Of a DNA stretch of 36,483 bases, positions 1 through 36,483 are shown piece after piece. The notes below the pieces were generated by a model. That model had not been told where the DNA came from. It worked only from the letters and a program-made list of their open reading frames with translations, and searched no databases. The stretch is from Candidatus Minthousia equi (GTDB lineage Bacteria > Bacteroidota > Bacteroidia > Bacteroidales > Bacteroidaceae): NCBI GenBank assembly GCA_018065125.1, contig JAGHTY010000118.1, positions 1 to 36,483 on the forward strand, given 5' to 3'. The position numbers and the translations under genes are program-made. Numbering within the stretch: the stretch's first letter is position 1; each line of letters starts with the position of its first letter.

Positions 1-3000
1 CTCCATATACGTTTTTGGAGACACTCCATACACTTCCTTAAAGGCTGTTGAGAAGTTGCTGGTGTTAGGATAACCCACCTTTTCTGCCACTTCGGCAACA
101 GAACAGCGCTTCTCCGACAGCAGAATTGCCGCTTGTTTCAGACGAACATTTCTAACAAAATCGCGGGTTGTCTGATTAGTGAGTTCCTTCAATTTTCGGT
201 GCAGATGCACGCGGCTGATACCAACTTCACGGGTTATCATCTCTACCGTCAGGTCGGGATTATCCAGATTTTCGTTGATCACTTTCATGATTCGGTCCAT
301 CAGTCGCTCGTCTGGAGACTTCATCTCAACCTTCTTATATTTCTTTTCCTGCAGCTGATTTCCCTGGAAAGCATTGCGCAGACGTTCACGAGAAAGCAGC
401 AATGTTTGCAGTTTTTTCTTCAGCAATGTTAGCTGGAATGGCTTTGTTACATAATCGTCTGCACCTGCATCAAGACTAGCCACAGCATCTTCCAGACGTG
501 TCTTTGCTGTTAATAATATAATAGGTATATGATTGAGGTTTACATTCTGGCGAATCTTCTTGCACAAAGTCACGCCATCCATCTCTGGCATCATTATATC
601 ACTGACAATAATGTCGGGCATACGACGGAATGCCTCCTCTAAGCCTTCTTTTCCATTCACTGCCAGAGACACCAGGAAATCCTTAGATAACTCGTTCGAC
701 AGATAAGCACGAATTTCCTCGTCATCTTCTACAATGAGCAAACGAGGCTTGTTTCCTACCCTTCCCTTTAAAACTTCTGCTTCTGCACTCTGGGCTGCAA
801 GAATCATTGTGTCTTCCGAGTTTTTACTATTTGCGCTCTGCCCTACCTGAACGATTTCATCTGGATTTAAATGTGCCGTTCCCTTTGGTATTTCTACAAA
901 GAAACTACAGCCTGCAGCATCGGCATGGTTTTCTACCCAAATCTTGCCATGGTGCAAACGAACTAGCTCATAAGCTAGATGCAAACCGATACCTGTTCCC
1001 AAATTTGATGTAGTTTCATGGTTCTTTGATTGATAAAAGCGTTCAAAGATGTGTTCCATATCATCCGAAGAAATGCCTTTTCCACTATCAGAAACTTCTA
1101 TTATCGCATGGTCATCCTTTGTTTCGCGAATAATGAGTCGGATAGTTCCGCCATCTGGCGTAAACTTCATCGCATTTGATAAAAGATTTGCAATAACCTT
1201 GTCAAAATGAGAGGTATCCAGCCACAGTTTCAAGTCGGGTGCATTATTTATATACTGTAAGTCAATTCTTCTACGCTCTGCCTGCAACTGGAACAGTTCA
1301 TACAATGGCCTAGCCACAGAATCCACCAATTGCTCACGTAAACTCAACGACATCTGCCCCTCATCAATCTTTCGAACATCCATCAACTGATTAATCAAAC
1401 TTAGGATTCGCTCAGAATTGCGGAACATAGTTTTATATTGGCGCTGGTGTTCTTCGCTGGTATCTGTTCCCATTAATTCTTGCAAAGGACTAATAACCAG
1501 TGTCATTGGTGTTCTGATTTCGTGCGCCATGTTTATCAGGAACTGCAAGCGCTGCTCTTTCTGCTGATCTTCGCGCAATTGCTCGGCTATCTTCTGGTTG
1601 GCTTTTCTTCGCTGCACCCTTTCATACCAGATGACTCCACAAACCAAAATACCTAATAGCACATACAGGCAATAGGCCCACCATGACTCCCACATAAAAG
1701 GAACGATGACGATAGACACTTCCTTTACGTTAGATTCTACTCCATTGTCAACTGCCTTGATTCGCAGCTTATACGTTCCTGGCGAAAGATTGCTAAATGA
1801 AAGCAGATGCTCGCCATGAGGCACTCGTTGCCACTTGTCGTCATCGAATGCATATAGGAAATCCAATCTTTCTGGAGCATTGTATTCCTGCGTTGCAAAC
1901 TCTATACTGAAACTATTATCAGAATGAGACAGCCTGAATTCTTCGGCAAGATACACAGGGCCTGATATTATCTCTTTTCCGCCAGACAAGGTTCCGCCAT
2001 GAATACGCGAACCATATAAGTAAAGGTCGTTGATTCTTACCGTCCACTTCTTTCCTGGATTCGTTATTTCCTCAGGGCGGAAATAAACCAATCCATCTAC
2101 ACCTCCAAAACACAAAACACCCGATGAAACCTGGCAAAATGCATTTTGGCTGAATTCTACAACCTGCAAGCCATCATTTGCATAATAGTTCACAATTGTT
2201 TTCTGTGCTGGATTAAGCAAGCCAATGCCACGGTTTGTTGTAAACCAGATATTTCCACGTTCATCATGAAGAATTGCATTCACGGTATTGTCGGCCAATC
2301 CTTCTGATGTGGTATAATAATCAAATTTGTTATTGGCTGGATTCCAGCAAACCACACCACTTGAAGTTCCTACCCAAATTCTGCCTTGATTATCTTCATG
2401 CAAGCAATTGATGATTTGCTTATCAATAATCTTATCTACAGCAAAGGTTTTCAAGTCAATAGAGAACAAGCCGCGATGGGCTCCCACCAACAGCTTATTA
2501 TCCGAAGTTGGCAAAACACAATATAGCCATGAACTTAGCTTTTCATTTACTTCCTTATTGAAAGAGATAGTATTGGTATTTAAATCGAGGCAATAAAGTC
2601 CTGAACCTAAAGTGGCAATCCAAAGGCGTTTCTCTTTATCCTCCTTTATATCATACACATGCAATACCTGACGGCCATTGGCATCCTTTATATCGGTGCG
2701 ATAGGTGCATTGCAACGTCTTTCTGTCTAGCTTTCCCATACCTTTTGTATAAGAACCAAACCAGATGTTGTTATTAGAATCCTCAAGCAAAGAAAAAGTT
2801 GTAGGAGCAGCACCCTGCATTGGTGAAATATGCGCTTTTTGCGTGTGATCGTTCAAGGCATAGATTCCGTCGTTGTCTGTTCCCACCCACAATATTCCCT
2901 CATGGTCGCGCATAATAGAAGTAACAGTACAAGAACCTATTAAGTTACCTGAGAAAGAATGCTGACCTATATAATTGAAGAAATTGGTCTGACTTGGGAA

Positions 3001-3972
3001 CATCATTACACCTTTCTTATATACACTTACCCATAAATTGCCACTATGGTCTTTTAAAAGTGCATGCACCTTCATCAAACTGTAATCTACCAATCCATCT
3101 CCGCGTTGAAAAGCATAGACTTCATTGGTTTTGGTATTGTAAACCTTCACGCCATTGCTACCAGTTCCTAACAGCAAGTAGGTGTCATCTTGCATTAAAA
3201 AGGCGCAGAGCTCATCATTCTGGATAGCAGGATCTTTTATCTGTGAAAAGTCATTCAGCTTACTATCATAGGAATACACGCCACTATTGGTGGTTCCTAC
3301 ATAAATTCGACCACCGCGATCCTCACAAATCACAGAAAAATCAGGCATCGAAGGATCATCTAGATAATGAGTTACGCGACCCTGTATATCCAGCTTCCAG
3401 ATACCTTGTGTGCTTTTCAGCAACCAGATATTTCCTTGTTGGTCTTCTAACAATTCTGAACCCGCACCTGGAGGAAAAGGCAAATCTATAGGTTCTCCTA
3501 CCAAAGACTGGCCAGAAATAGTTAATTTGTAGACTTTATCGCACAAAATCCACAATTCTCCATTTTTACGCTGAAGGAAACTGCTTGCTGTTGGCAAATC
3601 TGTCTTTCCGTCCTTCGACTTTGCCAAAGCAGAGAAATCATCCGTTTCAGGACAATACATCTGAATACCAGCATGGGTACTTACAATCATGTGACCATCT
3701 TTATCCTCGAACATAGAGGTTACATAGTCGTGCGACAAAGATCTTACATCATCTTTATTATGCTGATAATTAATGAATTTTACACCATCAAATCTACTCA
3801 ATCCATCTTCGGTTGCCATCCAGATCATGCCATAATGGTCTTCCAGAAGATGATTTACCTGTGTACTACACAATCCGTCGCGTGTAGAGTACAAACGATA
3901 CGATTGTGCATTTGCCGGTAATACGACAAATGCACAAATTGTTATGATAACTGATAAAATTCGATAGTGCAT
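1..3972 (-). CDS. Hybrid two-component system sensor/regulator (HTCS), C-terminus cut by window edge
   Basis: The frame is open for 1324 codons from the ATG at 3972 to base 1. The ORF track omits it, presumably because no stop lies in the window. Seen in order: a signal peptide (about 1-22, ending PANAQ); many two-component-regulator propeller repeats (first one has 'GMIWMATEDGLSRFDG'); a Y_Y_Y-type domain (about 681-747); one membrane helix (about 761-784); a histidine kinase H-box 'MAHEIRTPMTL' near 820; an ATPase region (about 925-1005); a receiver domain with phosphoacceptor in 'IIVSDIMMP' near 1125 and 'GADDYVTKPF' near 1172; and an AraC-type HTH reaching the edge at 'GVSPKTYME'. Probably only a few residues are missing. 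Such proteins bind oligosaccharides in the periplasm and activate polysaccharide-use genes. It follows the GH43-GH8 gene by 27 nt, so a xylo-oligosaccharide signal is inferred. Confidence 0.95.
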   Translation of the reverse strand, partial: MHYRILSVIITICAFVVLPANAQSYRLYSTRDGLCSTQVNHLLEDHYGMIWMATEDGLSRFDGVKFINYQHNKDDVRSLSHDYVTSMFEDKDGHMIVSTHAGIQMYCPETDDFSALAKSKDGKTDLPTASSFLQRKNGELWILCDKVYKLTISGQSLVGEPIDLPFPPGAGSELLEDQQGNIWLLKSTQGIWKLDIQGRVTHYLDDPSMPDFSVICEDRGGRIYVGTTNSGVYSYDSKLNDFSQIKDPAIQNDELCAFLMQDDTYLLLGTGSNGVKVYNTKTNEVYAFQRGDGLVDYSLMKVHALLKDHSGNLWVSVYKKGVMMFPSQTNFFNYIGQHSFSGNLIGSCTVTSIMRDHEGILWVGTDNDGIYALNDHTQKAHISPMQGAAPTTFSLLEDSNNNIWFGSYTKGMGKLDRKTLQCTYRTDIKDANGRQVLHVYDIKEDKEKRLWIATLGSGLYCLDLNTNTISFNKEVNEKLSSWLYCVLPTSDNKLLVGAHRGLFSIDLKTFAVDKIIDKQIINCLHEDNQGRIWVGTSSGVVCWNPANNKFDYYTTSEGLADNTVNAILHDERGNIWFTTNRGIGLLNPAQKTIVNYYANDGLQVVEFSQNAFCQVSSGVLCFGGVDGLVYFRPEEITNPGKKWTVRINDLYLYGSRIHGGTLSGGKEIISGPVYLAEEFRLSHSDNSFSIEFATQEYNAPERLDFLYAFDDDKWQRVPHGEHLLSFSNLSPGTYKLRIKAVDNGVESNVKEVSIVIVPFMWESWWAYCLYVLLGILVCGVIWYERVQRRKANQKIAEQLREDQQKEQRLQFLINMAHEIRTPMTLVISPLQELMGTDTSEEHQRQYKTMFRNSERILSLINQLMDVRKIDEGQMSLSLREQLVDSVARPLYELFQLQAERRRIDLQYINNAPDLKLWLDTSHFDKVIANLLSNAMKFTPDGGTIRLIIRETKDDHAIIEVSDSGKGISSDDMEHIFERFYQSKNHETTSNLGTGIGLHLAYELVRLHHGKIWVENHADAAGCSFFVEIPKGTAHLNPDEIVQVGQSANSKNSEDTMILAAQSAEAEVLKGRVGNKPRLLIVEDDEEIRAYLSNELSKDFLVSLAVNGKEGLEEAFRRMPDIIVSDIMMPEMDGVTLCKKIRQNVNLNHIPIILLTAKTRLEDAVASLDAGADDYVTKPFQLTLLKKKLQTLLLSRERLRNAFQGNQLQEKKYKKVEMKSPDERLMDRIMKVINENLDNPDLTVEMITREVGISRVHLHRKLKELTNQTTRDFVRNVRLKQAAILLSEKRCSVAEVAEKVGYPNTSNFSTAFKEVYGVSPKTYME

Positions 3973-3985
3973 ATTAATTTCTAAA

Positions 3986-4013
3986 TTATTGAGGGAAGAT
4001 TATTGAGGGAAGA
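3986..4013. repeat. 14-bp perfect tandem duplication at a stop codon
   Basis: The unit TTATTGAGGGAAGA occurs twice head to tail. The second copy carries the stop and last codons of the GH43-GH8 gene, and the first lies in the 27-nt gap before the HTCS start. It looks like a recent slippage event. Confidence 0.9.
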
Positions 4014-6660
4014 TTACCTGGTAATTTCCACTTAAGTGCATGAATGCAAATAATCTTAGCAAACCTTCATAATAAGCATCAAAGTAGCCAGTGGCTGTTG
4101 GTTCGTGACGAGAATTCCAGAAACGATCGATGAATTCACGACTTTTTGAATGCTTGCAAACCAAAGAAACAGCAGCTGCAGTAGCAATCAAGCCTGGGGT
4201 ATGACGCAGCTCTGTCATTCCTGCTGCCTGAATAGGATGAATAGGTGCATTACCATCAATGCAATACTGATCGAGATAGGTATCAATACCTTGCTGATAC
4301 AAGAAGTTCTGGAAACGATGACCATAGTTCTGTTGCCACTCCTTATCAGCACAAGCCCAAGAGTAATCCAAAGCAATATTCATAGGAACACGCCAAGAAT
4401 CATAGCGGAAGTCATTGCATCCCCATTTTCCTTCAATGATTGAACCATCATAATTGTTATAATCTGGATTCAGGCCTGTTACAGGATGAATACTCTTGTG
4501 CAAATACTCGCGACTTGCCTTGGCACACTCACGATAAAAATCAGCACGACCATCATTGGCCCAACGTGCCCAAACCTCGTAGAAAGCAGGCAGATGGTAA
4601 GAAGGATCGGTATAGTCAGAACCCTGACCTGTAGGGACAAAGGTTATAAGTTTTGTATTCTTGTCGATCAATGGGGTTATACCACCTTTACCATCTTTAT
4701 TATAGCTGCAGTTCAAAATATTCTGAGCCTCGTCAAGATAATCTATGCCAGTCTTGTTTCCCCAACGGTTAGAAGCGAAAATCAAAGATGTTACAAAATA
4801 CAATTCGCCATCTGATGCAGGACCCATTGCACGCTTGGTTCCATCTGGTGAAACACTCCATGCAAAATATCCTTTATATGGACCATCCTGATGCTGCATG
4901 TATTTCTTAGCCCATCTCCACAAACGGTCGAAAATATCTTTCTTATTCAGCTGTACTGCAATCATCATACCATAAGACATGCCTTCGGTACGTGCATCAA
5001 AGTTCTTCACATCACTGATGTAGCCCATATCATCGCCTACCTCAAAGTAAACACGGTCTGGACCTGTGAAAACAGCATCAAACAAGCTTTGTAGCTTGGC
5101 ATCGATTGCTTCCTGGCTATAACCCATCTCGGCAAATACGTTACGGTAGGTCTTGGTATCAAAACCTCCTTGCTCACGTGGCTGCATAGGAGCTGTAGAA
5201 GTCAAGGATGCATGTAATTCTGGACGAACATCAAAACCAATCCAATCAACAGTGATTTCTTCTCCTGTCTTAGAAGACAAAGTAAGATCTATCACACCCT
5301 TAGGAGAACGCTGAAGAGGGAAAGTTAATGTTACATACTCACTTGTAGCAGGAATCTGAACTGCAGCAATCAAAGGCCATGCCTTCTTAAATTCCTCTGG
5401 TACAGGACGATTACCCCACTTTGGCATTTCTGTTCCATAGTCAGAAACCAACAAAACGCCACCCTTTGGTGCCTTAACACGTGCACTGATGGTATTTACC
5501 TGCAACTGACCAAAATCAACACGATTATAGGTTGACTTTGCATCAGTACCCTTATAGGTTAACTGCCATCCCTCGAATGTATTATCCTTATTCAGGTAAT
5601 CAAGTTCTACATTACCCGAAATTGTGCTATAACGATCTATCTGGATAAAAGAACGTGCATTAGAAACGCCAACACCACGCAACGTTGGCTTTACTGGCTG
5701 AATTGTTCCATCCTCATTAAATGTAAGATAGTCAACACATACAGAACGATTCTTATCGAAATTAGGAGAATAGTCGTTGTGATGATAAAATAAATACCAC
5801 TGGCCTTTGTATTCTACCAAACTATGGTGATTTGTCCAGCAACCTGTTGGCGACTGCTCCATGATTTTTCCCTTATATTCATAAGGACCCATAGGAGAAT
5901 CACTCATACTATATGCCAAAGTCTCGGTCTTATCCTCAACCCAAGGATAAGTAAGATAGTACTTTCCGTTACGTTCAAAGGCAAATGGACCTTCCTTAAA
6001 GCCTTCTGGCAAAGTCTTGTCGGCAATCACACCAACTACCTTCATTTCACGATCACCAAACTTCACCACCTCTGTAGGATTGTCTTCTGCCAATTCTACT
6101 AGGTTATCCTTCAGCTTGGCAACGCGCAGGCCACCGCCTCCCCAGAAGATATAAGAATTACCATCGCTTGCCTGAAGAACGCAAGGGTCAATTCCGGCAA
6201 CACCTTCTATTTTATGGCTTACAACGGTAAAAGGTCCTTCTGGCTTATCGGCAATTGCTACACCAATTCCAAAGCCACCGCCACGCTGTCCTTCTTCAGG
6301 TTTTGGTGCATCAGGGAAAAAGAAGTAATACTTACCATCTTTTTCAATACAATCGGGAGCCCACATAGAATAAGCCTTTGGGTCGCCCCAAGGAACATCT
6401 TTCTGATCAACGATAATACCATGGTCGGTCCAATCTACAAGGTTCTCAGAAGAGAAAACATGATAGTCGGCCATGCAGAACCAGTCCTTACGTGCATAAT
6501 CGTCTGGAGCTGGTATGTCGTGAGAAGGATACAAATAAATCTTTCCATTAAATACTCTTGCTGTTGGATCGGCTGTAAACTGATCTCTGATAATAGGATT
6601 CTGCGCCAAAGCTGTAGTTGACAAACCCAGCAATGCGATAGATACAAATAATGATTTCAT
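4000..6660 (-). CDS. Secreted bimodular GH43 - CBM6-like - GH8 xylanolytic enzyme
   Basis: 886 aa from the ATG at 6660. This start gives a clean signal peptide (MKSLFVSIALLGLSTTALAQ). The track start at 6717 lies inside or upstream of the -7 box and is unlikely to be transcribed. Residues about 21-330 are a GH43 five-blade propeller: 'FTADPTARV' with the base Asp31, 'WAPDC', 'GIDPCV', and 'KEGPFAF' with the likely acid Glu. Residues about 337-480 look like a CBM6-type beta-sandwich. Residues about 490-880 are GH8: 'RTEGMSYGMM' carries the acid Glu near 558, 'GPASDGELYF' an Asp near 613, and 'FRYDSWRVP' the likely base Asp near 753. This GH8 type resembles reducing-end xylose-releasing exo-oligoxylanases. 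The fusion would trim xylo-oligosaccharides from both ends. It lies between the GH3 gene and the HTCS. Confidence 0.92.
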   Translation of the reverse strand: MKSLFVSIALLGLSTTALAQNPIIRDQFTADPTARVFNGKIYLYPSHDIPAPDDYARKDWFCMADYHVFSSENLVDWTDHGIIVDQKDVPWGDPKAYSMWAPDCIEKDGKYYFFFPDAPKPEEGQRGGGFGIGVAIADKPEGPFTVVSHKIEGVAGIDPCVLQASDGNSYIFWGGGGLRVAKLKDNLVELAEDNPTEVVKFGDREMKVVGVIADKTLPEGFKEGPFAFERNGKYYLTYPWVEDKTETLAYSMSDSPMGPYEYKGKIMEQSPTGCWTNHHSLVEYKGQWYLFYHHNDYSPNFDKNRSVCVDYLTFNEDGTIQPVKPTLRGVGVSNARSFIQIDRYSTISGNVELDYLNKDNTFEGWQLTYKGTDAKSTYNRVDFGQLQVNTISARVKAPKGGVLLVSDYGTEMPKWGNRPVPEEFKKAWPLIAAVQIPATSEYVTLTFPLQRSPKGVIDLTLSSKTGEEITVDWIGFDVRPELHASLTSTAPMQPREQGGFDTKTYRNVFAEMGYSQEAIDAKLQSLFDAVFTGPDRVYFEVGDDMGYISDVKNFDARTEGMSYGMMIAVQLNKKDIFDRLWRWAKKYMQHQDGPYKGYFAWSVSPDGTKRAMGPASDGELYFVTSLIFASNRWGNKTGIDYLDEAQNILNCSYNKDGKGGITPLIDKNTKLITFVPTGQGSDYTDPSYHLPAFYEVWARWANDGRADFYRECAKASREYLHKSIHPVTGLNPDYNNYDGSIIEGKWGCNDFRYDSWRVPMNIALDYSWACADKEWQQNYGHRFQNFLYQQGIDTYLDQYCIDGNAPIHPIQAAGMTELRHTPGLIATAAAVSLVCKHSKSREFIDRFWNSRHEPTATGYFDAYYEGLLRLFAFMHLSGNYQVIFPQ

Positions 6661-6714
6661 CTGTGTTTTGCGCCTTAGATTTTTACTATTGATTTTTACT
6701 TTTTTCTTTTCATG

Positions 6715-6722
6715 CAAAGATA
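6715..6722 (-). promoter_or_regulatory. -7 promoter box for the GH43-GH8 gene
   Basis: TATCTTTG on the minus strand fits the Bacteroidetes TAnnTTTG box. It predicts a transcript start near 6711 and a leader of about 50 nt to the ATG at 6660. No clear TTTG -33 box lies at the usual distance, as expected if an activator is needed. Confidence 0.6.
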
Positions 6723-6775
6723 AGCAAAAAAAATAAATCTCTATACATGAATGTGCGTTTTAATAGTATGTTTTG

Positions 6776-6800
6776 CCCCCTATTTTATACATTTTGGGGG
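6776..6800. promoter_or_regulatory. CCCCC-N15-GGGGG inverted repeat, candidate activator site
   Basis: A run of five C (6776-6780) and a run of five G (6796-6800) flank an AT-rich 15-bp spacer in an otherwise AT-rich intergenic region, 54-78 bp upstream of the GH43-GH8 -7 box. The spacing suits an activator binding on one face, possibly the neighbouring HTCS. The function is inferred from position only. Confidence 0.35.
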
Positions 6801-6904
6801 TTGAGAAACACAATCTAAGAAGTAAGAAACAAAAAAATAAGATGATGTAACACTAAAATTAGATAAAGGAAACATTTTTCTTTTTCTTGTAAATGTATAT
6901 TGCG

Positions 6905-6912
6905 TACCTTTG
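6905..6912 (+). promoter_or_regulatory. Plus-strand -7 promoter box inside a 7-bp inverted repeat
   Basis: TACCTTTG fits TAnnTTTG. It is framed by ATATTGC (6897-6903) and GCAATAT (6912-6918), which could be an operator. A TTG lies 15 nt upstream, shorter than usual, so the -33 box is weak. The only thing downstream on this strand before the antisense of the GH3 gene is the hairpin terminator at 6961. Confidence 0.45.
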
Positions 6913-6916
6913 CAAT

Positions 6917-6996
6917 ATCAAAATAGACGATTTTTTAGACTGATATAAGTGCATTTCAAATTGGGGCCCGTTGTGAAACGTGCCCCAGTTTTTTTA
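6917..6996 (+). ncRNA. Candidate ~80-nt small RNA in the xylan cluster
   Basis: The stretch lies between a plus-strand -7 box (6905-6912) and a strong plus-strand intrinsic terminator, both in the GH3/GH43-GH8 intergenic region where every gene is on the minus strand. No ORF with a credible start lies in it. A stand-alone transcript is the simplest reading of a terminator with no upstream plus-strand gene. Not recognised as a known RNA family. Confidence 0.4.
6961..6996 (+). terminator. Strong intrinsic terminator, plus strand
   Basis: TTGGGGC (6961-6967) pairs with GCCCCAG (6982-6988). Past a 1x1 mismatch, CGTT (6969-6972) pairs with AACG (6977-6980) around a GNRA-type GTGA loop. GTTTTTTTAT follows. 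On the minus strand the tail is only AATTT, so the plus strand is the functional direction. Confidence 0.75.
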
Positions 6997-7018
6997 TATT
7001 CATTAGTACCTATGTTTA

Positions 7019-9613
7019 CTAATCGTTTAATTTCACAGTTACAGATTTCAAATCCTGCGAACGTGAACTCTGACCATAGAACACGGTATAATCTCCTGCC
7101 TGAACTCGCATGGTATTTGAAGCAGCATCCCAGCATTCAAAAGCACTTGCTGGCAGCACTACCTTCACATTGGCTGTAGCTCCAGGTGTAAGTTCTACTC
7201 TTTGGAACGCCTTCAATGAACGTACAGGACCTTCTTTATCTGCATTATTCTTGACATAAACCTGAACAATTTCGGTTCCTTTGCGCTTTCCGGTATTTGA
7301 TACAGGAATGGTAAGCGTTACTTCATCACCCACTTTCACGGCATTGCTGCTTACCTTTGCCTCACCTACATTGAAATTAGTATAGCTCAATCCATAGCCA
7401 AATGCAAACAAAGGTTCCTCGGTCATGTAACGATAAGTTCTTCCTACCATAGAATAATCCTCAAAGTCGGGTAACTGGCTCATGCTCTTGTAGAATGTAA
7501 TAGGCAACTTTCCTGAAGGATTGTAGTCGCCATACAGAACATCAGCAACTGCAGTACCGCCTTCCTGACCACTATACCACGCCTGCAACATTGCCTGAGA
7601 AGCCTCAACTTCTGGCACCAAGGCAACAGCAGAACCAGAACAGTTTACAAAGATAATCTTCTTACCTGCCTTGCGCAAAGCATCAATACACTTGCGCTGA
7701 GAAACTGGCAACTCGATATCTGTGCGGTCGCCATCACGGAAACCTGGCAAAGAAACTGGCATCTCCTCACCCTCAAGGTTAGGAGTCAAACCACCAACGA
7801 AAACAACGGTTTCAATACCCTTCAGCTGATTTGCCAACTTAGAGAAATCTGTCTCATGTTCACGACCTAACTGGAAATCAAAACTTGCCTCCTGATCCAA
7901 ATGCTCCTGCTTGAAATCAATGCGGATGTTATATTCCTTTCCTTTCTCAACAGGGAAAGCAATACGACTTGACAATGTCTGCCACCAATGGTCATTGGTC
8001 ATGTAAACCTTTCCGTTAATTGTTACAACTGCTTCACCCCAAACGGTAGATTTCATGCAATACTCGCCACTTTCTGTTGGAACAAGTGTTGTTTCATATC
8101 TGCCAGAGAATTCCTTAAGGTTAACGCCTTGTGCAAATTGATGCTGACCTGTTGTGGCCAACTGAATATGATCTGTGTACCACTCTGAGATAACAGGTGT
8201 ACCTTCCTGGTTAGGATTATTATAATAGGTAGCCTTGATACCCTTCTTGCCATCTATGCTGCATTCTGGCAAACGATTGTCGAGCATCATCTCGTCGGTA
8301 ATGTCACAACCTGGAAGATATACCACGTTTTTCTTGCCATTCTTTGCAATAATACCTTGTAAGATTGTTACGGTATGCAGAGGCTTACCATTGTAGTTAC
8401 CCCACATCATGCGTTCATTGTCGGCATTAGGACCAATAACGGCAATCTTCTTGCCTTTCTTCAGTGGAAGGATGTTATTCTCGTTCTTCAGCAAGGTCAT
8501 TGACTCACGTGCCATCTGCAAAGACAGGTTTGCATGTTCCTTTGAACTGATAACAGATGCAGGAATTTTTGTCCAAGGCACCAAATTGTCATCATCCATT
8601 TCACCCAAGGCAATGCGCTCAATGATGATACGGCGAACATGCTTGTTTACCTCTTCTTCACTAATGAAACCACGACGAACTGCTTCTGGCACCTCATTGT
8701 AGGCATAGCCAAATCCACATTCTACATCTGTTCCTGCCAAAGTACCCTTTGCTGCTGCATGAACAGCATCAGAAGAACTCTTGTGGTTCTGGTAAAAATC
8801 GGTTACAGCACCACAATCTGATACAACCAGATGCTTGAAACCCCATTCGTCACGCAGAATCTGCTGCAACAAGCGACTGCTACCACAACAAGGATCATCA
8901 TCCAAACGCTGATATGCACACATTACCTGACGAACTTCTCCATCCTGAACCAAGGTCTTGAAAGCTGGCATATAGGTTTCCCACAAATCGCGTGGTGCAA
9001 CATCGGTAAGATTTGCTGTGTGGCGACTCCATTCTGGACCTGAGTGTACGGCATAATGCTTTGCACATGCAGATAATTTCAGATATTTAGGGTGATTTCC
9101 CTGCAAGCCACGCACAACAGATAAACCCATACGAGATGTGAGATATGGATCCTCACCATAGGTTTCCTGACCACGGCCCCATCTTGGATCACGGAAGATG
9201 TTCACATTTGGTGTCCAAACCGACAGAGAGTGAAAACGCACATTGTCTTCACCACGTTCACCTCTTATATTATATAGTGCACGCATCTCGTCAGACACCT
9301 TGTCAAAGATGTTCTGCAAAAGCACATCATTGAACGAAGCTGCCATACCTACTGGTTCTGGGAAAACGGTAACGCCTTCATAATTTGCTGCACCATGAAG
9401 AGCCTCCGACCACCAGTTAAAAGGCTTTATACCCAATCTTGGAATTGCTTCGGAAATATCACACATCAAGATAGCCTTTTCCTCCAAGGTTAATCTTGAA
9501 ATCAAGTCTTCTGCACGTTCTTCTGCAGAAAGATTTGGGTTCTGATAAGGCAGAACCTGCGCCATGCTCATCTGTGACAAGCACAAGCCAATCATCAATA
9601 AAAAGTTTCTCAT
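7019..9613 (-). CDS. Secreted GH3 beta-xylosidase-like enzyme with PA14 insert
   Basis: 864 aa. A signal peptide ends near 'MSMAQ'. The GH3 N-terminal barrel includes 'WWSEALHGAAN', 'DPRWGRGQETYGEDPYL', 'KHYAVHSGPEWSRH' and the nucleophile motif 'VVSDCGAVTDF' with Asp near 265. The second GH3 domain is split by a PA14 domain (about 459-581, starting 'IKATYYNNPNQEG'). A fibronectin-III-like domain closes the protein (about 750-860). This architecture is common in Bacteroidetes beta-xylosidases. With GH43 and GH8 next door, release of xylose from xylo-oligosaccharides is the likely role, though beta-glucosidase activity cannot be excluded. The start follows sufS by 22 nt with no promoter box in the gap. 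A 358-bp intergenic region separates it from the next GH gene. Confidence 0.9.
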   Translation of the reverse strand: MRNFLLMIGLCLSQMSMAQVLPYQNPNLSAEERAEDLISRLTLEEKAILMCDISEAIPRLGIKPFNWWSEALHGAANYEGVTVFPEPVGMAASFNDVLLQNIFDKVSDEMRALYNIRGERGEDNVRFHSLSVWTPNVNIFRDPRWGRGQETYGEDPYLTSRMGLSVVRGLQGNHPKYLKLSACAKHYAVHSGPEWSRHTANLTDVAPRDLWETYMPAFKTLVQDGEVRQVMCAYQRLDDDPCCGSSRLLQQILRDEWGFKHLVVSDCGAVTDFYQNHKSSSDAVHAAAKGTLAGTDVECGFGYAYNEVPEAVRRGFISEEEVNKHVRRIIIERIALGEMDDDNLVPWTKIPASVISSKEHANLSLQMARESMTLLKNENNILPLKKGKKIAVIGPNADNERMMWGNYNGKPLHTVTILQGIIAKNGKKNVVYLPGCDITDEMMLDNRLPECSIDGKKGIKATYYNNPNQEGTPVISEWYTDHIQLATTGQHQFAQGVNLKEFSGRYETTLVPTESGEYCMKSTVWGEAVVTINGKVYMTNDHWWQTLSSRIAFPVEKGKEYNIRIDFKQEHLDQEASFDFQLGREHETDFSKLANQLKGIETVVFVGGLTPNLEGEEMPVSLPGFRDGDRTDIELPVSQRKCIDALRKAGKKIIFVNCSGSAVALVPEVEASQAMLQAWYSGQEGGTAVADVLYGDYNPSGKLPITFYKSMSQLPDFEDYSMVGRTYRYMTEEPLFAFGYGLSYTNFNVGEAKVSSNAVKVGDEVTLTIPVSNTGKRKGTEIVQVYVKNNADKEGPVRSLKAFQRVELTPGATANVKVVLPASAFECWDAASNTMRVQAGDYTVFYGQSSRSQDLKSVTVKLND

Positions 9614-9635
9614 GTATAATTAGGTTTTGGTTCTA

Positions 9636-10850
9636 TCAAAACATTTTCCTCACCCTATCTACGCCAGCAATGAACGTATCAACTTCCTCTTTCGTGTTGT
9701 ACAAGCCAAAAGAAGCACGTACTGTTCCTTCAATACCCAAACGCTGCATCAAAGGTTCTGCACAATGGTGACCCGTGCGCACAGCTATGCCTAATCTGTC
9801 AAGCAAGGTACCGATATCCAAATGATGAATATTCCCCACATTGAATGAGATTACAGCATCCTTCTCCTTGGCAGTACCATAGATGTGTATTTCTGGCATA
9901 AGCTGTAACTGCTGCATGGCATAACTTGTGAGTTCCTGCTCATGTAAGTAGATATTGTCCATACCCAAAGCAGAGACATAATCCAGGGCTTTTGCCAATC
10001 CTGTTGTTGCAATATAATCAGGAGTACCAGCCTCGAACTTAAATGGAAGCTCATTGAAAGTGGTCTTTTCAAAGCTTACACGCTGAATCATCTCGCCACC
10101 ACCCTGATAAGGAGGCAGCTTTTCCAAAAGATTCTCTTTGCCATATAACACACCTACACCCGTAGGGCCATACACCTTGTGACCGCTGAAAGCAAAGAAA
10201 TCGGCATCCAGATCCTGCACGTCTACAGGCATGTGAGGTGTGCTCTGAGCACCATCAACTGCCACAGGAACACCCTGCTCATGCGCATAGGCAATCATCT
10301 GCTTTACAGGATTGATGGTTCCTAGCACATTGCTAACATGTGCAACACTCACCAAACGGGTACGTTCATTGAACAGTTTCTTGTATTCATCCATCAGCAG
10401 TTCACCCGCATCATTCATTGGGATAACCCTGATGACAATGCCTTTCCTTGCCTGAAGCAACTGCCATGGTACTATGTTGCTGTGATGCTCCATGGTACTC
10501 ACAATCACTTCATCGCCTTCTTTCATGAAGGCTTCGCCAAAGCTGTAAGCCAGCAGATTCATGCTTTCGGTGGTACCACGCGTAAAGACAATCTCGTTTG
10601 TTGAACGGGCATTGACAAACTTTCGTACGGTTTCGCGACTGCCTTCATGCAACTCTGTTGCCTGCTGAGACAGGAAATGTACGCCTCTGTGCACATTGGC
10701 ATTGACAGAGTAATACTCGTTTGTCATAGCATCCACCACCACACGAGGTTTCTGTGTAGTAGCTCCATTGTCTAAATACACCAACGTACGCTTGTACACT
10801 TCCCTGCTTAGTATGGGAAAGTCTTCACGAATCTTTGCTATATCGTACAT
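9636..10850 (-). CDS. sufS: Cysteine desulfurase SufS
   Basis: 404 aa, the usual length. A PLP-dependent class-V aminotransferase fold is shown by 'TMEHHSNIVPWQ', 'VDGAQSTPH', the PLP-lysine motif 'FSGHKVYGPTGVGVLYG' (Lys near 223) and the catalytic cysteine motif 'RTGHHCAEPL' (Cys near 364). It takes sulfur from cysteine as a persulfide for Fe-S assembly on the SufBCD scaffold. It is the last suf gene, 6 nt after sufD. No sufE or sufU lies in the window, so the sulfur-transfer partner must be elsewhere or absent. Confidence 0.95.
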   Translation of the reverse strand: MYDIAKIREDFPILSREVYKRTLVYLDNGATTQKPRVVVDAMTNEYYSVNANVHRGVHFLSQQATELHEGSRETVRKFVNARSTNEIVFTRGTTESMNLLAYSFGEAFMKEGDEVIVSTMEHHSNIVPWQLLQARKGIVIRVIPMNDAGELLMDEYKKLFNERTRLVSVAHVSNVLGTINPVKQMIAYAHEQGVPVAVDGAQSTPHMPVDVQDLDADFFAFSGHKVYGPTGVGVLYGKENLLEKLPPYQGGGEMIQRVSFEKTTFNELPFKFEAGTPDYIATTGLAKALDYVSALGMDNIYLHEQELTSYAMQQLQLMPEIHIYGTAKEKDAVISFNVGNIHHLDIGTLLDRLGIAVRTGHHCAEPLMQRLGIEGTVRASFGLYNTKEEVDTFIAGVDRVRKMF

Positions 10851-10856
10851 AAATGA

Positions 10857-11783
10857 CTATTTACATAGTTTACAAGCACCACATGATGGCAATTCACCAC
10901 AAATGCGCTTTTCTACCAAATGACGCAGACGCTCACGGAAAGCCTCTAATGGAATCTGGTCAAGCACCTCGCCTACGAAAGCAAACTTCAGCAACATACG
11001 TGCCTCATCGTATGGGATACCACGCTGCTGCATATAAAACAATGCCTTTTCATCCAACTGACCTACAGTTGCACCATGATTACACTTTACGTCATCTGCA
11101 TAAATCTCCAGTGCTGGCTGAGTGAACATTCTTGCTGTCTTTGTAGAAACCAGATTGGCATTTGTTTCCTGGCTAACAGACTTCTGTGCACCTTTCTGTA
11201 CAAGGATTCTGCCTTCAAAAACACCAACAGCATCCTGATCCAACACATATTTATATAGTTCATTGCTCTGGCAGTTAGGAACAGCATGGTCTATCAATGT
11301 ATGGTTTTCTACATGCTGATGTCCATCTGCAATCACGCCACCCAACAGATTGGTTTCAGCACCTTCACCATTGAGGTGTACGGTAGTGGTATTTTCTGTA
11401 TGACCAGAAAGCAAGGTGAGCGAAAGCAATGTTACATTGCTATATGCTTTCTGATTAACTGTGATCTGTGATTTTCTTTCGTGTTCAAAATGGGTTTCTT
11501 CCACCTCATACAGCTGCAATTTACTGTTTTCACCAGCAGTTACCAATATTTCCTGCTTGGTTTTGGTGGGTTCATCTGCTTCCTTGATCTTGTCATCCAG
11601 GATAATGCATGCAGATGCGCTCTCTCCCATTTCAATGCAGATATGACGGTCCTCTTCAAGGGGTTCTCCCGGCTGACGCTCTATCGTTACACGAATAGGT
11701 TGCTCTACCTGCACATTCTTAGGAATGCTTATCAGCAGCGCACCTTCAGCGTTTTGGGATATGTATTTTTGTCCTCCCGTCAT
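10857..11783 (-). CDS. sufD: Fe-S assembly scaffold protein SufD, short form
   Basis: 308 aa. The SufBD beta-helix core is present, from 'ALLISIPKNVQVEQPI' to the C-terminal helical part with 'HGATVGQLDEKALFYMQQRGIP', and it ends in a cysteine-rich tail 'CGELPSCGACKLCK'. Typical SufD proteins are around 420-450 aa, so the N-terminal helical domain of roughly 110-140 residues is missing. The start is fixed by an ATGA overlap with the sufC stop, so the short length is not a misplaced start. SufD pairs with SufB and SufC to form the assembly scaffold. Confidence 0.9.
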   Translation of the reverse strand: MTGGQKYISQNAEGALLISIPKNVQVEQPIRVTIERQPGEPLEEDRHICIEMGESASACIILDDKIKEADEPTKTKQEILVTAGENSKLQLYEVEETHFEHERKSQITVNQKAYSNVTLLSLTLLSGHTENTTTVHLNGEGAETNLLGGVIADGHQHVENHTLIDHAVPNCQSNELYKYVLDQDAVGVFEGRILVQKGAQKSVSQETNANLVSTKTARMFTQPALEIYADDVKCNHGATVGQLDEKALFYMQQRGIPYDEARMLLKFAFVGEVLDQIPLEAFRERLRHLVEKRICGELPSCGACKLCK

Positions 11784-12532
11784 AGTCCTATTTCTTCTTT
11801 AATCCAGTCAAATCCGCGTGTCTCAATCTCTTGAGCCAACTCTGGGCCTGCTGTCTTAACGATTTTACCGTTTAACAGAACATGTACAATGTCTGGCTTC
11901 AGATAATCCAGCAGACGCTGGTAATGGGTAATGACCATGGCACTTGTCTGTGGGGTTCTCAACTTATTGAAACCTTCTGCCACAATACGAAGCGCATCTA
12001 CGTCAAGACCTGAATCTGTTTCATCCAAAATGGCAAAGGTAGGTTCCAGCATAGCCATCTGGAAGATTTCGTTACGTTTCTTTTCACCACCACTGAAACC
12101 CTCGTTCACTGAGCGGTTTGCCAATTTGTTGTCTAGCTCAACAATCTTACGCTTTTCACGCATCAGCTTCAGGAAATCGCTTGCACTTAATGGTTCCTCA
12201 CCATGGTACTTGCGCTTGGCATTTACTGCTGCACGCATAAAGTTCACCATAGATACGCCAGGGATTTCTACCGGATGCTGAAACGACATAAAGACACCTT
12301 CGTGCGCACGTTCTTCTGGCTTCATCGCCAACAAATCCTTTCCGTTTAGCAACACAGTTCCTTCTGTAATCTCATAGGCAGGATTTCCTACCAGCACATT
12401 ACTCAAAGTACTTTTACCTGCGCCATTCTGACCCATCAGTGCATGCACCTCACCATCCTTAATGGTAAGGTTTATACCCTTCAATATCTCCTTGCCGTTT
12501 ACACTGGCATGTAAATTTCTTATCTCTAACAT
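11780..12532 (-). CDS. sufC: Fe-S assembly ATPase SufC
   Basis: 250 aa. ABC-type ATPase with Walker A 'GQNGAGKSTLSNVL', signature 'SGGEKKRNEIFQMA' and Walker B/D-loop 'AILDETDSGLDVDAL', all typical of SufC. It drives conformational change in the SufBCD complex in the cytoplasm. It starts 6 nt after sufB and its TGA overlaps the sufD ATG by 4 nt, so translation is probably coupled. Confidence 0.97.
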   Translation of the reverse strand: MLEIRNLHASVNGKEILKGINLTIKDGEVHALMGQNGAGKSTLSNVLVGNPAYEITEGTVLLNGKDLLAMKPEERAHEGVFMSFQHPVEIPGVSMVNFMRAAVNAKRKYHGEEPLSASDFLKLMREKRKIVELDNKLANRSVNEGFSGGEKKRNEIFQMAMLEPTFAILDETDSGLDVDALRIVAEGFNKLRTPQTSAMVITHYQRLLDYLKPDIVHVLLNGKIVKTAGPELAQEIETRGFDWIKEEIGL

Positions 12533-12538
12533 CCTTAT

Positions 12539-13981
12539 TTATCCTACGCTTCCTTCCAATGAAACACTCAGCAATTTCTGTGCCTCAACGGCAAATTCCA
12601 TAGGAAGTTTATTAATTACATCTTTAGCATATCCGTTCACAATCAACCCCACGGCTTCTTCTACGGGAATACCACGCTGATTGCAATAGAACAACTGTTC
12701 TTCACTAATCTTGCTGGTGGTTGCCTCGTGCTCAATAATTGCCGAATCGTTCTTGATGTCCATATAAGGGAATGTATGAGCACCACACTCACTACCCAGA
12801 AGCAGTGAATCGCACGAACTATAGTTTCTTGCGCCATCTGCACGGGCATCTACCTTTACCAAACCACGGTAGCTGTTCTGACTCTTGCCGGCACTGATAC
12901 CTTTACTAATAATAGTACTCTTGGTATTCTTACCTATATGAATCATCTTTGTACCGGTATCTGCCTGCTGATAGTTATTGGTAACTGCCACACTGTAGAA
13001 TTCTGCCTGCGAGTTATCGCCACTCAGAATACAGCTTGGGTATTTCCATGTAATGGCAGAACCTGTTTCAACCTGCGTCCACGACAATTTGCTATCTGCA
13101 CCACGAAGATGTCCACGCTTGGTTACAAAGTTATAAACACCACCCTTACCCTCGGCATCTCCTGGATACCAGTTTTGAACGGTAGAATATTTCACTTCGG
13201 CACGTTCGTGCACTACAATCTCTACAATTGCCGCATGCAACTGGTTTTCATCACGCATTGGTGCTGTACAACCCTCAAGATAAGAAACATACGAGTCGTC
13301 ATCTGCTACAATGAGTGTACGTTCAAACTGACCTGTGTTGGCAGCATTGATACGGAAATAGGTAGATAACTCCATAGGGCAACGAACACCCTTAGGAATA
13401 TACACAAACGATCCATCACTAAACACGGCAGAGTTCAAGGCAGCATAAAAATTGTCACGATAGGGAACAACACTGCCTAAATACTGCTTTACCAAATCAG
13501 GGTGCTCGCGCACTGCCTCACTGATAGAGCAGAAAATGATACCCTTTTCACGAAGGGTTTCCTTGAAAGTTGTCTTTACCGAAACAGAATCCATTACGGC
13601 ATCTACTGCCGTACCGCTCAATGCCAGACGCTCCTCGAGGGGAATACCCAACTTGTCGAATGTCTTCATCAACTCTGGGTCAATTTCCTTGTTACCTTCT
13701 GGTTTCTTGGCAGTAGGGTCGGCATAATATGAAATCGCCTGAAAATCAATCTCAGGGATATCCAGATGTGCCCATGTAGGAACCTTCTGTGTAAGCCAGT
13801 ATCTGTATGCTTTCAAGCGAAAGTCGAGCAACCACTCTGGTTCGCCCTTCTTTGCTGAAATCAAACGGATAACGTCTTCGTTCAGACCTTTTTCTATGAT
13901 TTCTGTATGCACATCGGTAGTAAAGCCAAATTCATATTTCTTTTCGGCTACCTCGCGCACCAGTTTGTTGTTATCTGACAT
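12539..13981 (-). CDS. sufB: Fe-S assembly scaffold protein SufB
   Basis: 480 aa, normal length. Characteristic motifs include '[19 protein letters not shown]', '[18 protein letters not shown]', '[20 protein letters not shown]', '[18 protein letters not shown]' and '[19 protein letters not shown]'. SufB is the main site of nascent Fe-S cluster assembly with SufC and SufD. It is the first suf gene and starts 21 nt after cvpA, so it is probably part of the rimP-nusA-infB-cvpA transcript. Confidence 0.97.
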
Positions 13982-14002
13982 TTTCTCTAATTACCTTAAC
14001 CT

Positions 14003-14551
14003 TTATTCTTCGGTATCCTTACCTTCGGTTGTTTCTACCTTTGGCTTGAATATTTCGCCTGCAGCCTCAACCTTCGACAAGAAATCTGAAGGCAGAACCT
14101 TCGATGCGAACTTCTGCACTGGATAATACAACTTTGATGTTTCCTTTGTCTGCTTGTCGATCATAGGGTTTTCATTCTTCTGATCGATAAATTCAAGGAA
14201 TGTAAGTGCCAAACTAATGAAAAACAGCATTTTCAAAGCACCGGTAACACCACCCAGTACATTATTCAGCCATCCTAAGCTGATAGTTTTAAAGATACCT
14301 GTTATAAACTTGGCGCAAAGAGTGAGCAACAATGGCATCACAATCCACAGCACCAAGAAGCAAAGCATTTGTGTAGTAGATGTTGCCCCTTTGGGAATCA
14401 GTGAATCCCCAAAGTGAGCATATATGAAGCAGGCGATGAAGAAACCTATCACCGCACCAGCCAAACCAGCCAGTTGCAGGAAGAATCCCTTCATCCAACC
14501 TAATACAAGTCCTATAACCAGGGCTACTACAATTACAATATCCAACAACAT
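14003..14551 (-). CDS. CvpA family inner-membrane protein
   Basis: 182 aa. Four hydrophobic helices fit the CvpA family: 'LLDIVIVVALVIGLVLGWMKGF', 'LAGLAGAVIGFFIACFIY', 'MLCFLVLWIVMPLLLTLC' and 'VTGALKMLFFISLALTFLEF'. A polar, charged C-terminal tail follows. CvpA proteins are linked to colicin V export and to envelope stress in other bacteria; the exact role here is unknown. The gene starts 1 nt after infB and precedes sufB by 21 nt. Confidence 0.85.
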   Translation of the reverse strand: MLLDIVIVVALVIGLVLGWMKGFFLQLAGLAGAVIGFFIACFIYAHFGDSLIPKGATSTTQMLCFLVLWIVMPLLLTLCAKFITGIFKTISLGWLNNVLGGVTGALKMLFFISLALTFLEFIDQKNENPMIDKQTKETSKLYYPVQKFASKVLPSDFLSKVEAAGEIFKPKVETTEGKDTEE

Positions 14552-14552
14552 T

Positions 14553-17405
14553 TTAATCCAATGTTTGTGCTACCTCTATCTCCTGGAATGATTCGATGAT
14601 ATCGCCTTCCTTGATATCGTTGCAGCTGGTAAGGCTGATACCGCACTCAAAGTTGGTACCTACTTCCTTCACATCGTCCTTGAAACGCTTCAAGGCATTG
14701 ATGCTACCAGTGAAGATTACGATACCATCACGAATCAGGCGAGCCTTGTCTGAACGCTTCACCTTACCCTCGCGTACCATAGCACCGGCAACCATACCCA
14801 CCTTGCTGATATGGAATACCTGCTGTACCTCGATGGTAGCAGTAACCTCTTCCTTCACTACCTTCTCCAGCATACCTTCCATTGCGGTCTTCACCTCTTC
14901 GATAGCATCGTAGATAACTGAATATACGCGGATGTCAACACCTGCTGCCTCGGCTGCCTTGCGGGCACCTGCAGAAGGACGAACCTGGAAACCAACGATG
15001 ATGGCATCTGATACCTCTGCCAATGAAACATCGCTCTCTGAAATCTGACCTACTGCCTTGAAGATGACATTCACCTGAATCTTCTCGGTTGAAAGCTTGA
15101 TGAACGAATCGCTCAATGCCTCAACAGAACCATCCACGTCACCCTTCACGATGATGTTCAATTCCTTCACACCACCCAGAGCAATACGACGACCGATTTC
15201 ATCCAGTGTCATATGTGTCTGTGTACGCAATCCCTGCTCACGCTGCAGCTGCTCGCGCTTGCTGGTAATTTCACGTGCCTCCTGATCAGAATCCATCACA
15301 TGGAAGGTATCACCTGCCTGAGGTGCACCGTTCAAACCAAGGATGATTACTGGCTCGGCAGGACCTGCCTCTGTTACACGCTGGTTACGTTCGTTAAACA
15401 TAGCCTTTACACGTCCATAGTATGTACCTGCCAAGACAATGTCGCCTACATGCAAGGTACCGTTGCTAACCAAGATGGTAGCTACGAAGCCACGACCCTT
15501 GTCCAGTGAAGATTCAATGATTGAACCAGTAGCCTTACGGTTAGGATTTGCCTTCAAGTCGAGCATTTCTGCTTCAAGCAATACCTTTTCCAGCAATTCC
15601 TCAACACCAATACCCTGCTTGGCACTGATTTCCTGGCTCTGGTACTTACCACCCCAATCCTCTACCAACAGGTTCATGTTAGCCAAGTCTTCCTTAATCT
15701 TCTCAGGGTTAGCACCTGGCTTATCAATCTTGTTAATAGCAAACACCATTGGTACGTTGGCTGCCTGTGCGTGTGCAATTGCCTCACGGGTAGTAGGCAT
15801 CACGCTATCATCAGCAGCAACAATGATGATGGCAATATCGGTAACCTGAGCACCACGGGCACGCATGGCGGTAAATGCCTCGTGACCTGGAGTGTCCAGG
15901 AATGTAATGTTTCGTCCGTCTTCCAACTCTACGTTGTATGCACCAATGTGCTGGGTAATACCACCTGCCTCACCGGCAATAACGTTGGCATTACGGATGT
16001 AGTCAAGCAATGAAGTCTTACCGTGGTCAACGTGACCCATCACTGTTACGATTGGTGCGCGTGGCTGCAAATCTTCCTCAGAATCCTCTTCCTCGGCAAC
16101 AGCCTCAGATACGCTGGCACTTACATATTCTGTTGTAAATCCAAATTCCTCAGCTACAAGGTTGATGGTTTCTGCATCAAGACGCTGGTTGATAGATACC
16201 ATCATACCAATGCTCATACAGGTACCGATAACCTGATTTACGCTTACGTTCATCATGGTTGCCAACTCGTTTGCTGTTACAAACTCTGTCAGCTTCAGTA
16301 CCTTGCTTTCTGCTGCTTCTTCCATCAACTCCTCCTGCTGACGGTTGAATGCGTTTTCACGCTTTTCCTTACGATACTTGGCACCTGTCTTGTTGGCCTT
16401 CTGCTTGCCGGTAAGGCGAGCCAAGGTTTCGCGAACCTGCTTTGCTACATCTTCATCAGAAACCTCCTTTACAGCGATGTTGTTGTTGAAGTTGCCCTTC
16501 TGCTTGTCACGACGGTTATGCTTGCCACCCTGCTGCTGGCTCTGCATATCATTGTTCTGCTTCTTGCCAAAGTCCTTACCCTTGTTCTGGCCATTCTTGT
16601 TATTCTGATTGTCGATGCGCTTGCTTTCTGCTGCCACATCCACCTGAGTCTTGTTAATGCGCTGGCGCTTGCGGTTAGGGTCGTTGTTCTGCTTTCCCTG
16701 ACCACCATTATTATTGCCACCCTGACGGTTTTCTGGGCGAGCATTGTTATTGCCACCCATAGGCTTGCGCATCTTTTCATCACGCTCCTTGCGCTTTTCC
16801 TCACGACTCTTCTTCTTAGGACGGGTTGACTGATTCAAAGCATCCAGGTCAATTGAACCCAGCACACGAATCTTGTTGTCGTATTCTGCCACAACCTTTG
16901 TAACACCACCTTCCTCTACGGTCTTGATGTTGTTCTTTGCCTTTGGCTGCTGAATAGCAGGTTCTTCCTTCACCTCAGGAGCTTCTACTACCTTTTCTAC
17001 CTTTACAGGTTCTGGCTCTGGTGCAGTTTCTGGCTTCTTCTCTGCCTTTGGTTTGTTCAAGTCGATCTTGCCCAAGATCTTTGGCTGCTTATCCTCAATT
17101 TCTATTTTCACCTCTTCCTTTGCAGAAGCTTCGCGTTCGGCAGCTTCACGCTCGGCACGTGCCTGCGCCTTTTCTGCCTTTTTATCTTTCTGCTGCATGA
17201 TGCGGGCAGTCATCATCTGATCCTTGCGCGCTGCCAAGTCCTCGTCCTTGCTGAATTCCTTGCGCAATGCCTCGAACTGTGCATCATCAATCTTCGCATT
17301 AGGGTCCTCCTCAAAGTTGCCAAGGCCCTTCTTGTTCAGAAACTCTACGATGGTAGAGAGTCCGATATTAAATTGTTTTACTACCTGATTTAATCGTCTA
17401 GCCAT
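14553..17405 (-). CDS. infB: Translation initiation factor IF-2
   Basis: 950 aa. The N-terminus holds an IF2_N-type segment ('[19 protein letters not shown]'), then a long low-complexity linker (about 60-330) rich in Lys, Glu, Asn and Gln. The GTPase domain begins near 455 with G1 '[12 protein letters not shown]', then '[10 protein letters not shown]', 'DTPGHEAF' and 'NKID'. Domains II to IV follow, with the initiator-tRNA-binding C-terminus. IF-2 places initiator tRNA on the ribosome. It lies 33 nt after nusA and 1 nt before cvpA. Several sizeable plus-strand ORFs opposite it are shadows of the low-complexity linker. Confidence 0.98.
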
Positions 17406-17438
17406 ATACTTTTCTTAACCGCTTTCTAAATTGTGTTG

Positions 17439-18698
17439 TTACTTCTCGAACTCTTCCTGAAGGATGCCAAGGATTTCATCTACGGTATCCTCTTCCAAGT
17501 CTGCCTTGTCGGTAAGCATGCTACGTGGAGCACCCAATACCTGGCGTGCTGTATCCAAGCCTACTGCCTTGATGGCATCGATGATCCATGGATCGATAGC
17601 ATCTGTGAATTCATCCAGCATGATATCTTCTTCATCTTCCTCACCTTCCTGCATGTTTCTGAATACGTCGATGGTGTAACCGGTAAGCATGCTTGCCAAA
17701 CGGATGTTGGTACCTGCCTTACCAATTGCCAGTGATACCTGATCTGGATCCAGGTAAACCTCTGCCTTCTTGTTTTCTCTGTCAAGAGTTACAGAAGCTA
17801 CGTTAGCAGGACTCAGTGCACGGCGAACGAACAAATCCTCGTTCTGGGTAAAGTTCACCACGTCGATGTTCTCACCCTGCAATTCACGAACGATGCCACG
17901 AACACGGCTTCCCTTAACACCTACGCATGCGCCTACTGGATCAATACGGTCGTCATAGCTTTCAACAGCAATCTTTGCTCTTTCACCTGGGATACGTGCC
18001 ACACGACGGATAGTGATCAAGCCATCGTTTACCTCAGGAACCTCTGCTTCCAGCAATCTCTCAAGGAATGCAGGAGCGGTACGGCTCAGGATAATCTTTG
18101 GATTACCATTACCGGTATCTACACGCAGCACAACTGCACGTGCATTCTCACCCTTGCGCAGGTAATCGCCTGGAATCTGCTCTGTCTTTGGCAACAGCAA
18201 CTCGTTGCCTTCCTCGTCAATCAGCAGTGTTTCCTTCTTCCAGATCTGGTAAACCTCGGCACTTACTACCTGACCGATACGGTCCTTGTACTTGTTAATC
18301 AAGTTATCGTGCTCCAACTCCAAGATCTTGCTTGCCAATGTCTGACGCAGGTTCAGGATAGCACGGCGACCGAAGCGTGCAAAATCCACCTGGTCACTTA
18401 CTTCCTCACCCCGTTCATAGTCGCTATCGATTTCCTTGGCATCGCTCAGTGAAATCTGGCGGTTAGGATCCTTTACCTCACCATCCTCAACTACCTCGCG
18501 GCTGCGGTAGATTTCGCAGTCACCCTTGTCTGGGTTCACTACCACGTCGTAGTTGTCATCGCTGCCAAACAAACCTGCAATCACCTTGCGGAAACTCTCT
18601 TCCAACACACTCACCATAGTGGTGCGGTCAATATTCTTATTCTCCTTGAATTCCTGGAATGTAGCAATCATGTCGATTGCCTCTGCTTTCTTTGCCAT
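17439..18698 (-). CDS. nusA: Transcription termination/antitermination factor NusA
   Basis: 419 aa. The N-terminal RNA-polymerase-binding region is followed by an S1 domain ('IGQVVSAEVYQIWKKETLL', near 135-200). KH domains have 'DPVGACVGVKGSRVRGI' near 259 and 'DPDQVSLAIGKAGTNIRLA' near 324. The C-terminus is acidic ('EEDEEDIMLDEF') and lacks the long repeats seen in proteobacteria. NusA binds nascent RNA and RNA polymerase and modulates pausing and hairpin-dependent termination. It starts 19 nt after rimP. A terminator-like hairpin in the operon leader makes autoregulation worth considering. Confidence 0.97.
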   Translation of the reverse strand: MAKKAEAIDMIATFQEFKENKNIDRTTMVSVLEESFRKVIAGLFGSDDNYDVVVNPDKGDCEIYRSREVVEDGEVKDPNRQISLSDAKEIDSDYERGEEVSDQVDFARFGRRAILNLRQTLASKILELEHDNLINKYKDRIGQVVSAEVYQIWKKETLLIDEEGNELLLPKTEQIPGDYLRKGENARAVVLRVDTGNGNPKIILSRTAPAFLERLLEAEVPEVNDGLITIRRVARIPGERAKIAVESYDDRIDPVGACVGVKGSRVRGIVRELQGENIDVVNFTQNEDLFVRRALSPANVASVTLDRENKKAEVYLDPDQVSLAIGKAGTNIRLASMLTGYTIDVFRNMQEGEEDEEDIMLDEFTDAIDPWIIDAIKAVGLDTARQVLGAPRSMLTDKADLEEDTVDEILGILQEEFEK

Positions 18699-18717
18699 AT
18701 TATCTTGATTTTTTTAT

Positions 18718-19185
18718 TTACTTGAATTGTATAGAATATTTGGTATATTTCACTTCGTTATACTGAAAGTTCATTTCTACCTGCTCGTTCTTAGGTCGCT
18801 TGGCACCTTCAGGCTTTACCTTAACAGTGGTTTCGAGTACAAATCCCTGCTCGTCTGCCTGCTTCAGGATACCCTTCAGCTTCTTGCCGTCGTTTGCCAG
18901 CACCTCTACTTCACTGCCTACATGGTTGATGTACTGCTGAAGCACCTTGAATGGCTGTCCGATACCTGCCGAACCCACTTCCAGTTCGTAATCTTCCTCG
19001 TCTCTGCTGAGATGTTCCTCTATGAAACGACTCAATGACACGCAGTCTTCAATCCACACACCTTCCTTATGGTCAATTTCTACCACAATTCGGTCATCAG
19101 GGCTCACTGTTACATCTACCAAGAAGTAATCCTTATCCTTCAGCCAGTCCTCAACTAACTGAGAAACAATTTCTTTCTTTATCAT
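18718..19185 (-). CDS. rimP: Ribosome maturation factor RimP
   Basis: 155 aa, normal length. 'VDVTVSPDDRIVVEIDHKEGVWIEDCVSLSRFIE' (quoted in parts: 'DDRIVVEIDHKEG', 'IEDCVSLSRFIE') and 'YELEVGSAGIGQPF' match the RimP N-terminal domain. The C-terminal Sm-like barrel contains 'GSEVEVLANDGKKLKGILK'. It helps assemble the 30S subunit. It is first gene of the operon, about 57 nt downstream of the predicted transcript start, with a hairpin and U-run in between. Confidence 0.95.
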   Translation of the reverse strand: MIKKEIVSQLVEDWLKDKDYFLVDVTVSPDDRIVVEIDHKEGVWIEDCVSLSRFIEEHLSRDEEDYELEVGSAGIGQPFKVLQQYINHVGSEVEVLANDGKKLKGILKQADEQGFVLETTVKVKPEGAKRPKNEQVEMNFQYNEVKYTKYSIQFK

Positions 19186-19203
19186 TTTTAATGTTTAAAG
19201 TAC

Positions 19204-19229
19204 AAAAAAGGAGGCTTATCGAAGCCCCC
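19204..19229 (-). terminator. Terminator-like hairpin in the rimP-nusA-infB leader
   Basis: On the minus strand GGGGGCTT, loop CGAT and AAGCCTCC form an 8-bp stem with one G-U pair (19229-19210), directly followed by six U (19209-19204). The G-U pair is an A-C mismatch on the plus strand, so the minus strand is the functional direction. It lies after the predicted start near 19243 and before the rimP ATG at 19185. It may therefore attenuate the operon as well as end upstream read-through. Confidence 0.65.
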
Positions 19230-19247
19230 TTCAATCATCTATCGGTG

Positions 19248-19277
19248 CAAAGATAGTGTATTTTAGTGAATTACAAA
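19248..19277 (-). promoter_or_regulatory. Promoter of the rimP-nusA-infB-cvpA-suf operon
   Basis: Minus strand TTTG (19277-19274), an 18-nt spacer and TATCTTTG (19255-19248) fit the Bacteroidetes consensus well. The predicted start is near 19243. Confidence 0.7.
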
Positions 19278-19303
19278 ACATTTTTATGAAAAAAATGCCT
19301 TTT

Positions 19304-19708
19304 TTACCATTCTTGCTCGGTAACGAGTAATCCGCGCTTATCCTCGGTGCGTTTCAATATGATACGTCCTTTTGGAATAGAGATGGTGTTATTCTGAGCC
19401 ATTCCCGTAACAGGGTCGCCCACAGAAAGCATGTGGCTTTCGTCAAAAGGCTTGAAACTCAGCTTCAGGGTATCCTGCGTCACCACGCCGTTAAACAGCA
19501 CACTGTCGTTCACCGCAAGTATCAGGCTATCTCCCGCAAAGCCGCGGTTCAGTTCTATCTCGTAATAGTCCTTGGTCGATGTTTGCTTGCCCATTCTGTC
19601 GTAGCACATCATCAGGAAGATTACTACTACGCAAAGTACCACAAACACCAGTACGAAAATACCTACGGCAAACTGGCGGTTCTTGTTCAAATGTTTTGTA
19701 TGGCTCAT
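19304..19708 (-). CDS. Membrane-anchored protein of unknown function
   Basis: 134 aa. One N-terminal transmembrane helix ('FAVGIFVLVFVVLCVVVIFLM', about 13-35) follows a short basic cytoplasmic end. The remaining ~95 residues would be periplasmic and beta-rich, with no cysteine and no catalytic motif that I can see. Its ATG overlaps the stop of the S41 protease gene by 1 nt, so the two are translationally coupled and may act together, but no function can be assigned. Confidence 0.8.
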   Translation of the reverse strand: MSHTKHLNKNRQFAVGIFVLVFVVLCVVVIFLMMCYDRMGKQTSTKDYYEIELNRGFAGDSLILAVNDSVLFNGVVTQDTLKLSFKPFDESHMLSVGDPVTGMAQNNTISIPKGRIILKRTEDKRGLLVTEQEW

Positions 19709-21363
19709 TATTCCTCGGTTTTCTTTGTTAACAATGCACGATAGGCATCCATGTCTGCCAGCAGTTCAAGTGCCTTCTTCACCACCACGTCGCTCTTCAG
19801 TGCCTCCTCAATGCCACCTGCCTGGTAGTAATAGCGCTTCACTATTTCGTTTGCCAGCAGTTCCTTAATGTCTTTCTTGTTGTTCTGCAAGTCGTAATCC
19901 AGGTTATGGCTCAGCTTCTGCTCCAGGGCTTCAAATTCATCCTTTGCCACATCCAGGTAACCCTCGAACTTGGCAATTTCCTTCAGGCGCTTCAGCACCT
20001 CCTCGGTTTGCTTGTCGTATTTAAAGTCACTTTTCTTCACCTTCTCGCAGAAAGCGTCAAATTCCTGGTCGGTAATGCTGAACTGTGCCACGGCAGGAAT
20101 GGTCTTGTGCTTTAGGCAATACTCGGTAGCAAAGTCAAACAGCACGTCATCCACAGAAAGATAGCCACTGATGTTTGCCAATGTATCCAGCTGCACCTCT
20201 ACATCCGGACGAATGCCACCACCATCGCGCACCTCACGTCCACCCTGGGTGTAGAACACATGTGTAAGGCTATCGGCAATGCGCTCTGGCTGTCCTGCCT
20301 CATTGCGGTGTGAATAATCTATCGCCTGAATACAGCGTCCGCTTGGAATGTAGTATTTGGCAGTAGTAAGCTTCAGGCTTCCGTTGTATGGCAGGTCGCG
20401 TGGGGTTTGCACCAAGCCTTTTCCAAAGGTGCGTGTACCCATTATCACGGCACGATCCATATCCTGCAGGGCACCCGATACAATCTCTGATGCAGATGCC
20501 GTAGAGTTGTTCACCAGCACCACCACAGGCAGCTGCAGGTCGAATGGTTCTTTCTTGGTGCTATATTCAGATTTGCTAGCAGGCGATTTTCCCTGCAGCT
20601 TCACCACGTTCTTTCCCTTTGGCACAAAAAGATTCACTATTTCGGTTGCCTCGCTCAGCAAGCCACCGCCATTGCCACGAAGGTCTAATACCAAGGATGT
20701 GGCACCCTTTGCCTTCAGCTCTATCACCGCACGGCGCACATCTTCCGAGCAGTGCTCGGTAAACTGGCTTAGGTTCACATATCCCACCTGTGCAGCCACC
20801 ATGCCATAGTAAGGAACGGCAGGGGTCGAGATGGTTTCACGTGTAATCTTGAAGCTGAGGGGCTTTTCCACACCTGGGCGCTGCACCTTTAATAAAAAGG
20901 TTGTTTGTGGCTCGCCACGCAGCATGCTGCTCACGTCGGATGTGTTCTTTCCTGTAAGATCCTTTCCATCTATCTCAAGCAAGATGTCGCCTGCCTTTAA
21001 CCCCACCTTTGCAGCAGGACTTCCGGCGTATGGTTCGGCTATCACCACCTTGTCTTTCTGGTACTGCCTTATCACGCTTCCTATGCCGGCATACTTACCG
21101 GTGGTCATCATCTTCAGTTCGTCCATCTCCTCTTCCGAGTAGTAAACGGTATAGGGATCCAGCTGCGACAGCATGGCGTTAATGCCTGTGCCTACTATCT
21201 TCCTGGCGTTGATGCTGTCAACATAGAACATATCCAGTTCCCTGCAGATGGTGGTGAAAACGTCCATTCCCTGAACCATTTGGAAATTGCGTTGCGAGTT
21301 GCTCTGCGCCCACATCTGCAGGCTCATCACACACATCAGCAAGGATATTATTTTTTTAGTCAT
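19708..21363 (-). CDS. S41 family carboxy-terminal processing protease with PDZ domain
   Basis: 551 aa. A signal peptide ends near 'LQMWAQ'. The PDZ domain spans about 90-165 ('YAGIGSVIRQYQ', 'AGSPAAKVGLKAGDILLEID'). The protease domain has 'SLVLDLRGNGGGLLSEA', catalytic Ser in 'NNSTASASEIVSGAL' near 291 and Lys in 'GTRTFGKGLVQ' near 315, the Ser/Lys dyad of CtpA/Prc proteins. About 150 further C-terminal residues are helical and charged. It processes or degrades periplasmic proteins from their C-termini. The companion membrane protein overlaps it downstream. Confidence 0.95.
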   Translation of the reverse strand: MTKKIISLLMCVMSLQMWAQSNSQRNFQMVQGMDVFTTICRELDMFYVDSINARKIVGTGINAMLSQLDPYTVYYSEEEMDELKMMTTGKYAGIGSVIRQYQKDKVVIAEPYAGSPAAKVGLKAGDILLEIDGKDLTGKNTSDVSSMLRGEPQTTFLLKVQRPGVEKPLSFKITRETISTPAVPYYGMVAAQVGYVNLSQFTEHCSEDVRRAVIELKAKGATSLVLDLRGNGGGLLSEATEIVNLFVPKGKNVVKLQGKSPASKSEYSTKKEPFDLQLPVVVLVNNSTASASEIVSGALQDMDRAVIMGTRTFGKGLVQTPRDLPYNGSLKLTTAKYYIPSGRCIQAIDYSHRNEAGQPERIADSLTHVFYTQGGREVRDGGGIRPDVEVQLDTLANISGYLSVDDVLFDFATEYCLKHKTIPAVAQFSITDQEFDAFCEKVKKSDFKYDKQTEEVLKRLKEIAKFEGYLDVAKDEFEALEQKLSHNLDYDLQNNKKDIKELLANEIVKRYYYQAGGIEEALKSDVVVKKALELLADMDAYRALLTKKTEE

Positions 21364-21421
21364 GATTTTATGGTTTTGCGGTTTTGTGGTTAAGGAATAA
21401 CCCTAACCTTATATCAACCGA

Positions 21422-21429
21422 CAAAAGTA
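21422..21429 (-). promoter_or_regulatory. -7 box for the S41 protease operon
   Basis: TACTTTTG on the minus strand, giving a start near 21418 and a leader of about 55 nt to the ATG at 21363. I found no -33 box at standard spacing. Confidence 0.5.
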
Positions 21430-21512
21430 ATGCAATTACTCGTTATAGCACTACACTGCGCCCAACTTTTAACTTTATTTCGTGTGAAGAATATATTTTT
21501 TTGTTTGAAATG

Positions 21513-21543
21513 TTGCATATTTCAAAAAGTAGATGTACTTTTG
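21513..21543 (+). promoter_or_regulatory. Promoter of the tRNA-Asn pair
   Basis: TTG (21513-21515), a 20-nt spacer and TACTTTTG (21536-21543). The predicted start is near 21548, about 17 nt before the first tRNA. Confidence 0.65.
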
Positions 21544-21564
21544 CACCGCATTTCTAAGAAAACT

Positions 21565-21638
21565 GCTTCAATAGCTCAGTTGGTTAGAGCACCTGACTGT
21601 TAATCAGGGGGTCGTTGGTTCAAGCCCATCTTGAAGCG
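21565..21638 (+). tRNA. tRNA-Asn (GTT), copy 1
   Basis: 74 nt. The acceptor GCTTCAA pairs with TTGAAGC, with G as discriminator. The D stem is GCTC/GAGC. The anticodon stem CCTGA/TCAGG holds the loop CTGTTAA with anticodon GTT. The T arm GTTGG/CCATC has a U-U mismatch at its second pair. CCA is not encoded. Confidence 0.95.
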
Positions 21639-21659
21639 CTAAACAAAAGAAATGCAACT

Positions 21660-21733
21660 GCTTCAATAGCTCAGTTGGTTAGAGCACCTGACTGTTAATC
21701 AGGGGGTCGTTGGTTCAAGCCCATCTTGAAGCG
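21660..21733 (+). tRNA. tRNA-Asn (GTT), copy 2
   Basis: Identical in all 74 nt to the first copy, including the U-U mismatch in the T stem, and separated from it by 21 nt. The two are presumably cut from one transcript. Confidence 0.95.
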
Positions 21734-21734
21734 C

Positions 21735-21770
21735 AAGAGGTTCACAGCAATGTGAACCTCTTTTGTTTTA
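21735..21770 (+). terminator. Intrinsic terminator of the tRNA-Asn transcript
   Basis: A perfect 12-bp stem AAGAGGTTCACA / TGTGAACCTCTT with loop GCAA, followed by TTGTTTTA. Confidence 0.9.
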
Positions 21771-21856
21771 TCTCTATCCCACTCAATGGATATCAACCCC
21801 CTTCACCAATTATTAATAATGGATGTTACTTTCATTTGCTTACCTCGACTTCTTCT

Positions 21857-22034
21857 CTTCATTTCCTTTGTCTTGAAACAAAGGAAACGAAGCAAAGGAA
21901 AATTCAAGGCTGTATGAAAATTCCTAAAAATCTGCACTTTATTCGGGGAGCGCGAAAACTCGCTTCGCTCAAACAACCCCCGCTCCTTTTCCTCATAAAC
22001 CTTGTTTTTCTTAACGGAATTTCCATAAGGCCAT
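21857..22034 (+). repeat. Dispersed intergenic repeat module A (copy 1, about 178 bp)
   Basis: Nearly identical to the reverse complement of 29194-29371, and its distal end also to 24886-24960. It contains a long imperfect hairpin whose arms are GGAGCG...CGCTCC around the core CTCGCTTCGCTCAAACA. An ORF runs through it (21710-22051), but the same frame is simply carried by both copies and has no start signal, so I read this as DNA or RNA repeat rather than gene. Confidence 0.85.
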
Positions 22035-22038
22035 CTTT

Positions 22039-22108
22039 GATTAATGATTAACGATTAGTGATTAATGATTATATCTTTTAAACTCTTAAACTTTTAACCT
22101 TTTAAACT
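22039..22108. repeat. Short-word arrays (GATTAATGATTA-type, then CTTTTAAA-type)
   Basis: Degenerate repeats of GATTA(A/G)TGATTA (22039-22071) run into repeats of CTTTTAAAC (22074-22104). Similar words occur near 28858-28890, 30172-30185, 32410-32442 and 34730-34750. No gene is seen here. Confidence 0.7.
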
Positions 22109-22250
22109 GGAGCCGAAGGCGACCCCAGAAGTTCCTGCCTCGCTGGAAGGACGTGAAGAAATTTGAAGGAGGGGCGTTAAAATGAGCAGGTTGTTTGAGT
22201 GCGAAGCGAGGTAAGCAAACGAAAGAAGAAGAAAAATTAAGAAAAATGAA
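22109..22250. repeat. Dispersed intergenic repeat module B (fragment)
   Basis: It matches parts of 24963-25126 and of the reverse complement of 28707-28850: 'AGTTCCTGCCTC' and 'GAAATTTGAAGGA', then the core GTTGTTTGAG and CGAAGCGAGGTAAGCAAA. It lies between module A and the terminator of the lipoprotein gene. No coding function seen. Confidence 0.7.
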
Positions 22251-22282
22251 AAAGAGGTGCTTCCGAAAGGAAACACCTCTTT
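22248..22282 (-). terminator. Intrinsic terminator downstream of lipoprotein gene 22349-22903
   Basis: AAAGAGGTG-C-TTCC, loop GAAA and GGAA-A-CACCTCTTT form a long stem with one mismatch. On the minus strand it is followed by TTTTTC. The same hairpin, inverted, ends the lipoprotein gene at 34840. Confidence 0.75.
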
Positions 22283-22348
22283 GTATATACCTTTTAAACT
22301 CTTAAACCGTCGCGTAGCGACAATTGAACTGGAGTCGAAGGGACAACA

Positions 22349-22903
22349 TTACTTCTCAGTAAATGAAGCCTTCTCGCCATTCATTGAGAATGTACCTGCA
22401 AAGGTAAAGTTAAGCAACTTTACTGCATCTGTAATTAACTTATCAACCTCGCTGGCAGGTAAACCAGTAGTTTTATGAGGGGTTGATTCATGCCCTGTAC
22501 AAATGTATTGCTGGCCACTTGTTGCCACCCAATAAGCATTTCTTGATGGACTAGTTACAGTAAGGTCAAACTTGTCCTTGCTTGCCTTGTAGGTATCATA
22601 GTCCTTGCTCTTTGAAGCAGTGCAAACCAACTTTAAGTCAGCAGGAAGCTTGGTAGCAGTATCCTGAATGCTGATCTTGCCACTCTTTGGTGTATAATTA
22701 GTTGTCTTGCCACTCATGTCAGTATAGGTACAGGTAACATCTACCAACTTCAGGAAGTCTTCACTAAACTCAGCCTCTGAAACGAACAGGACATTCTTGA
22801 ACTTTTCAGTAGGAAAATATGGATCTTCCTTTGTCTCGGTACAAGCAGTGAACGACAATGCCAGTACTACCAGCATGCTAAAAACAGAAAAAATCTTTTT
22901 CAT
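22349..22903 (-). CDS. Surface or periplasmic lipoprotein of unknown function
   Basis: 184 aa from the ATG at 22903, chosen over the track start at 22969 because it gives an SPII signal 'MKKIFSVFSMLVVLALSFTAC' (read in parts; Cys21) and because the longer start would precede the -7 box at 22943-22950. The mature part is rich in Lys, Thr and Ser with short beta-type segments ('KLVDVTCTYTDMSGKTTNY', 'FDLTVTSPSRNAYWVATSG'). I recognise no domain. It is divergent from the TPR-AraC regulator at 23075, and a shared 18-bp palindrome lies between them, so it is probably a direct target of that regulator. Confidence 0.8.
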   Translation of the reverse strand: MKKIFSVFSMLVVLALSFTACTETKEDPYFPTEKFKNVLFVSEAEFSEDFLKLVDVTCTYTDMSGKTTNYTPKSGKISIQDTATKLPADLKLVCTASKSKDYDTYKASKDKFDLTVTSPSRNAYWVATSGQQYICTGHESTPHKTTGLPASEVDKLITDAVKLLNFTFAGTFSMNGEKASFTEK

Positions 22904-22942
22904 AACAATAATGTATAAAATTAAAATAACGTTTTCTTGGTG

Positions 22943-22950
22943 CAAAAGTA
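22943..22950 (-). promoter_or_regulatory. -7 box of the lipoprotein promoter
   Basis: TACTTTTG on the minus strand, with the start near 22939 and a 35-nt leader. Exactly 20 nt upstream is the motif TAGACGTTTTGCAAGGT in place of a normal -33 box. Confidence 0.65.
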
Positions 22951-22969
22951 CTTGGTTTTTACGCTCCAC

Positions 22970-23028
22970 GACCTTGCAAAACGTCTAAATTTGCAGTTAT
23001 TTTGAAAAAATAGACGTTTTGCAAGGTC
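22970..23028. promoter_or_regulatory. 18-bp perfect palindromic operator between divergent genes
   Basis: Arms GACCTTGCAAAACGTCTA (22970-22987) and TAGACGTTTTGCAAGGTC (23011-23028) are exact inverted copies, with a 23-nt spacer. Each arm is 20 nt from a -7-like box on its own side: TACTTTTG toward the lipoprotein and TTATTTTG (23048-23055) toward the regulator. A 17-bp exact copy of one arm lies at 28927-28943 with the same spacing to TAAATTTG. A binding site for the adjacent AraC-type regulator is inferred. Confidence 0.7.
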
Positions 23029-23047
23029 ATTTTCCCATATTTGTGCT

Positions 23048-23055
23048 TTATTTTG
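23048..23055 (+). promoter_or_regulatory. -7-like box for the TPR-AraC regulator
   Basis: TTATTTTG differs from TAnnTTTG at one position, but sits exactly 20 nt downstream of the arm TAGACGTTTTGCAAGGT, like the other two promoters with this motif. The leader to the ATG at 23075 would be about 15 nt. Confidence 0.5.
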
Positions 23056-23074
23056 CAATAAAATAAATAGGAAT

Positions 23075-24838
23075 ATGACTAAACGACTCTTATTTCTTCT
23101 CTTGCCATTGATAGGGTTATTTTGCCAATGCAAGGATGAGCACCCCACCCCAGAAGGTGGAAAAGACTATCCTAGCAGGGAAACCTTTACCCTTATCGAC
23201 AACTGCATGAACTATATGAATTCCGACCCGCAGAAGGCACACGTCATGCTCGACTCGCTAAGAGATGCCAAGCTAATGACACCTCAGCGATGCGACTATT
23301 TCCATGCCATAGTAACATACAGTGGCGAGGAAGACCTTGACAGTGCACTGGTGATTTGTAACCGTTTGCTGGATAAAGGAGAGTTTGGCGATGACGCCTA
23401 CCTTGAAGAGGAAATCTGCGTGCTAGCATCAGACATCACCTCAAGCAGCCTTCGCCATGTTGAAACATTGAAATATGCCAACCGCGGCATTGCCATCTGC
23501 CACGGACACGAAAGCATGCACAGCGATGAAGCCACCCTCATGGGACGTATAGGCACAGCACAGCAGGAATTAGGGAAAACTGCCGAAGCACGCGAAACAT
23601 ACGCCAACGCATATAACCTGCTAAAGCAAAACAACAGTTTTGCTGATTTCATCGCACTTATCTCACTGCAAAGAAAACAAGCAAGCCTTTATAATGAAGC
23701 CAAGGATTACGACAAGGTGATTGATATCTGCCAGGATATTCTCTCACAGGTAGAACGCTTTGACAAGGATCCTTCGTTTATTGAGCAACGCCCCGAAACC
23801 ATGCAGAAATCCAGCACCGCCACACACGAATTTGCCGATTTCTACCAGTGCCAGATGTATGGAAAGATAGCACGTGCCTACCGCCTGAAGAATAACCCCG
23901 ACTCGGTAAAGGCATACATCGAGAAATGGAGCCACACACAGGCATCCAGCTCACCTATAAACAAGGTTTCGGTATTGCGCGAACTGCTCTTTGCCGGAAA
24001 AAAGGCTGAATTCAACGATGCAAGGCAGGCAGCTGAGCAATTGTACCAGGAAGATAGCCTTAATACCGAATATGTAGAATACCTTACCCTCATGGCAGAG
24101 GAGGCAGCCAAATCCAACGATATCAAGGCAAGCAATGCCTACCTGAAAAGGGCAGTTGCCATAAGCGACAGCATCCGCCAGCACAACACGGTGCGCGAGC
24201 TAAGCGAACAGCTGGCACTGCACAAGGTGCAAGAGCATCAGCTGGCACACCAGGATGCCGAACACCAGCTAAAGCGCCAGCACCTCACCATCATACTGCT
24301 GTCGGTGCTGCTGGGTATCACGCTCATTGCAGGTATCATTATCGTGACATTGATGCGCAGAAACAGAAAAGAACTGCAAATCATAGAAATGACGCAGCAA
24401 GATCTTAGCGAGTCGAAGGAAGAAATCAGGGAACTGGTGCAGCAACTTGAGGAAACAAAGGCCGAGAAGGTAGTTGTGAACATCAAAACACTCTACGAAC
24501 GCATCGAGAGTGCCATGGCCGAAGAAAAGCTGTATCTTAACCCCGACCTCGACCTGCCAACGCTGGCAACAGCAGTAAACTCCAGTCGCTCGATGATCTC
24601 TTTGTGCATCAACAATGTAACCGGAAAAACCGTACGTCAGTGGATAGCAGAATATCGCCTTGCACAGTTCGTAAAGATGATGAAAGAAAATCCCGATGAA
24701 CTGATCGACGTGCTTGTAATGCGATGCGGATACAAGGAACAATCTACCTTCCGCCGACAATTCAAGAGCGTTTATGGCGTTACGGCAGGAGAATACAAGA
24801 AACAATTGACAAGTCAATTGTCAATGAATAATGAATAA
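23075..24838 (+). CDS. Membrane-bound TPR - transmembrane - AraC-type transcription regulator
   Basis: 587 aa. The signal or lipobox-like N-terminus 'LLPLIGLFCQC' precedes a ~370-residue helical region with TPR-like repeats (for example 'TAQQELGKTAEARETYANAY', 'YNEAKDYDKVIDICQDIL'). One transmembrane helix follows (about 402-427, 'LTIILLSVLLGITLIAGIII'), then a coiled segment 'LVQQLEETKAEK'. A C-terminal AraC HTH spans about 490-587 ('LPTLATAVNSSRSMISLCI', 'VLVMRCGYKEQSTFRRQFK'). Bacteroidetes use this layout to sense envelope or periplasmic cues and act directly on DNA. The gene is divergent from a lipoprotein across an 18-bp palindrome, suggesting autoregulation. The ligand or partner is unknown. 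Confidence 0.88.
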   Translation: MTKRLLFLLLPLIGLFCQCKDEHPTPEGGKDYPSRETFTLIDNCMNYMNSDPQKAHVMLDSLRDAKLMTPQRCDYFHAIVTYSGEEDLDSALVICNRLLDKGEFGDDAYLEEEICVLASDITSSSLRHVETLKYANRGIAICHGHESMHSDEATLMGRIGTAQQELGKTAEARETYANAYNLLKQNNSFADFIALISLQRKQASLYNEAKDYDKVIDICQDILSQVERFDKDPSFIEQRPETMQKSSTATHEFADFYQCQMYGKIARAYRLKNNPDSVKAYIEKWSHTQASSSPINKVSVLRELLFAGKKAEFNDARQAAEQLYQEDSLNTEYVEYLTLMAEEAAKSNDIKASNAYLKRAVAISDSIRQHNTVRELSEQLALHKVQEHQLAHQDAEHQLKRQHLTIILLSVLLGITLIAGIIIVTLMRRNRKELQIIEMTQQDLSESKEEIRELVQQLEETKAEKVVVNIKTLYERIESAMAEEKLYLNPDLDLPTLATAVNSSRSMISLCINNVTGKTVRQWIAEYRLAQFVKMMKENPDELIDVLVMRCGYKEQSTFRRQFKSVYGVTAGEYKKQLTSQLSMNNE

Positions 24839-25126
24839 CGAGTTTTCGTTATCGTTATCGTAATCCCTAATCACTAATCAGAAATGGCCTTATGAAAATT
24901 GCGTTAAGAAAATCAAGGTTTATGAGGATAAGGAGCGGGGGTTGTTTGAGCGAAGCGACCTAAGAAGTTCCTGCCTCACTGGAGGGACGTTAAGAAATTT
25001 GAAGGATGTGCGTTAAGATGAGCAGGCTGTTTGAGCATGTAATGCGAGTTTCTGCGAATTAGCACATACGCACAAATTTTAGTCCTGGAAGTGCAGCAGG
25101 TGAACTTTCTTTTTGTTTCTTTGTCT
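24839..25126. repeat. Dispersed intergenic repeats: module A fragment plus module B (copy 2)
   Basis: A short-word array (CGTTATCGTTATCGTAATC) is followed at 24886-24960 by the truncated end of module A (ATGGCCTTATGAAAATTG... to GAGCGAAGCGA). At 24963-25126 module B follows, including arms GCAG/CTGC around CTGTTTGAGC...GCGAGTTT; its inverted copy is at 28707-28850. No gene is seen in this 290-bp stretch. Confidence 0.85.
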
Positions 25127-25231
25127 TTCCTTCATGGGAAAGACAAAGAAAGTAGATAAAGAAAAAAAGAATAAGAAAGGAAATTCCTTTCTAAAAAAAA
25201 CTGTGATACTGTGATCTGTGATCGCAACAAG
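25127..25231 (+). repeat. Pyrimidine/purine-rich repeat end with 28-bp triple-CTGTGAT element (copy 1)
   Basis: Runs of CTTTCTTT and AAAGAAAG words lead to the palindrome GAAAGGAAATTCCTTTC (25175-25191), CTAAAAAAAA and the 28-bp element with three CTGTGAT words (25201-25228). The same order is found at 29385-29450 and 32874-32933, and the element alone at 34671-34698, always in the plus orientation. Confidence 0.85.
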
Positions 25232-25266
25232 AAAAAAGGGTGAACAAATCGTTCACCCTTTTCTTA
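25232..25266. terminator. Bidirectional terminator downstream of 25316-25783
   Basis: AAAAAAGGGTGAAC, a short loop and GTTCACCCTTTTCTT form a stem with A and T runs on either side. The minus-strand secreted protein gene ends 50 bp away. Almost the same hairpin sits at 26925-26960. Confidence 0.8.
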
Positions 25267-25315
25267 TATGTTCAAAGCTTGATTAAAAAAATCAAATTCT
25301 GATAACCAGAAACAA

Positions 25316-25783
25316 TTATCGCTCAATAATTCTGTCACGATAGTTTACAATCATAGGATCTTCATAAACCTGCAGTTCATCATATCCTGCACCGTTAAAT
25401 TCCTGTTCGCAGCGCAGCATGTGCAAGTGCATGTTGCCATCCTGACCGGTGTATTGCACCATGATGCTTGTGCGGCGGAAAAGAATATTTCCAAAATCAT
25501 CGCGCTTGTAGAACCAATGCTTTGCATTCACTGCCAGAATTTCCTTACCTGCACCCATGGTGTTCTTGTATGCCTGAGTAATGGTAGCCAGTGTCTCGCG
25601 GTCGGTCATAGGATATTCGCTCATCAGCTGCAGCACCTCAGAGAGAGGAATTGTTCTAATCTCTTCTGTCTTCTCTGTCTTGTTTTTCTTCTTGAAAAGA
25701 CCAAATTGTGCCTTTGCGTCTTGTGGTGCCAATGCCAGCATCCCAAAAACCATCATGATAACGTACAATGTTTTCTTTGTCAT
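25316..25783 (-). CDS. Small secreted protein of unknown function
   Basis: 155 aa. A signal peptide ends near 'LAPQDAKAQ'. A short basic stretch 'FGLFKKKNKTEKTEE' follows, then a compact domain with 'PMTDRETLATITQAYKNTMG' and 'HWFYKRDDFGNILFRRTS'. No lipobox, cysteine pair or catalytic signature is visible; only one Cys ('LRCEQEF') is present. It stands alone, with a -7 box TATCTTTG at 25829-25822 and a terminator downstream. Confidence 0.8.
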   Translation of the reverse strand: MTKKTLYVIMMVFGMLALAPQDAKAQFGLFKKKNKTEKTEEIRTIPLSEVLQLMSEYPMTDRETLATITQAYKNTMGAGKEILAVNAKHWFYKRDDFGNILFRRTSIMVQYTGQDGNMHLHMLRCEQEFNGAGYDELQVYEDPMIVNYRDRIIER

Positions 25784-25821
25784 AATACTATAGTATTTAG
25801 GTTTATAAATTTTATTTTTTG

Positions 25822-25829
25822 CAAAGATA
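25822..25829 (-). promoter_or_regulatory. -7 box for gene 25316-25783
   Basis: TATCTTTG on the minus strand, with a predicted leader of about 35 nt. No -33 box at the usual spacing. Confidence 0.5.
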
Positions 25830-25980
25830 CAAACTTTATTTAAATGTCTAAAGATTTACATACAAATTTGTTATGAGTTATCAATTTTGTAATAATGGTA
25901 TGCTTTCTCCTCTTCTTTTGCTTACCTCGCTTCGTTCTCTTCATTTCTTTTATGGCATAATAACATTTTAGTAAGTCTTC

Positions 25981-26011
25981 TTGCATTATTAATAGATTTT
26001 CTCTATTTTTG
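25981..26011 (+). promoter_or_regulatory. Promoter of structured RNA copy 1
   Basis: TTG (25981-25983), a 20-nt spacer and TATTTTTG (26004-26011) fit the consensus, with the start near 26017. Upstream, 25920-25955 is a fragment of the dispersed repeats (TTTGCTTACCTCGCTTCG). Confidence 0.55.
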
Positions 26012-26016
26012 CAGTA

Positions 26017-26178
26017 TAAATGTTTCACTAAAACACAAAGGAATAAGAACCAGAAAAGAAATAGAATATAAGTTGCCTTGCTAACATAGAATACGGCAAT
26101 GCAAGTAAAATAGTCCTCCACAAGGCTCCCATTTATGACGTAGGGAGAAATCGTTGTGGGGGACTATTTTGTTTTTAC
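26017..26178 (+). ncRNA. Candidate structured non-coding RNA, copy 1
   Basis: An A-rich ~55-nt start leads to hairpin 1 (TTGCCTTGCT 26073-26082 with GGCAATGCAA 26095-26104). A long rod follows: AAAATAGTCCTCCACAA (26107-26123) pairs over 17 positions with TTGTGGGGGACTATTTT (26154-26170). Inside it is a second stem CTCCC/GGGAG (26126-26130 and 26143-26147). GTTTTTAC follows, as in a terminator. The second copy at 33014-33165 keeps the pairing with a compensatory change (T-A here, C-G there). The toxin gene at 26241 has its own promoter, so this is probably a separate transcript. Identity unknown. Confidence 0.6.
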
Positions 26179-26198
26179 GAGAATTTTAAATAAAATAG

Positions 26199-26229
26199 TT
26201 TGGATTTGTTCACTAATTAGTTATCTTTG
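26199..26229 (+). promoter_or_regulatory. Promoter of the HigBA-type operon, almost leaderless
   Basis: TTTG (26199-26202), a 19-nt spacer and TATCTTTG (26222-26229) match the consensus exactly. The predicted start near 26234 is only about 7 nt before the ATG at 26241. Confidence 0.65.
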
Positions 26230-26240
26230 CAGCAAGCTTA

Positions 26241-26615
26241 ATGAAAAAAGAAAGAAATTATGTAAGGCAGATAGTTCCATTTCGCGAATATTTCAAGGAA
26301 TTCAAGCGAACACTGCCAAAAGAAGTCCTCGAGAAAATATATAAGGTATTCATCTACATAATGGTAGAACAGGTAATACCTTCACAGTTTTTCAAGAGTA
26401 TCGAAGGAGTAAAGGGGTTGTATGAAATAAGAGTAGAAGAAAGTGGAAACATTTATCGTATATTCTGCTGTATGGACGAAGGAAACCTAGTTGTTCTCTT
26501 CAATGCTTTCCAAAAGAAAACAACGAAAACACCGTCTCAGCATATTAAGCGTGCAACTGCAATTATGAAAGAATATTTTGCCGAAAAGGCTCAACTTAAA
26601 AACAGAAAACAATGA
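26241..26615 (+). CDS. HigB/RelE-superfamily toxin (phage Gp49-like)
   Basis: 124 aa. The C-terminal two thirds match the Gp49/HigB pattern: 'VKGLYEIRVEESGNIYRIFC', 'EGNLVVLFNAFQKKTTKTP' and 'IKRATAIMKEYF'. These toxins are usually ribosome-dependent mRNA interferases neutralised by the downstream antitoxin. The stop overlaps the antitoxin start by 4 nt (ATGA). Toxin-first order is typical of HigBA. The promoter gives an almost leaderless mRNA. Confidence 0.85.
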   Translation: MKKERNYVRQIVPFREYFKEFKRTLPKEVLEKIYKVFIYIMVEQVIPSQFFKSIEGVKGLYEIRVEESGNIYRIFCCMDEGNLVVLFNAFQKKTTKTPSQHIKRATAIMKEYFAEKAQLKNRKQ

Positions 26616-26920
26616 CACAGGAAGAGTTAAAAGCAATAGGATGCACCCCACTGGAAGATCTGATAACCGAGGATTTTGGCGCCTTGGGCACCCCAGAACG
26701 CGAAAACTTTGAATTGGGTTGCGATGCCTTTATTATAGGTGAACGCCTAAAGGCAGAACGTCTGAAAGCAGGACTCACGCAAGAACAACTTGCAATTAAA
26801 ATAGGAACAAAAAAAAGTTTCATCTCACGCGTAGAGAATGGTCATGCCGATATTCAGCTCTCTACTCTTTTCCGCATATTCAATGGCTTAGGAAGAAGGG
26901 TTTCCTTATCAATATTATAA
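26612..26920 (+). CDS. HigA-type XRE-family antitoxin
   Basis: 102 aa. The N-terminal part has 'LGTPERENFELG', a motif shared with the orphan protein at 34111 ('EGTPKREANR'). A C-terminal XRE helix-turn-helix follows: 'LKAGLTQEQLAIKIGTKKSF' and 'ISRVENGHADIQLSTLFRIF'. It should bind the toxin and repress the operon. It overlaps the toxin gene by 4 nt and is followed by a terminator at 26925. Confidence 0.9.
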   Translation: MTQEELKAIGCTPLEDLITEDFGALGTPERENFELGCDAFIIGERLKAERLKAGLTQEQLAIKIGTKKSFISRVENGHADIQLSTLFRIFNGLGRRVSLSIL

Positions 26921-26924
26921 ACAC

Positions 26925-26960
26925 AAAAAGGGTGAACAAACGTTCACCCTTTTCTTATTT
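26925..26960. terminator. Bidirectional terminator between higA-like gene and lipoprotein gene
   Basis: AAAAGGGTGAAC (26926-26937), loop AAAC and GTTCACCCTTTT (26942-26953) form a perfect 12-bp stem with T-rich tails both ways. It serves convergent genes 26612-26920 and 27022-28371. Confidence 0.85.
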
Positions 26961-27021
26961 TCAAAGTTTAGGTTAACTCAAAACCCAAAACTCCTCCCCC
27001 TTCGGGGGACAGAGGGGGCCC

Positions 27022-28371
27022 CTACTCCCGCTCCCTCCAAACAGGGCGGATAGGAAGGCCACGAGAGCGAATTACCTTCTCAGTTTTCAAGGTACTTAAT
27101 CTAAGTGCCTCTGCATTAACATGATCCCTTTCAATAGGAGTTGTAGCTGTCCAGTAAAGACCAGATTCCCTACTTCCATCAGTTTCGGATGAAAGGGTTT
27201 GTGGCAAGAATACAGAGTTTCCTTCATAACCGCTTACTTTACTCGTTAATATATAACCAGCCACACCGGTACCATTGTAATTATCTGTCCAATTCCAATT
27301 AAGGGATCCTAACAAAGCACCTATTTCAATGTCCGATGGTACATGCCAATTGCCACCCCAGGCAGTGTATGCAGCATCATGATCCAATGGCAAATCTGAA
27401 CTTTGTGGGCAATCCGGGAATCTGATGTCATCTATAAGATACTGAGTCTTTACTTCTGTTTCGCCAAAGCTATAGTAATCGCCAAAATCCTCAGGGCTTG
27501 CGGCACCAAGGTTTCTGTCGGCTATCTTTATACCCAAACCAAAGTCAACAGCCTTTACAGGTTCACTATAAACCATGTCAAGGAATTTGGCATCGTAAAA
27601 TTTGTTTCTTTCAATCTTCATGTTAGCAGCCTTCTTCACTGCCTTCGATCCATCTATCACGTTGTATTCCAATGTTACCCCTTCGTAGTTTCCTGGTGGA
27701 ACGGCAAATGTTATGATGTTTCTGGCACCAATCCTCCTGCTATCAAAATTAAGCACAGAGATAGGTCTGTCTTCATCCACGCCATTTATTCTTTTCGCCT
27801 TTAATACTACGCTGTACAAGTATTTTGTTTGCTCACCCGAAAAGGCAGTGTACCTCACCATGGCACCCACGTTGGTAAACGAAAGACTTGAAACAGTGGT
27901 TCCGCCATTGCTCACGGTAGCGGTGGCCACCATAGGTGCATCCGAAATGTCGCAAGCCACACCGTACCTAAATAACTGTCTTGGCCACGACTTTATCTTG
28001 CCATCGGCAGTAAGGCCCTCCCAAGTGGCAGGATAGTACACCATGTATTCGCCATCGGCAAGGTCTGCCTGATCTGCATCCATCGTGAACTCACCGTTAG
28101 GTTGTCCTGCCTCTGATGAAAGTGTAAAGTAGTACACTACAGAATCATCGTTTTTACTCACAAACTTTATTTTGTCGCCCTCACTCCACAGCACACGGTA
28201 GGTGCCAACCTCGTACGTGGCTCGTGTTTCGGCATTCTCGGTTACTGCCTGCACCTTTACTGGTGCCTTTGGGGTTTCTGCCTCTATCTGCTCTATCGCT
28301 TCTTCGTGCGAGCAGCTTGCCATACCCATGGCCATTGCCAGTGCAGCAATGATAGTATATAAGTTCTTCAT
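27022..28371 (-). CDS. Fimbrillin-like/FISUMP lipoprotein (cassette 1)
   Basis: 449 aa. The SPII signal ends in the lipobox 'MASC' (Cys20). Residues about 45-270 resemble fimbrillin-family domains ('WSEGDKIKFVS', 'LSFTNVGAMVRYTAFSGEQ', a pattern of 'GD.I' near the start and a later 'N...A'). Residues about 275-447 resemble the FISUMP (Fib_succ_major) domain: 'AVDFGLGIKIADRNLGAASP', 'AWGGNWHVPSDIEIGALLG', 'GLYWTAT' and 'RGLPIRPVW'. It is probably exported to the cell surface. It follows a 54-aa peptide gene by 12 nt, and 34840-36327 is a paralogue in the same arrangement. A role in surface structures or binding is inferred. Confidence 0.85.
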   Translation of the reverse strand: MKNLYTIIAALAMAMGMASCSHEEAIEQIEAETPKAPVKVQAVTENAETRATYEVGTYRVLWSEGDKIKFVSKNDDSVVYYFTLSSEAGQPNGEFTMDADQADLADGEYMVYYPATWEGLTADGKIKSWPRQLFRYGVACDISDAPMVATATVSNGGTTVSSLSFTNVGAMVRYTAFSGEQTKYLYSVVLKAKRINGVDEDRPISVLNFDSRRIGARNIITFAVPPGNYEGVTLEYNVIDGSKAVKKAANMKIERNKFYDAKFLDMVYSEPVKAVDFGLGIKIADRNLGAASPEDFGDYYSFGETEVKTQYLIDDIRFPDCPQSSDLPLDHDAAYTAWGGNWHVPSDIEIGALLGSLNWNWTDNYNGTGVAGYILTSKVSGYEGNSVFLPQTLSSETDGSRESGLYWTATTPIERDHVNAEALRLSTLKTEKVIRSRGLPIRPVWRERE

Positions 28372-28383
28372 TTCTTCTTTTTT

Positions 28384-28548
28384 TTAGTTTGTCCAGATAT
28401 CTGTTTGGTTTTCCTCTTGATATGGTTCAGTACTTCCACCACCACTTGTAGCGATGATGTCGGTTACATCTATTTCTATTACATCCACCTTTGGGGTGTT
28501 CCACACTTCTTTTTCTGTGTTGTGTGGGGTTTTGATTTCTTTATTCAT
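28384..28548 (-). CDS. 54-aa peptide upstream of fimbrillin-like lipoprotein (cassette 1), not in ORF track
   Basis: 54 codons from the ATG at 28548 to TAA at 28384, 12 nt before the lipoprotein ATG. The sequence contains 'VWNTPKVDVIEIDVTDIIA', then 'TSGGGSTEPYQ', and ends 'DIWTN'. It has no signal peptide or membrane helix. The partial gene at 36351-36483 keeps the same pattern ('TTPVIEIIELEMADIIATSG'), so the frame is under selection. The acidic body and following Gly/Ser-rich end recall short Bacteroidales peptides with a leader-like C-terminal 'IIA.SG' motif. The function is unknown; a precursor peptide, a chaperone or an accessory subunit of the lipoprotein are possible. Confidence 0.75.
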   Translation of the reverse strand: MNKEIKTPHNTEKEVWNTPKVDVIEIDVTDIIATSGGGSTEPYQEENQTDIWTN

Positions 28549-28890
28549 GTTTATTCTTTTTTAGAAAGGACACATTCCTTTCAATTTCTTATTTCTTTTA
28601 CTTTCTTATTCTTTCTTCTTTTCTACTTTCTTTTTCTTTCCCATGAAGGAAAGATAAAGAAACAAAAAGAATTGTAAATCGCTGTGGGAGGCGAAGCCGA
28701 GGTAAGCAAAGTTCACCTGCTGCACTTCCAGGACTAAAATTTGTTCGTATGTGCTAATTCGCAGAAACTCGTGCTTCGCACTCAAACAACCTGCTCATCT
28801 TAACGCACATCCTTCAAATTTCTTAACGCCCTTCCAGTGAGGCAGGAAACTCGCTGGTTAATGATTATATCTTTTAAACTTTTAAACCTT
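28549..28890 (-). repeat. Dispersed intergenic repeat inside a long 5' leader (module B copy 3 plus pyrimidine-rich end)
   Basis: It runs opposite to the 24963-25200 copy. 28560-28680 is the CTTTCTTT-type end with a GAAAGG...CCTTTC palindrome, and 28707-28850 is module B with arms GCAG/CTGC. It lies between the predicted promoter (28899-28943) and the peptide gene at 28548, so it would be transcribed as a ~345-nt leader. Confidence 0.8.
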
Positions 28891-28898
28891 TATAGATG

Positions 28899-28943
28899 CA
28901 AATTTAAGAAAAATCACCCTCTCAGCACCTTGCAAAACGTCTA
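28899..28943 (-). promoter_or_regulatory. Third copy of the palindrome-arm promoter, for peptide-lipoprotein cassette 1
   Basis: Minus strand TAGACGTTTTGCAAGGT (28943-28927), 20 nt, then TAAATTTG (28906-28899). This is the same motif, spacing and box type as the two promoters of the 22970-23028 palindrome. Only one arm is present here. Confidence 0.6.
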
Positions 28944-28959
28944 TTTTTGCAAATTGCAC

Positions 28960-29190
28960 CTTATTTTTGGATGATTTGCAAATTGTTTCTTTCTTTTCTT
29001 TCGTGCAAACGAAAGATAAGAAACAAAAGAAAGGTTGCCCGCTGCGTCTCCAGAAGCTAAAAAGCACTTTCAATTGCTAAGGCGCAAAAACTCGCTTTGC
29101 TCAAACAGTTTGCGCCTCTTAACGCACTTTCAAGCACTTTTCTTAACGCTTCTTCCGCCAAGGCGGGAGGATTAAACAAGTCAGCGAGTA
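28960..29190 (-). repeat. Dispersed intergenic repeat module C (copy 1)
   Basis: It is nearly identical in inverse orientation to 32575-32725. It includes arms GGCGCAAA/TTTTTGCGCC around CTGTTTGAGCAAAGCGAG, and the shared flanks CGCTGCGTCTCCAGAAGC and CGCCAAGGCGG. No gene is seen. Confidence 0.85.
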
Positions 29191-29193
29191 GAA

Positions 29194-29371
29194 ATGGCCT
29201 TATGAAAATTGAGTTAAGAAAATCAAGCTTTATGAGAAAAAGGAGCGGGGGCTGTTTGAGCGAAGCGAGTTTTCGCGCTCCCCGAATAAAGTGCAGATTT
29301 TTAGGAATTTTCATACAGCCTTGAACTTTCCTTTGCTTCGTTTCCTTTGTTTCAAGACAAAGGAAATGAAG
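29194..29371 (-). repeat. Dispersed intergenic repeat module A (copy 2, inverted)
   Basis: Reverse-complement partner of 21857-22034, equal in length and nearly identical. The ORF at 29057-29383 is the same non-gene reading of this repeat. Confidence 0.85.
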
Positions 29372-29384
29372 GAGTAAAGACAAA

Positions 29385-29450
29385 GAAAAGAATAAGAAAG
29401 GAATGTGTTCTTTCTAAAAAAACTGTGATACTGTGATCTGTGATCGCAAC
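29385..29450 (+). repeat. Repeat end with triple-CTGTGAT element (copy 2)
   Basis: AAGAATAAGAAAGGAA, then CTTTCTAAAAAA and the same 28-bp element at 29423-29450. It sits just upstream of the ncRNA promoter at 29468. Confidence 0.85.
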
Positions 29451-29467
29451 AAAAAAAAGGTAAAAAA

Positions 29468-29499
29468 TTTGTTTTTGTCAGATAAACATACTACTTTTG
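29468..29499 (+). promoter_or_regulatory. Promoter of a candidate small RNA
   Basis: TTTG (29468-29471), a 20-nt spacer and TACTTTTG (29492-29499) match the consensus. The predicted start is near 29505. Confidence 0.65.
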
Positions 29500-29504
29500 T
29501 CGCA

Positions 29505-29598
29505 GTTTTCAAGGAACTTCGATGAAGGGATAACAACCCTTGCGGTAAAAACCGTTCCGAGCCTTAAATTTTGCCTGCCTTCTGGTAGGCATTTTTAT
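29505..29598 (+). ncRNA. Candidate ~95-nt structured small RNA with own promoter and terminator
   Basis: Between the promoter and the terminator I can fold AAGGG/CCCTT and CGGT/ACCG hairpins inside an outer GGAA/TTCC stem, which would make a three-way junction, followed by the terminator hairpin. No start codon with a useful frame is present, and the next plus-strand gene is 770 bp away. The 3' end overlaps the stop of the convergent gene 29595-30101. Not recognised as a known family. Confidence 0.55.
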
Positions 29599-29600
29599 TT
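29572..29600. terminator. Terminator of the small RNA and possibly of gene 29595-30101
   Basis: TGCCTGCC (29572-29579), loop TTCT and GGTAGGCA (29584-29591) followed by TTTTTATTTTA. The G-U pair is only favourable on the plus strand. Confidence 0.75.
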
Positions 29601-30101
29601 TATTGATGTTATACAATACTGAACCAGCTCTCCATTGCTGCGTTGTCTTCCTACTGTTAGTTTTATATTTTCAAAAGCTAACATCAGCATCATTTTTTCA
29701 AAGGATTTTTGATTCTTTACCTTAGGTTTCACAGGTTTCTCTTCTACTAAAGTAGCTTCGCTTAGCACTTCTGTTAATCTAAAAACAGCCAAGGTCGACT
29801 CATAAGAACGAGCTGCTTTTGCATATGTTTCATTTATAGATAAGAATTTCACCTTAATGAATTCTCCAAGATGTTTATTCCATATCTGTTTGTCGGGATG
29901 CTCTGCGCACCATTTAGCATAAAAACGCTTGATGATTTTTTCACGCTGCTTGATTACAGCACGTCCATAGCCACAAGGTATGGCTAAATCCGATATCATT
30001 TCATATGTATATGCATTGTTGGAATCTTGCAATGCTGTGGAAACCATTGGTGAGCTCAGGCTTGGCTGAGAATTGTCACCGGATATGTTTTTCGTATCCA
30101 T
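29595..30101 (-). CDS. Protein of unknown function
   Basis: 168 aa from the ATG at 30101. The track start at 30137 lies upstream of the -7 box TACTTTTG (30122-30115), so the shorter form is preferred; a start at 30047 is also possible. The protein is basic, soluble and mostly helical, with 'CGYGRAVIKQREKIIKRFYA', 'HLGEFIKVKFLSINETYAKA', a Pro/Lys linker 'VEEKPVKPKVKNQ' and a C-terminal 'NIKLTVGRQRSNGELV'. The layout hints at nucleic-acid binding, but I recognise no family. It stands alone, convergent with the small RNA. Confidence 0.65.
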   Translation of the reverse strand: MDTKNISGDNSQPSLSSPMVSTALQDSNNAYTYEMISDLAIPCGYGRAVIKQREKIIKRFYAKWCAEHPDKQIWNKHLGEFIKVKFLSINETYAKAARSYESTLAVFRLTEVLSEATLVEEKPVKPKVKNQKSFEKMMLMLAFENIKLTVGRQRSNGELVQYCITSIK

Positions 30102-30114
30102 GTAATTCCACAGG

Positions 30115-30122
30115 CAAAAGTA
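30115..30122 (-). promoter_or_regulatory. -7 box for gene 29595-30101
   Basis: TACTTTTG on the minus strand. A start near 30111 would leave a leader of only about 10 nt before the ATG at 30101. Confidence 0.45.
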
Positions 30123-30195
30123 AGCAGAATGTTTCACTGCACAAAATTTTATGTGGAATATTTGAAGGTGGGTTAGTGATTAATGATGTGAAGAT

Positions 30196-30250
30196 GCAGA
30201 GTTGCAAAGACACAGAGCCACAACTCTGCGACTTTGCGTCTCTGCGTCTC
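30196..30250. repeat. 8-bp degenerate word array
   Basis: Words of the type ACTCTGCG, ACTTTGCG and TCTCTGCG follow each other at an 8-bp step, preceded by their approximate inverse (CAGAGTTG, CAAAGACA). It lies between two divergent promoters in a 260-bp gap with no gene. Confidence 0.65.
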
Positions 30251-30299
30251 ATAACCCACAACTCAAAACCCAAATTAAGAATTAATCCAAAATTTTCAT

Positions 30300-30307
30300 T
30301 ATCTTTG
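30300..30307 (+). promoter_or_regulatory. -7 box for the patatin gene
   Basis: TATCTTTG, with a predicted start near 30312 and a leader of about 53 nt containing GGAGCGAAGCGACAATT, a word also found at repeat edges near 22310. Confidence 0.5.
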
Positions 30308-30364
30308 CAAAACTTACCGCTAAAACCCCTTAAACCGGAGCGAAGCGACAATTAAACTTTAATT

Positions 30365-32392
30365 ATGAAAAGAATATTATTACTCTGTTTCTGTATAGTA
30401 ACCTCAATGGGAATGTTTGCACAGCATCAGCATGCCGGCAGAAAGAAAGTTGGTGTAGTGCTATCGGGTGGTGGCGCAAAAGGCGCTGCGCACGTAAAGG
30501 CACTGAAAGTTATAGAAGAGGCTGGCATTCCTATCGACTATATTGCTGGAACAAGTATCGGATCGCTTGTGGGTGGCATGTATGCTTCGGGATATAATGC
30601 CGACCAGATAGACAGCCTTATGCGCAGCCAAAACTGGGGCACCTTGCTAATGGACAAGACCGAAAGAAAGCAGCTGAGCCTTTACGAGAGGGAACAGGTG
30701 GATAGAAACATCTTGTTGGCAAAGTTTGAAAAGACCCCTGGCGAGATTATTCAAGGAGGTGTGCTGAAAGGTTATAACGTGGCAAAACTGCTGACGCAGG
30801 TTACCGCCGACACCCCCGACAGCATGAGCTACGACAAACTGAAGATTCCTTTTGCCTGCGTGGCTACAGATGTGGTAACGGCACAAGAGGTGGATATGCG
30901 CGCTGGCGTACTGGCCGAGAGCATGCGTGCCAGCATGGCCATACCAACGGTTTTTGCGCCTGTGGTAAAAGGCGATAAGGTGCTAACAGATGGTGGCATT
31001 ACAAACAATTATCCTGTCGACCTTGTTAGAAAGATGGGAGCTGACTATGTGATAGGCGTGGATCTTTCTGAAGAGGTCTTGCCTTCAAGCAAGCTCAATA
31101 CCGCTCAGGCCATTGCCCTTAGGCTTATCGACATTCTCTGCATGAAAAAGCACGATGAGAATGTGGCAAATACCGATGTTTATATTAAGGTGAACGTAAA
31201 AGGCTATTCTTCGGCCAGTTTCAACAGCGAGGCGATAGATACGCTTATGCACAGAGGTGAGGTGGCTGCGCGTGGAAAATGGGACGAGCTGATTGCCTTG
31301 CGCGAAAAAATAGGACTGAAAAATCCTTTGCCTGCACCCCACCCTCGTGCAATGCCAAAGGATATGTACAACGTGGTGCCAGTGCCTTCTATCTACAAGG
31401 CAAACGAGCGAAACAGCTTTGTGGGTGTAGGTGCAAGGTTTGACAAGGAAGAACTTGCCAGCTTGCTGCTCGACGGCATGCTTGAACTAAACCACAAGAA
31501 GAAACTAAGCGTAGGTTTCGAAGCCCGATTGGGTAGAAGACTGAACATAGACCTCTACAGTAAACTGCACCTAAGCAGCGCATGGGTGGCACAGCTGAAG
31601 TATAACTTCAAATATAACGACATGAAGATATACGACAAGGGCGAACCTGTGTCGGAGGAAACGAACAACGGACACATTGTGCAACTGGATTTTTCACGCT
31701 ACTGGAGGAACTGGAAGGTAATGTTTGGCACTCGTTACTCTTACTACAGCTTTGATGAATCGCTGGTGCATAAAGACTATCTCGACTGGGCCGAGGATTC
31801 AAGCTCTGAACCAAGCCTGGGATACTTTGGCCGAGTAACTTTTGATAATCGCGATGCCAACGACAATGCCACAAGGGGCATGCTGTTCACCGTGGGTTAT
31901 GAACTGTTTACCGACAATGGCTGGTCGTTCGAGGGTGGCAAGGCGGTGAACATTCTTGATGCCAAGTTTGCCATTGCGCTGCCTTTGTCAAACGCTATCA
32001 CGCTAACACCAAGCGTGGCAGGCAGATGGATGTCGAAGAACGATTATTTCACTATCTGCAACTGCATAGGTGGCGTGAATACCGACGGACATTACATGTC
32101 TCAGCAGATAGCCTTTGCCGGCATAAACTATCTTCAGCTGGTAAAGAATAATCTGTTTGTGGCTGGCATTACGCTGCGCCATGCCATAGCATCAAAGCAT
32201 TATGTTTTTGCTGTAGGAAACTACGGTCAGCATTCTGATAAATTCTTCAGCACCAACAGCTCAGACCATCTTTATGGTGCAGCCCTTGGCTATGGCTATA
32301 AGTCGGCCATCGGTCCGCTCGAACTAAACTTCAACTGGAGCAATATGACGAAGAAGGTTGGCGTTAGCGTTAATGTAGGGTATATGTTTTGA
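30365..32392 (+). CDS. Patatin-like phospholipase fused to an outer-membrane beta-barrel
   Basis: 675 aa. A signal peptide ends near 'MGMFAQ'. The patatin domain (about 28-300) has the oxyanion loop 'LSGGGAKGAAH', the nucleophile elbow 'GTSIGSL' and the catalytic Asp in 'VLTDGGITNNYPV' near 206. From about 320 the sequence is rich in alternating beta strands and ends 'VSVNVGYMF' with a terminal Phe, as in an Omp85-type surface-antigen barrel. The layout resembles type Vd secreted patatins (PlpD-like) and related Bacteroidetes proteins in which the lipase is carried by the barrel. Lipid hydrolysis at or beyond the outer membrane is inferred. It is monocistronic. Confidence 0.9.
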   Translation: MKRILLLCFCIVTSMGMFAQHQHAGRKKVGVVLSGGGAKGAAHVKALKVIEEAGIPIDYIAGTSIGSLVGGMYASGYNADQIDSLMRSQNWGTLLMDKTERKQLSLYEREQVDRNILLAKFEKTPGEIIQGGVLKGYNVAKLLTQVTADTPDSMSYDKLKIPFACVATDVVTAQEVDMRAGVLAESMRASMAIPTVFAPVVKGDKVLTDGGITNNYPVDLVRKMGADYVIGVDLSEEVLPSSKLNTAQAIALRLIDILCMKKHDENVANTDVYIKVNVKGYSSASFNSEAIDTLMHRGEVAARGKWDELIALREKIGLKNPLPAPHPRAMPKDMYNVVPVPSIYKANERNSFVGVGARFDKEELASLLLDGMLELNHKKKLSVGFEARLGRRLNIDLYSKLHLSSAWVAQLKYNFKYNDMKIYDKGEPVSEETNNGHIVQLDFSRYWRNWKVMFGTRYSYYSFDESLVHKDYLDWAEDSSSEPSLGYFGRVTFDNRDANDNATRGMLFTVGYELFTDNGWSFEGGKAVNILDAKFAIALPLSNAITLTPSVAGRWMSKNDYFTICNCIGGVNTDGHYMSQQIAFAGINYLQLVKNNLFVAGITLRHAIASKHYVFAVGNYGQHSDKFFSTNSSDHLYGAALGYGYKSAIGPLELNFNWSNMTKKVGVSVNVGYMF

Positions 32393-32393
32393 T

Positions 32394-32574
32394 TGTCGCC
32401 TTCGGCTCCGGTTTAAAGGTTTAAAAGTTTAAAAGTTTAAAAGGAGACCCCCTCTGTCCCCCTTAAGGGGGAAGAAAAGTCAACGAGTCAACAAGTCAAC
32501 GGGTCAACAAGTCAACGGGGCAACAAGTTGATTTGGCCTTATGGAAATTGCGTTAAGATAATCAATAGGTCAGC
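32394..32574. repeat. Intergenic word arrays and repeat edges
   Basis: GTCGCCTTCGGCTCC (inverse of the edge at 22109-22122) is followed by TTTAAAAG words (32413-32442) and a CCCCCTCTGTCCCCC hairpin-like stretch also found near 26990-27020. Six 8-bp units of GTCAACRR come next (32479-32526), then ATTTGGCCTTATGG, the edge of module A. No gene. Confidence 0.75.
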
Positions 32575-32725
32575 AAGTGACCCGCCTTGGCGGAAGAAGC
32601 GTGAAGAAAAGTGCTTGAAAGTGCGTTAAGAGGCGCAAACTGTTTGAGCAAAGCGAGTTTTTGCGCCTTAGCAATTGAAAGAACTTTTTAGCTTCTGGAG
32701 ACGCAGCGGGCAACCTTTCTTTGTT
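32575..32725 (+). repeat. Dispersed intergenic repeat module C (copy 2)
   Basis: Inverse of 28960-29190, with the same GGCGCAAA / TTTTTGCGCC arms. The ORFs 32570-32857 and 32668-33108 on the other strand run through repeat sequence and are not supported as genes. Confidence 0.85.
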
Positions 32726-32933
32726 TCGTTTCTTTCGTTTGCACGAAAGAAATGAAAGATAAAGTTCATGGGAAAGAAAAAGAAAGGATAAAAGACAAAG
32801 GAATCGAAGATCGCTGTGGGAGCGAAGCGAGGTAAGCAAATGAAGGAGTAAAGACAAAGAAAAGAAAAAAAAAGAATAAGAAAGGAAATTTCCTTTCTAA
32901 AAAAACTGTGATACTGTGATCTGTGATCGCAAT
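32726..32933 (+). repeat. AAAGAAA-rich repeat end with triple-CTGTGAT element (copy 3)
   Basis: Contains GAGCGAAGCGAGGTAAGC, AAGAATAAG, the perfect palindrome GAAAGGAAATTTCCTTTC (32880-32897), CTAAAAAAA and the 28-bp element at 32906-32933 (last base T instead of C). Confidence 0.85.
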
Positions 32934-33013
32934 AAAGAAAAAAGGACATCAATCCCACATTATTTTTACTAATTATTCTTTGATGCAGATTTATTGTCGT
33001 ACCTTTACCAACG

Positions 33014-33165
33014 TAATCAAAAACAGGAATTAAGAAACAGAAATAAAAGCATATCAGTTGCCTGCCAACACATAGTTTCATGGCAAGGCACGTAAAGCAG
33101 TCCTCCACAAGGCTCCCATTTGTGCACAGGGAGTTTACTTTGTGGGGGACTGTTTTGCTTTATCG
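33014..33165 (+). ncRNA. Candidate structured non-coding RNA, copy 2
   Basis: Same order as copy 1: an A-rich start, hairpin 1 (TGCCTGCCA 33059-33067 with TGGCAAGGCA 33081-33090, one bulge), and a rod AAAGCAGTCCTCCACAA (33094-33110) with TTGTGGGGGACTGTTTT (33140-33156), enclosing CTCCC/GGGAG. Hairpin 1 differs in sequence from copy 1 but still pairs. A possible promoter is TTTG (32979-32982) with TACCTTTA (33000-33007), a weaker match. It may be a leader of the gene at 33207, since I see no separate promoter after it. Confidence 0.55.
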
Positions 33166-33187
33166 GTAAGTAGAGAATTGAAAAAAT

Positions 33188-33214
33188 ATGGAAAATAGGT
33201 ACAAGAATGGATAG
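33188..33214 (+). CDS. 8-codon upstream ORF overlapping the next start
   Basis: ATG at 33188 runs to TAG at 33212-33214 and overlaps the ATG at 33207 by 8 nt. A similar sequence at 33915 opens the 59-aa ORF, so this may be a remnant of the same start. Translation is not certain. Confidence 0.3.
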   Translation: MENRYKNG

Positions 33215-33710
33215 GGATAAGACTATAAAAGAGGAAGAGGCGTATTATCCCGATGAGATATTTGGCAATAGGTTGATGATCAGCCTTAAAGCCGATATAA
33301 CAGAATTAAAAAGCAACATACGGGCTGCCCGAGCAATTTTGAATTCTTATACTGAGGTTGTCATTGAGATTAACCCTCATAGCATTTCATTCGGCCATAA
33401 GAATCCAGAATATACCATTTGCAATCAGTTAGGTGACCGCAAAGGTATAATGGGTGAGAAAGGTGTAACGGCAGGATTCAAGTCGGCAAAAAAACAGGGA
33501 TGCAAGGTAATAGTCATAGATCTTGATGAGCATATTTTACAAGTTAGGCCATTTGAACTATCAAAATACATTTCTCGCAGGAAAAAGGATTTTGACAACC
33601 TAGCTATTTTGGCCTGCTATGTGGTTTTCGATGGAGAAGCAGTGAGAGTAAATGCCAGCTACCAAAGTCGCCGTAAAATAGAAGAGGCAATAAAAACACT
33701 AATGCCGTAA
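33207..33710 (+). CDS. Possible BECR-type (barnase/EndoU/colicin/RelE-like) nuclease domain protein
   Basis: 167 aa. No signal peptide. The core has 'VVIEINPHSISFGHKNPEYT', 'CNQLGDRKGIMGEKGVTAGF', 'KKQGCKVIVIDLDEH' and 'ELSKYISRRKKDF', ending with a short beta segment. This order of a His-containing 'GHKNPEY' strand, a basic loop and a 'K.VVIDL' strand recalls phage- and polymorphic-toxin-type BECR nuclease domains, here free-standing. The assignment is from memory of the pattern and is tentative. No obvious immunity gene overlaps it; the next candidates are the 59-aa ORF and the XRE protein downstream. Structured RNA copy 2 lies directly upstream. Confidence 0.5.
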   Translation: MDRDKTIKEEEAYYPDEIFGNRLMISLKADITELKSNIRAARAILNSYTEVVIEINPHSISFGHKNPEYTICNQLGDRKGIMGEKGVTAGFKSAKKQGCKVIVIDLDEHILQVRPFELSKYISRRKKDFDNLAILACYVVFDGEAVRVNASYQSRRKIEEAIKTLMP

Positions 33711-33914
33711 ACTCGCGAAGAATCTACGGCACTAATAAAATAGACGGTTGCGGAGCTTATCGCCTATATGCAACTCTCATCTTTTTCACTGCAAAAATAG
33801 ATATTAATATCGAAACTACCAATTGTTTTATAGGATTTTATCAAATAAAGAACAAAAATGACTGGTAAACATGTTTTGTTTTATCAGTAAGTCAAATTAT
33901 AAAAAGAAAAGAAT
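33711..33914. other. Intergenic region with partial copy of the RNA 3' flank
   Basis: No gene. TGTTTTGTTTTATCAGTAAG (33872-33891) followed by a GAATATGGAAAA start region resembles 33151-33195, the 3' flank of structured RNA copy 2. A weak hairpin ACTGGTAAA/TTTATCAGT spans 33861-33888. Confidence 0.5.
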
Positions 33915-34094
33915 ATGGAAAAAAGAAACAAGAAAGTTGCGAATCTGGAAATAAAGAATACACTTATTCGTACAATGAAACATGAGGGTGAAGACTTTGT
34001 AGATAAAGGAAAAATGAGCAAAGAAATGGAGAAAATAATCTTTTCAAGAAGAAAAGTTGCAATATCAGGAAACTTTTTATACTTTTGCCGATGA
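33915..34094 (+). CDS. 59-aa protein of unknown function upstream of an XRE gene
   Basis: 59 codons, too short for the ORF track. ATG at 33915, TGA at 34092. It is Lys-rich, with 'MEKRNKKVANLEIKNTLIRT' and 'MSKEMEKIIFSRRKVAISGN'. It ends 17 nt before the XRE gene at 34111, where a toxin would be expected in a HigBA-type pair, but I see no HigB/RelE motifs. It may be a different toxin, a small partner or the remains of one. Confidence 0.45.
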   Translation: MEKRNKKVANLEIKNTLIRTMKHEGEDFVDKGKMSKEMEKIIFSRRKVAISGNFLYFCR

Positions 34095-34110
34095 AACGGA
34101 GTGTAGTATT

Positions 34111-34404
34111 ATGCAGAAAAGTAATTTTGAATCATTCGATAATGTTCTAGATGAAATGCTGGGTGCCGAGGGAACACCAAAGCGCGAGGCAAACAGAGCC
34201 AAGGCCTATGACGAATACCTGGCAGAAATGGTGCTGGAAAAGAGAAAGGAAGCTGGTCTTACACAATCTGAACTGGCAAGAAGATTGAATACTACCAAAT
34301 CGTATATCTCTAAAATAGAACATGGTGTGGTAAATCCTAGTGCAACAATGTTTCTTAGAATTATCGATGCACTGGGTTTTAACCTTGTTTTAAGTGCAGA
34401 ATAG
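34111..34404 (+). CDS. HigA-like XRE-family protein without a recognised toxin
   Basis: 97 aa from the ATG at 34111; the track start at 34057 uses TTG and overlaps the 59-aa ORF. The N-terminal 'GAEGTPKREANRAKAYDEYL' resembles the 'GTPERENFE' segment of the HigA-like protein at 26612. The XRE HTH is 'EAGLTQSELARRLNTTKSYI' with 'SKIEHGVVNPSATMFLRI'. It is probably an antitoxin or a small repressor; its partner could be the 59-aa ORF upstream. Confidence 0.8.
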   Translation: MQKSNFESFDNVLDEMLGAEGTPKREANRAKAYDEYLAEMVLEKRKEAGLTQSELARRLNTTKSYISKIEHGVVNPSATMFLRIIDALGFNLVLSAE

Positions 34405-34461
34405 TAAGAAACATCATCAAATTTGCAAAAAATCTTGAATTAAGAAACAGAAATAAATAGC

Positions 34462-34658
34462 ATGGCAGTAGCCCTCTTGGGTGTAGTGACAATGGCGTCT
34501 TGTAGCAAGGACAATGATACGCACAGGGGCGTTTTACCCTCCAAAACCACATCGATGATGCTTCAGGATACGGAGGCGTCCATATCAACCAACTTGAGGT
34601 TTTCATGAATGTGTACATGCAATATCATGCTAAGAACTATAACGTGACTTTCAAGTAA
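34462..34658 (+). pseudogene. Frameshifted remnant of a lipoprotein gene
   Basis: Frame 1 from the ATG at 34462 gives a lipoprotein-like start 'LLGVVTMASCSKDND' without a basic n-region. Another frame then gives 'FTLQNHIDDASGYGGVHINQ', 'LEVFMNVYMQYHAKNYNVTF' and the stop at 34656-34658. The two parts belong to different frames, and the middle of the gene is probably deleted. A 21-bp sequence just upstream (34437-34457) is identical to 33027-33047 in structured RNA copy 2. Confidence 0.55.
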
Positions 34659-34670
34659 TTCTAAAAAAAA

Positions 34671-34698
34671 CTGTGATACTGTGATCTGTGATCGCAAC
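34671..34698 (+). repeat. Triple-CTGTGAT element (copy 4)
   Basis: The same 28 bp as at 25201, 29423 and 32906, again preceded by CTAAAAAAAA and in the plus orientation, but without the larger repeat module upstream. Confidence 0.9.
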
Positions 34699-34735
34699 AA
34701 AAAGAGGCGCTCCTTTCGGAAGCACCTCTTTTTAA
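34699..34735 (-). terminator. Intrinsic terminator downstream of 34840-36327
   Basis: AAAGAGGCGCTCC, loop TTTC and GGAAGCACCTCTTT form a stem that is better on the minus strand (G-U pair), with a TTTTTG tail. It is an inverted relative of the terminator at 22248-22282. The 34736-34839 stretch carries CTTTTAAA words and a GGGGGATTGAGGGGG segment, no gene. Confidence 0.75.
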
Positions 34736-34839
34736 ACCTTTTAAACTTTTACTTCCCCCTTTCTTGCTCCACTACGTTACGCAAGCGAACAAGTTCGAGC
34801 GAAGGGGGATTGAGGGGGTCTCCCTTTAAACTCTAAACT

Positions 34840-36327
34840 CTAATCTTTATCTTTGACAGGGCGAATAGATTGACCGTACCTGCGGCCGCCATCTGCTGTC
34901 TTGTGGCTGCTGCTATTGAAGTACAGGTTCACGGCGTCGCTAGAGCATTCAGAGCCAAGCGTACTCGACCAATACCAACTCCCCGCGCCGTTTTCGCTTG
35001 TGTCGTAACGAACACCGGCAGAAGGCAGGAAGATGCTGTTACCATTAGGACCAGTAATTTCATAACCGACATTACCATCCATTGTAGTCCATTTCCAGGT
35101 GCATTGGTTTACAAGTTCTTCAAATTCTTCTGCTGTTGGCATGCGCCATGTATCTCCCCATCTCTCACGGGCAGTATCATGTCCGCTGTCGGGTTCAATC
35201 TTGGTTTTTCCACCTTTTTTGTAAACAGCCCAACAATTGTCACTATCGTCCTTATAAAGGTCAGTGCTACGCACGCAGTCGAAGCAATTGTCCCATGTGT
35301 ATTCATACTTTGTTTTGGTTTCGCCCCACGCATAGTAGCCGCCAAATTCTCCAGGAGTGTCTGCACCAACATTGCAGGTAGCCCACTTAACACTTAGACC
35401 CAGATCAACCGCTTCGTGTTCTGGTTTATAAACTTCATCTATAGTTCCAGTCAAAGCATACGCCTTACCTTTTACAAAAGGATTCACGGGGTTGGCTTCA
35501 AGCGAATAAATGGCATCATCGCCATTATCGCCATGTTTTACTATTGCCCAAAGTTTCTTGCCAGTTAAATCGGTTGGGGCAATCATGGCATAAACGGTAA
35601 TGGTGTTATCGGTTATTGCTGCATGTCCCACACTATAGCCAATCCTGAAGGTAGAAGATTTCTCGGTTGCTGTAATATCTGGTGCAGCATCAACTGTGGT
35701 TTGGGTTAAATCAACGGTTCCTTTCAGAACAAAGTCTTCATCCTTAATTGAAAGAATAATCTTGTTGGCTTTGTAATAAAAAGGGTCTTTCAACTGAATC
35801 TTTATCAATGAACCCACATGCTTCGAGGTGAAATTGAAGTTTTCGTTACCCTTTGCTGCCATGTAGATGTAGTTGGTCAGGTGCGATAGGTCGGCATCTT
35901 TTGTCTGCATCTGGCCGGTGTAATCAATAGGGATGACTTTTGCATCAGTATCCGTATCGAAATTCTTTGCAGGATAAAAGCTATAATAATTCACTTCGGG
36001 CAAAAGCTTGAACAGTCCTTCGAACTTTCCTGAAGTAGAACCTTCATCATCGGCCACCAATGAAAAGAATCCCCATCCTGTTGCATAAGATGCCTGTGCA
36101 TTCACAGCTATCTTATCGCCTCCCTGCCAAGGGAAAGTGTAACCGCCATCGGTCTTTTCCTTGGCACTTACACGGGTGGCAGGTGCATCAAAACTAGCCG
36201 ACTGAACGGTTATGGTTTGCATTATACTTTTTTCATTATCATCTGTTGAATTGGGTGTTACCTCTTCAACCGCACAGCCACAGAACAGCATGCTGCTCAG
36301 TGCCCAAAGAATAGATTTGTATTTCAT
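34840..36327 (-). CDS. Fimbrillin-like/FISUMP lipoprotein (cassette 2)
   Basis: 495 aa. The SPII-type signal 'SSMLFCGCAVEE' suggests lipidation near Cys18. Residues about 35-290 are fimbrillin-like ('TFPWQGGDKIAVNA', 'VGSLIKIQLKDPF', 'VYAMIAPTDLTGKKLWAIV'). Residues about 300-490 are a FISUMP-type domain: 'AVDLGLSVKWATCNVGADTP', 'GEFGGYYAWGET', 'RWGDTWRMPTAEEFEELVN', 'GSWYWSSTLGS' and 'RRYGQSIRPVK'. It is paralogous to 27022-28371 and follows a small peptide gene by 23 nt in the same way. It is probably displayed on the outer membrane. Confidence 0.88.
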   Translation of the reverse strand: MKYKSILWALSSMLFCGCAVEEVTPNSTDDNEKSIMQTITVQSASFDAPATRVSAKEKTDGGYTFPWQGGDKIAVNAQASYATGWGFFSLVADDEGSTSGKFEGLFKLLPEVNYYSFYPAKNFDTDTDAKVIPIDYTGQMQTKDADLSHLTNYIYMAAKGNENFNFTSKHVGSLIKIQLKDPFYYKANKIILSIKDEDFVLKGTVDLTQTTVDAAPDITATEKSSTFRIGYSVGHAAITDNTITVYAMIAPTDLTGKKLWAIVKHGDNGDDAIYSLEANPVNPFVKGKAYALTGTIDEVYKPEHEAVDLGLSVKWATCNVGADTPGEFGGYYAWGETKTKYEYTWDNCFDCVRSTDLYKDDSDNCWAVYKKGGKTKIEPDSGHDTARERWGDTWRMPTAEEFEELVNQCTWKWTTMDGNVGYEITGPNGNSIFLPSAGVRYDTSENGAGSWYWSSTLGSECSSDAVNLYFNSSSHKTADGGRRYGQSIRPVKDKD

Positions 36328-36350
36328 TTGTAAATTCTAAAATAATAATT

Positions 36351-36483
36351 TTACATATCGTCGTTTGTGACGGTTGGGGTACCATCTCCGCTGGTGGCGA
36401 TGATGTCTGCCATTTCCAACTCGATAATCTCAATTACGGGAGTAGTGAACTGCTCCTTTTCTACAATTGTGCTGTTTTCCTTG
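36351..36483 (-). CDS. Small peptide upstream of fimbrillin-like lipoprotein (cassette 2), 5' end beyond window
   Basis: 44 complete codons end at TAA (36351-36353), and the start lies beyond the right edge. 'FTTPVIEIIELEMADIIATS' and 'GDGTPTVTNDDM' align with the 54-aa peptide of cassette 1, sharing TP, IEI/IEL and DIIATSG. The gap to the lipoprotein start is 23 nt. Function unknown. Confidence 0.75.
   Translation of the reverse strand, partial: KENSTIVEKEQFTTPVIEIIELEMADIIATSGDGTPTVTNDDM

Follow-up and report, generated by a model that had tools for sequence, protein, structure and literature searches.

Genes and motif copies at the locus

The window (the whole stretch of 36,483 nucleotides that was analysed, from a contig of Candidatus Minthousia equi) carries a gene for a TPR-transmembrane-AraC-type regulator (TPR-TM-AraC) and, divergent from it, a gene for a putative lipoprotein. 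An inverted pair of 17-bp motif copies lies between these genes, and another copy lies upstream of a cassette encoding a short peptide and a fimbrillin-like protein. The features, with coordinates and strand, are as follows.

22349..22903, minus: putative lipoprotein, 184 aa from ATG; related to the lipoprotein downstream of the element in G347, a genome described below
22943..22950, minus: -7 box TACTTTTG of the lipoprotein promoter, 20 nt from arm A
22971..22987, minus: predicted operator arm A, TAGACGTTTTGCAAGGT, exact 17-mer; faces the lipoprotein gene, 20 nt to TACTTTTG
22988..23010, no strand: inner 23 bp between the arms; resembles the inner part of the other operators
23011..23027, plus: predicted operator arm B, exact 17-mer; faces the regulator gene, footprint kept 5' of two orthologues
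23048..23055, plus: -7-like box TTATTTTG of the regulator promoter; the orthologues have TATATTTG at the same 20 nt
23075..24838, plus: TPR-transmembrane-AraC-type regulator, 587 aa, from Pfam and fold
27022..28371, minus: fimbrillin-like lipoprotein, 449 aa, second ORF of the putative third target; weak N-terminal Mfa1-family match
28384..28548, minus: 54-aa peptide ORF, first ORF of the putative third target, about 345 nt 3' of the promoter
28899..28906, minus: -7 box TAAATTTG of the third promoter; perfect box, 20 nt from the arm
28927..28943, minus: putative third operator, proximal arm TAGACGTTTTGCAAGGT, exact 17-mer
28944..28984, minus: putative third operator, inner part and degenerate second arm AATTTGCAAATCATCC; adjoins a dispersed repeat at 28981-29027

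The three listed copies match TAGACGTTTTGCAAGGT with 0 mismatches, and no further match at up to three mismatches was found within the window; shuffles gave a mean of 0.10 such matches and a maximum of 1. The preliminary description had reported an 18-bp perfect palindrome between the lipoprotein and regulator genes, with three 17-mers each 20 nt from a -7 box. Both statements proved correct: the 18-bp arms (22970-22987 and 23011-23028) are perfect inverted complements, and the outward spacer from motif to box is exactly 20 nt in 3/3 arms, ending in TACTTTTG, TTATTTTG, and TAAATTTG. The regulator promoter box, TTATTTTG, is the one departure from TAnnTTTG. A PLSDB search with the intergenic region gave no match.

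Dispersed non-coding repeats flank the third site (28981-29027 upstream and 28708-28892 downstream), and one of the repeats beside it begins near the predicted transcription start. The 54-aa ORF (containing VWNTPKVDVIEIDVTDIIATSGGG) lies directly before the fimbrillin-like gene and has no Pfam match; its product looks like a small secreted or modified peptide. The product of 27022-28371 is similar (E 2e-7) to a fimbrillin-like Lcl_C protein encoded right after the Minthosoma regulator gene, a protein type that is common. A pair of genes for a Gp49-like/RelE-type toxin and an HTH antitoxin (26241-26920) separates the regulator from the fimbrillin cassette. The window also contains two identical tandem tRNA genes (21561-21639 and 21656-21734), read from the sequence as Asn with anticodon GTT.

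The regulator, its orthologues, and co-occurrence with the element

The regulator has an AraC-type HTH domain, matched by PF12833 (HTH_18) at residues 497-577 with 55.3 bits (cut-off 33.6), and this domain is conserved in the orthologues. Other Pfam matches were weak (TPR and DUF6377), and Pfam found no histidine kinase or receiver domain. The N-terminus is hydrophobic, and a hydrophobic stretch at about residues 404-427 is followed by RRNRK (read from the sequence). The charge distribution suggests that the TPR part is periplasmic and the HTH part cytoplasmic. Such an arrangement, with a single membrane span between sensor and HTH, would make the protein a ToxR-like one-component regulator in layout. 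A modest AlphaFold model (pLDDT 72, pTM 0.49, three sequences) consists of a TPR superhelix, a long helix at 350-458, and the HTH domain, and Foldseek with this model returned TPR superhelices, peptide-binding Rap proteins among them. The hydrophobic N-terminus ends in C-x-C (C17, C19) in all three orthologues (window 23075-23131; L022:1253; L024:6001). This is lipobox-like, but Q or R precedes the second Cys; possibly the N-terminus is lipidated or anchored through it. The Minthosoma regulator has a C-terminal tail of tandem DESDLV-type repeats (L024:7800-8010), which is not present in the other two orthologues.

Only two species, both of another genus, yielded close orthologues: G347 (61% identity) and Candidatus Minthosoma caballi (58-59%), the latter placed in Bacteroidaceae by NCBI (its locus L024 (G399) and G400 were taken as one assembly). 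The regulator has no full-length paralogue in its own genome and no homologue at E 1e-30 in five genomes of the same genus. The inverted pair lies directly 5' of the regulator gene in 2/2 close orthologues, as AAGACGTTTTGCAAGCT-N20-TATATTTG with an arm offset of 41 in G347 and as AAGACATTTTGCAAGTT-N20-TATATTTG with an offset of 30 in Minthosoma. The Minthosoma offset is about one helical turn less than the 40-41 found elsewhere, and both of its arms have the same G-to-A change (ACAT). In a second G347 pair (C2:56783/56826), the minus arm lies 19 nt from TATCTTTG, and a lipoprotein gene follows. The encoded lipoprotein is related to the divergent lipoprotein of the window (30% over 162 aa, E 3e-6), and a related lipoprotein carries the element in a second genus at an unlinked locus. 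The G347 regulator gene is followed by genes for a lipoprotein and for C13 (legumain-like) and C11 (clostripain-like) peptidases, the peptidase genes being on the same strand (L121:4783-9000).

Among 399 Bacteroidaceae genomes, the pattern CTTGCAAAACGT-N20-42-ACGTTTTGCAAG occurs in two, the window's own genome (G000) and G347, and these are exactly the genomes with a close orthologue among the same 399. The chance of that coincidence is 1 in 79,401 if genomes are independent, which they are not quite. With Y/R allowed at the variable base, the pair pattern occurs in 2/45 genomes of the orthologues' genus (G347 and G400, both with the regulator gene) and in 1/393 Bacteroidales genomes (G000); the inverted pair was absent from all other Bacteroidaceae and Bacteroidales genomes searched. 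A sequence-only model of arm, spacer, and -7 box was built from eight promoters. It matched these at E 3e-9 to 3e-6, as expected of training sites, whereas its best match in five regulator-free genomes of the same genus was no better than E 0.046. Below-threshold matches in C43 of G000 (E 0.06) and C62 of G347 (E 0.03) have a motif-like core and no inverted pair, and where single arms matched in same-genus genomes that lack the regulator, a partner arm and a -7 box were both absent. Because the element is found only in regulator-carrying genomes, it is very probably the switch of this regulator, and its link to the TPR-AraC gene is supported by the orthologue footprint together with the exact co-occurrence. 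With the regulator present in three species only, few independent gains underlie the co-occurrence, and any gene co-inherited with it would show the same distribution.

Further copies, promoter geometry, and anatomy of the predicted operator

The own genome is a fragmented draft (2.6 Mb, 84% complete, 219 contigs). Beyond the window it contains three more copies at up to two mismatches, C102:11161 (minus), C9:64 (minus), and C9:104 (plus), and on inspection a partner arm, CGTACGTTTTGCAAGTT, was found at C102:11201 (plus). The arm offset is exactly 40 bp in 3/3 inverted pairs of this genome (22971/23011, 64/104, and 11161/11201). The plus arm of C9 is followed by TACCTTTG at 20 nt and that of C102 by TAATTTTG at 19 nt, each then by a gene for a putative secreted lipoprotein; the leaders end in ..SLTGCKDDNEP (C9) and ..SLVGCKDDNIP (C102). 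The C102 product (L014:11306-13207) is PI-PLC-like and matches solved PI-PLC structures (1aod, E 2e-9), with no Pfam recognition of this region at E 0.001. The C9 product is a 641-aa putative lipoprotein for which searches recognised no family. Copies with three mismatches (C1, C30, C53, C69, C93, and C119) were attributed to chance, since a partner arm and a -7 box at 20 nt are both missing. The proposed regulon therefore withstood the genome-wide search set for it in advance, which looked for copies inside repeats or off the 20-nt spacing: the other strong copies fall between genes, and in each pair a -7 box 5' of a lipoprotein gene is found 19-20 nt from one arm.

In intergenic sequence, TAnnTTTG has a background frequency of 0.0014 per position. 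All five gene-proximal arms outside the original finding (C9, C102, C60 and C2 of G347, and Minthosoma) have an exact match to this box 19 or 20 nt away. By arithmetic on the intergenic background, with a choice between two arms allowed, the chance of these five boxes is about 6e-12. Exact boxes occur at 19/20 nt in 7/8 promoters, and the remaining promoter has a single departure.

A TTTG at -33 with TAnnTTTG at -7 is the known primary-sigma arrangement and housekeeping consensus (PMC7366714). The spacing was calibrated on 257 kb of the own genome with 122 intergenic TAnnTTTG boxes. TTTG was found at 19 or 20 nt from the -7 box in 23/122 of them and in 0-4 at any other spacing. The motif promoters have the TAnnTTTG -7 box of sigma-ABfr promoters, and none of them has its other feature, a TTTG -33 box 19-20 nt 5' of the -7 box. 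The motif does contain a TTTG, but this is 26 nt away from the -7 box, or 25 nt with a 19-nt spacer, and so is not a -33 box. The -33 place is filled by the last bases of the motif (AGGT, AGCT, AAGT, AGTT, and AGCG), and the overlap with -33 given in the preliminary description holds for these bases and not for the motif's own TTTG. As in class-II sites, the motif adjoins or overlaps the -33/-35 place at a constant distance. Only the window pair has -7 or -7-like boxes on both sides at exactly 20 nt. The second arm of G347 C2 has a near-box, TAGTTTTT, at 19 nt, and the second arms of C9, C102, G347 C60, and Minthosoma have no box at 19-20 nt. The absence of these boxes indicates that the second arm is probably retained for the operator itself.

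From sequence comparison, the predicted operator unit is a conserved three-part composite of about 57 bp rather than a single 17-bp site. Its two 17-bp arms (consensus nnGACGTTTTGCAAGnT) are inverted and separated by about four helical turns, and between them lies a weaker third site that resembles TTGCAA. The inner 23-24 bp of the six operators, which come from two genera, are alike (z 11.3 when shuffles have equal freedom of orientation), and for cross-genus pairs alone the inner similarity exceeds all 500 shuffles. The 40 bp outside the arms show no similarity (z -0.2 to 1.3). Because the inner part is conserved and the outer flanks are not, the predicted operator is a composite unit and not a copied segment. 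The 17-bp binding site proposed earlier is exact as an arm, but the unit is the inverted pair with its conserved inner sequence. The inner element of C102 is oriented away from the target gene. A direct-repeat reading of the arms (HTCS-like, period 21) did not fit by eye.

Interpretation and relation to known systems

We consider it probable that the element is a ~57-bp operator through which the TPR-TM-AraC regulator performs class-II activation of its own gene and of a small surface-lipoprotein regulon. The two-HTH AraC domain probably binds one 17-bp arm through two neighbouring major grooves, and both arms would be occupied by two or more regulator copies. The edge of the gene-proximal arm would cover the -33 place, ending 19-20 nt from TAnnTTTG. 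Promoters that lack a TTTG -33 box of their own are what one would expect if RNA polymerase were contacted by a bound activator. A signal would be sensed by the presumed periplasmic TPR domain, and the regulator would then turn on its own gene, the divergent lipoprotein, the PI-PLC-like lipoprotein (C102), and the 641-aa lipoprotein (C9), and possibly the peptide-fimbrillin cassette. The earlier claim that the regulator controls itself, a lipoprotein, and a surface cassette is backed by sequence for the first two, and the cassette lies about 345 nt away across a dispersed repeat; the third operator is the least certain member of the predicted regulon. Counted against this explanation are the repeat between the third site and its cassette together with the degenerate arm, the departure of TTATTTTG from the -7 consensus, the orientation of the C102 inner element, the fragmented draft state of the assembly, and the scarcity of inverted pairs at distant homologous loci (see below).

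A regulator that binds the element and represses, or does both (for example by a loop between the arms), so that the regulon is switched off, seems rather unlikely. Inverted pairs are common in repressor operators, and 4/5 complete one-promoter pairs keep a second arm without a perfect -7 box, for which a looping or silencing role is possible. The arm, however, lies 5' of the -7 box in place of the missing -33 box, and an activator fits this better because the promoter alone should be weak. There is a slim chance that another DNA-binding protein, co-inherited in the three species, recognises the element and that the TPR-AraC gene is one of its targets, since few species are involved and co-occurrence cannot separate genes gained together. 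Yet no locus other than the regulator gene has the element in each of the three species, a 17-bp half-site suits an AraC domain, and autoregulation through a neighbouring operator is what is usually seen. A distant homologue also has its own inverted pair.

The fixed distance to the downstream box would suit a motif that served an alternative (ECF-type) sigma factor as the upstream part of its promoters, but that box is the housekeeping TAnnTTTG (PMC7366714), and the 17-bp motif occurs in inverted pairs at a fixed offset, with several second arms lacking a box-like sequence at 19-20 nt; we regard this origin as very improbable. Even harder to credit is an origin of the copies as fragments of a dispersed repeat or mobile element with no regulatory meaning. 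Dispersed repeats are numerous in the window and two of them flank the third site, but the motif belongs to none of the window's repeat families and the outer flanks are unrelated (z about 0-1). The pair kept 5' of orthologues in another genus already contradicts this reading.

AraC-type hybrid two-component systems (HTCS) of Bacteroides have half-sites of 12-16 bp, and their operator is a direct repeat with a long spacer (PMC3878776). The regulator described here resembles HTCS as a predicted membrane sensor with a periplasmic domain, a C-terminal AraC-type HTH, and a local regulon of secreted proteins (PMC3878776). It differs in having no kinase or receiver domain, in strong arms that are inverted with a 40/41/30-bp offset, and in targets that are lipoproteins, with no SusC/SusD gene seen adjoining them. 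SusR-like regulators of Bacteroides are membrane activators with a periplasmic sensor and a cytoplasmic DNA-binding domain (PMC3878776), and the layout predicted here would be similar. By description, SusR-like regulators are set apart by the AraC-type C-terminal domain (PF12833) and TPR-superhelix sensor found here, and their direct-repeat operator contrasts with the inverted pair.

AraC of E. coli is soluble and occupies about 17 bp per domain; its operators have several half-sites, one of them beside the promoter, and its activating half-sites are direct repeats. The present system is similar in having about 17 bp per AraC domain and more than one half-site per operator, one promoter-proximal. 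Unlike in E. coli, the two strong arms form an inverted pair and the weaker inner copy is oriented like one of them; homology to E. coli AraC is confined to the HTH domain.

More distant homologues were also compared. At a similar place, a homologue in G294 (about 26% identity, third genus) has a perfect 16-bp inverted pair of another sequence; it lies 24 nt from TAATTTTG, and 0/100 shuffles were as good. Upstream of another homologue (G109 C27, L131), by about 70-250 nt, are a 15-bp inverted pair, ATGCACTCATTTGGT-CCCTGT-ACCAAATGAGTGCAT, and a third copy, CCCAAATGCGTGCATAC, nearer the promoter (by eye); these repeats are likely the operator for that TPR-AraC gene. Of six more distant homologous loci scored, one has an inverted pair within 200 nt that exceeds shuffles; the G109 C27 pair lies slightly further upstream, and four other loci have no such pair within 200 nt. 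A general rule that each TPR-AraC gene has its own inverted pair beside it is possible. More tentatively, and with considerable doubt, these regulators may form a rare membrane-anchored TPR-AraC class with whole-turn inverted-pair operators (30 or 40 bp) and a palindrome particular to each member, in which the TPR superhelix, whose fold also occurs in peptide-binding Rap proteins, would sense some peptide or surface protein that the regulon itself produces. Inverted pairs at whole helical turns would contrast with the direct repeats reported for Bacteroides membrane regulators.

In a limited set of searched papers, no TPR-TM-AraC regulator of Bacteroidota had a described DNA site. As predicted here, the system is a new regulon whose operator layout is unusual for membrane AraC regulators of this phylum. 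The operator, regulator, promoter geometry, and short target list were obtained from sequence alone and are consistent across genera. They provide a directly testable surface-lipoprotein regulon in gut Bacteroidaceae and a template for the sites of other membrane AraC regulators, namely an arm edge 19-20 nt from the -7 box with no -33 box.
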